NCBI GenBank assembly: GCA_036279355.1
Contig: DASUJH010000024.1
Coordinates: 1-64,000 of the forward strand
Direction: 5' to 3'
Source of the DNA: Gemmatimonadales bacterium
GTDB lineage: Bacteria; Gemmatimonadota; Gemmatimonadetes; Gemmatimonadales; GWC2-71-9
DNA length: 64,000 bases
Part shown: one piece after another, positions 1 through 64,000 of the stretch
Numbering within the stretch: the first letter of the stretch is position 1
Layout of the letters: each line of letters begins with the position of its first letter
Notes under the pieces: generated by a model
What the model was told of the DNA's origin: nothing
What the model saw: only the letters and a program-made list of their open reading frames with translations
Database searches by the model: none
Made by a program: the position numbers and the translations under genes

Positions 1-53
1 ATGTGCGATCCGATGAACCCGGCACCGCCGGTGACGAGAACCCTTCCGCTCAT
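1..53 (-). CDS. NAD-dependent epimerase/dehydratase, N-terminal fragment
   Basis: Only the first 17 codons are inside the window; the gene reads leftward off the edge. The fragment starts MSGRVLVTGG and continues to GFIGSH, the glycine-rich dinucleotide-binding loop of extended short-chain dehydrogenases (nucleotide-sugar epimerase or dehydratase type). The ATG at 51-53 sits at the usual distance from the Rossmann loop. The substrate cannot be read from this fragment. A possible -10 element lies about 75 bases upstream. Confidence 0.75.
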   Translation of the reverse strand, partial: MSGRVLVTGGAGFIGSH

Positions 54-128
54 GCTTGCGCATTTCCTCCGGCACGCCGCGCGCGGGGCCGCGCGACTCG
101 AGGCTTTCTAGGGGGCGAACGACCCCGC

Positions 129-134
129 AATATA
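129..134 (-). promoter_or_regulatory. Possible -10 element (TATATT) upstream of the epimerase fragment
   Basis: On the minus strand 129-134 reads TATATT, five of six matches to a sigma-70 -10 box. The same hexamer occurs before ssb and uvrB here. No good -35 box is visible (best is TTCCCT at 16-base spacing), so this is weak evidence for a promoter with a leader of about 70 bases. Confidence 0.3.
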
Positions 135-246
135 GACAGCGTCCCCCGGGAGGGAACCGCGCAAGGGAAGGCGGGACCGCGGAAGACGGCGCGGCGCCGG
201 ACCCGATGGTCCGGCGCCGCGCCGATCGCCAATCGAAGCCTTCGGC

Positions 247-1401
247 TCAGCTCGGCAGCTTGGCTACCTGCCAAGCCTGCATGCCCACATCGATCGCGGG
301 CGCAGTCACGTGAACGATGCGCGTCGTCGCCGTCCGGTCGCGCACGTGCACGACCTGGAGAGTCGCCAGCACTTCCGCGACGCGCACCGAGCCATCGCGA
401 TCGACGTGCGGCACTCGGCGAATCTCGAAGACGTCTCCGGGCGCGACGCCATCGCGCCGGCCCCGATTGAGGAAGAGGACGTTGCCGGTGCCCTTGAGCT
501 CCTGACGGCCGGGCCATCCAACGACGGCCGCCTCGACGCCCTCAGTCACCGGCACCGGCTGCACCATGCCCGGGCTGGTAAACGCCTCGGCCGGAAGCAC
601 GGCGAGCCCGTGCAGCACTTCGCCGAACACGGACGTGAGCGCGAGGATTGGATACTTGCCGGAGATTTCGACGACGCGGCCGAGCGCCCGCGGCGCGACC
701 ACGTTGCCATAGCCCTCGATGCGCTTGCTCACGTCGGCCACGAGCAAGGTGTCGCCGACCTGATAGGCGGCGCCGGCGGCCGGCTCGATGGCGATGCGCG
801 TGTACAGCGTCGTCTCGCCGTGCCCCATCTCGGATGCGATCTGGAGCGGTGCGACCGATCCGATCACGCGGCCGAACGGCAGGTTCTGTCCCTCGGTGAG
901 CCAGCCCGACGCGTAGAAGTCGCCGCGGCGCAGCGCCGGCGGCTGGGTGACCTGACCCGCGACGAGTCTGATGTCGATGCTGCCGCGCGAGGGCGGAAAG
1001 AGACGCGAATCAGCCGGATCGGCGGGCGCGTTGTCGGGCACCGATATCGCCACGACGCGCGGTGCGGCAGCCGAGGAATCGGGCGGCGGCGTATCGGTGG
1101 CGGGCACGGCCGCCGCCGCGTCCGACGGCGCGATCCGCAGAACCTCGCCCGGATAGATCCAGTGCGGGTCCTCCACCACCGCGGTGTTGAGCCGGTAGAT
1201 GTCGGGCCAGAGGAAGGGATCGCCGAGGTACTGATGGGCAAGATCCCAGAGGGTGTCGCCGGTGCGCACGGTGTGCGAAGCCGGCAACTCCTGCTGCGCG
1301 CTGAGCACGGCCGGCGCGCCAAAGGCGAGCACGGCCACGAGCCCCAGGCGGCGCGGGCTGGCCGACCGGGCGATCACGTACGTCCGAGGCGTTCGCGGCA
1401 T
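247..1401 (-). CDS. Exported LysM-domain protein
   Basis: The protein has 384 residues. The ATG at 1401 was chosen over a longer frame because it gives a clean signal peptide: basic start, hydrophobic LGLVAVLAFGAPAVLSA, and a cleavage site before QQELP. Next comes one LysM motif (residues ~45-90, with HTVRTGDTLWDLA and IYPGEVLRI), followed by a Pro/Ala-rich linker and a ~250-residue beta-rich region without a motif I recognise. LysM binds the GlcNAc-containing glycan of peptidoglycan, so a periplasmic, wall-anchored role is likely. The arrangement (LysM near the N-terminus with LWPDIYRLN following) resembles LysM peptidoglycan-binding proteins annotated in Gemmatimonadota. It appears to be a single gene, with hairpins separating it from ssb upstream. 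Confidence 0.85.
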   Translation of the reverse strand: MPRTPRTYVIARSASPRRLGLVAVLAFGAPAVLSAQQELPASHTVRTGDTLWDLAHQYLGDPFLWPDIYRLNTAVVEDPHWIYPGEVLRIAPSDAAAAVPATDTPPPDSSAAAPRVVAISVPDNAPADPADSRLFPPSRGSIDIRLVAGQVTQPPALRRGDFYASGWLTEGQNLPFGRVIGSVAPLQIASEMGHGETTLYTRIAIEPAAGAAYQVGDTLLVADVSKRIEGYGNVVAPRALGRVVEISGKYPILALTSVFGEVLHGLAVLPAEAFTSPGMVQPVPVTEGVEAAVVGWPGRQELKGTGNVLFLNRGRRDGVAPGDVFEIRRVPHVDRDGSVRVAEVLATLQVVHVRDRTATTRIVHVTAPAIDVGMQAWQVAKLPS

Positions 1402-1520
1402 CGAGATCTCCACCGACGTGGGAGGCGCTGGTGTGACGGTCAGAAACCGGCGGACGACGAGCACGATTGCCGGGGCAGCGAGCAAGATCAACGCCAGCCG
1501 CCGCCGACCCCCGTTCGGAG

Positions 1521-1585
1521 GTGCAAGCTCATTCTCAGCTTGCGCTTGCGCAAAGGGCGGGACGCCCGGTTCGGGGCCCCGCCCT
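1521..1585. terminator. Two hairpins between ssb and the LysM gene
   Basis: The first hairpin pairs GCAAGCT (1523-1529) with AGCTTGC (1537-1543) around a 7-base loop. The second pairs AGGGCGGG (1554-1561) with CCCGCCCT (1578-1585), with a nested GCCC/GGGC pair inside. Read on the minus strand the second hairpin follows the ssb stop by about 40 bases and is trailed by TTTGCGC, so it can act as an imperfect intrinsic terminator of ssb. There is no long U-tract. Confidence 0.45.
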
Positions 1586-1622
1586 AGCGTTCGGCGGGAG
1601 CTTTCGCGCTATTGCGGGCCGC

Positions 1623-2099
1623 TCAGAACGGCAGGTCGTCGTCCTCGCTGTCGAGCGCCTCGGGAAATTCCTCGAGCGACTCGCCCTTGCCCTTGGCCCC
1701 GCCGCTCGCGGCAGCCACTTTGGCCGCAGGCGCATAGGCGTCGCTGCCCTCGCCCTTGCCCGAGAGCAGAATCAACTCTTTGCCATTGATCTCGGTGGTG
1801 TACCGGGTCTGGCCTTCGCGATCCTGCCACGAGCGGTACTCGATGCTGCCCTCGACGTACACCTTGTCGCCTTTCTTGCAGTACCGCTCGGCGACGTCGG
1901 CGAGGTTGCTGAATTTCGTGTTCCACAGCACCACCCGGTGCCATTCGGTCTTTTCCTGCTTTTCACCCGCCTGGTTCTTCCACTGGCGGCTGGTGGCGAT
2001 GGAAAGGGTCGCCACGCGGGAACCGTTGGACGTGCTCCGCACTTCGGGATCAGCCCCGAGGTTCCCGATCAAGACTGCTCTGTTCAAGCTCCGACTCAC
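1623..2099 (-). CDS. ssb: Single-stranded DNA-binding protein
   Basis: The protein has 158 residues and binds ssDNA as a tetramer in replication, repair and recombination. The OB-fold (residues ~1-110) begins SRSLNRAVLIGNLGADPE and carries the family motif EKTEWHRVV. A Gly/Ala/Lys/Glu-rich linker leads to the acidic tail DDDLPF, which recruits partner proteins. The start is set at GTG 2099 rather than the in-frame ATG at 2111: the codons between them are themselves the ribosome-binding site (GGAGG, six bases from GTG), and VSRSLN matches the family N-terminus. The gene has its own promoter (2148-2175) and is not attached to rpsF/rpsR as in many bacteria. Confidence 0.95.
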   Translation of the reverse strand: MSRSLNRAVLIGNLGADPEVRSTSNGSRVATLSIATSRQWKNQAGEKQEKTEWHRVVLWNTKFSNLADVAERYCKKGDKVYVEGSIEYRSWQDREGQTRYTTEINGKELILLSGKGEGSDAYAPAAKVAAASGGAKGKGESLEEFPEALDSEDDDLPF

Positions 2100-2147
2100 A
2101 CACACCTCCACGGTTCACGGAGTCTCACGGATGGTGGACCCGAGTAG

Positions 2148-2175
2148 AATATAGACCTTGCAAGTGATTCGACAA
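2148..2175 (-). promoter_or_regulatory. Promoter of ssb
   Basis: The minus strand carries -35 TTGTCG (2170-2175), a 16-base spacer and -10 TATATT (2148-2153). Transcription should start near 2141, giving a leader of about 40 bases that ends in the GGAGG site before the GTG start. No SOS operator is obvious. Confidence 0.6.
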
Positions 2176-2201
2176 AGCAAATTTATGCCGTCCGTACCGA
2201 A

Positions 2202-2702
2202 TCAACGAGGAGGCCCGAGCGCGAGCCTCAGAACGAGCGCATCCTCCAGCGGGCTGCGGTAGTAATCGGTCCGCCGCGCCACCTCCGCGAATCCGCAGCC
2301 ACCGTAAAGCGACTGGCCGGCCGCATTGGACGCGCGCACCTCGAGGAACACCTCGCCCGCGCCTCGACGGCGCAGTGTGTCGAGCCCCGCATCGAGCAGC
2401 GCGCGCGCGACGCCGCGCCGGCGGAACGGCGGGTCGACCGCGAGGTTGAGCACTTCGCCGCTCCCCGCGACCTCGCGCGCGATGAGATAGCCGACGATCG
2501 ACTCGTCCGATTCCAGCACCAATCCGAAGCTCCACGACGCGCGCATGGCCTCGCGAAAGCTCGCCTCGCTCCACGGGTCGTTGAACGAGCGACGCTCGAT
2601 CGCCGCGATGGCGGGCGCGTCAGCCGGTGCCGCCGCCCTGATCCGCCAGGGCGCGTCCGTGAGCGCGCTCCCATCGTGCCTGCGCTTCCGCGGGTCTGCC
2701 AT
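2202..2702 (-). CDS. rimI: Ribosomal protein S18 alanine N-acetyltransferase
   Basis: The protein has 166 residues and belongs to the GNAT fold. RimI acetylates the N-terminal alanine of ribosomal protein S18. The acetyl-CoA loop is visible as FRRRGVARALLDA (residues ~95-107), followed by EVFLEVRASN and the aromatic segment SLYGGCGF, both typical of RimI. The ATG at 2702 has GGGAG seven bases upstream. It overlaps the 3' end of tsaB by about 80 bases, a long overlap, but tsaB keeps a normal C-terminus. The tsaE-tsaB-rimI order is common in bacteria and supports this over a generic GNAT. Confidence 0.85.
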   Translation of the reverse strand: MADPRKRRHDGSALTDAPWRIRAAAPADAPAIAAIERRSFNDPWSEASFREAMRASWSFGLVLESDESIVGYLIAREVAGSGEVLNLAVDPPFRRRGVARALLDAGLDTLRRRGAGEVFLEVRASNAAGQSLYGGCGFAEVARRTDYYRSPLEDALVLRLALGPPR

Positions 2703-3342
2703 ATTCGGGCTCCCAGAGTTCCACGTCGGCCACGCGCCGCGCGCCGCCAGGGCGCGTGACGAGATCGAGCAGCATCGCCGCATGGGGCCCGCCATCCGGG
2801 CGGCCGATGCGCCCGGACCAGGCGGCAAGGCGCTCGACTATATCGGGCGGCGCGTCGCCCACGAGCAGGTCGGGGCGCGGTGCGGCCTCGGCCAGCGCGC
2901 GGGGCTGCCAGACGGACGGCGCGAGCACCGTGACGACGTCCGCCGGGGTGAAGCGGTACGCCGCCGCGTAAACCTCGCCCCTAAGCGCGTTGGCGAACGC
3001 GAGCACGAGAGAATCCCCCGCGTGCCCGTGCGCCGCGCCCGCCGCGCGGACCATGAGCGACGGTGCCGTGAAGAGCGGGATCGCCAGCGCTTTCGCCAAC
3101 GCCTTTGCCACGCTCGCACCGATGCGCAGTCCGGTGAAGCTGCCCGGACCGTCGCTCACCGCAAGGCCCGTGAGCGCGGAGAGCTTGAGCCCGCGCGCGG
3201 CGAGGAGGCCCACCGCCGCCGGGAGCAGCTCGGCCGCGTGGCGGCGGGCGCCGCGCACGGTGGCCTCCGCCGCGTCGGGGAGTGAGTCGCCCACAGCGAC
3301 CGAGAGCCGATCGGTGGCGGTGTCGAGCGCGAGCCAGGTCAC
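2620..3342 (-). CDS. tsaB: tRNA t6A37 biosynthesis protein TsaB
   Basis: The protein has 240 residues and is the non-catalytic ASKHA-fold partner of TsaD in the complex that adds threonylcarbamoyl to A37 of ANN-decoding tRNAs. Visible motifs are the N-terminal strand WLALDTATDRLSVAV and the family signature GPGSFTGLRIG (residues ~70-80). The GTG at 3342 is chosen because it forms a GTGA 4-base overlap with the tsaE stop and gives the normal family length. It is followed by rimI in the same operon. TsaD itself is outside the window. Confidence 0.92.
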   Translation of the reverse strand: MTWLALDTATDRLSVAVGDSLPDAAEATVRGARRHAAELLPAAVGLLAARGLKLSALTGLAVSDGPGSFTGLRIGASVAKALAKALAIPLFTAPSLMVRAAGAAHGHAGDSLVLAFANALRGEVYAAAYRFTPADVVTVLAPSVWQPRALAEAAPRPDLLVGDAPPDIVERLAAWSGRIGRPDGGPHAAMLLDLVTRPGGARRVADVELWEPEYGRPAEAQARWERAHGRALADQGGGTG

Positions 3343-3749
3343 AGCGCTTCGAGCCCGCGTCGATCCGGGTCGGGCAGGTGGTGCAGCCGGAATCGGCAGG
3401 TTGGCCGCGGAAGCCACGCGCCCACTCGCTCGGGCCACTCGATCAACACCGCGTCGCCCTCGCGAAGCAGTCCCTCCCAGTCCAGATCCGCCGCTTCGTC
3501 CGGCGTGCGGAGCCGATAGCAATCCAGGTGATACACCGGCCCCCGCCGCCCCTCGTAGTGGTGCACCAGTGCGTACGTCGGACTGGTAGCGCGGGCCCCA
3601 ACGCCGAGCCCGCGGGCAATGGCCTGAATGAAGGTGGTCTTGCCCGCGCCGAGCTCGCCCTCGAGCGCGACGATCGTTCGGGGCGGGAGCGACCGGCCGA
3701 AATTTTCGCCCTCGGTGAGAAGCTCGCTGCGCGTGAGGCTACGAATCAC
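3339..3749 (-). CDS. tsaE: tRNA t6A37 biosynthesis ATPase TsaE
   Basis: The protein has 136 residues. It is a P-loop ATPase that resets the TsaB-TsaD complex during t6A synthesis. The Walker A loop GELGAGKTTF (residues ~32-41) is followed by TSPTYALVHHY and YHLDCYRL, the TsaE family signatures, and by LIEWPERV near the C-terminus. It starts 30 bases after uvrB and overlaps tsaB by four bases, so uvrB-tsaE-tsaB-rimI look like one transcript. Confidence 0.93.
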   Translation of the reverse strand: MIRSLTRSELLTEGENFGRSLPPRTIVALEGELGAGKTTFIQAIARGLGVGARATSPTYALVHHYEGRRGPVYHLDCYRLRTPDEAADLDWEGLLREGDAVLIEWPERVGAWLPRPTCRFRLHHLPDPDRRGLEAL

Positions 3750-3779
3750 GAGAGGGCACCGGGTACCCGTGCGGTCGAC

Positions 3780-5813
3780 CTATGCGCGACGGCGCAGTGG
3801 CTCCCGCCGCACGTCGGGAGCCTCCATGGCGCGCAGCTCGGTGAGCTGGTCGCGCAGCATGGCGGCCAGCTCGAATTCCAGGTTGGCCGCGGCCTCGCGC
3901 ATCTGCCGCTCGAGCGCGGCGATGAGCGCCGCTCGCTTGGCCGGGTCGTGCACGTCCACCTTTTTCTGCACGGCGAGCTTCGCCGCCGGCCGCTCGGTTC
4001 GCGCGTCGGCCACGTGGGTCGAGAGCCGGACCTCCTCGAGCGATTTCACCACCGACACCGGCGTGATGCCGTGCTCCGCGTTGTATTCCTGCTGGATGGC
4101 GCGACGCCGGTCCATCTCGGCGAGCGCGCGCTCCATGGAGCCGGTCACGCGGTCGGCGTACAGAATTGCGCGGCCGTTCACGTTGCGGGCCGCCCGGCCG
4201 ATCGTCTGCACCAGGGAGCGGTCGCTGCGGAGGAATCCCTCCTGATCGGCATCGAGAATGGCCACGAGCGACACCTCGGGCAGATCGAGTCCCTCCCGGA
4301 GCAGGTTGATCCCGACCAGCACGTCGAAGTCGCCGAGCCGGAGCCCGCGGATGATCTCCATCCGCTCGATCGCGTCGATGTCGCTATGGAGATAGCGCAC
4401 CCGCACGCCGGCCTGCTGGAGGTAGTCGGTGAGGTCTTCGGCCATGCGCTTGGTGAGCGTCGTGACCAGCACCCGCTCGCGCCGCGCGGCCCGAGCGCGG
4501 ATCTCATGCAGCAGATCGTCCACCTGCCCGCGCACCGGACGGATGTCCACCTCGGGATCGATGAGTCCGGTGGGGCGGATGATCTGCTCGACCACGGCGC
4601 CCTCGGAGAGCTTGAGCTCCAGATCGCCTGGCGTGGCGGAGAGGTTGATCATTTGCGGCACGAGGCCCATGAACTCGTCGAACTGGAGCGGGCGGTTGTC
4701 GAGCGCCGACGGCAGCCGGAATCCGTATTCGACCAGCGTGAGTTTGCGGGCCCGGTCGCCGTTGTACATCCCGCCGATCTGCGGCAGCGAAACGTGCGAC
4801 TCGTCCACCACCACCAGGAAGTCGGACGGGAAATAGTCGAGCAGGCAGGCGGGGCGCTCGCCGGCGCGCCGGCCCGAGATGGGCCGCGAGTAGTTCTCGA
4901 TGCCCGCGCACGTGCCTACCTCGAGCATCATCTCGATGTCGAACGTCGTGCGCGACTCGAGCCGCTGGGCCTCGAGCAGCTTGCCCGCCGCCCTCAACTC
5001 CGCGAGCCGCTCGGCCAGCTCGGCGCGGATGGTCTTCACGGCGCGCTCGATGGTGTGGCGCTGGGTGACGAAATGCTTGGCCGGATAGATGGCGAGCTGG
5101 TCGAGCTGGGCGATGGTGTCGCCCGTGAGCGGATTGATCTTGCTGATTCGCTCGACCTCGTCGCCCCACAGCTCCACGCGGACAGCCTGCTCGGCGTATG
5201 CCGGATAGATCTCGATCGAGTCGCCGCGGACGCGGAAGGTGCCCGGCTCGAAGGCGACGTCGTTTCGGCCATACTGGATCCGCACCAATTCGCCCAGAAT
5301 GGCGTCGCGGCCGCGGGTCTCCCCGCGGTGGACGTTGACCATGAGCTTGCGGTACTCGGCCGGATCGCCGAGACCGTAGATGGCGCTCACCGTGGCGACG
5401 ATGACGACGTCCTCACGCTCCATGAGGCTCGAGGTGGCGCGGAGCCTGAGGCTCTCGATGTCCTGATTGATCGAGGCGTCCTTCTCGATGTAGACGTCGG
5501 TCGCCGGGACGTACGCCTCGGGCTGGTAGTAGTCGTAGTAGGAGACGAAATACTCGACGGCATTCCGTGGGAGGAACTGACGCAGCTCGCCGTAGAGCTG
5601 GGCGGCGAGCGTCTTGTTGTGGGAGAGGACCAGCGTGGGCTTGCCGTAGTTGGCGATCGTGTGGGCCAGCGTCATCGTCTTGCCGGACCCGGTGACGCCC
5701 AGCAGCGTCTGGTACCGGTCGCCGCGACGGAGGCCGGCGGTCAGCTCCTCGATGGCCTTGGGCTGATCGCCGGCGGGGGCGAATGGGGCGATGACCTCGA
5801 AGCGGGCGGCCAT
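3780..5813 (-). CDS. uvrB: Excinuclease ABC subunit B
   Basis: The protein has 677 residues, the normal size for UvrB, the damage-verifying helicase-like subunit of nucleotide excision repair. Seen in order are Walker A GVTGSGKT (~residues 38-45), the beta-hairpin region [13 protein letters not shown] (~residues 91-103), the DEAD-like box VVDESHVS, helicase motifs [12 protein letters not shown] and QTIGRAARN, and a C-terminal UVR domain ([18 protein letters not shown]) that contacts UvrC. The ATG at 5813 is only six bases downstream of a TATATT element, so the message may be leaderless. It heads the operon with tsaE, tsaB and rimI. Confidence 0.98.
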
Positions 5814-5819
5814 GCGCGA

Positions 5820-5825
5820 AATATA
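5820..5825 (-). promoter_or_regulatory. -10 element of uvrB, leaderless spacing
   Basis: The minus strand reads TATATT at 5820-5825, then six bases, then the uvrB ATG. A start site about seven bases from the -10 would fall on the A of ATG, and there is no Shine-Dalgarno sequence in the intervening TCGCGC. No strong -35 is visible. Confidence 0.5.
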
Positions 5826-5894
5826 GCGTGGGTTCGGGATTTATTCAGGGCGCAGAACTGGCGGATGGAAGCAGCGCAGGAGCGCCGACGGACT

Positions 5895-6308
5895 CTACGA
5901 CTTGAGCCCGGCCATCGCGAGCAGCCGCTTCCAGTGCGCGGGCGAGACCGGGATCACCGACAGACGGGAGTTGCGCACGAGGTCGAGATCGGCGAACGCG
6001 GGATCGGCCTTGATCGCGGCGAGCGGCACAGGCGTCGGGAGCCGGCGGCCCGCCTCGATCTCCACCACCACGAGCTTCGGATCGTGCCGCTGGGGATCCG
6101 GATATGCCGGGGCGACCACGCGCGCGAGCCCGACCAGCGCCTTGTCCGCCCCCGAGTGATAGATGAGCGCCCGGTCGCCCGCCGCCATGGCGCGAAGGTG
6201 GATCAAGGCGAGCGGATTGGTGATGCCGTCCCAGACCGAACGCCGCTCCCGCTCGAGCTGATCGAACGCGTACGTCTCGGCGTCGGTCTTGAGGATCCAG
6301 AATGCCAT
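5895..6308 (-). CDS. EVE domain-containing protein
   Basis: The protein has 137 residues, the full length of a stand-alone EVE protein (PUA/YTH-like fold). It starts at the ATG that gives MAFWILKTDAETY; EVE proteins characteristically open with YWLMKSEP-like residues. Further family features are SVWDGITNPLA, GDRALIYHSG, VGLARV and a basic C-terminal segment around SPAHWKRLL. EVE domains of this fold are known to bind modified bases in nucleic acids, with roles suggested in RNA or modified-DNA sensing, but the ligand here is unknown. It lies 13 bases behind the CapK-like ligase and is the last gene of the relA transcript. Confidence 0.85.
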   Translation of the reverse strand: MAFWILKTDAETYAFDQLERERRSVWDGITNPLALIHLRAMAAGDRALIYHSGADKALVGLARVVAPAYPDPQRHDPKLVVVEIEAGRRLPTPVPLAAIKADPAFADLDLVRNSRLSVIPVSPAHWKRLLAMAGLKS

Positions 6309-6321
6309 CGCTGTCCGGCGC

Positions 6322-7746
6322 TCAGCCCGGCGAAGCGGACGGCACAGCCGCCTCCGCATGCGTGCCGAGCTCGCTCCGCACGCATCGCCGCTTGCCCGAC
6401 CGACCCGCCGGAATGCTGCTCACGAACGCGAGCCGCACGTCAATTTCGGGCCCGAGGTGCTGCTTGAAATTGCTCACCACATAGTCCAGGCGCCGCTCGT
6501 CGTAGCCGGGCTCCAGCACGAGATTCACGTCGAACCGGTCGTGCGCCCGCTGCACGATCTCGAATTGGCGCACGCCTTCGACCGGCTCCTCGATGTCCTC
6601 GTTCCACCCCTGGGCCGGCGCGCGGTACATGAGGTAGAGCATGAAGCAGGGATGGACGACCCGCCCATCGCGAAGGACGATGCGGTCGTTCACCCGGCCC
6701 TCGACGCTCTTGAGCAAGGGGAACGGCCGCCCGCACGCGCAGGGGAGATACGTCGCCGTGCCGATGTCGTTGATGCGATATCGGATGAAGGGCATCGCCA
6801 GATTGTTGAAGTCGGTGACGAGCAGGTGTCCGCTCTCGCCTTCCCCGACCCAGCGGCCGTTCTCGTCCACCACCTCGACGATCGCGGTATCGCTCGAGAT
6901 GTGCAGCCCCTGGTGCTGTTCACATTCGTGCACCTCGAGGGCGGTCTCCCGGCTCGCGTATCGATTGAAGACCCGGCACTGGAACGCCCGCTCGATCGCC
7001 GCGCGGTGGTGTGGGTGCAGCGTCTCCGCCGTCGTGATGACCGCGCGCACGGACGGCACCGTGGTCCCCCGGGCCAGCATGTGGACCGCGATGGCGTGCA
7101 TCGCCTGCGCGTACCCATGGATCACCTGCGGCTTGAACCGCGCCAACCGTGCGGCGTGGCTCTCCAGCGTCGCCGGGTCGAGCGTGAACGCGTTGAGGAG
7201 CAGCTGCCGTCCGATCCAGCGCTCGAGCCGCGCCGAGAGCCGCTGCAAGCGCTGCACGTCGAAGGTGGAGCCCCAGACCAGCGCGTGTCGCATCCCGAGC
7301 TCGAGCCCCGCGTAGCGCCAGAAGCGCAGCTTGGCCGCGTTGTGCCATGCCTTGACGTCGGGCATGATGAGGAACTTGAGCGGCTCCCCGGTGCTGCCCG
7401 AGGTGGCGGCCTGCCGTACGCCTTCGACCGGGGCGCGCGCCCGGAGCGCATCGAAGTGCTCGCGGACCAGCTCCTTCGTGAGTGGTGGGATCAGTTGCAG
7501 GTCCGCGCTCGTCGCGATCCGGTCGGGCGAGAGTCCCAGGCGGTCGAAGAGCGCGGTGTAGTGCGGAACGTTGCGATAGGCGTACTGGACGATATGCCGG
7601 AGCCGGGCGTCGGAAATGGCCTGCAGCTCCTCGCGTGTGCAGCGCTCGTGCTCCATCAGCACGTCGAAGTGCTCGAGGGTGCTGCGGCGTCGGAGCTTGA
7701 AGTAGAGCCGCGCGAGGGGCGGCAGGCCGCGCCGCGCGGATTCCAC
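6322..7746 (-). CDS. CapK/PaaK-like adenylate-forming ligase
   Basis: The protein has 474 residues and resembles phenylacetate-CoA ligase-type and CapK enzymes of the AMP-binding superfamily. The phosphate-binding loop ATSGSTGEPLKF (~residue 110), a YASRE motif (instead of YGSTE) near the middle and the downstream FIRYRINDIG / RVNDRIVLRDG segment are visible. It should activate a carboxylic acid as an acyl-adenylate; CapK relatives are linked to capsule or surface polysaccharide genes, but no acceptor is encoded here. The GTG at 7746 is taken because it directly follows the relA stop (7749). The Shine-Dalgarno (GAGG) is unusually close, so the exact start is uncertain. It is followed by the EVE gene. 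Confidence 0.75.
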   Translation of the reverse strand: MESARRGLPPLARLYFKLRRRSTLEHFDVLMEHERCTREELQAISDARLRHIVQYAYRNVPHYTALFDRLGLSPDRIATSADLQLIPPLTKELVREHFDALRARAPVEGVRQAATSGSTGEPLKFLIMPDVKAWHNAAKLRFWRYAGLELGMRHALVWGSTFDVQRLQRLSARLERWIGRQLLLNAFTLDPATLESHAARLARFKPQVIHGYAQAMHAIAVHMLARGTTVPSVRAVITTAETLHPHHRAAIERAFQCRVFNRYASRETALEVHECEQHQGLHISSDTAIVEVVDENGRWVGEGESGHLLVTDFNNLAMPFIRYRINDIGTATYLPCACGRPFPLLKSVEGRVNDRIVLRDGRVVHPCFMLYLMYRAPAQGWNEDIEEPVEGVRQFEIVQRAHDRFDVNLVLEPGYDERRLDYVVSNFKQHLGPEIDVRLAFVSSIPAGRSGKRRCVRSELGTHAEAAVPSASPG

Positions 7747-7748
7747 CC

Positions 7749-9920
7749 TCAAGCGTTGGCCGGCGCCTCGCGGCGCTCGATTCCGGTGACGCCCTTCACC
7801 CGTCGTACCGCCTTCAGCACCTTGGCGAGGTGCGGCAGGTTGTCCACTTCGACGAAGATGGTCCCGAACACCGAGCCGTCCTTGGTGTGCAGGTCGGCGC
7901 CCTTGATGTTGGTGCCGGTGCCGCTCACCGCTTCCATCAGGTCGGCGTAGAGGCCGCGGCGGTCGTCGGCCGTGACGGCGAGTCGCACGCGGAACGCCTC
8001 GCCCTCGGTCTCCTGCCAGTCGATGTCCACCCGGCGCTCGTCGGCCGAGAGCGTGAGCAGGTTGGGGCAATCGGCGCGATGGATCGAGATGCCGCGGCCC
8101 TGGGTCACATAGCCCACCACCGAATCACCGGGTACCGGCTGGCAGCACTGCGCGTAGCGCACCATGAGACCGTCGACGCCCTGGATCTTGATGCCGCGCC
8201 CGAGCCGGATGCGGTCGATCACGCGGCCGAAGACGTTCGGCTTGGGCTCCTGCAACTCATCCTGCGGCCGGTCGGGGTAGAGCGCGCGGATCACTTGTCC
8301 GATCGCGACGTCGCCGCGGCCCACGGCGACTTCGAGCCCGCGCCCGTCGGCGAGGGAGAGCGTGGCCGCGGCGCGCTCCAGCCGCGCATCGTCGGGGAGG
8401 TCGAGCCGGCGGCGGCGGAGCTCGCGCGCCAGGATGTCGCGCCCGAGCGCAAGGCTCACCGTTTCTTCCTCGTGCCGCACCCATTGCTTGATCTTGTGGC
8501 GCGCCCGCGCGGTACGCACGTGATTCAACCAGTCGCGGCTCGGCTTGGCGCTCGGGCTGGTGAGGACCTCGACCGTCTCGCCGTTCTTGAGCTCGCGGTG
8601 GAGCGGCGCGATCCTGCCGTTGATCCGCGCGCCCTGGCACTTGAGCCCCACGTCGGTGTGGACATGGAACGCGAAGTCGATGGGCGTCGAGCCTTTGGGG
8701 AGCCGCTTCACGTCCCCCTTCGGCGTGAAGACGAAGATCTCGTCCTGGTAGAGGTCGATCTTGAGGAACTCGAGGAACTCCTCGGGGCTGTGGGTGTCCT
8801 GCTGCAGCTCGATCAACTGCCGGAACCAGCCCAGGTGCTGGTCCAGCTCGTCGCGGGTGCCGTCCTTCTTGTAGAGCCAGTGCGCCGCGATGCCGAACTC
8901 AGCGGTGCGGTGCATCTCCTGGGTGCGGATCTGCACCTCGAAGAGCTGCCCGCCCGGGCCGAAAATGGTCGTATGGAGCGACTGGTATGCGTTCGACTTG
9001 GGGCTGGCGATGTAGTCCTTGATCCGCTCCTGGATGGGCGTCCAATTGTGGTGGATGATGCCGAGCACGTGGTAGCACTCGGGCACCGAGCGGACGATGA
9101 CCCGCACCGCCATGAGGTCGTAGATCTCGTCGAAGTTCTTGCCCCGCTTCCGCATCTTCTGGTAAATCGACCAGAGGTGCTTGGGCCGGCCGGTCACGTC
9201 GGCGCCGTCGATGCCCGCGCGGTGCAGCTCGTGCTCGAGCGGCCCCTTGAGCTTCTGGATCATCTGCTCGCGCACGGCGCGCTTGGCGGCCACCTGGTGC
9301 ACCAGGTCGCGATACTCGTCCGCCTCGAGGAACTTGAAGGCGAGGTCCTCCAGCTCGGCTTTCATCCCGGCCATGCCGAACCGGTGGGCAAGCGGCGCGT
9401 AGATCTCGCGGGTCTCGAGCGCGATGCGCTGGCGGCGCTCGGGCGGCAGGTGCTCGAGCGTCCGCATGTTGTGGAGCCGGTCGCCGAGCTTGATGATGAT
9501 GACCCGCGCGTCCCGCGCGATCGAGAGCAGCAGCTTGCGGTAGTTCTCGACCTGCTCCTCGGCCGAAGAGCGGAAGGTGAGGCTGGAGATCTTGGTGAGG
9601 CCGTCGACGATGCCCGCGACCTCGGGCCCGAACTCGACGGCAATATCCTCGGAGCGGACGTCCGAATCCTCCACCACGTCGTGGAGCAGCGCGGCCGCGA
9701 TGGAGGTGGTGTCCAGCAGTTGCTCGGCCAGGATGAGCGCGACGGCGATACTGTGCGAGATGAAATCCTCGCCGCTCATTCGCTTCTGGCCGCGGTGGGC
9801 GGACGCGCTGAAGCGGAGCGCGCGGTCGATCAGCTCGAGGTCGAGCCGGTCGGCGTGGCGCTCGAGCACCGCCCGGAACTCGGGGGTGGCGTCGGCCAGG
9901 AGCGGCGGGCCGACCGTCAT
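7749..9920 (-). CDS. rel: Bifunctional (p)ppGpp synthetase/hydrolase, RelA/SpoT family
   Basis: The protein has 723 residues and controls the stringent-response alarmone. The N-terminal HD hydrolase domain is intact (LLHDVVEDSD, KLGDRLHNMRTL). The synthetase domain follows, with GRPKHLWSIYQKM and IYDLMAVRV. The loop motif is ERIKDYIASPKSNAYQSLHT; the basic RxKD form is the one found in bifunctional Rel/SpoT enzymes, unlike the acidic EFDD of synthetase-only RelA. A TGS domain (IFVFTPKGDVKRLPKGSTP) and a C-terminal ACT domain complete the family architecture. I prefer the ATG at 9920; a TTG at 9956 in the same frame is an alternative. The CapK-like gene starts two bases after the stop. Confidence 0.95.
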   Translation of the reverse strand: MTVGPPLLADATPEFRAVLERHADRLDLELIDRALRFSASAHRGQKRMSGEDFISHSIAVALILAEQLLDTTSIAAALLHDVVEDSDVRSEDIAVEFGPEVAGIVDGLTKISSLTFRSSAEEQVENYRKLLLSIARDARVIIIKLGDRLHNMRTLEHLPPERRQRIALETREIYAPLAHRFGMAGMKAELEDLAFKFLEADEYRDLVHQVAAKRAVREQMIQKLKGPLEHELHRAGIDGADVTGRPKHLWSIYQKMRKRGKNFDEIYDLMAVRVIVRSVPECYHVLGIIHHNWTPIQERIKDYIASPKSNAYQSLHTTIFGPGGQLFEVQIRTQEMHRTAEFGIAAHWLYKKDGTRDELDQHLGWFRQLIELQQDTHSPEEFLEFLKIDLYQDEIFVFTPKGDVKRLPKGSTPIDFAFHVHTDVGLKCQGARINGRIAPLHRELKNGETVEVLTSPSAKPSRDWLNHVRTARARHKIKQWVRHEEETVSLALGRDILARELRRRRLDLPDDARLERAAATLSLADGRGLEVAVGRGDVAIGQVIRALYPDRPQDELQEPKPNVFGRVIDRIRLGRGIKIQGVDGLMVRYAQCCQPVPGDSVVGYVTQGRGISIHRADCPNLLTLSADERRVDIDWQETEGEAFRVRLAVTADDRRGLYADLMEAVSGTGTNIKGADLHTKDGSVFGTIFVEVDNLPHLAKVLKAVRRVKGVTGIERREAPANA

Positions 9921-9993
9921 GCGGCAGTCCGTTGTGGCGAGCCCATGCTCGTACAATGTGGGTGGCGGCGGGCGGGGTCAACGGGACGGCCGC

Positions 9994-10677
9994 TCAGAGC
10001 AAGCCGGCGGTCGCAAAGCTGGTGAACCGGTCGCCGGCGATGATGACGTGGTCGTAGAGTGGAAGGTCGAGCAGTTGCCCTGCCGCGACGAGCTGACGGG
10101 TCACCGCCCGATCCTCCGCGGAAGGCGTCGGATCGCCGCTCGGGTGGTTGTGCACCACGATCACACCGGCCGCGGCCTCGGCGATGGCGGGCCGGAAGAC
10201 CTCGCGCGGGTGGACCAGCGAGCTATTAAGCAGCCCCCGCGTGACGAGCACCTCGCGCAGCACCTGGCTCTGCGTGTCGAGCGCGAGAAGATGGAACTCT
10301 TCGACCGGCAGATCGCGCAAGCGGGATTGGAAGAGGCGGACGACGTCGTCGGGCTCGCGGATGCGCGGGAGCGCGGGGCGCCCTTCGCGCGCGAAGCGGC
10401 CCGCCAGCTCGAACGCGGCGAGAAGCCTGGCGGCCTTGCCGCGGCCAAGTCCCGGCACGCGCAGCAGCTCGGCGGCGGGACGTGCGGCAAGGCGGCGGAG
10501 GGAGCCGTCGCCGGCTCCGAGGAGGCGGGTTGCGAGCGCGAGCACGTCACCCGTGCCGGTGCCGCTCCCGAGCACCAGCGCGAGCAGCTCGACGACGGTG
10601 AGCGCCGAGGGGCCCAGCGTCCAAAGGCGCTCCCGGGGGCGGTCGTCGGGCGGGAGACTCGCGAGGGTGGTGCGCAC
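9994..10677 (-). CDS. radC: RadC-family JAB-domain protein
   Basis: The protein has 227 residues. The N-terminal helix-hairpin-helix-like region (VPGLGRGKAARLLAAFELA) is followed by the JAB/MPN metallo-domain with VEEFHLLALD and the zinc motif VVHNHPSGDPTPSAED. RadC is common in bacteria and was once linked to DNA repair, but its true activity is unclear. The GTG at 10677 gives the normal N-terminus, including the Rxxxxx-L motif before GPSALTVVELLA. It appears to be a single gene between the secA-run terminator hairpin and relA. Confidence 0.9.
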   Translation of the reverse strand: MRTTLASLPPDDRPRERLWTLGPSALTVVELLALVLGSGTGTGDVLALATRLLGAGDGSLRRLAARPAAELLRVPGLGRGKAARLLAAFELAGRFAREGRPALPRIREPDDVVRLFQSRLRDLPVEEFHLLALDTQSQVLREVLVTRGLLNSSLVHPREVFRPAIAEAAAGVIVVHNHPSGDPTPSAEDRAVTRQLVAAGQLLDLPLYDHVIIAGDRFTSFATAGLL

Positions 10678-10728
10678 TCCGGCAAGCTACGGTAGCCGCG
10701 GGGGCCGGCGGTATTCTTCCGACGCAAG

Positions 10729-10745
10729 GCGGCGCTCCGCGCCGC
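10729..10745. terminator. GC-rich hairpin behind the secA-exported protein transcript
   Basis: A perfect 7-bp stem, GCGGCGC paired with GCGCCGC around a 3-base loop, lies 26 bases beyond the stop of the exported GWxTD-like gene and 52 bases before radC. It has no U-tract, so it is a candidate terminator only. Confidence 0.35.
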
Positions 10746-10770
10746 ACGTGGAGTGGGGCGAAACCCGGCC

Positions 10771-12572
10771 TCAGCGGCCGGTGATCTCGAGCTCGCGCGC
10801 GGTGCACACCGGCGCCCAACCCGGAACGGACACCGCCACCGTGAGCGTGTACCAGCGGGCCGGGAGGCTCTTCAGGTCGAGCACCACGGACCGGCCGGGC
10901 GTGCGCGCGTCGGGCGGTGCCTCCGCCATCCATCGGATGCGCATCGACGACGCACCCTCCCCGGCGCAGCCATGTGTCCCGAGCGCCGCCGGAACATCGC
11001 CGTGCGATTTCGCCCGCCGTGCGCGCACTTCGATCGCAAGGGAGTCGGTGGATGCCGCGCCATATACCTCCCAGTAGACGCCGACCAGACCGCCCTCGGG
11101 CACCGACGCCGATGCGAGCGGCGCAGGGAGCACAGCGGCGCCATTCCGTGACGCTCCAGCGGAATCCGGGCGGAAGAGCAACAGGTCGGAGAGGGCGAAG
11201 GCGCTGCGGGCGCCGGCTCTGGACGCGGAAGCTGCTGCCGTGCCCGGCGATTCGCCGGCCGCTGTGTCGAGGTCGCCCTCCGACGCGAGCGCCCGGGCAC
11301 GCGCGGCGCGACGATCGCCTGTGTCGCGCGCCTCGAGGCTCACGAGCACGGGCACCCACGGCGAGCGCACCGCGACAGCGCCTGCGGACGCCTCGGAGGG
11401 TGCGCCGACCGCGGCGGGCGTTCCGGCGTCGCGCGCGACGGCCAATGCGACGCGCACCGGGCCGGCGCCCACCGTGGTATCCCCGGTGAGGTCGTAGCCG
11501 GCCACGGTCAACGCGCCGTCCGCCCTGCGGAACCGTGCGATCTGTGCCCGCCGGATTTCACCGAACGCCCGCGCGTAAGGCGGCGCGTATCGCGCCCGGG
11601 GCCGCTCCCGCTCAAGTTCCCAGTGCACCGGCTCGGCCGCCCCCCCGCGCTCCGGCGCGAGCACCGGCGCCGCGAAGAACCAGAAGCTCGGACTTGGCTC
11701 CTGGCCCGAGACCGGCGGATCGTCGGTATGGCCGGGCGCCGGAAACGCGCGCGTCCACGACGTTGGCCAACCGTAGCGGACGATCAGCTCGCGCATATCG
11801 GGGCCCCAGCCGAGGTCATGCGGCGTATCGGCGTGCTCGAGGGCGCGTGACACGGTCAGGCGGGCGAAGTGCTCGGCGCGGAGATCGTTGCCGGGCAGCG
11901 TGAGGAGCGGGCGGGAGAGCCACCAGAGTCGCGCATTGGCCGCCCCACGTTCCGCGCAGGAGAGGCGGCGGTATCGGCCGGCGCCCTCGTCGAGCAGCAC
12001 CGAGAGGTCGGTCCAGCGGCAGCGTTCATCCTCGGGCATCGCGGCGAGCGCCACGTCATCGACACTGTCGGCCGCCGCATCGTTTCCCGCAGCGTGGAAG
12101 GCGTAGCCCGCGAGGAGGCCACACCACCAGCGCGATGCGGCGCAGCCCTGCGCGGCGGATTCCGCCCGGCCGTACTCGCCCTGCTCGACCAGATAGCGAA
12201 CCCGCTGGCCCGCGATCCAGCCGTCGCCCGGCAGCTTGGCGGCCGCGGCACCGAGCGCGTCGAGCAGCCGCGCCCGCGCCGCGTGGATCGCCGCCGGCTC
12301 CGGCGGCGGATCGCCGAACGGCGGCAGGTACCAGTAGCAGAACCGGCCGATGCGCGCGTCGCAGTCGGCCGGGAGGTCGTCGTCGGGGGGGCGCGGAAGA
12401 TTCGCCAGCCGCGCGCGCTCGAAATCGCGCTGGGCGCGGCGTGCGGCATCGCGCGAACGTACGGAGTCGGCCGCGAGATTGGAATCGGCCGCGCGCGCCC
12501 GGACGATGCGTTGGGCATGGGCGGCCGCCGCCACGAAAAGGAAAGTCGTGAGCGCGAGGAACGCCGGCCTGC

Positions 12573-12594
<22 letters not shown>
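10771..12594 (-). CDS. Exported GWxTD-like protein of unknown function
   Basis: The protein has 607 residues. The ATG at 12594 gives a signal peptide (MPRGGALGR, hydrophobic [15 protein letters not shown], then QRIV). The mature part is Cys-poor and Trp-rich. A helical repeat-like first half has short TPR-like stretches (residues ~95-240). The motif [18 protein letters not shown] around residue 270 resembles the GWxTD motif (GW-x-TD-xGR-x-YIRYGxP) found in exported proteins of Gemmatimonadota and Bacteroidota. A beta-rich C-terminal half ends in a domain with [12 protein letters not shown], also typical of those proteins. The function is unknown. The gene overlaps the 3' end of secA by 22 bases, suggesting translational coupling and placing it with envelope and export genes. 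Confidence 0.65.
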
Positions 12595-15724
<3,130 letters not shown>

Positions 15725-15725
<1 letters not shown>

Positions 15726-16294
15726 CACGCCCCTAAGTATAGCCGCTCAGCCGCGATATAGTCCGCGACGGCATCGGGAACCCAGTAGCGAACCGGGAGC
15801 CCGCCACGCACCCGCGCGCGTACCACGGTGGCCGAGATGTCGATCGCGGGGACCGCGACGGTGCGCCAGATATGCCGGCCCGGCGCTACCTGGGCCCCCG
15901 GGCGGGTGAACGCCACGACCCGGGCGAGCGCCGGGATTTCCGCGCCCTCCCGCCACGTTGGCAGCTCGGCCGCCGCATCCGCGCCGACGAGCAGCGCCAG
16001 CTCGATATCCGGCTCGCGCGACGCCAGATGTCGAAGGGTATCCACGGTGTACGAGGGCCCCGGCCGGTCGAGCTCGATGCGCTCGAGTTTGAACCGGGGG
16101 TCGCCCGCGATGGCGAGCGCAACCATGGCCGCCCGCTGCTCGGCCGTCGCGGCGTGCGCCCCATGCTTGAACGGCTGCTCGCGCGCCGGGACGAATCGGA
16201 GTGACTCGAGCCCGAGCGCTTCGAGCACCGCCTGCGCGACGAGCAGATGTCCGTGGTGAATCGGATCGAAGCTTCCGCCGAACAGCCCGACCAT
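15725..16294 (-). CDS. nadD: Nicotinate-nucleotide adenylyltransferase
   Basis: The protein has 189 residues and makes nicotinate adenine dinucleotide from NaMN and ATP in NAD synthesis. The nucleotidyltransferase motif [15 protein letters not shown] is at the N-terminus ([10 protein letters not shown]), and the C-terminal [13 protein letters not shown] corresponds to the ISST-xxR motif. The ATG at 16294 starts eight bases after bamD ends. The stop overlaps the secA start. Confidence 0.93.
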
Positions 16295-16301
16295 GCCCGC
16301 G

Positions 16302-17087
16302 TCAGGAGCTGGCGGTGGAGTCGCCCGGACACGCCTCGCGGATGCCTGGCGCATCGGGGTGGAACCGCCGGATGTAGCCGCAGGTCTCCTTGATGTCTTC
16401 CTGGTACCCGAGCTTCCGGTACGCGCCCACGAGCCTGATGAGCGCCTCCGGTGCCACCGCCGCGCGCGGATAGGTGGCGACGAGATCCTTGAGGTAGAGA
16501 ATGGCCGAGTCGTATGCCTTGTAGCGCAGATAGTAGAGCGCGGCCTTGTACTCCTTCACCGCAAACATCTCCTGCAAGTCCTTGATTCGCTCATCGGCCC
16601 GCGTCGCGGCCGGCGTGCCCGGGTAGCGGCTCACCAATTCCTGATACGCGGCGAGCGCCGTCTGGCCATACGTCGGGTCGAGCTCGGGCCCCTTCCAGAG
16701 GTCGGCGTAAGCGTCGCCCACTCTGAGCAAGGCGTCGGGGGCGAGCGGGTCGTTGGGGCTCTCGTCCGAGACGCGCCGGAACTCGCGTACGGCATCGAGA
16801 TTTTCGCTCCGCGCGAGCAGTGCGTTGCCGAGAAAGAAATGCGCCTTCGCGACGCGCGGATCGCCGGGTGGCAGCTCGCGTTGGACGTGCTGGAAGAGCT
16901 TGGTCGCGTCGTTCCACTTTCCGTTGCGGAAGGCGGCGACGGCCTGTTCCCAGCGCGCGTCGAGCACCTGCGGAGTCACCGCCTCGCGTGGGGCGGGCGC
17001 AAGATCGCCGTGCTCCCGATTGCCGCCGGGTCCGCACGCGAAGGCGAGCGCGGCGAGCGCACCCACGAGAAGGGCGGAGCGCCTCAC
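16302..17087 (-). CDS. bamD: BamD-like outer-membrane assembly lipoprotein
   Basis: The protein has 261 residues. The GTG at 17087 overlaps the previous stop by four bases and gives a lipoprotein signal with lipobox LAFAC, so the protein is anchored at the outer membrane. The rest is TPR/Sel1-like helical repeats with the BamD-type pattern (WNDATKLFQHVQRELPPG, LALYYLRYKAYDSAILYLKDLVATYP). BamD is the essential helper of BamA in inserting beta-barrels. General YfiO/TPR lipoprotein remains an alternative. Its position with secA and two TPR proteins fits envelope biogenesis. Confidence 0.8.
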   Translation of the reverse strand: MRRSALLVGALAALAFACGPGGNREHGDLAPAPREAVTPQVLDARWEQAVAAFRNGKWNDATKLFQHVQRELPPGDPRVAKAHFFLGNALLARSENLDAVREFRRVSDESPNDPLAPDALLRVGDAYADLWKGPELDPTYGQTALAAYQELVSRYPGTPAATRADERIKDLQEMFAVKEYKAALYYLRYKAYDSAILYLKDLVATYPRAAVAPEALIRLVGAYRKLGYQEDIKETCGYIRRFHPDAPGIREACPGDSTASS

Positions 17088-18052
17088 GGCATCCTCCTGC
17101 GCGCGGTGTCGATCGGCGCGCTCGGCGCGAGGAGCGGCTGCGGGGCGCCGAGCGCTCTCAAGCGCGTCGCGGCCAGGCGCGTGAGCGAATCCGTGGGGAG
17201 ACGCAAGTCGAGGACGGTCTGGAACGCGATGGCCGCGCCCAGAATGTCGCCTTGGCCCACCCGCGCGTCGCCCAGGGCTACGAGCGCGCGCCGTCCGACC
17301 CAGCTCGTCGAGTCCACCCGCGCCGCTTGGGAAAGCCAATCGGCGGCCACGCCCATCTGCCCGGCACCGAGTGCCGTGAGCCCGAGCCTGAGCGCGCAGC
17401 CGGCGAGGCCGCTGCCGGCGCGCGCCCGCACCGCCGGCTCGCGGGCCCGGCGCAACGCGGCCCGGAATGCGGGGGCCGCCTGGTCGCAGCCGGCCGATTC
17501 CTGCAACGCGGCGGCGTATGTGGTGAGCAGCGAATCGAAAATTGCGGCGTCCGGCGCGGCGGCGAGCGCGGCCGGGAGCAGCGAGAGCGCTTCCGTCCCG
17601 GGAGCAGAGGCGCCCGCGCTACGCACGAGCACCAGGGCGTAGCGCGCAATCGAGCGCTCGGGCGCGATGGCGCGGAGGCCGAGCACCGCATCGCGAAGCG
17701 CCGGCACGTCGCGACGTTGCCCGGCGGCGCGGGCGACAGCGTCGAGACCCTCGGCCGCTTCCTGCGCGCGCGTCGGGTCCTCCGCGGCGAGCCGGCGGTA
17801 GGCGTCGCTCGCGGCGCGGAGATCGCGCGCGTGCAGCGCCGCCGCAGCGAGCTTGGCCCAGAGACGGCCGCCGGACGCGTGGGTGGACGCAGCGCGGTAG
17901 TCGCGCAGGGCTTCGGCAAAGTGCCGCGTGCCGTACGCGTGATCGCCGGCGAGCTCGGCGTTGTCGGGCGTGCCGCACGCGAGCGCGAGCGGCGTCGCAG
18001 CGGCGAGGGCCGCGGCGGCCATCGCCGACCAGCGGGCGCAGATCCGACTCAC
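17084..18052 (-). CDS. TPR-repeat lipoprotein
   Basis: The protein has 322 residues and no specific family I recognise. It starts at GTG 18052 (GTGA overlap with the upstream TPR gene). The signal peptide ends in lipobox LALAC, followed by repeats such as [30 protein letters not shown] and [15 protein letters not shown], which read as tetratricopeptide units. It is likely a periplasm-facing scaffold working with the BamD-like protein that follows. It is very Ala-rich but otherwise like its neighbours. Confidence 0.7.
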
Positions 18053-18774
18053 CGCGGCACCCGCTCCACCATGGCGAGATAGGCATCGATGCGCGGATCG
18101 TCGGCGCTGAGCTCACGACAGGCGTGCCACACCGCCTCCGCGCCGGCGACGTCGCCCGAGAGATAGCGGGCGAGGCCCAGCGCCGCGCGCGCATCGAGCA
18201 TGGCAGGGCAGGCCTCGACCACCTGCTCGAGCTCCTCACGCGCCTCGAGCGGACGCCCCGCATGCAGCAGCGCGCGGCCGAGGCGGTGGCGCAGATCGTG
18301 GTAGTCGGGACCGAGCTCGAGCGCGCCCCGGTACTGCTCAACCGCACGATCCGGCGCCCCCGCCGCAGCGTACGCTTCGGCCAGCTCGACGTGCATGGCG
18401 GCGAGATGTCCGCGCACTGGGCGCGGCATCGGAGCGTCGCCGCCCTCCGTCTCTTCCGCGGCCGCACGCCGGAAGTCGTCGGCCGCCTCCTCGGTCCGGC
18501 CCAGGTCCCCGAGCACGAGCCCGCGGTGCAAAAGCGCCTCGACGTAGTGCGGATTGAGCGCCAGGGCCGCGTCGAAGGCGGCGAGCGCCTGCGTGGGCTG
18601 CCCCAGAAGCGCGAGCGCCACGCCGCGCAGCTGGTGGGCGTCGGCGTAGGCGCAGCCGGCCGCGATCAGGTCGTCCAGCAGCAAGACGGCCCCATGGTGA
18701 TCGCCCACCGCGAAGCGACGGCGGGCCTGCGCCAGCCGCTGGTTGCCGTCGAATCTGCCGTTGGCGTCCATCAT
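18049..18774 (-). CDS. Cytoplasmic TPR-repeat protein
   Basis: The protein has 241 residues and no signal peptide. Four to five TPR units are visible: [62 protein letters not shown] and [18 protein letters not shown]. Such repeats bind protein partners; none can be named. The tandem ATGATG at 18774/18771 are alternative starts and the Shine-Dalgarno is weak. It overlaps the TPR lipoprotein by four bases and follows the epimerase by 28. Confidence 0.65.
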
Positions 18775-18802
18775 CGCATTCCTGCTCGATCGATTCCGTC
18801 CA

Positions 18803-19804
18803 TCATCGCTTCCGCCCACCATCGGGCACACCGCGTCGCTCCTCCGCATCCACCATCCGGAACCACGCCGCGAACCGCCGGATGCCGTCGCCGAACTCAG
18901 TGCGCGCTTCGAAGCCTAGCGCGGCTCGCGCCTTGGAGGGATCGGCGCACGTGCGCTGGACGTCGCCCGGCTGCATGGGTGCCCACCCCACTTCGGGACG
19001 CATCCCCAGCGCCTCCGACAGCTCGGCCACGAGCGTGCCGAGCGGCATCGGCCGGCTGCCACCCAGGTTGAAGACGTCCATGCCGACCCGGGCGGTCGCG
19101 GTCCAGTCGACCGCGGCCACGACCCCGTCCACGATGTCGTCGCAGTACGTGTAATCACGCGCCTGCGTGCCGTCGCCGAAAAGCGTGAGCGGCTGGCCGG
19201 CCGCCATGCGCCGGGCAAAGGCGTGGATCGCGAGGTCGGGGCGCTGCCGCGGCCCATACACCGTGAAGAAGCGGAGCGCGGCCACGCGAAACCCGTGGAT
19301 CGGCGCCAGCGCGCTCACCAGCAGCTCGCCCGCCCGCTTGGTCGCCGCGTACGGCGAGACCGGGTCGATAGCGGTGGCATCCTCGCGGAACGGGACCGGC
19401 GTGCTGTCGCCATACACCGAGGACGACGAGCCGAATACGATGCGCTCGGTGCCGGCCCGGCGGGCGGCCTCGAGCACCGCGGCGGTGCCCGCGACGTTGG
19501 TCCGCGCGTACCCCACCGGATCGGCCAGCGAGGGCCGGACGCCCGCCTTGGCGGCCAGGTGCACGAGCACGGTGTCGGGCGTGAGGTGCGCCGCGACCGC
19601 ATCGACGTCGAGCATGTCGATCTCGTGCAGGCAGAGCCCCGGCCGGTGTCCCACCTCACGCAGGTTCCGCTCCTTCATCGCGCGGGGGTAGAAAGGATCG
19701 AAGTTGTCGATTCCCACAACTTCGTCGCCCCGTGTGGCGAGCGCCGCGATGAGGTGCGAGCCGATGAACCCTGCGGCGCCGGTGACGAGCACCCGTGCGG
19801 TCAC
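18803..19804 (-). CDS. UDP-glucuronate 4-epimerase-like protein
   Basis: The protein has 333 residues and is an extended SDR. It has the Rossmann motif [10 protein letters not shown], catalytic Tyr-Lys in [10 protein letters not shown] and the family features [15 protein letters not shown] and [15 protein letters not shown], which are typical of enzymes interconverting UDP-GlcA and UDP-GalA. The substrate is therefore probably made by the UDP-glucose dehydrogenase two genes upstream. The GTG at 19804 overlaps the uxs stop by four bases. A different UDP-sugar epimerase is possible. Confidence 0.78.
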
Positions 19805-20733
19805 GCCAGCCGCTCCCGAAAGAACTCGATCGAGCGGCAGAGCCCCTCGTCGAGCTGGATGGAGGGCTCCCAGCCGAGCACCTGGCGCGCGATCGTGATG
19901 TCGGGGCGGCGGACCTTGGGATCGTCCGCCGGCAGCGGGCGCGTCTCGATGGGCGAATGGGAGCCGGTGAGACGCAGCACCGCGTCTGCCAGCTCGCGCA
20001 CCGTGAACTCGTTCGGGTTGCCGATATTGGTCGGCTCGATCCGGTCGCTGTGGAACAGCCGGTAGATGCCCTCGATCAGGTCGGTCGCGTAGCAGAACGA
20101 GCGGGTCTGGGACCCGTCGCCGTAGATCGTGAGCGGCTCGCCCTTCAGTGCCTGGACGATGAAATTCGACACCACGCGACCGTCGCGCGCCCGCATGCGC
20201 GGGCCGTACGTATTGAAGATGCGCACGATGCGCGTAGGCACCGCATGATATCGGTGGTAGGCCATCGTCATCGCCTCGGCGAAGCGCTTGGCCTCGTCGT
20301 AGACGCCGCGCGGACCGACCGGATTCACGTGGCCCCAGTAGCTCTCGGGCTGCGGATGCACCTGCGGATCGCCGTAGACCTCGGACGTCGACGCCAGCAG
20401 GAAGCGCGCACCCTTGGCCTTGGCGAGCCCCAGCGCCTTGTGCGTGCCGAGCGACCCCACCTTGAGCGTCTGGATGGGAAGCTCGAGATAGTCGATGGGA
20501 CTCGCGGGCGAGGCGAAGTGCAGCACGCCGTCGAGCGGCCCCTCGACGTAGATGAAGTTGGTGACGTCGTGCTGAATGAACCGGAACCGCGGATTCCCGA
20601 GCAGATGCGCGACGTTGTCGGGCCTCCCGGTCACGAAGTTGTCGACGCCGATCACCTCGTGCCCGTCGCGCAGGAAGCGGTCGGTGAGATGCGAGCCCAG
20701 GAACCCGCCGGCCCCGGTGATCAGCACCTTCAC
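19801..20733 (-). CDS. uxs: UDP-glucuronate decarboxylase (UDP-xylose synthase)
   Basis: The protein has 310 residues. It converts UDP-GlcA to UDP-xylose through a bound 4-keto intermediate. Visible are [11 protein letters not shown], the UXS-specific stretch [22 protein letters not shown] (residues ~75-95), STSEVYGDP and the catalytic motif [11 protein letters not shown]. The GTG at 20733 overlaps the ugd stop by four bases. It lies directly after its substrate-producing enzyme. Confidence 0.93.
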
Positions 20734-22037
20734 GGCGTCCTCCGCCCGATCCCGTGGTACTCGAAGCCGAGCGCGGCCATGCGCTCCGGCTCGTAGAGGT
20801 TGCGGCCATCGATGACGAGCGGGCGGCGAAGCAACGCCTTGATCCGGCCGAGATCGGGAGTGCGGTACACCAGCCATTCGGTCACGATGATGAGCCCGTC
20901 CGCACCGTCCACGGCGTCGTAGGGGTCGCGCGCGAACGCCACGGCGTCGCCGAAGCAGGCGTGGGCGCCGTCCATGGCCTTCGGATCGTGCGCCTTGACC
21001 GCGGCTCCCGCGGCGAGCAGCGACTGGATGACCGGAATCGCCGGGCTCTCGCGCATGTCGTCGGTCTCGGCCTTGAACGCGAGCCCCCAGACGGCGAGCC
21101 GGCGGCCACGCAACTCGCCGCCGAATGCGCCCAGCGCCTTCCGGTAGAGCACCAGCTTCTGCCGCTCGTTCACCGACTCGACCGATTCGAGCAGGTCGAA
21201 CTGCATCCCGGCGCTCTGCGCCGAATGGATGAGCGCCTTCACGTCCTTGGGAAAGCAGGAGCCGCCGTAGCCAGGTCCCGGAAAGAGGAACGCAGGCCCG
21301 ATCCGCCGGTCGGTGCCGATGCCCTTCCGCACCATGCTCACGTCGGCGCCGACCCGCTCGCAGAACTCGGCCACCTGGTTCATGAACGAGATGCGGGTGG
21401 CGAGCATGGCGTTGGCCGCGTACTTGGTGACCTCGGCCGATGCGATATCCATGAAGATGATGGGATTGCCGGTGCGCACGAACGGCGCGTACAGCTCGCC
21501 CATGATCGCGCGCGCCTCGTCGGAGTCGACGCCGATCACGACCCGGTCGGGCTTCATGAAGTCGTCGATCGCCGCGCCTTCCTTCAGGAACTCGGGATTG
21601 GAGCAGACCGAGAACGGGACGCGGGTTTCGGCCTCGATCGCGGCGCGCACCTTTGCGGCGGTCCCGACCGGCACGGTGCTCTTGGTGACGATGACCTTGG
21701 GACCGTTCATGTGCTTGCCGATGGCGTGTGCCACCGCCAGGACGTGCTGCAAATCCGCCGAGCCGTCCTCGCCGGGCGGCGTGCCGACCGCGATGAAGAG
21801 GACGCGCGCGCGGCGCACGGCCGCGGCGACGTCGGTGCTGAAGCCGAGCCGGCCCTCCTCCTGGTTGCGGCGCACCATGGGCTCGAGGCCGGGCTCGTAG
21901 ATCGGGATGTCGCACCGCTGCAAGCGCTCGATCTTGCGCGCGTCCACGTCCACGCAGACGACGTCGTTGCCCGCCTCCGCGAGACAGGCGCCGGCCACGA
22001 GGCCCACGTAGCCGCTGCCCACCACCGTCACATGCAT
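20730..22037 (-). CDS. ugd: UDP-glucose 6-dehydrogenase
   Basis: The protein has 435 residues. It oxidises UDP-glucose to UDP-glucuronate in two NAD-dependent steps. The N-terminal [17 protein letters not shown] binds NAD, the active-site cysteine lies in [12 protein letters not shown] (~residue 260), and the C-terminal domain has [16 protein letters not shown]. It starts two bases after wbpA stops, and its product feeds the two following genes. Confidence 0.95.
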
Positions 22038-22039
22038 GT

Positions 22040-23320
22040 TCAGTCTCCCCGGGGTAGCGCGTGGCGGGTGTCCACCGCCAGACGCGCGTGCCGTTTGACC
22101 ATGTTGAAATCGATGGCGGAATGGTCGGTGACCACGACGACGCAGTCGGCCGCTTCGACGGCGGCGGGCGTGAGCGGCACCGAGCGGAAGTGGTGGCCGT
22201 CCTCGCTGAACTCGGGCACGTGCGGGTCGTGGTAGCTCACCCGCGCGCCCTGGGCCTCGAGCAGACGGATGATGTCGAGCGCGGGGCTCTCGCGCAGGTC
22301 GTCGATGTCGCGCTTGTAGGCGACACCCAGAACGAGCACGCTGGCGCCGCGAAGCGCGCGCCCCTGGCTGTTGAGCGACTCGGCCACCTTGCGCACCCAG
22401 AAGAGCGGCATCTCGGTGTTGAGCTCGCCGGCCAGATCGATGAAGCGGGTCTTGTAGTTGAGCCCGCGCATCTTCCAGGCGAGGTAGTGCGGATCGATCG
22501 GAATGCAGTGGCCGCCGAGCCCCGGCCCCGGAAGGAATTTCATGAAGCCGAACGGCTTGGTGGCCGCCGCCTCGATCACCTCCCAGACATCCACGCCCAA
22601 CTTGTCGCAGACGATGGCCATCTCGTTCACGAGGCCGATGTTCACGCTGCGGAAGGTGTTCTCCAGCAGTTTGACCAGTTCGGCCGCTTCGGTGGTGGAG
22701 ACCGGTACCAGCGTGTCGATCACGCCCTGATAGAGCGCCACCGCCACCCGGCGGCAGTCGGGCGTGATGCCACCCACCACCTTGGGCGTGTTCCGGGTGC
22801 CGTACGTCGGGTTGCCAGGATCCACCCGCTCGGGACTGAACGCCAGGAAGAAGTCCTCGCCCACCCGGAGTCCGGTGCTTTCGAGCGCCGGCAGGAGAAT
22901 CTCGCGGGTGGTGCCCGGATACGTCGTGCTCTCGAGGATGATCGCGTGACCCCGCCGAAGCGTATGCTTCACCGCCTCGGTGGCGGCGACGATGTAGCTC
23001 ACGTCGGGGTCCTTGAACTTGGAGAGCGGCGTCGGCACGCAGATGGAGATGGCGTCGGCCTCGGCCAGCCGGGCACCATCGGTGGTGGCGCTGAAGCGGT
23101 CGCGCACCTCGGCCAGCGCGGTGTCGCTCACGTCCTTGATGTGCGATCGCCCGGCGTTGAGCCCGTCCACCACGCGCTGGTTCACGTCGTAGCCCAGCAC
23201 ACGATAGCCTGCGCGCGCCAGCTCAACCGCGAGCGGCAGTCCAACGTAACCCAGCCCGACAATTCCGAAGATCGCCTCGCGCCGCTCGGCCTTGGCGATC
23301 AGCTCTTGAGCGACCGTCAT
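22040..23320 (-). CDS. wbpA: UDP-N-acetylglucosamine 6-dehydrogenase, WbpA type
   Basis: The protein has 426 residues. It belongs to the same superfamily as Ugd but to the UDP-HexNAc branch: NAD loop [17 protein letters not shown], active-site stretch [18 protein letters not shown] and [16 protein letters not shown]. It should oxidise UDP-GlcNAc to UDP-GlcNAcA. The wbpB, wbpE and wbpD homologues lie immediately upstream, which fits the first step of the UDP-GlcNAc(3NAc)A pathway rather than mannosaminuronate synthesis. It overlaps wbpB by an ATGA. Confidence 0.88.
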
Positions 23321-24333
23321 GCTCGGTCCTCGAGCGAAATGGGGGCGCCGCCGCGCGCGAGCGAGCGGCTCGCCGCGTCGAGCACGCGGACTACCCGCAC
23401 GCCGTCCGCCGCATCGGCCCGCGGCGCCGCCTCGCCCCGCACCACCGCGATGAAATGCCGGAGCTGCTGTGCCAGCGGCTCCGCGTTGGAGATGCGGGGG
23501 ATGAAGATGTCGCCCTCGCGCACTGCGAGGCTCTCCCCGTACGAGCGATACTCGGGCGGGCGGTCCACGCCCTTGTCGTAGATGCGGAGCTTCTCCCGCG
23601 GTTGCATGTCGTCGAACACCGCCATCTGGCGCGAGCCCACGACCGTGAGCCGGCGCTCCTTGTGCGGATCGAGCCACGACATCTGCGCGTGGGCCACCAC
23701 GCCCGTGGCAAACGTCATCGTGACGAACACCACGTCCTCGATGCCGGGCTGCAAGTACGAGTGGCCCTGCGCGGTCACGGTGCGCGGCGCGGTGCCCAGC
23801 AGGAAAAGCGCCACGGAGACGTCGTGCGGACCGAAGCTCCAGAGCGCGTTCTCGTCGGGCCGAACCTGGCCCAGGTTGACCCGCTGGGAGTAGAGGTAGT
23901 ACACCTCCCCGAGCGTGCCGCCGGCCACGAGACCGCGCAGGTACTCGACGACCGGGTGGTACTCCAGCAGGTGGCCCGCGAGCAGCGGCACGCCCCGCCG
24001 CGCCGCCGCCGCCGCCAGCGCCTCGGCGTCGGGCACGGTGAGCGCGAACGGCTTTTCGATCAGCGCCGGCACGCCCGCCTCGATCGCGGCGCAGCCGAGC
24101 GCGGCGTGGGTGCGTGCGGTGGACGCGATCACCACCGCCTCCACCTGACCGAGCAGCGCCGGCGCCGAGTCGGTCACGAGCGCGGAGGGATACTGGCGCG
24201 AGAGCCGCTCGCGCACTGCTGGATCGAGGTCGCAGACCGCGACCAGCTCCGCCTCGGGCATGCCCGCCAGCGTGCGCACGTGGTTCTGTCCCCACGCGCC
24301 GGCGCCGATCACGCCGACCCTGAGCCGGCTCAT
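23317..24333 (-). CDS. wbpB: UDP-GlcNAcA 3-oxidase, WbpB/WlbA-like (Gfo/Idh/MocA family)
   Basis: The protein has 338 residues. It has the NAD-binding motif VGVIGAGAWGQNHVR and the GFO/IDH signature VPALIEKPFAL (~residues 90-100), then HLLEYHPVVEYLRGL. WbpB-type enzymes oxidise C3 of UDP-GlcNAcA to the 3-keto sugar. The family has many substrates, so the assignment depends on the flanking wbpA, wbpE and wbpD homologues. The ATG at 24333 overlaps wbpE by four bases. Confidence 0.82.
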   Translation of the reverse strand: MSRLRVGVIGAGAWGQNHVRTLAGMPEAELVAVCDLDPAVRERLSRQYPSALVTDSAPALLGQVEAVVIASTARTHAALGCAAIEAGVPALIEKPFALTVPDAEALAAAAARRGVPLLAGHLLEYHPVVEYLRGLVAGGTLGEVYYLYSQRVNLGQVRPDENALWSFGPHDVSVALFLLGTAPRTVTAQGHSYLQPGIEDVVFVTMTFATGVVAHAQMSWLDPHKERRLTVVGSRQMAVFDDMQPREKLRIYDKGVDRPPEYRSYGESLAVREGDIFIPRISNAEPLAQQLRHFIAVVRGEAAPRADAADGVRVVRVLDAASRSLARGGAPISLEDRA

Positions 24334-25445
24334 GCGTAGAAGCCCAGGACGGCCTCGATCACCGCATCCTGCTGCGCGTCGCTCAGCTCCGGGTAGATCG
24401 GCAATGAAATCACGCGTGCCGTCGCCGCCTCGGTGGCCGGGAGGCTGCCCGGTCCGTAGCCGAGGTGCGCAAAGCACGGCTGCGCGGGCAGCGCGGTCGG
24501 ATAGTAGATCGCGTGGCCGATACCATGTGACTTGAGGTGTGCCGCCAGTGCGTCTCGCCGCTCGACCCGCACCGTGTACTGGTGAAAGATGTGCTCGTTG
24601 GCCGGATCCACCCGCGGTGGGCACACGGCCGCATGCCCGGTGAACGCCGCGGTGTACCGCGCGGCGCGGCGGCGGCGCGCGTCGCTCCAGTCTGCCAGAT
24701 GGCGGAGCTTCACCAGGAGGACGGCCGCCTGCAAGGTGTCGAGACGGCTGTTGATGCCGACCTCTTCGTGGTGGTACTGCTTGGCGCCGCCGTGGAGCCT
24801 GAGCTTGCGGAGCCGGGCGGCGAGCGCGTCGTCGCTCGTGAGCATCATCCCGCCGTCGCCCCAGGCACCCAGATTCTTGCTGGGGAAGAACGACAGCCCG
24901 CCCGCCCGACCGAGGCCGCCGGCCGCATGCCAGACCCCGTCGATCCGGCGGCGCGCGCCGATCGCCTGCGCTGCATCTTCGAGGACCGGGATGCCGTGCC
25001 GCCGGCCGATTTCGAGCAGCTGCTCCATCGCCGCCATCTGCCCGTAGAGGTGCACCGCCACGACGGCGCGGGTCCGGGGTGTCACTGCCGCCGCCACCGC
25101 GTCGGGCGACAGGTTGAACGTGGCGGGATCGATGTCGACGAACACCGGCGTGCCGCCGGCGTTATGCACCGCGCCCGCGGTTGCGAAGAAGGTGAATGCG
25201 GGGACAATCACCTCGTCGCCCGGCCGGAGGCCCAGCGCGCGCAGCGGGAGCAGGAGCGCATCGGTTCCGCTGGCGCATGCGACGCCGTGTGCGGCCCCGC
25301 TCAACCGCGCCACCTCGGCTTCGAGCCGGGCCACCTCGGGCCCCATGATGAATTGCTGCCGCTCGATCACCGATTGCATGGCCGGCAGCACCTCGTCCGA
25401 TATGGTCCGGTACTGCGCCACGAGATCGAGAAGGGGGACGTTCAA
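24330..25445 (-). CDS. wbpE: Sugar 3-aminotransferase, WbpE/WlbC-like (DegT/DnrJ/EryC1 family)
   Basis: The protein has 371 residues and is PLP-dependent. The lysine that forms the internal aldimine is in SFFPSKNLGAWGDGG (~residue 185). Other family marks are ASGTDALLLPLRALG, VIVPAFTFFATAGAV and the Asp-containing LEDAAQAIGA. Together with WbpB it should install the 3-amino group. The start is a TTG at 25445 (AGGTGAG site seven bases upstream), and no better start is nearby. It begins 60 bases after wbpD. Confidence 0.85.
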   Translation of the reverse strand: MNVPLLDLVAQYRTISDEVLPAMQSVIERQQFIMGPEVARLEAEVARLSGAAHGVACASGTDALLLPLRALGLRPGDEVIVPAFTFFATAGAVHNAGGTPVFVDIDPATFNLSPDAVAAAVTPRTRAVVAVHLYGQMAAMEQLLEIGRRHGIPVLEDAAQAIGARRRIDGVWHAAGGLGRAGGLSFFPSKNLGAWGDGGMMLTSDDALAARLRKLRLHGGAKQYHHEEVGINSRLDTLQAAVLLVKLRHLADWSDARRRRAARYTAAFTGHAAVCPPRVDPANEHIFHQYTVRVERRDALAAHLKSHGIGHAIYYPTALPAQPCFAHLGYGPGSLPATEAATARVISLPIYPELSDAQQDAVIEAVLGFYA

Positions 25446-25505
25446 GGTCTCACCTGCAGGAAGTCACCAGCGAATGAGAGGGCAAACCCCCGGAAACCGA
25501 ACAAC

Positions 25506-26099
25506 TTAGCCATGCTGTTGGGGTGGGTCAATCAACCGGAGTCGGCCCGCCTCCTCTCGGTATGCGGCCCCGCAGCGCGCGCAGCGTGCATCGCCGCCGG
25601 CGCCCGGCCGAAGCCGCTCGCCACACTGGCACATCCAACCGACCCGCCGGGCCGGAACGCCCACCATGAGCGCAAACGGCGCCACGTCGGACGCAACGAC
25701 CGCGCCGGCCCCGATGAAGCAGTACTCGCCCAGCGTGACGCCGCAGACGATCGTGGCATTTGCCCCGATCGAGGCGCCCCGCCGCACCAGCGTCGGGCGG
25801 TACTCCGCCTTGCGGGAGACGTGGCTCCGCGGATTCGTCACGTTGGTGAAAACGCAGCTTGGCCCGCAGAACACGTCGTCCTCGAGCGTCACGCCTTCGT
25901 AGATCGACACGTTGTTCTGCACTTTCACGTTGTCGCCCAGCCGCGTACCCGGCATCACGACCACGTTCTGGCCGAGGTTGCACCGCGCGCCGATCACGGC
26001 ACCGGGCATGATGTGGCAGAAGTGCCAGATCTTCGTGCCGGCCCCGATCACCGCGCCGGCGTCGACGTAGGCCGACTCGTGGACGAAGTAGTCGCTCAT
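25506..26099 (-). CDS. wbpD: UDP-sugar 3-N-acetyltransferase, WbpD/WlbB-like
   Basis: The protein has 197 residues and is a left-handed beta-helix acyltransferase with hexapeptide repeats ([56 protein letters not shown]). The insertion [13 protein letters not shown] is typical of WbpD. A C-terminal tail carries CQCGERL and CARCGAAY, a probable zinc-ribbon pair often seen in this subfamily. It would use acetyl-CoA on the 3-amino sugar made by WbpE, giving UDP-GlcNAc(3NAc)A. It begins 13 bases after murB and leads the wbp cassette. Confidence 0.87.
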
Positions 26100-26112
26100 G
26101 CGAGCCCGTTGC

Positions 26113-27072
26113 TCATGCGAGAGACTCTCCCCAGCGGCCGATGAGCTTCACCTCGCGCTCGAGCGTTACGCCGAACCGCTCGGCGACAGCATCCCGCACC
26201 CGGGCGATGAGCGCGCGCACGTCGGCCGCGGTGGCACCACCCGTGTTCACGATGTAGTTGGCGTGCATCGGCGACACCTCGGCGCCACCGACGCGGCATC
26301 CCTTGAGCCCCGCCGCCTCGATGAGCTGACCCGCCGTGCGCGGACCGCGCTCGCGGCCCCAGCTCGCGCCATGCGGATTCTGAAACACGCTGCCGCAACA
26401 CGGCTGGTTGAACGGCGTGCCCTGCTGCCGCCAGCGGAACAGCTCGCTCACCTCCTCCGCCAGTCGGGCCGGGTCCTCGGGGCGGAGCTCCACGACCGTC
26501 TCCACCACGACGCGCCCGTCGAGTCCGCTGCGGCGGTACGTGAACGGAATCTCGCCCCGTCCGAGCACGCGCGCGCTGCCGTCCGGCTCGACGACGCTTA
26601 CCCATTCGACCACATTCGCCCACTCGTCGCCGTGGCAGCCGGCGTTCATGTACACGCCACCGCCCACCGAGCCCGGCACGCCCACGAATCGGTGCAGTCC
26701 GGCAAAACCCGCCTCCGCCGTGCGGCGCGCTGCGAGTGGCGCCGGCAGCCCCGCCCCAATGCGCCAGCGGGTGCCCTCCCGGACCAGGGCGTCGAGCCCG
26801 CGCCCGATCCGGATGACCAGCGCGTCGAGCCCTTCGTCCGGCAACAGCAGGTTGGAGCCGAGGCCGAGCACGAACCATGGCACGCCCGCCCCTGTCGCAA
26901 AGCCGAGTGCCGCGGCGACGTCTTCAGGCGCGGCCGGCAGGAGCACCGTCGCGGGGCCGCCGATCCGGTAGGTGGAGGCGCGTGCAAGACTGTCGCCCTC
27001 GCGCACCTCGCCGCGGACCCGGCTGCGGAGCCCCGCCGCGAAGCCGGGGTCGCGCGCGCTCAGCCGGTCCAC
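26113..27072 (-). CDS. murB: UDP-N-acetylenolpyruvoylglucosamine reductase
   Basis: The protein has 319 residues. It makes UDP-MurNAc in peptidoglycan synthesis. FAD-binding motifs are [13 protein letters not shown] and [14 protein letters not shown], followed by [15 protein letters not shown]; the catalytic serine is in [11 protein letters not shown] and the basic C-terminus has [16 protein letters not shown]. The GTG at 27072 overlaps the carB end by 13 bases; a GTG nearer residue 20 is an alternative. MurB is isolated from other mur genes here and lies between carB and the wbp genes, which also use UDP-GlcNAc. Confidence 0.93.
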
Positions 27073-30000
27073 TCGGCTGACATTTCCCGCGCGAGGGCAT
27101 GCCACTCCTGGAGCGCGCGCACCTCGCCCGCCCGGCTCCGGAGCGCGATGATCGCGTCGCACGCCGCGGAGGCGGCCGAGAGCGTGGTCGTGTACGGTAC
27201 CCGGTGTTGGAGCGCAGCGCGCCGGATGGCGTAATCGTCCTGCTGGGTCAGCTTACCGAGCGGGGTGTTGATGAGCAGCTGCATTCCGCCGGACACGATG
27301 AGGTCGATCGCGTTCGGCCGGCCCTCATACACTTTGAGCACCCGCTCGACGGGAATGCCGCGGGCGCGCAGATGCCGCGCGGTGCCCTCGGTGCCCAGGA
27401 TGCGAAACCCGAGCGCGTGGAACCGCCGCACGATCGGCACCACGTTGTTCTTGTCGTGGTCGTTCACGGTGACGAACACCGTGCCCGAGAGCGGCAGCGC
27501 CCCGTCGGCCGAGATCTGCGCCTTGGCGAACGCCATGCCGAACGAATCGGCGATGCCCATCACCTCGCCGGTCGACCGCATCTCAGGCCCCAGCACCGAG
27601 TCCACGCCCGGCAGCTTGGTGAACGGAAAGACGGCCTCCTTCACGGCGACGTAGGGCTGCAGGAGATCGTCGTGGAGCCCCAGCTCCTCGAGCGTCTTGC
27701 CTGTCATGACCGAGGCGGCGAGGCTCGCGAGCGGCACGCCGGTGGCCTTGGAGACGAACGGCACCGTCCGCGAGCCGCGCGGGTTCACTTCCAGCACAAA
27801 CACGACGCCGTTCTTGATGGCGTACTGCACGTTGATGAGCCCCACGACCCCGAGCCGCTCGGCAAAGGCGCGGGTGTGGCGGCGCATCTCCTCGACCTGT
27901 TGGTCGGTGATGAGATAGGGCGGCAGCACGCAGGCGGAATCGCCGGAATGGATGCCCGCGTCCTCGATGTGCTGCATCACGCCGCCGATCACGCAGCGCG
28001 TGCCGTCCGCGATCGCGTCCACGTCCGCCTCGAACGCATCCTCCAGGAAGCGGTCGATCAGCACCGGGTGCTCGGGCGCGACGCGGGCCGCACGGGTGAA
28101 ATACGCGCGGAGCGACGGCTCGTCGTACACGATTTCCATCGCGCGGCCGCCCAGCACGTAGGATGGCCGCACCAGCACCGGATACCCCACGCCTGCGGCA
28201 ACGGCCGCGGCCTCGTCGGCGGACGTGGCCGTGCCGCTCGGCGGCTGCGCTACGCCCAACTCGCGCGCCAGCGCCTCGAAGCGCCGCCGGTCCTCGGCCG
28301 CGTCGATCGCGTCCGGTGAGGTGCCGAGGATGGGCACGCCTTCGCGCTCCAGCGCCTTCGCCAGGCGGAGCGGCGTCTGCCCGCCGAGCTGGACGACGAC
28401 GCCCACCGGCCGCTCGAGCTGCACGATCTCGAGCACGTCTTCCAGGGTGAGCGGCTCGAAGTAGAGCGCGTCCGAAATGTCGAAGTCGGTCGAGACGGTT
28501 TCGGGATTGGAGTTCACCATCACCGTTCGGTAGCCCAGCTCACGAAAGGCGAGCGCGGCGCGCACGCAGCAATAGTCGAACTCGACGCCCTGTCCGATCC
28601 GGTTGGGGCCGCTGCCGAGGATGACGACCGTGCGGTCGCCGACCGGCGCCGCTTCGTTCTCGTCGTCGTACGACGAGTAGAGATACGGGGTCGAGGAGGG
28701 AAATTCGCCGGCGCAGGTGTCAACGGTCTTGTACGCGGGGCGAATCCCGAGCCGGTGCCGCTCGGCTCGAATTTCGCCTTCTTTGATGCCGGCGAGCTCC
28801 GCGAGCTGCCGATCGGAAAAGCCGAGCCGCTTCATCCTGCGGAGGCCGGGCGCCCTCGCCCCGTCGCTCGCCGCCTCGCCGCCCAGGCACCCGGCCGCCC
28901 ACTCCCGCTCCGCCTCCAGCAGCTCCGCCATCTGATGCAGGAACCAGGGGTCGATCCCGCTCCGCTCCGCGATGGCCGCGACGCCGATACCGGCGGCGAG
29001 CGCATGCTTGATCTGGAAGATCCGCTCCGGTGTCGGCGTGCGCAGCGCCGCCAGCAGCGACTCGCGATCGGTGCTCTCCACCCGATCGTCAGCGAGCACC
29101 GGCGACACCGCCCACCCGGCGCGGTCGGTCTCGAGCCCGCGCAGCCCCTTCTGCAGCGCCTCCTTGAAGGTCCGCCCGATTGCCATCACCTCGCCGACCG
29201 ACTTCATCTGGGTGGTGAGCCCGGGATCCGCGCTGGGAAACTTCTCGAAGGCGAATCGGGGGATCTTCACGACGACGTAGTCGAGCACCGGCTCGAACGA
29301 GGCCGGCGTGACCTTGGTGATGTCGTTGGGCAGCTCGTCGAGCCGGTACCCCACGGCCACTTTGGTGCCGATGCGGGCGATAGGAAAGCCGGTGGCCTTG
29401 GAGGCGAGCGCCGACGAGCGCGATACCCGCGGGTTCATCTCGATGACGAGCTGCTCCCCGGTGGTCGGGTTCACCGCGAACTGGATGTTGCACCCGCCGG
29501 CCGCGACGCCGACCTCGCGGATCACCGCGATCGCTGCATCCCGCATCCGCTGGTACTCGCGGTCGGTGAGCGTCATGATAGGCGCCACCGTGATCGAATC
29601 GCCGGTGTGCACCCCCATCGCGTCGAGGTTTTCGATCGAGCAGACGATCACGACGTTGTCGGCGCCGTCGCGCATCACCTCCAGCTCGAACTCCTTCCAG
29701 CCGATGATGCTCCGCTCCACCAGCACCGAGCCCACCGGCGACAGCTCGAGCCCGCGCCGGATCAACTCCTCGAACTCCTCGCGATTGTACGCGATCCCGC
29801 CGCCGGTCCCGCCCAGCGTGAACGAGGGGCGGCAGATGGCCGGGTAGCCGGTGTCGGCCACCGCCTCACGCGCCTCCTCCACGCTCCGCACCACGCGCCC
29901 CTCCGGCGTGGCCAGGCCGATCCGCCGCATCGCCGTGGCGAACTCCTGCCGGTCCTCCGCGATCCGGATGGCGCGCTCGTTCGCGCCGATCAGCTCGACG

Positions 30001-30318
30001 CCGTGGCGCGCGAGCGTGCCGTCTCGGCAGAGCGCCATGGCGACGTTGAGCGCGGTCTGGCCGCCCATGGTCGGCAGCAATGCGTCGGGCTCCTCCCGCT
30101 CGATCACTTTGGCCACCCACTCCGGCGTCACCGGCTCGATGTAGGTCCGGTCGGCGAGCTCGGGATCGGTCATGATCGTCGCTGGATTCGAGTTCACCAG
30201 GACGACGCGGTAACCCTCTTCCTTGAGCGCGCGCACCGCCTGGGTGCCCGAATAGTCGAATTCGGCGCCCTGCCCGATGATGATGGGGCCGGAGCCGATG
30301 AGGAGAATCGTCTGGAGG

Positions 30319-30335
<17 letters not shown>
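27060..30335 (-). CDS. carB: Carbamoyl-phosphate synthase large subunit
   Basis: The protein has 1091 residues and is full length. It makes carbamoyl phosphate for arginine and pyrimidine synthesis. Two homologous ATP-grasp halves are clear: [19 protein letters not shown] and [18 protein letters not shown], plus [10 protein letters not shown] and [10 protein letters not shown], and a C-terminal MGS-like domain ([18 protein letters not shown]). The ATG at 30335 was chosen by homology, dropping 37 unrelated codons of a longer frame. It overlaps the reductase gene upstream by 17 bases and murB downstream by 13. CarA is not in the window. Confidence 0.97.
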
Positions 30336-32318
<1,983 letters not shown>

Positions 32319-32358
32319 TCAGCACGATCGTAACGGCTGCATCAGTAAAGGGTTGTCC

Positions 32359-32550
32359 ATGGCTCGAGTCTGTTCCATCTGCGCCAAGCGGCCGGTCACC
32401 GGTCACAACGTGAGCCACGCGAAGAATCGGACCACCCGCCGGTGGTACCCGAACTTGCAGACGGTCCGGGTGCTCGTGAACGGCGCGCCGCGCCGGATCC
32501 GGGTGTGCACGCAGTGCATCAAGAGTAACCGGATCACCAAGGCTAGCTGA
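32359..32550 (+). CDS. rpmB: 50S ribosomal protein L28
   Basis: The protein has 63 residues, the short form of L28. It begins MARVCSICAKRP and has a second pair CTQC near the C-terminus, so it is the zinc-binding (C+) paralogue type. VSHAKNRTTRRWYPNLQ is the family core. The ATG at 32359 is chosen over an upstream ATG because it matches the family start. It is monocistronic, with its own promoter and a terminator shared with rplQ. Confidence 0.95.
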   Translation: MARVCSICAKRPVTGHNVSHAKNRTTRRWYPNLQTVRVLVNGAPRRIRVCTQCIKSNRITKAS

Positions 32551-32585
32551 CTCGTCGTCGATTCGCCGCTCGTGCGCAGAAAAAA

Positions 32586-32605
32586 AGGGGACCCGAAGGT
32601 CCCCT
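32586..32605. terminator. Bidirectional intrinsic terminator between rpmB and rplQ
   Basis: AGGGGACC (32586-32593) pairs with GGTCCCCT (32598-32605) around a CGAA tetraloop. On the minus strand the stem is followed by a run of T (complement of the A-tract at 32581-32586), a strong terminator for the rplQ transcript. On the plus strand TTCTTC follows, a weaker terminator for rpmB. Confidence 0.9.
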
Positions 32606-32629
32606 TCTTCACGTGCGGGACAGCCGCCG

Positions 32630-32986
32630 TCACTCGCCGACCAGCTCGATCCGGGCGACGTCGGCGCCGTCCCCCGGCCGGTGCCCGAGCTTGAGAATGC
32701 GGGTGTAGCCGCCCGGCCGTGCGGCGAACCGCGGCCCGATCTCGGCGAACAGCTTGGCCAGCGTCTCGCGGTCCTTGATGCGCCGCTGCACCAGACGTCG
32801 CGCGTGGAGGTCGCCGCGGCGCGCAAGCGTGATGAGTCGCTCGGCGAACGGTCTGAGCTCCTTGGCCTTGGCCTCGGTGGTGACCACCCGGCCGTGCTCG
32901 AAGAGGCTCGTCGCCATGTTGTTGAGCATGGCGCGCCGGTGCGTGGCCGTGCGGGAGAGCTGGCGCCCCTTGGCCCGATGCCGCAC
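32630..32986 (-). CDS. rplQ: 50S ribosomal protein L17
   Basis: The protein has 118 residues. It begins MRHRAKGRQLSRTATHRRAML, the L17 signature, followed by HGRVVTTEAKAKELRPFAERL. It starts with GTG directly after the rpoA stop, with no gap. It is the last gene of the alpha operon. Confidence 0.97.
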   Translation of the reverse strand: MRHRAKGRQLSRTATHRRAMLNNMATSLFEHGRVVTTEAKAKELRPFAERLITLARRGDLHARRLVQRRIKDRETLAKLFAEIGPRFAARPGGYTRILKLGHRPGDGADVARIELVGE

Positions 32987-34036
32987 CTACTCCTCCTCGG
33001 CGGCCGGAGCCGGTTGCGGTGTGGGCGGGGTGCCGGGGTCGATCACCCGGAGGTCGCCGTCCGCCTCCTCGAACTTCATGCCGAAGTTCAGGTTTTCCTG
33101 CTGCAGGAGATCCGAGATTTCCTGAACCGCCTTCTCGCCCACGTTCTTCACCTTGAGCAGATCATCCTCGGACATCTCGACCAGGTCCTTCAGGGTGCGG
33201 ATGTTCGAGTTCTTGAGCGAATTGAGCGAGCGCACCGTGAGGCCGAATGCCTCGATAGGGCGGCCGAGCCGCTCACGCAATGTTCCGCCCGTTCCGTCGG
33301 CCGATCCGGCGTCCCGCTGCATCGGCACCCGTCCGAATTCGACGAAGTAGCGGAAGTGTTCCTGCGCGAGCGCCGCCGCGTAGGCGATGGCGTCTTCGGG
33401 CGAAATCGTGCCGTTGGTCTCGAGGGTGACTGAAAGCCGGTCGTAGTCGGTGCGCTGGCCGACGCGGGTTTCGGCGACCGTGAAGTTGGCGCGGCGGACC
33501 GGATTGTAGATCGCGTCGATGCGCACGAGATCCACCGGGAGCGAGCGGTCGGCCGGGTGCAGCTCGGCCTCGACGTAGCCGCGGCCCTTGTTCACGTACA
33601 GCTCGCCGCTGATTTCACGGTCGTCCTGGAGCGTGAAGAGGAGGTGATCGGGGTTGACGACCCGCACCGACCCGTGCTCCTGAATGTCGCGGGCGTACAC
33701 CGGACCGGCACCTTCGCGCTTGATGTGGAGCACCGCTTCGTCCACGTCCTCGGCGAGCACGAGCGTGAGGGCCTTCAGGCGCTGGATGATCTGGTGCACG
33801 TCCTCCAGCACGCCCGGCACGGTCTGGTGCTCGTGCACCACGCCGTCGAGGCGGAAGCCCCAGACCGCGCTCCCGCGGAGCGAGGAGAGCAGCAGCCGGC
33901 GGAGCGAGTTGCCCAGCGTGTAGCCGAAGCCGCGCTCGAGCGGCTGCAGCCGGAACTCGGCGGCGTTCGGATTGTCGTCCCGCTTGCTCATCTCGACCAG
34001 GTGCGGACGCACGAGGCCGGTCAGGTCGATGGTCAT
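32987..34036 (-). CDS. rpoA: RNA polymerase alpha subunit
   Basis: The protein has 349 residues. The N-terminal domain (ERGFGYTLGNSLRRLLLSS) dimerises and nucleates the core enzyme. The C-terminal domain (RPIEAFGLTVRSLNSLKNSNI and LLKVKNVGEKAVQEI) contacts UP elements and activators. The tail is acidic and Pro-rich. The ATG at 34036 follows the rpsD stop by two bases. Confidence 0.98.
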   Translation of the reverse strand: MTIDLTGLVRPHLVEMSKRDDNPNAAEFRLQPLERGFGYTLGNSLRRLLLSSLRGSAVWGFRLDGVVHEHQTVPGVLEDVHQIIQRLKALTLVLAEDVDEAVLHIKREGAGPVYARDIQEHGSVRVVNPDHLLFTLQDDREISGELYVNKGRGYVEAELHPADRSLPVDLVRIDAIYNPVRRANFTVAETRVGQRTDYDRLSVTLETNGTISPEDAIAYAAALAQEHFRYFVEFGRVPMQRDAGSADGTGGTLRERLGRPIEAFGLTVRSLNSLKNSNIRTLKDLVEMSEDDLLKVKNVGEKAVQEISDLLQQENLNFGMKFEEADGDLRVIDPGTPPTPQPAPAAEEE

Positions 34037-34038
34037 GG

Positions 34039-34674
34039 TCACTTCGAGTACAGCTCGACGATGAGCTGCTCCTGCGCGTTGATGGGAATCGTATCGCGGG
34101 TCGGCCGCTCGACCAGCCGGCCGGCCGCGTTGGAAGCGTCGACCGAGATCCACGACACCGGGACGCCGCGGGCCGCATGCTCCTGCGCGGCCTGCACCGC
34201 CGTGAGCTCGCGGCTTGCCGGAGCCACCCGCACTTCCTCACCGGGCACGACCCGGTAGGACGGAATGTCGACCCGGCGCCCGTTCACCTCCACGTGCCCG
34301 TGGCCGATGAGCTGGCGCGCCGCCTTGCGGCTGGCCGCGAAACCCATCCGGTAGACGATGTTGTCGAGCCGCGTCTCCAGCGCCACGAGAAGGTTTGTGC
34401 CCTTGACGCCCGGCTCGCGCGTCACGGCGTCGTAGGTGTTGCGGAACTGGCGCTCGGTGAGCCCATACATGCGCTTCACCTTCTGCTTTTCACGCAACTG
34501 CCGTGAATACTCCGAGGCCTTGCGCGGGCGGCCGCTGCCCTGCCCGTGCTGGCCCGGTGGATAGGCGCGGCGGTCCACCGGACACTTCTCGGTGAGGCAC
34601 TTGGTCCCCTTCAGAAACAGCTTGGTGGCCTCGCGGCGGCAGAGGCGGCAGCTCGAACCCACGTGACGGGACAT
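34039..34674 (-). CDS. rpsD: 30S ribosomal protein S4
   Basis: The protein has 211 residues. The N-terminus SRHVGSSCRLCRREATKLFLKG with two later Cys (residues ~26 and 31) gives the four-cysteine zinc form of S4. The S4 RNA-binding domain is ETRLDNIVYRMGFA...ARQLIGHGHVEVNGRRV. In many bacteria S4 represses its own operon. It sits between rpsK and rpoA as usual. Confidence 0.97.
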   Translation of the reverse strand: MSRHVGSSCRLCRREATKLFLKGTKCLTEKCPVDRRAYPPGQHGQGSGRPRKASEYSRQLREKQKVKRMYGLTERQFRNTYDAVTREPGVKGTNLLVALETRLDNIVYRMGFAASRKAARQLIGHGHVEVNGRRVDIPSYRVVPGEEVRVAPASRELTAVQAAQEHAARGVPVSWISVDASNAAGRLVERPTRDTIPINAQEQLIVELYSK

Positions 34675-34677
34675 GGC

Positions 34678-35088
34678 TCAGACCCGCCGCTTCTTGGGCG
34701 GGCGGCACCCATTGTGGGGAATCGGGGTGACGTCGCGGATCGACACGACCCGGAGCCCCACCGACGCGAGCGCCTGGATGGCCGACTCGCGCCCGCTGCC
34801 GGGGCCCTGCACCCGCACGTGGACCCGGCGGAGCCCGAGGTTCATGGCCTCGCGCGCACAGTTCTCGGCGGCCACCGTGGCGGCGAACGGCGTCGACTTC
34901 TTCGACCCCTTGAAGCCCGCCTTGCCGGCGGAGCCCCAGGCGAGCGCGTTGCCCTTCATGTCGGTGATCGTGATCAGCAGATTGTTGAAGGTGGCCGAGA
35001 TGTGGGCGATGCCCTCGGACTCGACCACCTTCTTGCTGCGCTTCACGGGCGCCTTGGCCGGCGCGGGCGTCGGATTCGGATTGGTCAT
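34678..35088 (-). CDS. rpsK: 30S ribosomal protein S11
   Basis: The protein has 136 residues, with an N-terminal Pro/Lys extension, then [17 protein letters not shown] and [19 protein letters not shown]. The C-terminal [17 protein letters not shown] is the S11 signature. It forms part of the platform of the small subunit. The gap to rpsM is one base. Confidence 0.97.
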
Positions 35089-35089
35089 C

Positions 35090-35470
35090 TTACTTCTTGG
35101 TCACCTTCTTCTTGCCCGCGATGGCCCGCCGCGGCCCCTTCTTGGTCCGCGCGTTGGTGTGCGTGCGCTGTCCGCGCACCGGCAGCCCGCGCCGATGGCG
35201 GATGCCGCGATAGCTGCCGATGTCCATCAGCCGTTTGATGTTCATCGCCACTTCGGTGCGAAGGGCGCCTTCGACCTTGACCGAGCGCTCGATGTACTGG
35301 CGGAGCCGCGCCACTTCCGCGTCCGACAGGTCCCGCACACGGGTGTCTGCATTGACGCCGGTCTCGGAGAGGATGCGGCCGCTCGTAGGGCGCCCGACCC
35401 CGAAGATATAGGTAAGCGCGATCTCGACGCGCTTCTCGCGTGGCAGGTCCACGCCGGCAATGCGCGCCAT
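35090..35470 (-). CDS. rpsM: 30S ribosomal protein S13
   Basis: The protein has 126 residues. It begins [21 protein letters not shown] and includes [19 protein letters not shown] and a basic KKxTKK tail. It contacts the P-site tRNA and the subunit bridge. It starts two bases after rpmJ stops. Confidence 0.97.
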
Positions 35471-35472
35471 GC

Positions 35473-35589
35473 TCAGCCCTGCCGCTGTTTGTGCTTGGGG
35501 TTGCGCTTACAGATGACCCGCACGACACCCTGCCGCTTGATAACCTTGCAGTGCTCGCAAATCGGTTTGACGCTCGAGCGTACCTTCAC
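35473..35589 (-). CDS. rpmJ: 50S ribosomal protein L36
   Basis: A 38-residue protein that is easy to miss because it is so short. It reads [19 protein letters not shown] and continues with [17 protein letters not shown]. The zinc set Cys-x2-Cys...Cys...His identifies the zinc-type L36. The start is GTG 35589, with AGGAAG about seven bases upstream. It is the first gene of the alpha operon and has a good promoter 46 bases upstream. Confidence 0.96.
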
Positions 35590-35634
35590 GCGAATCTTCC
35601 TTGGCTTCCGGGGCCGGTTCTGGGCTAGCTGCGA

Positions 35635-35663
35635 ACTTTAACCGGCTCAATGACCTGACGCAA
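35635..35663 (-). promoter_or_regulatory. Promoter of the rpmJ-rpsM-rpsK-rpsD-rpoA-rplQ operon
   Basis: The minus strand carries -35 TTGCGT (35658-35663), a 17-base spacer and -10 TAAAGT (35635-35640). Transcription near 35628 leaves a leader of about 39 bases with the AGGAAG site just before the rpmJ GTG. Confidence 0.6.
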
Positions 35664-35687
35664 GGGAAACCCGCCATCGAGGCGATC

Positions 35688-36104
35688 TCACCCGCTCGCC
35701 CTGATCTCCGTCAGGACCCACCCCTGATCGCCTTTGCGATAGCCGAGGAGCAGAGTCTGGGTGCGAACGTCCTGGGTGCCGGTGACCCGATAGCGGCGGA
35801 GCAGCTCGACGTAGCCCCGGCCGGGCTCCACCTCGCGGGCCGAGCGCACCACCGTCTCGACTTCCTGCACCGAGTTGAAATAGTCGCGGAGGAGCGCCGT
35901 CGCCTGCGCCTGCCCGAGCGCGCCGGAGGGGTCGGTGCCGGGCAATTGCACCACGATTCGGGGGGAGCCGGCCACGAGGGCCGGTGCGTCATGATTGAAC
36001 CAGGCCCGCTGGGCCAACTCGGCCGCGCGGTCGAGACTGTCCGTCTGCGGATGCCCCGCACGCGCGAGCGCCACCAACAGCGCTGCCGTCAGCGCTGCGC
36101 GCAC
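35688..36104 (-). CDS. Small exported protein of unknown function
   Basis: The protein has 138 residues. A short signal peptide (RAALTAALLVALARAG, cleavage before HPQTD) precedes a ~110-residue alpha+beta domain with LAQRAWFNHDAPALVAG, ATALLRDYFNSVQEVE and QDVRTQTLLLGYRKGDQGWVLTEI. The pattern resembles the small NTF2-like exported DUF4783-type proteins, but I cannot confirm this. The GTG at 36104 has GGAGG only four bases upstream, unusually close. It lies between pyrD and the alpha operon and ends 25 bases from that operon's -35. Confidence 0.65.
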   Translation of the reverse strand: MRAALTAALLVALARAGHPQTDSLDRAAELAQRAWFNHDAPALVAGSPRIVVQLPGTDPSGALGQAQATALLRDYFNSVQEVETVVRSAREVEPGRGYVELLRRYRVTGTQDVRTQTLLLGYRKGDQGWVLTEIRASG

Positions 36105-36249
36105 ACGACCTCCACGGTGGACACGCGAAGCGCCCGATCTCGAACTTGGGGACGCTGGCCAGGCGAGCCCGCTCGATAATTCATGGACCTCCCGGGTTGG
36201 ATCGCGGCTTCGCGGCGCGCCCCTGCACGAACGGGGCCCGACGGATCCC

Positions 36250-37125
36250 TCACATCACACCGGCTTCAAGATCGCGTACCACCCGCTCGGGCAGGCGCGG
36301 GTCCGCGAGCGCCGCCGTGCCGATCTCAACGAGCATCGCTCCCGCGCGCAGGTATTGGCGCACGTCCGTGGCGCTCCGGATGCCACCCACGCCGATTACC
36401 GGAATGCCGCCGGTCCGCTCGAGCACGCGCTGAACGGCGAGGAGGCCGATCGGCAGCAGCGCTGGCCCGCTCACGCCGCCGCTTCCGGCGCCGAGTTTCG
36501 GCACGGCTCGACCGCCGGAGAGGAAGCCGGGCATGGTGTTCACCACCGTGAGCGCATCGGCACCAGCATCGCGCGCGACCAGCGCCATCCCCCCTATGTC
36601 CGGGAGCACGGGTGAGAGCTTGGCGACGAGCGGTAGCCGGGTCCGTGCGCGGCAGCTCGAGACGATGCGCGCCACGCATTCGCGGTCGGCGCCGAACTCG
36701 ATCCCGCCGGCACTCGTGTTGGGGCAGGAGAGGTTGAGCTCGAAAGCGGTGATGCCAACCATGCCGTCGAGGCCGCCGACGACCTCCGCATACTCGCCGA
36801 CCCGGAAGCCGACTACGTTGACGAGGATCCGCGCCCGGGCGAGCCGGCGCGTGAGCCACGCCAGCTCGACCTCGCGCACGTGGATGAGCCCCGGATTGGC
36901 GAGCCCGACGGAGTTGAGCATGCCACCGCGGAACTCAGCGACCCTGGGCGGCGCGTTGCCCTTCCGCGGTTCGAGCGAGACGGCCTTGGTGACGATCCCG
37001 CCGAGTCGATCCAGGTCCATAACTCCATCGAGCTCGCAGCCAAACCCCGCGGTCCCGGAGGCGAGCAGCACGGGATTCTGGAAGCGCTGGCCGAGGACCT
37101 CGCGGGCGAGATCGCGCGGCGCCAC
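36250..37125 (-). CDS. pyrD: Dihydroorotate dehydrogenase, class 1B catalytic subunit
   Basis: The protein has 291 residues. It oxidises dihydroorotate to orotate in pyrimidine synthesis. FMN-barrel motifs are NPVLLASGTAGFG, LNLSCPNTSAGG (with the class-1 catalytic cysteine), VVNTMPGF and PVIGVGGIRSATDV. Size and the NVVGF/ELNLSCPNTS form suggest class 1B, which normally pairs with PyrK; no pyrK is in the window. The GTG start overlaps the amidase stop by one base (TAGTG). Confidence 0.93.
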   Translation of the reverse strand: MAPRDLAREVLGQRFQNPVLLASGTAGFGCELDGVMDLDRLGGIVTKAVSLEPRKGNAPPRVAEFRGGMLNSVGLANPGLIHVREVELAWLTRRLARARILVNVVGFRVGEYAEVVGGLDGMVGITAFELNLSCPNTSAGGIEFGADRECVARIVSSCRARTRLPLVAKLSPVLPDIGGMALVARDAGADALTVVNTMPGFLSGGRAVPKLGAGSGGVSGPALLPIGLLAVQRVLERTGGIPVIGVGGIRSATDVRQYLRAGAMLVEIGTAALADPRLPERVVRDLEAGVM

Positions 37126-38342
37126 TAGCGGGCCCGGCCGGAGTCCGCCGTCGCATCGGTCTTGCGCTCGTACTCCAGCAGATATTTCACGATCGAATCC
37201 GCGATGGAGCCGGCGATAGCCCGCTGGCCGGCCGTCGAGGTGATGTACCGGCTGTCGTCGCGGTTGGTGCTGTAGCCGATCTCGACCAGGATTGCCGGCC
37301 GCCGCGCGGTCGTCAGCACCATGAACCCGGCCTGCTTCACGCCGAGATCGGGCCCCGGATGGACCCGGCCGAGTCCGCCGTCCACCAGCTCGGCCAGGCG
37401 GGCCGACTCCCGCAGATGCTCGTTGAGCTGCAAGTCCTTGAGGATGAAGTCGAGGCCGCCGGTGGGCGGCAGCTCCTCCGGCACGCTCTCGAACCGCACC
37501 GCGTCGTTCTCCATCCGCGCCACGCGCGCGGCATCTTCGGTCTTGGCCTCGGCAAGGAAGTAGGTCTCGAACCCGCGCACGTCGGTGAAGCCGCGCCGCC
37601 GCGGCAACGAGTTCACGTGCACGCTCACGAACAGGTCGCAGCTTTCCGTGCAGTAGCCGCCGCGGTCACCGAGCGCAATGAGCGTGTCGGTCGTGCGGGT
37701 CATGCGCACGTTGATACCGCGCTTGCGGAGCTCGTCCCGGAGCAACAGCGATACTCGAAGTGTTACGTCTTTCTCCTTGAGTCCCCCGGGAAAAAACATT
37801 CCGGGGTTTCCCGGATCCACTCCGCCGTGCCCCGCATCGACGGTGATGAGGTGGCCCGGCCGCAAGCCGTTCGGCAATCGCGCCTCGCGCGGGGCGGCCG
37901 GCGGGTCGGGCGGCGCCTCGATCAGGCGTCCGGCGGCGCGGTCGTATCGGTATCGATCCGCGAGGTACGTGGGAAGTACCTCGGCGACGAACTGGAATGG
38001 GAGAAAGACAGTGTCGCGGGTGATGGAGACCGGACCGGCGAGCATCTGAAGCTTCTCGTTGAATCGGTAGAGCGGCGCGCCGAGCAGGAAGCGGAACCCC
38101 TGCTGCGCGACGCTCACTTCGGCCCATTCGCCGAGGACGGTGATCGTCCCTCCGAGCGCCGCGATGAGCGGCGGGGCGGCGACGACCGGCGCTCCCCCCC
38201 CATCCAGCTGCACGGCGATGCGCCGCTCCCCGCGCGGCGTGCTCACGGTGAGCGCACGCGGCGGCGCGCCAGCGGAGGCTGGATCGGGCAATGAAGCAGG
38301 TGCGGAAGCGAGCACGGACGCCAACGCGAGCGCGAGGATCAT
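37125..38342 (-). CDS. N-acetylmuramoyl-L-alanine amidase (Amidase_3)
   Basis: The protein has 405 residues. A signal peptide (MILALALASVLASAPAS) leads to an N-terminal ~130-residue domain (copper-amine-oxidase-like/AMIN-type, with FRFLLGAPLYRF and FLPFQFVAEVLP), then the zinc amidase domain. Zinc ligands are seen in TVDAGHGGVDPG, LKEKDVTL and VSVHVNSLP; the catalytic Glu is in ILVEIGYSTN. It cleaves stem peptides from peptidoglycan in the periplasm, as in cell separation. It overlaps smpB by four bases. Confidence 0.9.
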   Translation of the reverse strand: MILALALASVLASAPASLPDPASAGAPPRALTVSTPRGERRIAVQLDGGGAPVVAAPPLIAALGGTITVLGEWAEVSVAQQGFRFLLGAPLYRFNEKLQMLAGPVSITRDTVFLPFQFVAEVLPTYLADRYRYDRAAGRLIEAPPDPPAAPREARLPNGLRPGHLITVDAGHGGVDPGNPGMFFPGGLKEKDVTLRVSLLLRDELRKRGINVRMTRTTDTLIALGDRGGYCTESCDLFVSVHVNSLPRRRGFTDVRGFETYFLAEAKTEDAARVARMENDAVRFESVPEELPPTGGLDFILKDLQLNEHLRESARLAELVDGGLGRVHPGPDLGVKQAGFMVLTTARRPAILVEIGYSTNRDDSRYITSTAGQRAIAGSIADSIVKYLLEYERKTDATADSGRAR

Positions 38343-38824
38343 CGCCGCCCCTTCACCGACATGGCACGCGCCGCCTCGCGCTCGGCGAGGCGGCGCTTCA
38401 GGGCTTCGCGTTTGTCGTGTAGCTGTTTGCCTCGGCCGAGCGCCAGCGCGACCTTGGCGTGTCCCTTCTTGAAGTAGAGCTCGAGCGGCACCAGGGTGAG
38501 CCCGCGCTGCTCGACCGCGCCCACCATGCGCTCGATCTCGCGGCGGTGCAGGAGAAGCTTCCGGGAGCGCACCGGCTCGTGATTGTACCGGTTGCCCTGT
38601 TCGTACGGCGTGATGTTCATCCCCTCCAGCCAGACCTCACCGTTGCGGACCCGGGCGTACGCTTCCTTGATCGACGCTTTCCCGTTCCGGAGCGATTTGA
38701 CCTCGGTGCCGGTCAGCACGACGCCCGCCTCCCAAGTCTCGAGGACATGGTAGTCGTGGGCTGCTTTCGGATTGCGGGCGACCGACTGCCGGGACTCGGC
38801 AGGGGGCGGAGATTTTTGGGCCAC
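38339..38824 (-). CDS. smpB: SsrA-binding protein SmpB
   Basis: The protein has 161 residues. It delivers tmRNA to stalled ribosomes in trans-translation. The OB-fold core is HVLETWEAGVVLTGTEVKSLR...KEAYARV and YNHEPVRSRKLLLH, and the basic tail KRRLAEREAARAMSVKGRR is complete. The start is GTG 38824. It has a promoter facing away from tRNA-Leu; ssrA is not in the window. Confidence 0.96.
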   Translation of the reverse strand: MAQKSPPPAESRQSVARNPKAAHDYHVLETWEAGVVLTGTEVKSLRNGKASIKEAYARVRNGEVWLEGMNITPYEQGNRYNHEPVRSRKLLLHRREIERMVGAVEQRGLTLVPLELYFKKGHAKVALALGRGKQLHDKREALKRRLAEREAARAMSVKGRR

Positions 38825-38843
38825 GAGCCTCGGAATTTAGCAA

Positions 38844-38873
38844 ATGATAGGCCAGCGGAGGCCGGCTGGTCAA
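38844..38873 (-). promoter_or_regulatory. Promoter of smpB
   Basis: The minus strand carries -35 TTGACC (38868-38873), an 18-base spacer and -10 TATCAT (38844-38849). Its -35 is eight bases from the -35 of the divergent tRNA-Leu promoter. The predicted leader is about 13 bases. Confidence 0.6.
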
Positions 38874-38881
38874 CCGCTTAC

Positions 38882-38911
38882 TTGACGCCAACCCTGCGCC
38901 GTAACTAGGTT
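38882..38911 (+). promoter_or_regulatory. Promoter of tRNA-Leu
   Basis: -35 TTGACG (38882-38887) and -10 TAGGTT (38906-38911) with 18-base spacing. The start near 38918 would lie four bases before the tRNA, as expected for a tRNA promoter. The -10 matches only three of six positions. Confidence 0.5.
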
Positions 38912-38921
38912 TGCGCGCTTC

Positions 38922-39005
38922 GCCGAAGTGGTGGAACTGGTAGACGCGCTGCGTTCAGGGCGCAGTGGGCGCAAGCCCGTGCGGGTTCGAGTCCCGCCTT
39001 CGGCA
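38922..39005 (+). tRNA. tRNA-Leu (anticodon CAG)
   Basis: An 84-base class II tRNA. The acceptor stem GCCGAAG pairs with CTTCGGC and a discriminator A follows. The anticodon stem CTGCG/CGCAG encloses the loop TTCAGGG with anticodon CAG. A long variable arm (TGGGCGCAAGCCCGT region) and a T-arm GCGGG-TTCGAGT-CCCGC are present. CCA is not encoded. A long hairpin begins only two bases after the discriminator. Confidence 0.95.
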
Positions 39006-39006
39006 T

Positions 39007-39098
39007 GGGCGGTAGAGGCGGTAAGGATGGTGAAGGCGGTAAGGACTCGGCCGGCGCAGTTCTTACCGCCTTTACCATCCTTACCGCCTCTACCGCCT
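39007..39098. repeat. Long hairpin made of 9-base repeats, directly behind tRNA-Leu
   Basis: Positions 39008-39047 pair with 39058-39097: a 40-bp stem with a 10-base loop. Every position pairs except that two pairs (39032/39073 and 39044/39061) are G-U in plus-strand RNA. Each arm is built from a 9-base unit, GGCGGTAGA, GGCGGTAAG, GATGGTGAA, GGCGGTAAG. The hairpin lies between tRNA-Leu and the 3' end of the convergent MoeB gene, where it could terminate either transcript, act as a tRNA 3'-processing signal, or be a dispersed repeat. Only TTT follows on the plus strand. Confidence 0.9.
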
Positions 39099-39099
39099 T

Positions 39100-40245
39100 T
39101 CAGTATCGCTTCAGCGATGCATCCACTTGCTGCGCCCATTCATCTATTCCCCCGCTCAGCGTCCTCACCTGCGTGAACCCTGCCGCCTCGAGAAGCTGGC
39201 GGGCTTTCTCGGCACGGGCGCCGTGGTGGCAGATGGTGACGAGGTCGGCGCGGGGGTCGATCTCGCGAAGCCGGTCGGGGAGTTGGCCGAGGGGGAGGGG
39301 CATTGCGCCCGCGATGTGGGCGATCTCCCACTCCCATGGTTCGCGCACGTCGAGCAGGACGAGCGGCATATCGGTGGCCCGGTTGCCTGCCAACTCCTGC
39401 GCGAGCGCGCGCGACGTCACTGCGTCCGCGCCGGCGCGATCCGCGGTGACACCGCAGAATGCCGCGTAGTCAATCGGCTCGGTGATCGTGGGGTGCTCGC
39501 CGCACACCGGGCACTCGGGGTCCTTCGATACGCGCAGCTCGCGAAAGCGCACCCGCAGGGCATCGAAGAGCAGCAGTCGACCTACCAGAGATTCTCCGAC
39601 GCCGGTCACCCACTTGATGGCCTCGAGAGCCTGCAGGCTGCCGACGATGCCGGGCAGCACGCCGAGCACACCGCCCTCGGCGCAGTTCGGCACCAGCTCG
39701 GGCGGCGGGGGCTCAGCATACAGGCAGCGGTAGCACGGGCCTTCCGGCGCGTAGAACACCGACGCCTGCCCCTCGAAGCGAAGGATGCTGCCGTAAACGA
39801 GCGGCTTGCCGAGCCAGACGCAGATGTCGTTGACGAGGTATCGGGTGGGGAAATTGTCGGTGCCATCCACGACGATGTCGTAGTCACCGAGGATCGCGCG
39901 CGCATTGGCCGCCGAGAGCCGCTGCTCGATGGGCACGACGCGAACGCCGGGGTTGAGATCGGCGATGCGCTCGGCCGCGGAGGCGACCTTGGGCCGGCCG
40001 ATCGCGCTGGTACCGTGGAGAACCTGCCGCTGGAGGTTGGTGAGATCGACGCGATCGAAGTCGATGAGCCCGAGGGTGCCGACGCCGGCGGCGGCCAGAT
40101 ACAGGGCCGCCGGCGACCCGAGTCCGCCGGCCCCGATGAGAAGTACGCGAGCGGCCGCGAGTCGTTCCTGACCTCCGCGGCCGATCTCGGGCAGCATCAG
40201 GTGCCGGGCGTACCGGACGAGCTCATCAGCGGATAGCGCACCCAC
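39100..40245 (-). CDS. moeB: MoeB/ThiF-type adenylyltransferase fused to rhodanese
   Basis: The protein has 381 residues. The N-terminal E1-like domain (~1-250) has the ATP loop LIGAGGLGSPAALYLAAAG, the DGTDNFPTRYLVND motif and two Cys pairs (CYRC, CPVC) for zinc. The C-terminal rhodanese domain (~275-381) has active-site CHHGARAEKA. Such fusions (MoeZ/MOCS3 type) adenylate the C-terminus of ThiS/MoaD-like carriers and transfer sulfur for molybdopterin, thiamin or cysteine synthesis. The carrier is not in the window, so the pathway is open. The start is GTG 40245, ten bases after the Rrf2 gene. Confidence 0.92.
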   Translation of the reverse strand: MGALSADELVRYARHLMLPEIGRGGQERLAAARVLLIGAGGLGSPAALYLAAAGVGTLGLIDFDRVDLTNLQRQVLHGTSAIGRPKVASAAERIADLNPGVRVVPIEQRLSAANARAILGDYDIVVDGTDNFPTRYLVNDICVWLGKPLVYGSILRFEGQASVFYAPEGPCYRCLYAEPPPPELVPNCAEGGVLGVLPGIVGSLQALEAIKWVTGVGESLVGRLLLFDALRVRFRELRVSKDPECPVCGEHPTITEPIDYAAFCGVTADRAGADAVTSRALAQELAGNRATDMPLVLLDVREPWEWEIAHIAGAMPLPLGQLPDRLREIDPRADLVTICHHGARAEKARQLLEAAGFTQVRTLSGGIDEWAQQVDASLKRY

Positions 40246-40255
40246 GGGTCGATGC

Positions 40256-40714
40256 TTACACCGACGAGGTGATGCTCACCAGCTCCTGCACCTGCACCTC
40301 ATCCTTCATCAGGTCGGCGAGCGAGATGCTGCCGAGCAGCTCGTCGACGCGCTGCTGCAGGGCAATCCATACGGGGCGAATGCTGCACGAGGTAGCCGGA
40401 CTGCACCGCTCGGCCGCCACCGGGTGAGCCTCGCAGTTGACCTCGAAGGTCTGGTGCTCGGACGCCGTCATGACATCGCGGACCGAAATCGCGACCGGGC
40501 TCCGCGCCAGGTAGTACCCGCCCTTGGCGCCTCGCACGCTCTCGACGAGCCCTGCGCGGCGAAGGCGCAGCAGGATCTGCTCGACGTAGTCCGCCGGGAG
40601 CCGTTCCGCATCGGCCAGCTCGCGCGCGGCCACGGGGCCGGTGCCGCTCCGGCCTCGGCGGGCGAGATGCAACGAGATGATGAGGCTGTACTCGGTCCAG
40701 GTGGTGACCCGCAT
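40256..40714 (-). CDS. Rrf2-family transcriptional regulator (IscR-like)
   Basis: The protein has 152 residues. A winged-helix domain (TTWTEYSLIISLHLA, ELADAERLPADYVEQILLRLRRAGLVES, RGAKGGYYLAR) is followed by three cysteines spaced C-x9-C-x5-C (residues ~95-111). These are placed as the Fe-S ligands of IscR/NsrR-type sensors, although IscR itself uses C-x5-C-x5-C. The gene precedes MoeB-rhodanese and may control it in response to Fe-S or sulfur status. The ATG is five bases from a -10 box, suggesting a leaderless mRNA. Confidence 0.88.
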   Translation of the reverse strand: MRVTTWTEYSLIISLHLARRGRSGTGPVAARELADAERLPADYVEQILLRLRRAGLVESVRGAKGGYYLARSPVAISVRDVMTASEHQTFEVNCEAHPVAAERCSPATSCSIRPVWIALQQRVDELLGSISLADLMKDEVQVQELVSITSSV

Positions 40715-40719
40715 CCCGC

Positions 40720-40748
40720 AATATCGCTCCGGGCCGAGGCGGCTACAA
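40720..40748 (-). promoter_or_regulatory. Promoter of the Rrf2-moeB operon, leaderless spacing
   Basis: The minus strand carries -35 TTGTAG (40743-40748), a 17-base spacer and -10 GATATT (40720-40725). The ATG begins only five bases after the -10 box, so transcription should start at or next to the start codon. Confidence 0.55.
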
Positions 40749-40778
40749 GCGCGCGCCCCGATGACCGGCCGTCAGTGG

Positions 40779-41585
40779 CTATTTCTGCTTGTCGGCCGCG
40801 GTCCAGCGAGCGACCTCCTGTGCTGTCATCGTGCCGTAGGGGCGGATCCGGCCATCGCGGTACTCGCCGCCGAGCACGTCACCGAGATACTGCGACCAGG
40901 AGAGCAGCGTACCGTTGCAGACGGGCGAGGTCGAATCCGGCGCCGCCGTCTCGGCGAGGAGACGGCTCACCAATTCCTCGACGACCCACGCCGGCACCCG
41001 CGAACGGTTGGACGGGTAGATGAACCCGAAGAGCACGAGGTGGCTCAGCAGCACGCGCCAGTACTGCCCGAAGCGCTCGATGAGCCGGCCCCAGTCGAGG
41101 CTCTGGCCATGGGCCTGGAGAATGTGCGCGATGTCGGCCCCGTCGTAGCGCTCGCGCTCCATGACGAACGCCTTGGACCAGATGCTTTCCTCGAGCGGCG
41201 CAAGCTTGATCGTGAGGCCAAGCAGCTCGATTTCTCGGGCGTGCGCGAACCACCCATCGTCCACCGTGGCGATGCCGTTGCCCGAGCTGAAGATCACGTC
41301 GATGAAACCCTCGGCCGAGCGGATCTTTGCGAGCCAGTGGGAGAAGACGAGATCGGCCTCATAGCCGGCCTTGCGGCAGGTCTCGAGCACGCGCGGCACA
41401 TCGACGGGACGGACGAAGATGTCGAGGTCCTTGGTCGACTTGTCGATCCCGGTCTGATGCACGAATGCGAACGCGCCGCCCAGGAGGAACGGGATGCGGG
41501 CCCGGGCCAGCAGGTCGAGTGCGTCCCGGTAGAACGAGTGCGACGGCGTCTCCACACCGGCCTGCGTCGTCGAGGCGAGCGTCAT
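40779..41585 (-). CDS. Nucleotidyltransferase-like protein
   Basis: The protein has 268 residues. Residues ~28-60 hold LLGGAFAFVHQTGID followed by STKDLDIFV, matching the GG...DxD pattern of the polymerase-beta nucleotidyltransferase superfamily (minimal, DUF6036-like type). The rest has no motif I recognise beyond IDVIFSSGNG and a helical C-terminal half. The ATG at 41585 is chosen over an upstream frame because family proteins begin close to the fold. The substrate is unknown. It is divergent from the metallophosphoesterase, 101 bases apart. Confidence 0.7.
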   Translation of the reverse strand: MTLASTTQAGVETPSHSFYRDALDLLARARIPFLLGGAFAFVHQTGIDKSTKDLDIFVRPVDVPRVLETCRKAGYEADLVFSHWLAKIRSAEGFIDVIFSSGNGIATVDDGWFAHAREIELLGLTIKLAPLEESIWSKAFVMERERYDGADIAHILQAHGQSLDWGRLIERFGQYWRVLLSHLVLFGFIYPSNRSRVPAWVVEELVSRLLAETAAPDSTSPVCNGTLLSWSQYLGDVLGGEYRDGRIRPYGTMTAQEVARWTAADKQK

Positions 41586-41686
41586 CCGGGCCTCCCTGAG
41601 CACCGGAGGACGATACCGGCCACCGGGTTCCGAGGTTGTGCCGGGGATCACCGCCCGCGCGGTCGGGAATCGGCTTCCTTCATCCG

Positions 41687-42460
41687 ATGACCACCCCAGA
41701 GCGCCGGAGCCTCCGTCTCGCTGCCGTCGGCGATCTCCACTACGGCCGCGTGGGCGGCGGCCCGCTGCAGATGCTGCTCGACGCCGTCGCGGGCCAGGCA
41801 GACGTGCTCGCCATCTGCGGCGACCTCACCGACACCGGGCATCCCGACGAAGCGCGGGCGCTCGCCCGTGAGCTGGCGGGTGCCAAGGTGCCGATTGTCG
41901 CCGTGCTCGGGAACCACGACTACGAGTCGGGCCGCACCGGCGAGCTGGTGGAGATCTTCGCGGACTCCGGCGTCACGGTGCTCGATGGGACCGCGAGCGT
42001 GCTGCTCGGCGTCGGGTTCGCGGGCGTGAAGGGATTTGCGGGCGGCTTTGGGCGGCGGGCGCTCGGCCCGTGGGGTGAGCCGGCGATCAAGCTCTTCGTG
42101 CGCGAGGCGCTCGACGAAGCGCTCAAGCTGGAGACCGCGCTGGCGCGGCTCGACACACCGCGACGCGTGGTGCTGATGCACTACTCACCGATCCAGGCCA
42201 CCGTCGAGGGCGAGCCGCTGGAGATCTATCCGTATCTCGGGTCGAGCCGGCTGGAGGAGCCCCTCGGGCGCTATCCGGTGGATGCGGTGTTTCACGGCCA
42301 CGCGCACCACGGCACGCCCGAGGGGCGGACCAGGGCCGGCGTGCCGGTCTACAACGTCTCACTCGCGCTGTTGCAGCGGATCCGGCCGGGCCAGCCGCCG
42401 TTCCGCGTTCTCGAGCTGCCGCGCCGAATCGACGGCCCGCCCGACGGGCTTCGCGCGTAG
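41687..42460 (+). CDS. Metallophosphoesterase
   Basis: The protein has 257 residues in the calcineurin-like phosphoesterase fold. The full set of metal ligands is visible: AAVGDLHYG, ICGDLTDTG, LGNHDYESG, LMHYSPI and FHGHAHHGTPEG. It should hydrolyse a phosphomonoester or diester; the substrate is unknown. No signal peptide is present. The ATG at 41687 gives the standard length, with the first motif near residue 14. It converges on the aspartase gene. Confidence 0.88.
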   Translation: MTTPERRSLRLAAVGDLHYGRVGGGPLQMLLDAVAGQADVLAICGDLTDTGHPDEARALARELAGAKVPIVAVLGNHDYESGRTGELVEIFADSGVTVLDGTASVLLGVGFAGVKGFAGGFGRRALGPWGEPAIKLFVREALDEALKLETALARLDTPRRVVLMHYSPIQATVEGEPLEIYPYLGSSRLEEPLGRYPVDAVFHGHAHHGTPEGRTRAGVPVYNVSLALLQRIRPGQPPFRVLELPRRIDGPPDGLRA

Positions 42461-42486
42461 CACCGCGGCGAGGGCGCCGGCGCGGT

Positions 42487-43908
42487 TCAGCCGCCGGCTG
42501 GTACCCGGCCCCCGCCCGGCACGCCGAGCTCGGTCATGGCGCGGAGGTCGAGTACCTGCTCGAGCCTCGCGCCATCGAGCATGTGCTTCTGCATCAGCAA
42601 CTGCTTCACCGTGAGGCCGGTCGCGAGCGCTTCCTTGGCGAGCTTGGCCGCTTCCGCATAGCCGATCTCGGGCGCGAGCGCGGTGACGAGCGCCGGGCTC
42701 CGCTCGAGCCAGTAGGCGCACTGGGCCTCGTCGGCCTGGATCCCCTCGACGCAGCGTTCGGCCAGCACACGCGTCGCGTTGCCCACGATGCTCATCGCGA
42801 AGATCAGGTTGTGCGCCATCACCGGCATCATCACGTTGAGCTCGAGCTGCCCCGCGTCGGATGCCATCGCAACGGTGCAATCGAGGCCAAGCGCCTGAAA
42901 GCAGACCTGGTTCACCATTTCCGCGATCGACGGGTTCACCTTTCCCGGCATGATGCTCGACCCGGGCTGCACCGCCGGCAGCACGATTTCCGCGAGACCT
43001 GTGCGCGGCCCTGAGGCGAGCAGGCGAATGTCGTTGGCGATCCTCTGCAGGTCGAGGACGTAGGCGCGCAGCGCGCCGCTCATGGTGGCGACGTCGCCCA
43101 TGCTTTGCATCAACTGGATGCGGTCGCGCCCCTCCGTGAGCTCGAGCCCCGAGACCTGCCGCAGATGCTCGACCATGCGGCGCGGGTAGCTCTCCTCCGC
43201 GTTGATGCCGGTGCCCACAGCCGTCCCGCCGATCCCGAGTTCGCGGAGCCAGTCGGCCGCCTGCGCGAGCTTCGTTCGGTGGCGGCCAACGGTGTGTCCG
43301 TACGCGCGAAACTCCTGACCCAGGCGAATCGGCGTTGCGTCCTGCAGATGGGTGCGGCCCGATTTCACGATGTGGTCGAACTCGTCGCCCTTCTCCGCGA
43401 ACGCCTGAGCCAGCCGGTCGAGCGCGGCGAGCAGCGCGGGCAGCGTCGCAAGCGCCGCGAGCCGCATGGCCGTGGGAATCACGTCGTTGGTGCTCTGTGC
43501 CATGTTGACGTGATCGTTCGGGTGCACCGGCGCATAACTGCCGCGCGTCCCGCCGAGCAGCTCGTTGGCCCGGTTGGCGAGGACTTCATTTACGTTCATG
43601 TTGTGGCTGGTGCCGGCGCCCGCCTGATACACGTCGACGACGAACTGATCGCGATGCTTCCCGCCGAGCACTTCGTCGGCGGCGCGCACGATGGCCTCGG
43701 CGAGCCGGGGCTCGAGCCGGCCGGTGTCGCGATGCGTGAGCGCGGCCGAGCGCTTGATCCAGACCACCGCGTCGACGAACGCCGGGAGCGGCCGCAGGCC
43801 GGAAATCGGAAAATTCTCGACGGCGCGCTGGGTCTGGATGCCGTACAGCGCGTCGGCGGGCACGGCCTTCTCGCCGAGGGGATCGCGTTCGATGCGGGTG
43901 GCGGTCAT
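42487..43908 (-). CDS. aspA: Aspartate ammonia-lyase (fumarase/aspartase superfamily)
   Basis: The protein has 473 residues. The superfamily signature GSSIMPGKVNP (~residue 320) holds the catalytic loop. Aspartase-like features are LYGIQTQRAVENFPISG near the N-terminus and QAGAGTSHNMNVNEVLANRAN. Fumarase C usually has WGAQT(Q)RS and GSGTS(T)NMN, so aspartase is preferred, but the split is not perfect and fumarase cannot be excluded. It converts L-aspartate to fumarate and ammonia. The ATG at 43908 is 27 bases from the start of the divergent cupin gene. Confidence 0.85.
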   Translation of the reverse strand: MTATRIERDPLGEKAVPADALYGIQTQRAVENFPISGLRPLPAFVDAVVWIKRSAALTHRDTGRLEPRLAEAIVRAADEVLGGKHRDQFVVDVYQAGAGTSHNMNVNEVLANRANELLGGTRGSYAPVHPNDHVNMAQSTNDVIPTAMRLAALATLPALLAALDRLAQAFAEKGDEFDHIVKSGRTHLQDATPIRLGQEFRAYGHTVGRHRTKLAQAADWLRELGIGGTAVGTGINAEESYPRRMVEHLRQVSGLELTEGRDRIQLMQSMGDVATMSGALRAYVLDLQRIANDIRLLASGPRTGLAEIVLPAVQPGSSIMPGKVNPSIAEMVNQVCFQALGLDCTVAMASDAGQLELNVMMPVMAHNLIFAMSIVGNATRVLAERCVEGIQADEAQCAYWLERSPALVTALAPEIGYAEAAKLAKEALATGLTVKQLLMQKHMLDGARLEQVLDLRAMTELGVPGGGRVPAGG

Positions 43909-43935
43909 GGACGTTCGCGCTGGAGGCTGAGGGAG

Positions 43936-44259
43936 ATGAGCAACTTCATTCGCGCCGCGGACCGGGCCGTGTTTTCGGCGGCGAGGGCGGCCAAGGCGGA
44001 TCTTGCGCGGGGCGAGCGGCTGTTCGTCGGCCTCAACTGCTTCGAGCCGGGCCAGTCGCAGGCGCTGCACGCGCACGCCGGGGCCGACAAATTCTATCTC
44101 GTCCTCACGGGAAAGGCGAGGATCACGGTGGGCTGCGAGACGCAACTCGCCGAGGCCGGCACGCTCGTCTGGGCGCCGGCCGGCGAGCCGCATGGCGTGG
44201 ACGAGGCGATCGAGCGCACGGTCATGCTCGTCGCCATCGCGCCGCCGCCGGTCGGGTGA
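43936..44259 (+). CDS. Cupin-domain protein
   Basis: The protein has 107 residues and forms one cupin barrel. The first metal motif reads SQALHAHAGADKFYLVLTGKA (GxxxxHxH...E-type with D at the Glu position), and the second is TLVWAPAGEPHGV. Metal-binding histidines are therefore present. The function is unknown; it could be a small-molecule sensor or isomerase-like enzyme. GGAGG lies eight bases upstream of the ATG. Its stop codon directly abuts that of the plug protein (TGA|TCA). Confidence 0.8.
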   Translation: MSNFIRAADRAVFSAARAAKADLARGERLFVGLNCFEPGQSQALHAHAGADKFYLVLTGKARITVGCETQLAEAGTLVWAPAGEPHGVDEAIERTVMLVAIAPPPVG

Positions 44260-45702
44260 TCAGCGGCTCGCCGGCCGCGGCCGCGAGCCGCCGCGCTTGG
44301 TCCAGATCACGACGGCGCCGCACCCGCTCATCGCGCGCTGAAACTCGGCGGGCGTGGTCGATGCGCCGGAATACACCTCGATGCCCACGATGTCGCGCGG
44401 GTCGACGGGGAACGGGGCGTCGTCGGTCGGGTCAACCGTCATGGGCACGCCATCCACGTAGTACTGCGGGCTGCATTCACCCTGGGCATCAATGGCCCCC
44501 CGGCTCGAGAAGAGCCGATAGCCGTTGCCCACCGGCTCGACCTGCACGCCCGGGATGCCGCGGAAGATGTCCTCGAAGATCAGCGGATTGCGCCGCTCGA
44601 TGTCGTCCTCGGTGATGAACGTGCCGATCCCCCGCTTCATCCGCTCGTCGAACGACGAGATGCCGCTGCCCGAAGGCATCTTGCCGATCACGGCGAGCGA
44701 CGGGAGTTGCTGAACCGACTTTCCGAGCACGACCTCGGTGCGGGAAACGCCGCCCGGCTTGAGATCGATCGCAAGAGTGCCGGGCTGGTAGCCGAGGGCT
44801 GAGGCCTCGACGGTCTGGGTTCCGGCGGGCAGGCCGGCGAGCGAGAACGCGCCCGTGGCGGTGGTGCGCGCGACGGCGCGGCTGCCGCGCACGTACACCC
44901 GGGCGTCGGCGATTGGGGCGCCATCGATGTTCTTCACCATGCCGTCGAGGCGGCCGGTGAGCCGCGCGGTGTCGGCGGCCGTGGCCGCCGCGGCCAGCGG
45001 CCGGGTGCCAAGGGTGAACTCACGCGCCGCAAGCGGGCGCCCGGCAAGGTCGAGCGTGATCAGGCCGGTCGAGATCCCATTTCTGGCGGCCCAGACAGTG
45101 ACCTCGCCGTCGTTGGGCACTCGGCAGACGACGAACTGCCCCTGCGCGTTGGTCTGGGCCCGCGCGCTGTGCCGTGACGTGCGAACGCCCTCCGATTTGC
45201 TCACCGTGATCTCCGACCAGATCGCGTTCACCACGACCCCCGCGAGCCCGCTGTCCGACGCGGCATCGCGCACGGTGCCGACGAAGTATCCGGTGCCGGG
45301 TGTGCGCGGCTCGGCGGCGCAGGCGCGGCCGTAGCGGCTGTCGGCCGACGGTGTCGCGAGGAGGAGATTTGCGAGTCCCACCGCGGGCACGTCGAGCTTC
45401 CAACGCGGCGCGGGCACGCCCGCCTCGGTGAAGGCAGGATGGGTGAATCCGAGCGTGTGGGTGCCCGCCGGCACGCTGTCGAGCCTGAAACGACCGTAGC
45501 CGTCGGTGCGGACGCGCGTGGGGGTGCCGTCCAGGAGGAGCGTGGCGTTGGCGAGCGGCCCGCCGACGACAAGGCTGTCGCGCAACTGCCCGGAAACGCC
45601 CTGTGCGCTCGCGCGTGCCGGAGCAAGGAAGAGTACCGCGAGCACCGCACAGGTGAGGACGGCGGACGCGCGGAGCGGACCGGGAATGCGAGACAGGTTC
45701 AT
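44260..45702 (-). CDS. Carboxypeptidase-regulatory/TonB-plug protein without barrel
   Basis: The protein has 480 residues. A signal peptide (LTCAVLAVLFLAPARASA) precedes three CarboxypepD_reg-like modules (about residues 28-100, 130-230 and 245-320: RVRTDGYGRFRLDSVPAG, then YFVGTVRDAAS, then ARTTATGAFSLAGLPAGTQ), and then a TonB-receptor plug-like domain with GTFITEDDIERRNPLIFEDIFRG, YYVDGVPM and IVGIEVYSG. The end is SGCGAVVIWTKRGG. A true receptor would continue ~500 residues as a beta-barrel; this one stops in its plug. The function is unknown. It overlaps the MBL gene by four bases. Confidence 0.78.
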   Translation of the reverse strand: MNLSRIPGPLRASAVLTCAVLAVLFLAPARASAQGVSGQLRDSLVVGGPLANATLLLDGTPTRVRTDGYGRFRLDSVPAGTHTLGFTHPAFTEAGVPAPRWKLDVPAVGLANLLLATPSADSRYGRACAAEPRTPGTGYFVGTVRDAASDSGLAGVVVNAIWSEITVSKSEGVRTSRHSARAQTNAQGQFVVCRVPNDGEVTVWAARNGISTGLITLDLAGRPLAAREFTLGTRPLAAAATAADTARLTGRLDGMVKNIDGAPIADARVYVRGSRAVARTTATGAFSLAGLPAGTQTVEASALGYQPGTLAIDLKPGGVSRTEVVLGKSVQQLPSLAVIGKMPSGSGISSFDERMKRGIGTFITEDDIERRNPLIFEDIFRGIPGVQVEPVGNGYRLFSSRGAIDAQGECSPQYYVDGVPMTVDPTDDAPFPVDPRDIVGIEVYSGASTTPAEFQRAMSGCGAVVIWTKRGGSRPRPASR

Positions 45703-46340
45703 GAGCGGAGAAACGGATTGGTCAGGCGCTCCACACCGATCGTCGTGTCGGGGCCGTGCCCGCTGTGAACGACGGTCGAATCGGGAAGCGAAAGAAACTC
45801 GTGCCGGATCGTGGCCATCAAGGTCTCGAAGTTGCCACCTGGCAGATCGGTGCGGCCGATCGAGCCGTTGAACAGCACATCGCCGCCGAAGACGCGGTCG
45901 TGGCCCACAAAGCTCACTGATCCCGGCGAGTGCCCGGGCGTCGCCCGGACCGCGAACTCGAGGCCGCCCACCCGAAGCGTCGTGCCTGGGACCAGCTCCA
46001 CGTCCGGCGGCGGCAGCGAGGCCACGCGGAGCCCGAACCAGGAGCCCTGCTCCGGCAACGCGTCGTACAGCGGCCGGTCGAGCGGGTGGAGGTGGATCGG
46101 CACGCCGGTGGCCCGCTTGATCGCCGCGACGCCCAGCACATGGTCCACGTGAGCGTGGGTCAGCCAGATGGCTCGGGGCGTCCAGCCGCGGGTGCCAAGC
46201 TCGGCCAGAAACATCGCCGGCTCCTCGCCCGGGTCCACGATCACCGCGTCGCCGGTGCCGCGGTCGCCGATCAGGTAACAATTCTGGACGAACTGCCCGT
46301 TGGGCAGTTGCACGACCTCGAGCGCGGACACGGCCGTCAA
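45699..46340 (-). CDS. MBL-fold metallo-hydrolase (glyoxalase II-like)
   Basis: The protein has 213 residues. The metallo-beta-lactamase motif THAHVDHVLG (H-x-H-x-D-H) is at ~residue 60, followed by TPGHSPGSVSF, FGGDVLF and HSGHGPDTTIG. Size and NCYLIGDRGTGDAVIVDPG fit small YcbL/glyoxalase II-type hydrolases acting on thioesters; the substrate is open. The start is TTG 46340 (TTGA overlap with trxB) or GTG nine bases further. It follows trxB in the same transcript. Confidence 0.85.
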   Translation of the reverse strand: MTAVSALEVVQLPNGQFVQNCYLIGDRGTGDAVIVDPGEEPAMFLAELGTRGWTPRAIWLTHAHVDHVLGVAAIKRATGVPIHLHPLDRPLYDALPEQGSWFGLRVASLPPPDVELVPGTTLRVGGLEFAVRATPGHSPGSVSFVGHDRVFGGDVLFNGSIGRTDLPGGNFETLMATIRHEFLSLPDSTVVHSGHGPDTTIGVERLTNPFLRS

Positions 46341-47305
46341 ACCTCGACCGCCGCCTTGCGCTCCGCCCGGGCTTTCCGGTCCGTGAGGAATTTCTCGACG
46401 GCAATTGCCGCGGTGGTGGCATCGCCCACGGCGGTGGTGATCTGCCGGGTGAGCTGCACCCGAAGGTCGCCCGCGGCGAAGAGGCCGGGAATCGAGCTCA
46501 TCATCCGCTCGTCGGTGATCATGTAGCCGCTCGGATCGTGGGCGAAGTGCTCGCGCACCAGACCGGTGTTCGGCTGGAATCCGATGAAGATGAAGCAGCC
46601 GGTGGCCGCGAGCGATGAGCGCTCCCCGGTCACCGTGTCCTCGAGCGCGATGCTCGTGAGGCCCGCCGAATCGCCGACGAGCTCGAGCACGCGCCTGTTC
46701 CAGAGCACCTCGATCTTCGGGTTTGCGGACAGCCGCTCCTGGAGAAGCTTCGATGCGCGAAATTCGCCGCGCCGGTGAATCACGTAGACCTTCTCGGCGT
46801 ATCGCGTGAGATAGTCGGCCTCCTCCACCGCCGCGTCGCCGCCGCCCACGACGGCGAGCGTTTCACCCTTGAAGAACGCGCCATCGCACACCGCGCAGTA
46901 GGAGACGCCGCGCCCTGCATACTCCAGCTCGCCCGGTACGCCGAGCTTGTGCGGCGTACCCCCGGCGGTGAGGATCACGGCGGGCGCTTCGTAGACGTGG
47001 CCGCGCGAGGTCGCGACCTCGAATGTGCCGTCGTTGCGCCGCAGGATCGATTCGACGTTGTCCTGCCGGATGTCCGCACCGAACGCCTTCGCGTGGTCGG
47101 TCATGAGCTGCGCCAGCTCGCGACCCTTGATTTTGAGGAAGCCGGGATAGTCCTCGATCCATTCGGTGTTGAGCAGCTCGCCGCCGGGCACGCCGCGCTC
47201 GATGAGGACGGTGCGCAGCATGCCCCGCCCCGCATACATGGCGGCGCAGAGCCCGGCAGGGCCGCCGCCGACGATGATGACCTCGAACTCGTAGCGTTCC
47301 GGCAT
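46337..47305 (-). CDS. trxB: Thioredoxin reductase
   Basis: The protein has 322 residues. FAD motif GGGPAGLCAAMYAGRG is at the N-terminus, the redox-active CxxC is in SYCAVCDGAFF (~residue 135), NADPH motif VVGGGDAAVEEADYL follows, and FIFIGFQPNTGLV with the C-terminal GLFAAGDLR closes the FAD site. It reduces thioredoxin with NADPH. The ATG at 47305 follows a 186-base gap with a TATATT element but no convincing -35. Confidence 0.95.
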   Translation of the reverse strand: MPERYEFEVIIVGGGPAGLCAAMYAGRGMLRTVLIERGVPGGELLNTEWIEDYPGFLKIKGRELAQLMTDHAKAFGADIRQDNVESILRRNDGTFEVATSRGHVYEAPAVILTAGGTPHKLGVPGELEYAGRGVSYCAVCDGAFFKGETLAVVGGGDAAVEEADYLTRYAEKVYVIHRRGEFRASKLLQERLSANPKIEVLWNRRVLELVGDSAGLTSIALEDTVTGERSSLAATGCFIFIGFQPNTGLVREHFAHDPSGYMITDERMMSSIPGLFAAGDLRVQLTRQITTAVGDATTAAIAVEKFLTDRKARAERKAAVEV

Positions 47306-47491
47306 GACATCCTCGGAGAAATCCGTCGCGGCGGCACGGGCCGCCGCTGACCAAATATAGAACCGGGGGAGGTTCCTCCGCGCCGGCTCAGGGCCCTACC
47401 GATTGCGGACCGCCGCGCATCGGCCGCGTGCTCCGCGGGCGCGGCCGCGAGGTACCCGCCCGCGATGACGATATCGCCGAAAGCGGCGGGA

Positions 47492-48223
47492 TCAGCGGAC
47501 CGCGCGGCCGCCATCGACGACGAGGGTCGTGCCGGTCACGAAATCGCCGGCCTCGAGGAGATAGAGCACGGCACCCACCGCGTCCTCCGGCGTGCCGAGG
47601 CGCGCGAGCGGCGTGGTGCGGACGAGCTGCTGGCGGGCCTCGGCGTCGTAGTGTTCCGGGACGAGCACGGCTCCGGGCGCCACGGCGTTCACCGTTACGT
47701 CCGGGGCGAGGCTCAGCGCCAGCACCTTTGTGAGCATGACGACACCCGCCTTGCTGATCGAGTGCGCGGCAAAGCCGGGCCAGGGCTCGAGGCCCGCCAC
47801 ATCCGCGAGGTTGACGATGCGGCCACGCTGCGCGCGGAGGTGTGGCGCCGCGCCCTGCGAGCAGAAGAACACCGCGCGCAGGTTGAGGTCGAGAATCTCG
47901 TTCCAGCGCTCCACGCTCGTCTCCTCGAAGCGGAGCCGATGCATCACGGCCGCCGAGTTCACCAGCACGTCGAGCCGGCCGAATCGCGCCGCGACCCGAT
48001 CCGGGAGCGCGCGCGCCGCGGCGGCGTCGGTGAGATCGGCCGCGAAGCAGTCGGCGACGCCGCCGGCGGATTCGATGTCCGATCGAAGTGCGGCCGCACC
48101 TGCGGCTGATGCGTGATGATGGAGCGCGAGCTGCATGCCGCGCTCGGCGAGCGCCGCGGCGATGGCGCGGCCGAGGCGGCGCCCGGCGCCGGTCACGAGC
48201 GCGACGCGGCCGCGTAGCTCCAC
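47492..48223 (-). CDS. Short-chain dehydrogenase with His in place of the catalytic Tyr
   Basis: The protein has 243 residues in the classical SDR fold. It has TGAGRRLGRAIAAALAERG (NAD(P) loop), VLVNSAAVMHRL, LNLRAVFFCSQGA and the C-terminal TLVVDGGRAVR. The YxxxK site reads HSISK (the codon is CAC), so the acid-base Tyr is replaced by His. A dehydrogenase that still works would be unusual; the protein may bind a ligand without catalysis or use another residue. It starts with GTG, two bases after the second SDR stops. Confidence 0.85.
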   Translation of the reverse strand: MELRGRVALVTGAGRRLGRAIAAALAERGMQLALHHHASAAGAAALRSDIESAGGVADCFAADLTDAAAARALPDRVAARFGRLDVLVNSAAVMHRLRFEETSVERWNEILDLNLRAVFFCSQGAAPHLRAQRGRIVNLADVAGLEPWPGFAAHSISKAGVVMLTKVLALSLAPDVTVNAVAPGAVLVPEHYDAEARQQLVRTTPLARLGTPEDAVGAVLYLLEAGDFVTGTTLVVDGGRAVR

Positions 48224-48225
48224 GC

Positions 48226-48954
48226 TCAGGCTCCGCGCGGCCGGATGGGCAGGATCTGGCCGGTGATGCTTGAGGCGGGGTCCGCCAGGCTCAGGACGCC
48301 GCGGCAGATGTCGTCCAGCTCGACGTAAGGGCCCTCCGTGCCGACGCTCGCGACGTTGTCGCCGGTGCGTACCATGCCGGGCGCCACCGCGTTCACCCGC
48401 ACGCCGGCACCGGCGAGCTCCAGCGCGAGGCTCCGGGTGAAACCGGCGACGGCCGCCTTGGCGGCCGAGTACACCGCCATCGGACTCTGCGGCTCGAGCA
48501 CGGCCATCGACGCGAAGTTGACGATCGAGCCGCGCGCGGCCGAGAGGGCGCCGATGGCGGCTCGCGAGACGAGCACTGTTGTCTTCACGTTGATCGCCAT
48601 CTCGCGGTCGAAGTCGCGGGGGCCGAGGTTACTGAGCGGGCCGTAGGTGGTGAGCCCGCCTGCGACGTTCACGACCGTGTCGAGCCGGCCGTACGCGCGC
48701 ATGGCGGTTTCGATGGCCAGCTCGGTGATGTCGGGGATGGTGAGATCACCGGCGGCGGGGCGTGCCTCGATGCCGAGCGCCGCGAATTCGCGCACGCGCT
48801 CGGCCACGCCCACGGCGTTGAGGTCGGCGGCCACGAGCCGCGCGCCGGCGCGGCCGAGCGCCAGCGCCACGGCGTGGCCGATCTGGCCCGCGCGGCCAAC
48901 GCCGGTGACGAGCGCCACGCGGTCGCGGAAGTCGGGTGTGGCCGGCGCCGTCAT
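48226..48954 (-). CDS. Short-chain dehydrogenase/reductase
   Basis: The protein has 242 residues. It has TGVGRAGQIGHAVALALG (a GxxxGxG variant with an insertion), AADLNAVG, VVNVAGGLTTYG, the intact catalytic site AVYSAAKAAVAGF and VNAVAPGMVRTGD. It is typical of the 3-ketoacyl-ACP reductase-like branch; the substrate is unknown. The ATG overlaps the PHP gene by four bases. It and its His-variant neighbour look like a diverged pair in one transcript. Confidence 0.85.
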   Translation of the reverse strand: MTAPATPDFRDRVALVTGVGRAGQIGHAVALALGRAGARLVAADLNAVGVAERVREFAALGIEARPAAGDLTIPDITELAIETAMRAYGRLDTVVNVAGGLTTYGPLSNLGPRDFDREMAINVKTTVLVSRAAIGALSAARGSIVNFASMAVLEPQSPMAVYSAAKAAVAGFTRSLALELAGAGVRVNAVAPGMVRTGDNVASVGTEGPYVELDDICRGVLSLADPASSITGQILPIRPRGA

Positions 48955-49808
48955 CGCCGCGCGGGGCGGGCCGCCTCGAGGCGCCCGAGCCATTCGAGCG
49001 GCACCTGCTGAGAACCGAGCGCGCCGTGCGTCTCGTCGCCGGCCGGATCGCCATGCCAGTCGCTGCCGCCCGTGCGCAGGAGACCGAGCTCGAGTGCCAA
49101 GTCGGTAATGCGCGCGCGCTGCTCGCCATCGTGGCTCGGGTGGCGGGTCTCCACGGCATCGAGGCCCGCCGCCCGGAGCCGCGCCAGGAAGGATCGATTC
49201 GCGCGGTCCTTGAGGTGCGCGGCCGAGACGACGCCACCGACCGAATGCACCAGCGTTGCGACCTCGGCAAAGGCCGGTAGCGTCTTCTCGACGAAGGCAG
49301 GACGGCCGCGCGCGAGGTAGCGGTCGAAGGCGTCGCCGACCGAAGCGACTTGCCCGCGCCGCACCAGCGCGCGTGCCACATGCGGCCGCCCGACCGCGCC
49401 GCCGTCCGCTTCGGCGAGCACGTCGGCCTCGCTCACGACGACGCCGGCGCGGTGCAGCTTGTCCACCATGGCGCGGCCGCGCCGCGCGCGGTCGGCGCGG
49501 CAGCGGACGAGAAAGGCCTCGAGCTCCGGCGAGTCGGCTGGCAGGAAGTAGCCGAGGACATGCATCTCGCCCCAGGGCGCCGCAACGGAAAACTCGCACC
49601 CACCTACGACGCGCACGCCGAGCCGCGCGCCTTCGGCTTCCGCGACGGGCACGCCGGCCACGGTGTCGTGATCGGTGAGCGCCATCGCCGCGAGGCCGGC
49701 GCCGGCCGCGCGCGCCACGACCGCCTGGGGCGTGAGCTCGCCGTCCGACGCGGTGGAGTGGACGTGGAGGTCGACGATGGATCCGGGCAGATCTTGCGGC
49801 TCGCTCAC
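48951..49808 (-). CDS. PHP-domain phosphoesterase (TrpH/RNase AM-like)
   Basis: The protein has 285 residues. Metal motifs are VDLHVHSTASDGEL, ALTDHDTVAG, AHLKDR and GSDWHGDPAG (the PHP His/Asp set). It has the length and layout of the YciV/TrpH group, of which E. coli RNase AM trims RNA 5' ends; nucleotide 3',5'-bisphosphate hydrolysis is another known activity. The GTG at 49808 overlaps the small upstream gene by four bases. It sits in a co-transcribed group downstream of the 2-oxoacid dehydrogenase genes. Confidence 0.83.
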   Translation of the reverse strand: MSEPQDLPGSIVDLHVHSTASDGELTPQAVVARAAGAGLAAMALTDHDTVAGVPVAEAEGARLGVRVVGGCEFSVAAPWGEMHVLGYFLPADSPELEAFLVRCRADRARRGRAMVDKLHRAGVVVSEADVLAEADGGAVGRPHVARALVRRGQVASVGDAFDRYLARGRPAFVEKTLPAFAEVATLVHSVGGVVSAAHLKDRANRSFLARLRAAGLDAVETRHPSHDGEQRARITDLALELGLLRTGGSDWHGDPAGDETHGALGSQQVPLEWLGRLEAARPARR

Positions 49809-50071
49809 GCGCCGTATCCAGTCTCGGGCGCGGTCCACGCCGGCTGGGACCGGCGCCAGAGCGCACGGAGCTCGTCATCGGTGAGTTCGGCGAGCGAACG
49901 GTCGCGGCTCTTGGCGCCGCGTGGCGAGTAGCGCGTAACCCGCCGTTCTCGCGCCGGGCCCGCCCCACGCGAGAAGATGAGCCCGAACTCGTCCTTCACG
50001 TACTGGGTGGTTCGTCCGCTCACGGCGACTTGCCACTCAGCGCCGTCGACTTCGATGATTCGCCGTGGCAT
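49805..50071 (-). CDS. Small conserved-looking protein, unknown function
   Basis: The protein has 88 residues and no family I recognise. It reads MPRRIIEVDGAEWQVAVSG then RRVTRYSPRG, with a basic middle and an acidic C-terminus (LAELTDDELRALWRRSQPAW). It has no signal or membrane segment. The ATG comes one base after the stop of the 98-residue gene upstream, and the end overlaps the PHP gene, so it is a genuine member of the operon. It may bind nucleic acid or a partner through the basic patch; this is only a guess. Confidence 0.6.
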   Translation of the reverse strand: MPRRIIEVDGAEWQVAVSGRTTQYVKDEFGLIFSRGAGPARERRVTRYSPRGAKSRDRSLAELTDDELRALWRRSQPAWTAPETGYGA

Positions 50072-50072
50072 G

Positions 50073-50369
50073 TCAGACCCGGACCTCGAGCCAGCGCTCG
50101 CGCGCGTCGGGGCCGTAGGCCGCGAGGCGGCCGAGTCGGGCTTCGAGCCGCGCCTCATCGTCGGGCAGCGTGGCGACGGCGCGGTGTGTCGCGGCATTGG
50201 CGCTCTCGCTGCATTCGAGGAAGAGATCGGGCCGTTCCGCCGAGCGGAAGAGCCAGAGCCGCCGGCCGCGCGGCTCGGCCACTCGGGCCAGCTCGGCGAT
50301 CGTCCGCAGATACTCGGCCTCGGCCGCGGGGCTCACCGCCGCGCGCGCTACCGTGAGGGTGCGCGCCAT
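50073..50369 (-). CDS. Small protein, unknown function
   Basis: The protein has 98 residues. It reads ARTLTVARAAVSPAAEAEYLRTIAEL and RGRRLWLFRSAERPDLFLECSE. The pattern resembles a short antibiotic-biosynthesis-monooxygenase/ferredoxin-like fold, but there is no firm motif. It starts one base after the E2 stop (TGAGATG) and is followed one base later by the next small gene, which supports co-expression with the 2-oxoacid dehydrogenase complex. Confidence 0.6.
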   Translation of the reverse strand: MARTLTVARAAVSPAAEAEYLRTIAELARVAEPRGRRLWLFRSAERPDLFLECSESANAATHRAVATLPDDEARLEARLGRLAAYGPDARERWLEVRV

Positions 50370-50370
50370 C

Positions 50371-51849
50371 TCAGTCCGCTCCCTCCGGGAACGCCTCGAG
50401 CGCGCGCTTCACCTCCGCCATGAAGCGATCGGCGTCGGCGCCGTCCACGATGCGGTGATCGAAGGCGAGCGAAAGGAATCCGCGGAGGCGCACCGCGAGG
50501 GTGTCGGTCCCGTCCACCGTGAGCACGGCGGGCTGCTTGCCGATGCTGCCGACGCAAAGGATGGCGGCCTGCGGTTGGTTGATGATCGGCGTGCCGATCA
50601 CCGAGCCGAACACGCCGGGGTTGGTGATGGTGAAGGTGCCCTTCTGGACTTCATCGGGCGTGAGGCGCTTGGTGCGGGCCCGCTCGCCGAGATCGTTGAT
50701 GGCGCGGGCGATGCCGGCCAGCGCCAGCTCGTCGGCGTTACGAATGACCGGCACGATGAGGCCCCAGTCGAGCGCTACGGCGATGCCGAGATTGATGTCC
50801 CGGCGGAAGATGGTGGCATCGGCGCCGACGGCGGCGTTGATCACGGGGTGCGTGCGGAGACTCGATGCCACCGCCTTCGCGATGAACGCGAGGAACGTAA
50901 GATTGACGCCCCGCTCGGCGAACTCCTGCTTCCGGCGCCCGCGAATGTCAGCAACGTGGGTGTAGTCGACCTCGAAGATCGTGTTCACGTGCGGCGACAC
51001 GCGCCGCGACATCACCATGTGCTCGGCCGTGAGCCGCCGGATGCGCGACCACGGTTCGACCCGATCGCCGGGCCAGGGATCGACGCCGGGGATCGCGGGC
51101 GCCGGAGCGGGCGCGGCCGCCGCGGCGGCCGGCGCGGGCCGAGTTGAGGGCGCGGCGGGCGCCCCCGCGGCTGCGGCGGCCGGCGCGCGGCCTTCCGCCG
51201 CCTCGAGATAGCCCAGCACATCGTCGCGCGTCACCCGGCCCGCGTGCCCGCTGCCGGGGATGCGCGCGAGATCGACGTTGTGCTCCGCCGCCATCCGGCG
51301 GACGAGCGGCGTCGACTTGCGCCGGAGCCGTTCCTCCGCCGTCTCCGCGCCCCCGTTGGGGGAACCGGAGGATGCGGCACCCGAGGCGGCGGCACGCGTA
51401 GTAGGCGGAGGCGTTGGCGCGGCGGGTGGCGGCGCCATGGATTTTGGTGTCGGCGTGGGCGGGGTCGATGCCGCGGGCGCCACCGGTGCGGGCGGCGGGC
51501 TCGGTGCTGCGGCTGCAGCCAGAGGCGAGGCGGCAGGGGCCGCCGGCGGAACGGGCGGCGCAGCGGCCGGGGCGGCTGCCGGCGCCGCTGTCGCCTGCGC
51601 CGCGCCTGCCTCGGTGTCGATCCGCGCCACCAGCGTCTGCACCGCGACCGTCTCGCCTTCCTGCACCAGAATCTCGGCGAGCACGCCGGCGTTCGGCGCC
51701 GGGATCTCCGCGTCCACCTTGTCGGTGGAGATCTCGAAGATGGGCTCGTCCCGTTTCACCGGATCGCCCACCTTCTTGAGCCAGCGAGAGAGGGTCCCTT
51801 CGGCAATGGATTCGCCCATCTGCGGCATGACGACGTCAATGAGAGCCAT
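50371..51849 (-). CDS. 2-oxoacid dehydrogenase E2 (dihydrolipoyl acyltransferase)
   Basis: The protein has 492 residues. One lipoyl domain (DVVMPQMGESIAEG; lipoyl-Lys in FEISTDKVDAEI) is joined by a ~100-residue Ala/Pro linker to the subunit-binding domain (TPLVRRMAAEHNVDLARIPG) and the catalytic domain with AFDHRIVDGADADRF. It transfers the acyl group from E1 to CoA. Which acid is used is uncertain: the E1 genes look branched-chain-type. It begins 15 bases after E1beta ends. Confidence 0.93.
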   Translation of the reverse strand: MALIDVVMPQMGESIAEGTLSRWLKKVGDPVKRDEPIFEISTDKVDAEIPAPNAGVLAEILVQEGETVAVQTLVARIDTEAGAAQATAAPAAAPAAAPPVPPAAPAASPLAAAAAPSPPPAPVAPAASTPPTPTPKSMAPPPAAPTPPPTTRAAASGAASSGSPNGGAETAEERLRRKSTPLVRRMAAEHNVDLARIPGSGHAGRVTRDDVLGYLEAAEGRAPAAAAAGAPAAPSTRPAPAAAAAAPAPAPAIPGVDPWPGDRVEPWSRIRRLTAEHMVMSRRVSPHVNTIFEVDYTHVADIRGRRKQEFAERGVNLTFLAFIAKAVASSLRTHPVINAAVGADATIFRRDINLGIAVALDWGLIVPVIRNADELALAGIARAINDLGERARTKRLTPDEVQKGTFTITNPGVFGSVIGTPIINQPQAAILCVGSIGKQPAVLTVDGTDTLAVRLRGFLSLAFDHRIVDGADADRFMAEVKRALEAFPEGAD

Positions 51850-51864
51850 GACTGATTTCTCCGC

Positions 51865-52842
51865 CTAGTATTCCGCCACCCACCGCGCCGCGCGCACGAT
51901 GTCGCTCGTCTGCGGCAGCACGAAGTCCTCGAGCGCCGGCGCGTACGGCAGCGGCACATCATGCGCCGCGACCCGCCGCACCGGAGCGTCGAGCCACTCG
52001 AACGCCTGCTCGCTGATCCGCGCGGTGATCTCGCCGGCGATGCCGCCGGTCAGGGTATCCTCATGGACGATAAGCACCCGGTTGGTCTTCTTCACGGTCG
52101 CGACGATCGCCTCGTCGTCGAGCGGTGCCAGCGAGCGCAGGTCGAGCACCTCGACCGAAAGCCCGTCCTCGCGCTCGAGCGCCTCCGCCGCCTCGAGCGC
52201 CTTCCACACGGTGGCCGCGTAGGTGACGATCGAGAGGTCGCGCCCCTCGCGCGCCAGCCGCGCGCGCCCGATGGGCACCACATGGTCGCCGTCCGGCAGC
52301 GTTTCCTTGATGCGCCGGTACAGATACTTGTGCTCGAAGAAGAGCACGCAATCGTCGTCGCGAATGGCCGACTTGAGCAGACCTTTCGCGTCGCTCGCGG
52401 TCGCGGGATAGACCACCTTGAGCCCGGGCGTGTGCAGGAAGGCGGCTTCCGGGTTCTGCGAGTGAAACGGGCCGCCGCGCACGTAGCCGCCGGCCGGGCC
52501 GCGCACCACCATGGGGCACGGCAGGAACGCGCGGTACCGCGCCGTGGCGACGTAGTTGGTCAGCATGTCGTAGGCGCAGGAGATGAAGTCGATGAACTGC
52601 ATTTCGACCACCGGCCGCATCCCCATGTGCGCCGCGCCCGCCGCGGCGCCGACGAAGCCCGCCTCGCTCACCGGCGTGTCGATCATGCGGTCGGGGCCGA
52701 AGCGCTCGCGCAGGCCCTCCGTCGCCTTGAATGCGCCACCGTAGGCGCCGATGTCCTCGCCCAGGCAGAAGACGTCCGCGTCGCGCTCCATCTCCTCGCT
52801 GAGCGCCTGGCGAATGGCCTCGAGGTAGGTGACCTCAGCCAT
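51865..52842 (-). CDS. 2-oxoacid dehydrogenase E1 beta subunit
   Basis: The protein has 325 residues. Seen are FCLGEDIGAYGGAFKATEGL, DTPVSEAGFVGAAAGAA, RGGPFHSQNPEAAFLHTPGLKV and FEHKYLYRR. The last motif is typical of branched-chain 2-oxoacid or acetoin E1beta. It pairs with E1alpha in thiamin-diphosphate-dependent decarboxylation. The ATG at 52842 overlaps E1alpha by eight bases. Confidence 0.92.
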   Translation of the reverse strand: MAEVTYLEAIRQALSEEMERDADVFCLGEDIGAYGGAFKATEGLRERFGPDRMIDTPVSEAGFVGAAAGAAHMGMRPVVEMQFIDFISCAYDMLTNYVATARYRAFLPCPMVVRGPAGGYVRGGPFHSQNPEAAFLHTPGLKVVYPATASDAKGLLKSAIRDDDCVLFFEHKYLYRRIKETLPDGDHVVPIGRARLAREGRDLSIVTYAATVWKALEAAEALEREDGLSVEVLDLRSLAPLDDEAIVATVKKTNRVLIVHEDTLTGGIAGEITARISEQAFEWLDAPVRRVAAHDVPLPYAPALEDFVLPQTSDIVRAARWVAEY

Positions 52843-53938
52843 CGACGGTTCCCCAGCCGCGGGCGCGCTCGTTGTCGTCGACGGCGCGCGCATGGCCGGC
52901 GCGGTACCAGAGCACCGGCGCGGACGGCGGCTCCGCGTAGACGCCGCGCAGTGCGTCGCCCGGCTCCGGCATGGGCGCGGCCTCGACTTCGTCGGTGGCG
53001 CGATCAATTGCGTCGCGCACGCTCGCGTCCAGCGCCTCGAGCGCCGCCGCGTCCACGCCGTACGTCCCGGTGAGCGCGGCAACGTAGCGGTCCAGCGGAT
53101 CGTTGGTCGCGGCCCAGCGCTCGATCTCGCCGGGCGGCACGTACGACTGGTTATCGTGCTCCGCGTGGCCCTTGCGCCGGTAGGTCATGAGCTCGACCAG
53201 CGATACGCCGCCGCCGGCGCGCGCCCGCTCGACCGCGTCGTGCACCACTCGATAGACCTCGAGCACGTCGTTGCCGTCCGCCGTGGCGCCGGCGACGCCG
53301 TAGCCCGCAGCCTTGTCCACCAGCCGCTCGGCCGCGCACTGGCGGTGCGTGGGTGTGGAATACGCGTAGCCATTGTTCTCGACGATCACGACGAGCGGGC
53401 AGCGCTGCACCGCGGCGAAGTTGATGCCTTCATGAAACGCGCCCGTGCTGGTGGCGCCGTCGCCCACGTACACGAGCCCCACGCGCTGCTCGCGCCGGAG
53501 CTTGAACGCGAGCGTGACGCCGGCCATGACCGGCACCATGTCGCCCAGATGCGAGATCTGGCCGATGAAGTTGCGGTCGACCACGTCGCCGAAGTGGATG
53601 TTGAGCTCGCGGCCGCGCGTCGGGCTATCACCGCGGGCCATGTACTGCCGGAGCACCTCCCCCGGCGTGGCGCCCTTCACGAGCATCGAGCCGAGATTCC
53701 GGATGAGCGGCGCGAGCATGTCCTCGCGCCGGAGCGCGTAGGCGCCGCCGACAGCGCACGCTTCCTGGCCGAGCGAGCGGAACAGGCCGCCCACGACCTT
53801 GGTCTGGCGATAGAGCGCCACCAGCCGCTCCTCGAGCGAGCGGGTGAGCCGCATGTAGTAGTAGAGCTCGAGGAGTTGCTCCCGCGTAAGTTGGCCGAGC
53901 GCAGGTGAGGACGGCGTGATCGCGCTGGTGGCAGCCAT
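52835..53938 (-). CDS. 2-oxoacid dehydrogenase E1 alpha subunit
   Basis: The protein has 367 residues. The thiamin-diphosphate motif is VGDGATSTGAFHEGINFA ending at ENNGYAYST, with FRSLGQEACAVGGAYAL and TRGRELNIHFGD earlier. The layout is closer to branched-chain 2-oxoacid dehydrogenase than to pyruvate dehydrogenase E1alpha, but this is family-level judgement. E3 (lipoamide dehydrogenase) is absent, so it must come from elsewhere. The ATG at 53938 is chosen by homology. Confidence 0.92.
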   Translation of the reverse strand: MAATSAITPSSPALGQLTREQLLELYYYMRLTRSLEERLVALYRQTKVVGGLFRSLGQEACAVGGAYALRREDMLAPLIRNLGSMLVKGATPGEVLRQYMARGDSPTRGRELNIHFGDVVDRNFIGQISHLGDMVPVMAGVTLAFKLRREQRVGLVYVGDGATSTGAFHEGINFAAVQRCPLVVIVENNGYAYSTPTHRQCAAERLVDKAAGYGVAGATADGNDVLEVYRVVHDAVERARAGGGVSLVELMTYRRKGHAEHDNQSYVPPGEIERWAATNDPLDRYVAALTGTYGVDAAALEALDASVRDAIDRATDEVEAAPMPEPGDALRGVYAEPPSAPVLWYRAGHARAVDDNERARGWGTVDG

Positions 53939-54044
53939 GCGGGGCCCGGAGGTAGGAAGTCTCGATCCGGGCAGGAAGATCGGCCGGCCTGCGGGGAGAG
54001 TCAAGGGAACCGCGCGCGGGCCGCGCGGCCGAATACCGCACGCG

Positions 54045-54078
54045 GAGTCCGCCGCGGCGCGACTGCCGCGGCGGACTC
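54045..54078. terminator. 14-bp hairpin at the 3' end of hppA
   Basis: GAGTCCGCCGCGGC (54045-54058) pairs perfectly with GCCGCGGCGGACTC (54065-54078) around a 6-base loop, eight bases beyond the hppA stop on the minus strand. There is no U-tract after it. It probably ends the inositol-lipid/hppA transcript before the E1alpha gene. Confidence 0.6.
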
Positions 54079-54085
54079 GCGCGCC

Positions 54086-56524
<2,439 letters not shown>

Positions 56525-56545
56525 CGTCGAAATTCTCCTCGCATA

Positions 56546-56836
56546 CTAGTAGGCGCCGCGCGGCGCGTGACCCGGTTCAGCCATCGTGTGTACCACGGTG
56601 AGAAATTGCTTGGCCAGCTTGTCGGCCTCGCTCTCGCCCACCTGGTCGGTCTCCACCGTCACCCGCGTGTAGTGGCCGCCCTCGGCCTCCACACGCACGG
56701 CCACCTGCCCGATCGCCCCGGCGAACCGGCGCAGCCGCGCCCCCTCTTCCACCGGGGCGAGCCGTGCGCCGAAGAACGTCGTGGCGCGCGCGAGCACGGG
56801 ATCCGGCGCCAGCGTGGTGCGGTGGAAGTACTTCAC
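56546..56836 (-). CDS. Small protein, unknown function, between ino1 and hppA
   Basis: The protein has 96 residues and no family I recognise. It reads VKYFHRTTLAPDPVLARATTFF, then a beta-rich stretch (VAVRVEAEGGHYTRVTVETD) and an acidic-basic helix (ESEADKLAKQFLTVVHTM). No membrane segment. The GTG at 56836 overlaps the inositol-phosphate synthase stop by four bases and hppA starts 21 bases later, so it is translationally coupled to both. Confidence 0.65.
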   Translation of the reverse strand: MKYFHRTTLAPDPVLARATTFFGARLAPVEEGARLRRFAGAIGQVAVRVEAEGGHYTRVTVETDQVGESEADKLAKQFLTVVHTMAEPGHAPRGAY

Positions 56837-58161
56837 GCGCCCTGGTAGTACTCCACGCCGAGGTGCGTGATCTGCTCCTCCCCCATGAGCCAGCGCAGCG
56901 TGTTCTTGAGCTTGGTCTGCTGGATGAAGAGGTCGTGCTCCGGGTAGAGGCCCGGAGCGCTCTGAGGACTCTTGAAGTAGAACGAAAGCCATTCCTGAAT
57001 GCCGGTGAGGCCGGCGCGCTGCGCCAGGTCGAAGAAGAGCGCGAGATCGAGCACCAGCGGTGCGGCCAGGATCGAATCGCGGCAGAGGAAGTCCACCTTG
57101 ATCTGCATCGGATAGCCCAGCCATCCGAAGATGTCGATGTTGTCCCAGCCCTCCTTGTTGTCGCCGCGGGGCGGATAATAGTTGATCCGCACCTTGTGGT
57201 AGAGCTGGCCGTACAGCTCGGGATAGAGCTTCGGCTGGAGGATGTACTCCAGGACGCCAAGCTTCGATTCTTCCTTGGTCTTGAAGCTCTCCGGATCGTC
57301 GAGCACTTCGCCGTCGCGATTCCCGAGAATGTTGGTGGAGTACCAGCCCGCTACACCGAGCATCCGCGCCTTGAGCATGGGCGAGAGGACGGTCTTCACC
57401 ATGGTCTGCCCGGTCTTGAAATCCTTGCCGCCGATCGCAATGCCCTGGGACTGGGCCAGCTCGACCATCGCGGGAAAATCGCAGGTGAGGTTCGGCGCGC
57501 CGTTGGCAAAGGGCACGCCTTCCATGAGCGCGGCCCAGGCGTAAAGCATCGAGGGTGCGATCGTCGGATCGTCGGCCGCCATGGCGCGCTCGAACGCCTG
57601 GAGGCTCTGGTGCGCGGGGCCGGGGCTGATGAAAACCTCGGTCGAGGCGCACCAGACGACCACCAGCCGGTCGCATTTTTCATGGCGCTTGAACTCGCGG
57701 ATGTCGCTTCGGAGCTGCTCGGCCAGGTCGCGCTTCGACTTGCCGCGCTTCACGTTGGTGCCGGCGAGGCGCTTTACGTACGCCTGATCGAAGGCCGCCG
57801 GCATCGGAGCGATGCTCGTGAGGAAGTCAGCGATGGGCTCGATGTGGTCATGGCGGTCGAGCACGCCGCAATGCAGCGCCGACTGATACGCATTGTCGGG
57901 AACCGGATCCCAGGCGCCGAATACCAGCGAGTCGAGCGCGGCCAGCGGGATGAAGTCGCGGATGAGCGGCGCGCGCGCCTCGGTGCGCTTGCCCAGGCGG
58001 ATGGTGCCCATCTGGGTGAGCGAGCCGATGGGGCGCGCGCGGCCGCGCCGAATGTTCTCCACGCCCGCGATGAACGTCGAGGCCACCGCCCCGAGCCCCA
58101 CGCACAGCACACCAAGCCTTCCCTGGGCCGGCGCAATCGGCCGGGGCTTCGGGTCTGCCAC
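56833..58161 (-). CDS. ino1: myo-Inositol-1-phosphate synthase
   Basis: The protein has 442 residues. It converts glucose-6-phosphate to inositol-1-phosphate with NAD. It has the N-terminal GLGAVASTFIAGVENI, KCDRLVVVWCASTE, the GGKDFKTGQT motif (~residue 240) and GWYSTNILGNRDGEVL, all MIPS hallmarks of the bacterial/archaeal short form. The GTG at 58161 comes three bases after the CDP-alcohol phosphatidyltransferase stop. Pairing with that enzyme suggests synthesis of an inositol-containing phospholipid. Confidence 0.95.
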   Translation of the reverse strand: MADPKPRPIAPAQGRLGVLCVGLGAVASTFIAGVENIRRGRARPIGSLTQMGTIRLGKRTEARAPLIRDFIPLAALDSLVFGAWDPVPDNAYQSALHCGVLDRHDHIEPIADFLTSIAPMPAAFDQAYVKRLAGTNVKRGKSKRDLAEQLRSDIREFKRHEKCDRLVVVWCASTEVFISPGPAHQSLQAFERAMAADDPTIAPSMLYAWAALMEGVPFANGAPNLTCDFPAMVELAQSQGIAIGGKDFKTGQTMVKTVLSPMLKARMLGVAGWYSTNILGNRDGEVLDDPESFKTKEESKLGVLEYILQPKLYPELYGQLYHKVRINYYPPRGDNKEGWDNIDIFGWLGYPMQIKVDFLCRDSILAAPLVLDLALFFDLAQRAGLTGIQEWLSFYFKSPQSAPGLYPEHDLFIQQTKLKNTLRWLMGEEQITHLGVEYYQGA

Positions 58162-58164
58162 GAA

Positions 58165-58932
58165 TCATGATCCTTTCGCAAAAGAGTCGAGCGGGCGAGC
58201 CGGCGTCTCACGCTTGCGCGGACCACCGTCCGCCGCGGTTGCCTCGGGTTCCATCCCGTGCGGGCTCGCGCCTTCCGCCTGCCGGTATACGTACAGGAAG
58301 CGCTGCACGACGGTCACGATCGAAAATGCCGCGAGCAGCGTCACGACCGCCTCGAGCACCAGGGCGCGCGGTCCTGCGCCCACGATGAGCGATAACCCAC
58401 CCAGGCCCACGATCCGCTCGGCGCGCTGGGCGATCCCCACCTTGCACTCGAGGCCGAGCCCCTCGGCGCGCGCCCGCGCGTAGCTCACGAGCAGCGAGCT
58501 CAGGATGGCCACCATGCACACGATCGCGGCCGGCACCCGCCACGCCACGTCGGGCGCGAGCAGGAGATAGGCGCCGATGCCGGTGAACGTGGCGCCGTCG
58601 CCGATGCGGTCCAGGGTGGAGTCGTAGAAGGCGCCGAACTTCGTCACCATCGCTCCGCCCCGGGCCACCTGGCCGTCGAGCGTATCCAGGAGACCGCTGA
58701 GGAGCAGCAACGCGCCGCCGAGCCGCACGGACCCGGCGGCGTAAGCCACCGCGGACACCAGTACGAGGCCCGTTCCCACCGTCGTGATGGCGTTGGGACG
58801 CACCCCCCGCCGCACGAGCTCTGCCACCACCGGCCGGAGCGCGGCGTAGTAGGGCCGCTCCAGCGCCTCAAGCGGTTTCAGCGTCGTATCGCTCCTCGCC
58901 GAGCCGGGGTGGTGACCGGGCCGATCGGCCAA
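58165..58932 (-). CDS. CDP-alcohol phosphatidyltransferase (likely phosphatidylinositol(-phosphate) synthase)
   Basis: The protein has 255 residues with five to six membrane helices. The catalytic motif D-x2-DG-x2-AR...G-x3-D-x3-D is LDTLDGQVARGG ending KFGAFYDSTLDRIGD (residues ~81-110). It joins a CDP-lipid to an alcohol. Because inositol-phosphate synthase is the next gene, the alcohol is probably inositol-1-phosphate. The start is TTG 58932 because the frame has no ATG/GTG between it and an upstream stop; no Shine-Dalgarno is visible, and a -10 box lies only 10 bases upstream, so the mRNA may have almost no leader. Confidence 0.85.
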   Translation of the reverse strand: MADRPGHHPGSARSDTTLKPLEALERPYYAALRPVVAELVRRGVRPNAITTVGTGLVLVSAVAYAAGSVRLGGALLLLSGLLDTLDGQVARGGAMVTKFGAFYDSTLDRIGDGATFTGIGAYLLLAPDVAWRVPAAIVCMVAILSSLLVSYARARAEGLGLECKVGIAQRAERIVGLGGLSLIVGAGPRALVLEAVVTLLAAFSIVTVVQRFLYVYRQAEGASPHGMEPEATAADGGPRKRETPARPLDSFAKGS

Positions 58933-58942
58933 ACGCCGCGAA

Positions 58943-58971
58943 ACAATAATTGGCAGAACCGCTTAGGGCAA
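58943..58971 (-). promoter_or_regulatory. Promoter of the inositol-lipid/hppA operon
   Basis: The minus strand carries -35 TTGCCC (58966-58971), a 17-base spacer and -10 TATTGT (58943-58948). The start near 58936 would leave a leader of about four bases before the TTG codon. Confidence 0.5.
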
Positions 58972-58986
58972 TCCGAGAGGAGGGGA

Positions 58987-60270
58987 TTATCTCGCCGGGA
59001 CATCGCCATAGATAAGGTAAGGCCGGCGGCGCTCGAGAAAGCGCCGGCGCGCCGGCTCCCACGAACGAACGATGGCAGCCGGGTCCTCGGCGCGTTCGAG
59101 CGCCTGGCGCAGCGCGGGCCCGCCCGCCAGCCGATCGAAGCGGGCCGAGTCGAGCGCGATCCGACCCGGGTGACGGGCGGTGATGGCGCTCAGCAGATAC
59201 ACGGCGGTAGCGGTGGGGTCGTAGCGGGCGCGGTCGGTGACGTGGAGACGGATGCCGTTCAGGCGCTGTCCATCGAACTTGCCGTCGCCCGGGTGATCAG
59301 GAGTGAAGCGTACGGCGGAGAAGCGGACGCCGCCCATCGGCGCTTCACCGAGTGCCGCAACCACGCCCGCGGCGTCGAGCCACGGCGCGCCGATCTGCTC
59401 GAAGGGCGCGTCCGACCCTCGACCGACCGACAGCGCCGTTCCCTCGAACAGACAGAGCCCCGGGTAATGGAACAGGCTCTCCATGCTGCGTAGATTGAGG
59501 CTGGGCGGCACCAAGGGGAGCCCGGTTTGATCCAGCGCCATCGTGCGGCGCCAGCCCGCCACCGGCACCACGGTGAGGTCGGCGCCCAGGCCGAGCACCC
59601 CGTTCGCGAGCCGCGCCAGCTCTCCCAAGGTCATGCCGTGCCGCATCGCGACCGGCAGGCGAGCCACCGCCGAAGGCGTCGCCGAGTCGAGTGCGTTGCC
59701 CTGCACCAGCCCGCCGATGGGATCGGGCCGGTCAAGCACGACCACGGGGATACGCGCCGTGGCGGCCGACTGCATCACCAGCACCGCCGTGGCCGCATAG
59801 GTGTAGTAGCGGGCCCCCGCGTCCTGCAAATCGAGCAGCAGGATGTCGATGTCGGCGAGCATCGCCGGGGTCGGGCCGATGGGGCGAACGCCATCGTGCA
59901 GCGCGTAGACCGGGAGGCCGGTGGCGGAATCGCGCTCGACCGCACCCGCCGGCCGGGTGTCGACGTCGAGGCGGCCGTTGAAGCCATGCTCCGGCCCGAA
60001 GAGTGCAGTCACCCGCACGCCCGCGGCGAGCAACCGGTCCACATCGCGGCGGCCGCGCGAATCGACGCCGGATTGATTGGTCACGAGTCCGACTCGGCGC
60101 CCGCGCACGAGGTGCATGCTGTCGGAGAGCAGCACTTCGATTCCCGGACGCACCGCCTGCTGCCGCGCTGACGCCGGGAGTTGCCCGGGCCCGGCGCCGC
60201 ATGCCGCGCAGGCGGCGCTCCACATCACGAGCCATCCTCGTATGAATCGTCCGTGCGGTTGTCGGTGCAC
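58987..60270 (-). CDS. namZ: Exo-beta-N-acetylmuramidase NamZ (DUF1343)
   Basis: The protein has 427 residues. NamZ releases MurNAc from the non-reducing end of peptidoglycan fragments. Visible family features are RRVGLVTNQSGVD, FGPEHGFNGRLDVD (with the likely acid Glu), DLQDAGARYYTY, DRPDPIGG, PSLNLRSMESL and YPGLCLFEGTALSVGRG. The GTG at 60270 is preferred: AGGG lies ~8 bases upstream and the product then has a basic HRQPHGRFIRG and hydrophobic WLVMWSAAC signal, likely a lipoprotein. A GTG at 60228 (GAGG seven bases upstream) is the alternative. The 60270 start overlaps the divergent nagZ start. Confidence 0.88.
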   Translation of the reverse strand: MHRQPHGRFIRGWLVMWSAACAACGAGPGQLPASARQQAVRPGIEVLLSDSMHLVRGRRVGLVTNQSGVDSRGRRDVDRLLAAGVRVTALFGPEHGFNGRLDVDTRPAGAVERDSATGLPVYALHDGVRPIGPTPAMLADIDILLLDLQDAGARYYTYAATAVLVMQSAATARIPVVVLDRPDPIGGLVQGNALDSATPSAVARLPVAMRHGMTLGELARLANGVLGLGADLTVVPVAGWRRTMALDQTGLPLVPPSLNLRSMESLFHYPGLCLFEGTALSVGRGSDAPFEQIGAPWLDAAGVVAALGEAPMGGVRFSAVRFTPDHPGDGKFDGQRLNGIRLHVTDRARYDPTATAVYLLSAITARHPGRIALDSARFDRLAGGPALRQALERAEDPAAIVRSWEPARRRFLERRRPYLIYGDVPAR

Positions 60271-62042
60271 CTGAGATCCCTCGCGCCGTGGGCGCTCGCT
60301 GCCGGCGCACTGGCCTCGTTCGGCGTCGCGCCGGTTCGCGCGGCGCAGGCGGTGGAGGCGCAAGCCCCCGACCCCGCCGTCGATCGAATCCTCGCCACCC
60401 TCTCGCTCCACGACCGCGCCGCGCAGCTCGTGATGCCGTGGCTGCCGGGCACCTACGCATCCGCCGACGACCCATCGGGGGCGACGGTGCGGCGCTGGGT
60501 GGATTCGCTGCACGTGGGCGGTCTCATTGTCTCGGTTGGTTCGCCGCTCGATATCGCGGCCAGGCTCAACCGATTGCAGCGGCGCTCGCGGTTGCCGCTC
60601 CTCATCGCCTCGGACCTCGAGGAGGGAACCGCGCGGCGGCTCGCAGGCGGCACGGCATTCCCCACCAATATGGGCGTGGCCGCCGGCGGCAGGGAATCCG
60701 ACGCGTACGCCATGGGCCGCGTGACCGCGGAGGAGGGGCGCGCCGTCGGCATCCGGCTCGCCTTCGCGCCGGTGGCCGACGTGAACAGCAATCCCGACAA
60801 TCCGATCATCAACGTCCGCTCCTTCGGCGCCGACCCGCGGGCAGTGGCGCGGTTCGTCTCGGCCGAGGTGCGCGGCATGCAGGAGCACGGGGTCCTCGCC
60901 ACCGTCAAGCATTTCCCCGGTCACGGGGACACCGATATCAACTCGCACCTGTCGCTCCCGGTGATCCACGCCGACTGGGCGCGCCTCGATTCGCTCGAGC
61001 TGGTCCCGTTCCGCGCAGCGATCGCGGCGGGTGCGGCGGGCGTCATGTCGGCCCACATCGCGGTGCCGGCGCTCGATGGCGGGCGCACCGAGCCCGGCAC
61101 GATCGACCCCGGCATGCTCACCGGCGTGCTGCGCGATTCGCTCGGGTTCCGCGGCCTCGTCGTGACCGACGCGCTCGACATGGCCGGCCTGGTCCGGGGC
61201 TGGGGCGCGGACGACGCGCCGGTGCTCGCCCTCATGGCGGGCGCCGACCTGCTGCTCCAGCCGGCTGATCCCGACGGCGCCGTCGACGCGATCGTGCGCG
61301 CGGTGCGCGACGGCCGGATTACCCGTGCGCGCCTCGACCGGTCAGTGCGCAGGGTACTCGCGATGAAGCATCGCGCGGGACTTTTTCGCCATCGCACGGT
61401 ACCGCTCGACGGCGTCTCCCGCGCCGTGGGGAGCGCGGAACATCTCGCCGTCGCGAGCGGCGTCGCGACCCGCTCGATCGTACTGCTCGACGACGGTGCC
61501 GGCGCGCTCGACAGCCTCCGGAGCGCGCCCCGGCGCGTTGCGCTCGTGGCGTACGGTGAGGAGCCGCAGATTCCGGTGGGCCACGCACTCGCCGCAGGTC
61601 TTCGCGATGCAGGCGACACGGTGGCGCTATTCCGCCTCTGGCCCGCGAGCGGACCCGCGAGCTACGACTCGGCACGCGCGCTCCTCGGCGGCGCGGGTAC
61701 CGCGCTCTTTGCCGTCGCCGTCCGAGCGATCGCCGGCAACGCGCGCGTAGCGATCCCCGATGCACTCGCGGCGCTCATCAACGCGACGGCCCGCAGCCGT
61801 GCCACCGTGCTGCTGTCCCTCGGCTCGCCCTACATCATTCGGCAGACGCCGGCGGTCGGCACCTATCTCATCGCCTGGTCGGCGAACCCGATCAGCGAGA
61901 CCGCCGCCGCCCGCGCATTGAGCGGTGCAGCGATCGGCGGCCGGCTGCCGATCTCCATCCCGCCCGCGTTTCCGCTCGGCGCCGGCCTCGATCGGCCCGA
62001 GACCCGCCGCGGGGGAACACCCACCCTCACCTCGGAGCGCCG

Positions 62043-62046
<4 letters not shown>
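60253..62046 (+). CDS. nagZ: Beta-N-acetylhexosaminidase, glycoside hydrolase family 3 (NagZ-like)
   Basis: The protein has 597 residues. A signal peptide (PWALAAGALASFGVAPVRA) precedes a GH3 barrel with LLIASDLEEGTARRL, FPTNMGVAA, VKHFPGHGDTDINSH and the nucleophile Asp in VVTDALDMAG, and a C-terminal alpha/beta-sandwich domain. NagZ cuts GlcNAc from GlcNAc-MurNAc fragments. In the classical dyad D-S-H the Asp is Asn here (AAC; NSH). GTG 60253 (or 60265) is the start; TATGAA seven bases before 60253 suggests a leaderless message. Its stop overlaps the transporter start (ATGA). Confidence 0.86.
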
Positions 62047-63821
<1,775 letters not shown>

Positions 63822-63853
63822 CTTTCGCCGAGAATCAGCGGAGGAGTGTCGCA

Positions 63854-64000
63854 ATGAGCAGCATCGAGCAGCAGGCGCCGGCAGCAGGGTTTGCCCTCAC
63901 GATTACGTCTCGCGCCGCGCAAGAGGTGCTCAAGTTCATCGCCGCCGAGCAGGTGCCGGCCGACACGGCCGGTCTCCGGGTGAGCGTGCTCCCGGGCGGC
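63854..64000 (+). CDS. Fe-S cluster carrier/assembly protein of IscA/ErpA/SufA type (N-terminal part)
   Basis: The first 49 residues are in the window; the gene runs off the right edge. LTITSRAAQEVLKFI and AGLRVSVLPGG match the N-terminal half of HesB/IscA proteins, where the conserved cysteine follows the last GG. Such proteins hold or deliver Fe-S clusters. The ATG at 63854 has GGAGGAG upstream. The three family cysteines lie outside the window and cannot be checked. Confidence 0.85.
   Translation, partial: MSSIEQQAPAAGFALTITSRAAQEVLKFIAAEQVPADTAGLRVSVLPGG

Follow-up and report, generated by a model that had tools for sequence, protein, structure and literature searches.

Tandem-armed hairpins near 3' gene ends of a Gemmatimonadales bacterium, and the tRNA-Leu/moeB junction in its relatives

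Bidirectional terminators of convergent genes constitute a known class (PMC5381666), and the element described here, found between convergent tRNA-Leu and moeB genes of a Gemmatimonadales bacterium, resembles them in being a strong hairpin located directly past stop codons and tRNA ends and common to both convergent genes, with a T5 tract at one of its copies. It differs from intrinsic terminators in its 40-pair stem of tandem 9-mers, in having no U-tract on either strand, and in belonging to a dispersed sequence family. Dispersed intergenic palindromes are also found in REP/BIME and RAYT systems (PMC2817692), and the likeness extends to GT(A/G)G-like words in the arms and to the presence of a Y1 transposase gene in the genome; however, the transposase gene found here has no flanking element, the arms consist of tandem units whose number varies, and the unit differs between genomes. 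In terms of architecture only, the loci not being homologous, the closest parallel is offered by stem P6b of the tRNA-Leu(UAA) intron of Nostoc, in which heptanucleotide repeats form both arms and two unrelated 7-mers swap while the structure stays (PMC4476775). There as here, both arms are made of one short unit, the arms pair, and the unit is swapped at a constant site; nevertheless, P6b is one intron stem with two words at one locus, whereas the present hairpins occupy many gene-end loci per genome and use many words.

In Neisseria and Haemophilus, according to Kingsford 2007 as cited in PMC2267715, inverted copies of a genome-specific word, the DNA uptake sequence, form hairpins downstream of genes. 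The likeness lies in a genome-specific short word whose inverted copies form hairpins past genes. Uptake words are single inverted pairs of one fixed word, whereas here each arm carries several tandem copies and variants. Rickettsia palindromic elements interrupt protein genes without breaking the reading frame. The idea, which PMC2267715 cites by title, has a parallel here in palindromes placed in frame in the linkers of PolA-, UvrA- and RpoN-like proteins, although most of the present copies are intergenic and tandem-armed. Among open-access papers, a scope outside which most subscription papers lie, none was found on gene-end families of this kind in Gemmatimonadota. To our knowledge, such families have not been described in this phylum. 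Template switching has been proposed to explain the origin and persistence of long, perfectly paired RNA stems (PMC8794818), and the present hairpins raise the further question of how transcripts are ended in high-G+C bacteria when no U-tract is present.

The hairpin between tRNA-Leu(CAG) and moeB

The window, i.e., the whole 64-kb stretch of DNA analyzed, comes from a draft genome of 3.25 Mb in 60 contigs (97.5% complete), referred to below as the source genome. On its plus strand, ARAGORN located a tRNA-Leu gene with anticodon CAG and no encoded CCA (38922..39005), its sequence ending in ...CTTCGGCA and followed by TGGGCGG. The convergent gene on the minus strand (ORF at 39100..40245, stop codon 39100-39102) encodes a MoeB/ThiF part and a C-terminal rhodanese-like part, and is called moeB-like as read from sequence, without a family scan; the closest relatives of its product (tblastn) belong to Gemmatimonadota MAGs and are 57-67% identical.

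The whole tandem-armed hairpin occupies 39007..39098, without strand assignment, and its outermost pair is G-U. Sequence, folding and base pairing confirmed the original prediction of a 40-position hairpin with tandem 9-mer arms, lying 2 bases from the tRNA end (39005) and 2 bases from the convergent moeB stop, whose sole two deviations are G-U pairs in plus-strand RNA and A-C in the opposite transcript: the arm 39008-39047 pairs with the arm 39058-39097 through 38 Watson-Crick and two G-U pairs. The folding energy was -86.2 kcal/mol for the plus strand (z -16.6, shuffled mean -33.1) and -76.8 kcal/mol for the minus strand (z -13.3), and no shuffle folded as well as the hairpin (0/200). By length and pairing, 39008-39097 is the top inverted repeat of the window, and the covariance model described below matches the hairpin on both strands.

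The 5' arm (39008..39043, plus strand) is purine-rich and consists of four 9-mer units, GGCGGTAGA GGCGGTAAG GATGGTGAA GGCGGTAAG, with a period of 9 (shuffle p 0.000), and the 3' arm (39062..39097, plus strand), CTTACCGCC TTTACCATC CTTACCGCC TCTACCGCC, repeats this order as a mirror, including the odd third unit GATGGTGAA. In register, pairing amounted to 38/40 positions (minus-strand count), versus 19/31 and 20/31 when the arms were slid by one unit. Sequence searches found the core, GGACTCGGCCGGCG (39043..39056, plus strand), exactly or with one to few changes in at least 8 other copies of the genome. The array is absent from the Tandem Repeats Finder list of the window since an arm comprises no more than four units, and these have diverged.

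As in intrinsic terminators, the stem is G+C-rich, stable and just past a gene end; however, no U-tract directly follows it on either strand (flanks TTTCAG on the plus and CATGCC on the minus strand), which disqualifies it as a canonical intrinsic terminator. A scan for canonical terminators gave no match at the site. A known Rfam RNA family was ruled out, as no match exceeded the gathering score; the sub-threshold microRNA-precursor matches obtained are an effect that any long hairpin gives.

A dispersed family with covarying arms

The 9-mer is not confined to the junction, and the search proposed for further copies was positive genome-wide. Two adjacent units (GGCGGTARR twice) were found 18 times in the source genome and 0 times in the reversed control, a hairpin pattern search gave 17 matches per strand versus 2 in the control, and a covariance model (CM) built from eight copies produced 44 matches at E<=1 over both strands, corresponding to ~20 distinct sites. 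Altogether, ~20 dispersed copies with GGCGGTARR arms are present, many of them with the core GGACTCGGCCGGCG, and arm length and unit number vary between copies. Two simpler family markers were rejected: the core alone, with matches mostly coding and weakly above control, and the loose single-unit pattern GGYGGTRRRG, with counts near control. The pair GGGGGCTCCGCCGACAAG...GGCTCCGCCCCC, common to L238 8391-8574 (G000:C60:148391) and L159 (G000:C4:115765), is a candidate second core lineage, suggesting more than one such lineage in the source genome.

Among 11 tRNAs of the source genome checked for hairpins, as envisaged in the original prediction, the element was found behind the two tRNA-Leu genes only; the 9 others lacked it, some of them carrying ordinary short hairpins. 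The copy that directly trails tRNA-Leu(TAG) is followed by ATTTTT, the normal terminator layout, and is the only one with a T5 tract, most copies having no U-tract behind them. Thus, the element is not tRNA-specific, and most copies come after protein genes.

As for placement, the 18 intergenic copies of the source genome comprise 5 convergent, 13 codirectional and no divergent ones, and the codirectional copies lie at a median of ~12 nt from the 3' end of the upstream gene and ~40 nt from the next start. When 10 copies from the related genome G049 were added, 10 convergent copies were observed versus 3.3 expected (p 0.0008) and 1 divergent versus 5.5 expected (p 0.017), expectations being computed by number of gaps; these p-values are indicative, since genes were called with a purpose-made, approximate simple dicodon model, the G049 copies were hand-picked as tandem-armed from the list of the inverted-repeat scan, and the copies of a family are not fully independent. 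The copies favor 3' gene ends. Palindromic copies were also observed in frame inside polA-, uvrA- and rpoN-like genes (L157 1501-1602, G000:C56; L166 1460-1544, G000:C43; L155 1501-1607, G000:C7; names read from protein sequence, without a family scan), where they add residues at apparent linkers, the polA-like copy sitting before the 3'-5' exonuclease part.

Because a fold-based scan over all intergenic gaps proved too noisy at 70% G+C and was dropped, ungapped inverted repeats (score >=17, with shuffled controls) were scanned over ~400-460 kb in each of three genomes. Intergenic repeats numbered 7, 4 and 13 in the three genomes and coding ones 2, 4 and 1, versus 0, 1 and 0 in order-1 Markov control sequences; the intergenic repeats are mostly tandem-armed in the source genome and G049, and mixed in G016.

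Pairs covary among copies, bearing out the compensatory change that was looked for: in the alignment of eight copies, 8/31 pairs changed on both sides, and both the number of both-side-changed cells and the covariation score were matched by 0/500 shuffles, every slid register scoring lower, with the proviso that few copies are aligned and that the same alignment yielded the structure. Across 33 pooled periodic hairpins, pairing in register was 0.90, a value favored by choosing the best register, and 0.77 when slid by one unit. The 5' arm was purine-rich in 30/33 of these, although hairpins with a common unit are not independent and the independent cases are fewer than 33; at the tRNA-Leu/moeB junction, the 5' arms had G>C in 20/22 hairpins and A>T in 15/22. 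By symmetry, purine-first order holds on both strands, and therefore each transcript makes a purine-rich arm followed by a pyrimidine-rich one. An exception is the junction of G056 (L252), a ~14-copy array of the 7-mer AGCGAAT with a shorter inverted arm, which is pyrimidine-first.

The original prediction had further read the G-U versus A-C difference as a hint that structure is maintained in the tRNA-side transcript. A maintained hairpin is supported by the copies found genome-wide, including the one behind tRNA-Leu(TAG), and by the covarying pairs; on the other hand, its restriction to the tRNA side was not supported. Two transitions share a strand half the time by chance, so that the hint is weak, and the sense RNA was the more stable one in just 6/13 codirectional copies (Wilcoxon p 0.47), so that the tRNA-side transcript is not singled out. 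Selection for pairing on the sense strand was not supported by this comparison.

The junction in relatives

The region behind moeB was read in 70 genomes of the family, 57 of which keep the convergent tRNA-Leu/moeB order. These kept junctions comprise 29 with a gap of <=35 nt and without a long hairpin, 6 with longer gaps and without a strong hairpin, and 22 with long hairpins (z below -4). The long hairpin is thus dispensable in the 29 relatives where the junction is kept without it. From the 22 hairpins, 16 passed the periodicity test and four more (G014, G016, G020, G046) look tandem by eye; those of G015 and G043 do not.

At this slot, relatives have a different hairpin or none, and the tandem unit, of 7-10 nt, differs by lineage, with words including GACGGATA, GACGGAGAG, AGCGGTCGAA and GGTCGAA; the relatives are mostly MAG drafts, and units found in closely related genera cannot be counted as independent. 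By genome, the junction unit is GGCGGTAAG in the source genome, GACGGRTA in genus g4, GACGGAGAG in G047, GACGGCAAG in G049, AGCGGTCGAA in G038, GGTCGAA in G044, GGGGAGT in G020 and AGCGAAT in G056, with others besides. GACGGRTA words are dispersed across g4 genomes and absent from the source genome, and the unit of the latter was detected (E<=1e-6) in 26/102 family genomes and in 3/186 other genomes of the order; therefore, a unit is scattered through one genome and gives way to other units in other genomes. With hairpin gain, loss and full sequence replacement at the junction of 57 genomes, and further copies in each genome, template switching becomes testable on a natural series.

In some copies, the tandem arms surround a canonical terminator hairpin, at times with A/T tracts (L292 1490-1615 in G018, AGTGGTCAGGAGAGCCTTCTCCTGACCACTTTTT; L288 1424-1530 in G013; L217 at the G049 junction), suggesting that arms can grow around a pre-existing 3'-end hairpin. 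A significantly folded core was found in about a third of the copies with long cores; nested terminators, being confined to a subset of copies, cannot be taken as the rule. Other palindromes, whose arms are not tandem, were also observed, namely L326 11549-11695 (G049) and L220 (G043 junction), of the GTCATCCCGAGGAGCGTCAGCGACGAGGGATCT and CACCCTGAGCACAGTGAAGGGG types, the non-tandem palindrome of G043 occupying the same moeB/tRNA-Leu slot.

Proposed function and rival explanations

The explanation that we favor with moderate confidence is that of a bidirectional 3'-end hairpin family, acting as terminator or exonuclease block, with lineage-specific tandem units and with arms inter-copied by template switching. 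It builds on the dispersal, the 3'-end bias, the mirrored unit order, the covariation between copies and the replacement of units at the junction in relatives, and from sequence we infer that a 3'-end function, here between tRNA-Leu and moeB, would be exerted in RNA. The terminator layout of the tRNA-Leu(TAG) copy, the canonical terminators nested in arms of some relatives and the purine-rich 5' arms also speak for it. In one route, the hairpin itself would end transcription by means of its long, fast-folding stem, with a pyrimidine-rich, weak RNA:DNA hybrid present while the 3' arm is made; hybrids of pyrimidine RNA and purine DNA are weak. In another route, the hairpin would stop 3'-to-5' exonucleases once Rho has ended transcription at a point farther downstream; Rho is encoded in the genome, and Rho-dependent ends are trimmed back to stable structure in E. 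coli and B. subtilis (PMC12350095). On the tRNA side, where CCA is not encoded, the discriminator base would be freed from the hairpin by an endonuclease, RNase Z for instance, cutting between the two. The arms would probably be kept paired by replication template switching that copies one arm onto the other, a process that creates and mends RNA stems (PMC8794818), and slippage would alter unit number. Intrastrand switching has been proposed to give an excess of U-A over A-U (PMC8794818), and as the present hairpins do not show it (A>T in 15/22 5' arms), the detailed route may differ. The missing U-tract at most copies speaks against plain intrinsic termination, and a 3'-end function is also disfavored by the in-frame copies in protein genes, where termination would be harmful, by a sense RNA that is no more stable than the antisense one (sense stabler in 6/13), and by the short-gap junctions without a long hairpin in 29 relatives.

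As a broader and doubtful extension, lineages may use their own repeat words to wrap 3'-end hairpins in sleeve-like double arms. No dedicated transposase would be needed for the word to spread between unlinked gene ends and to be mirrored into both arms, so that shape would be inherited and sequence replaced. If true, these hairpins would form a distinct repeat class in which the unit of inheritance is pairing, not sequence.

The same mirrored unit order and high arm identity, the rapid unit turnover and the many relatives without a hairpin could also result from neutral mutation by a known mechanism, in which slippage lengthens a short repeat, template switching mirrors it, and the product survives without function where harmless. 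We consider this quite improbable: a purely neutral origin accounts for the turnover but not for the convergent-end bias, as the convergent enrichment and the closeness to upstream 3' ends go beyond mere promoter avoidance; besides, for one unit to recur at many unlinked sites in a genome, it must spread between loci, and the purine-first bias is strong. That one unit recurs at many loci, together with the symmetry of both strands and the enrichment at convergent junctions, would equally fit an element acting in DNA, either as arrays of inward-facing protein-binding sites, comparable to gyrase or IHF binding at BIMEs, or as a cruciform handling supercoils between converging genes. Nevertheless, the unit differs among related genomes, so that any cognate protein would need to keep pace with it, and many copies are codirectional and near stop codons, which leaves this explanation highly improbable.

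The strongest rival, though rather unlikely in our judgment, is a non-coding mobile palindrome of REP/BIME or MITE type. Such an element would be mobilized in trans by a Y1 (RAYT-like) transposase, insert into intergenic gaps and be tolerated at the 3' ends of genes. The common core of dispersed copies in the source genome, the presence or absence of the hairpin at the orthologous moeB/tRNA-Leu junction and the in-frame copies within coding genes agree with mobility, as does the one Y1_Tnp gene of the source genome (G000:C59:9598-9936, L244). However, neither GGCGGTA nor TACCGCC occurs within 1.5 kb on either side of this gene, and since two inverted REPs invariably border a RAYT gene (PMC2817692), the linkage fails for lack of a defining feature. 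Further, the copies of G049 have their arm unit in common but not their core, which simple transposition of one element would not yield, and no direct target-site duplication could be seen beside the window copy, the one inspected for it. REP/RAYT families are recognized by >100 intergenic copies per genome of a constant short palindrome, compared with ~20 sites by CM and variable arms here. Y1_Tnp is present in 27/61 relatives, and the DNA just upstream of the Y1/RAYT-like gene of the source genome (L244) translates as a short tandem repeat.
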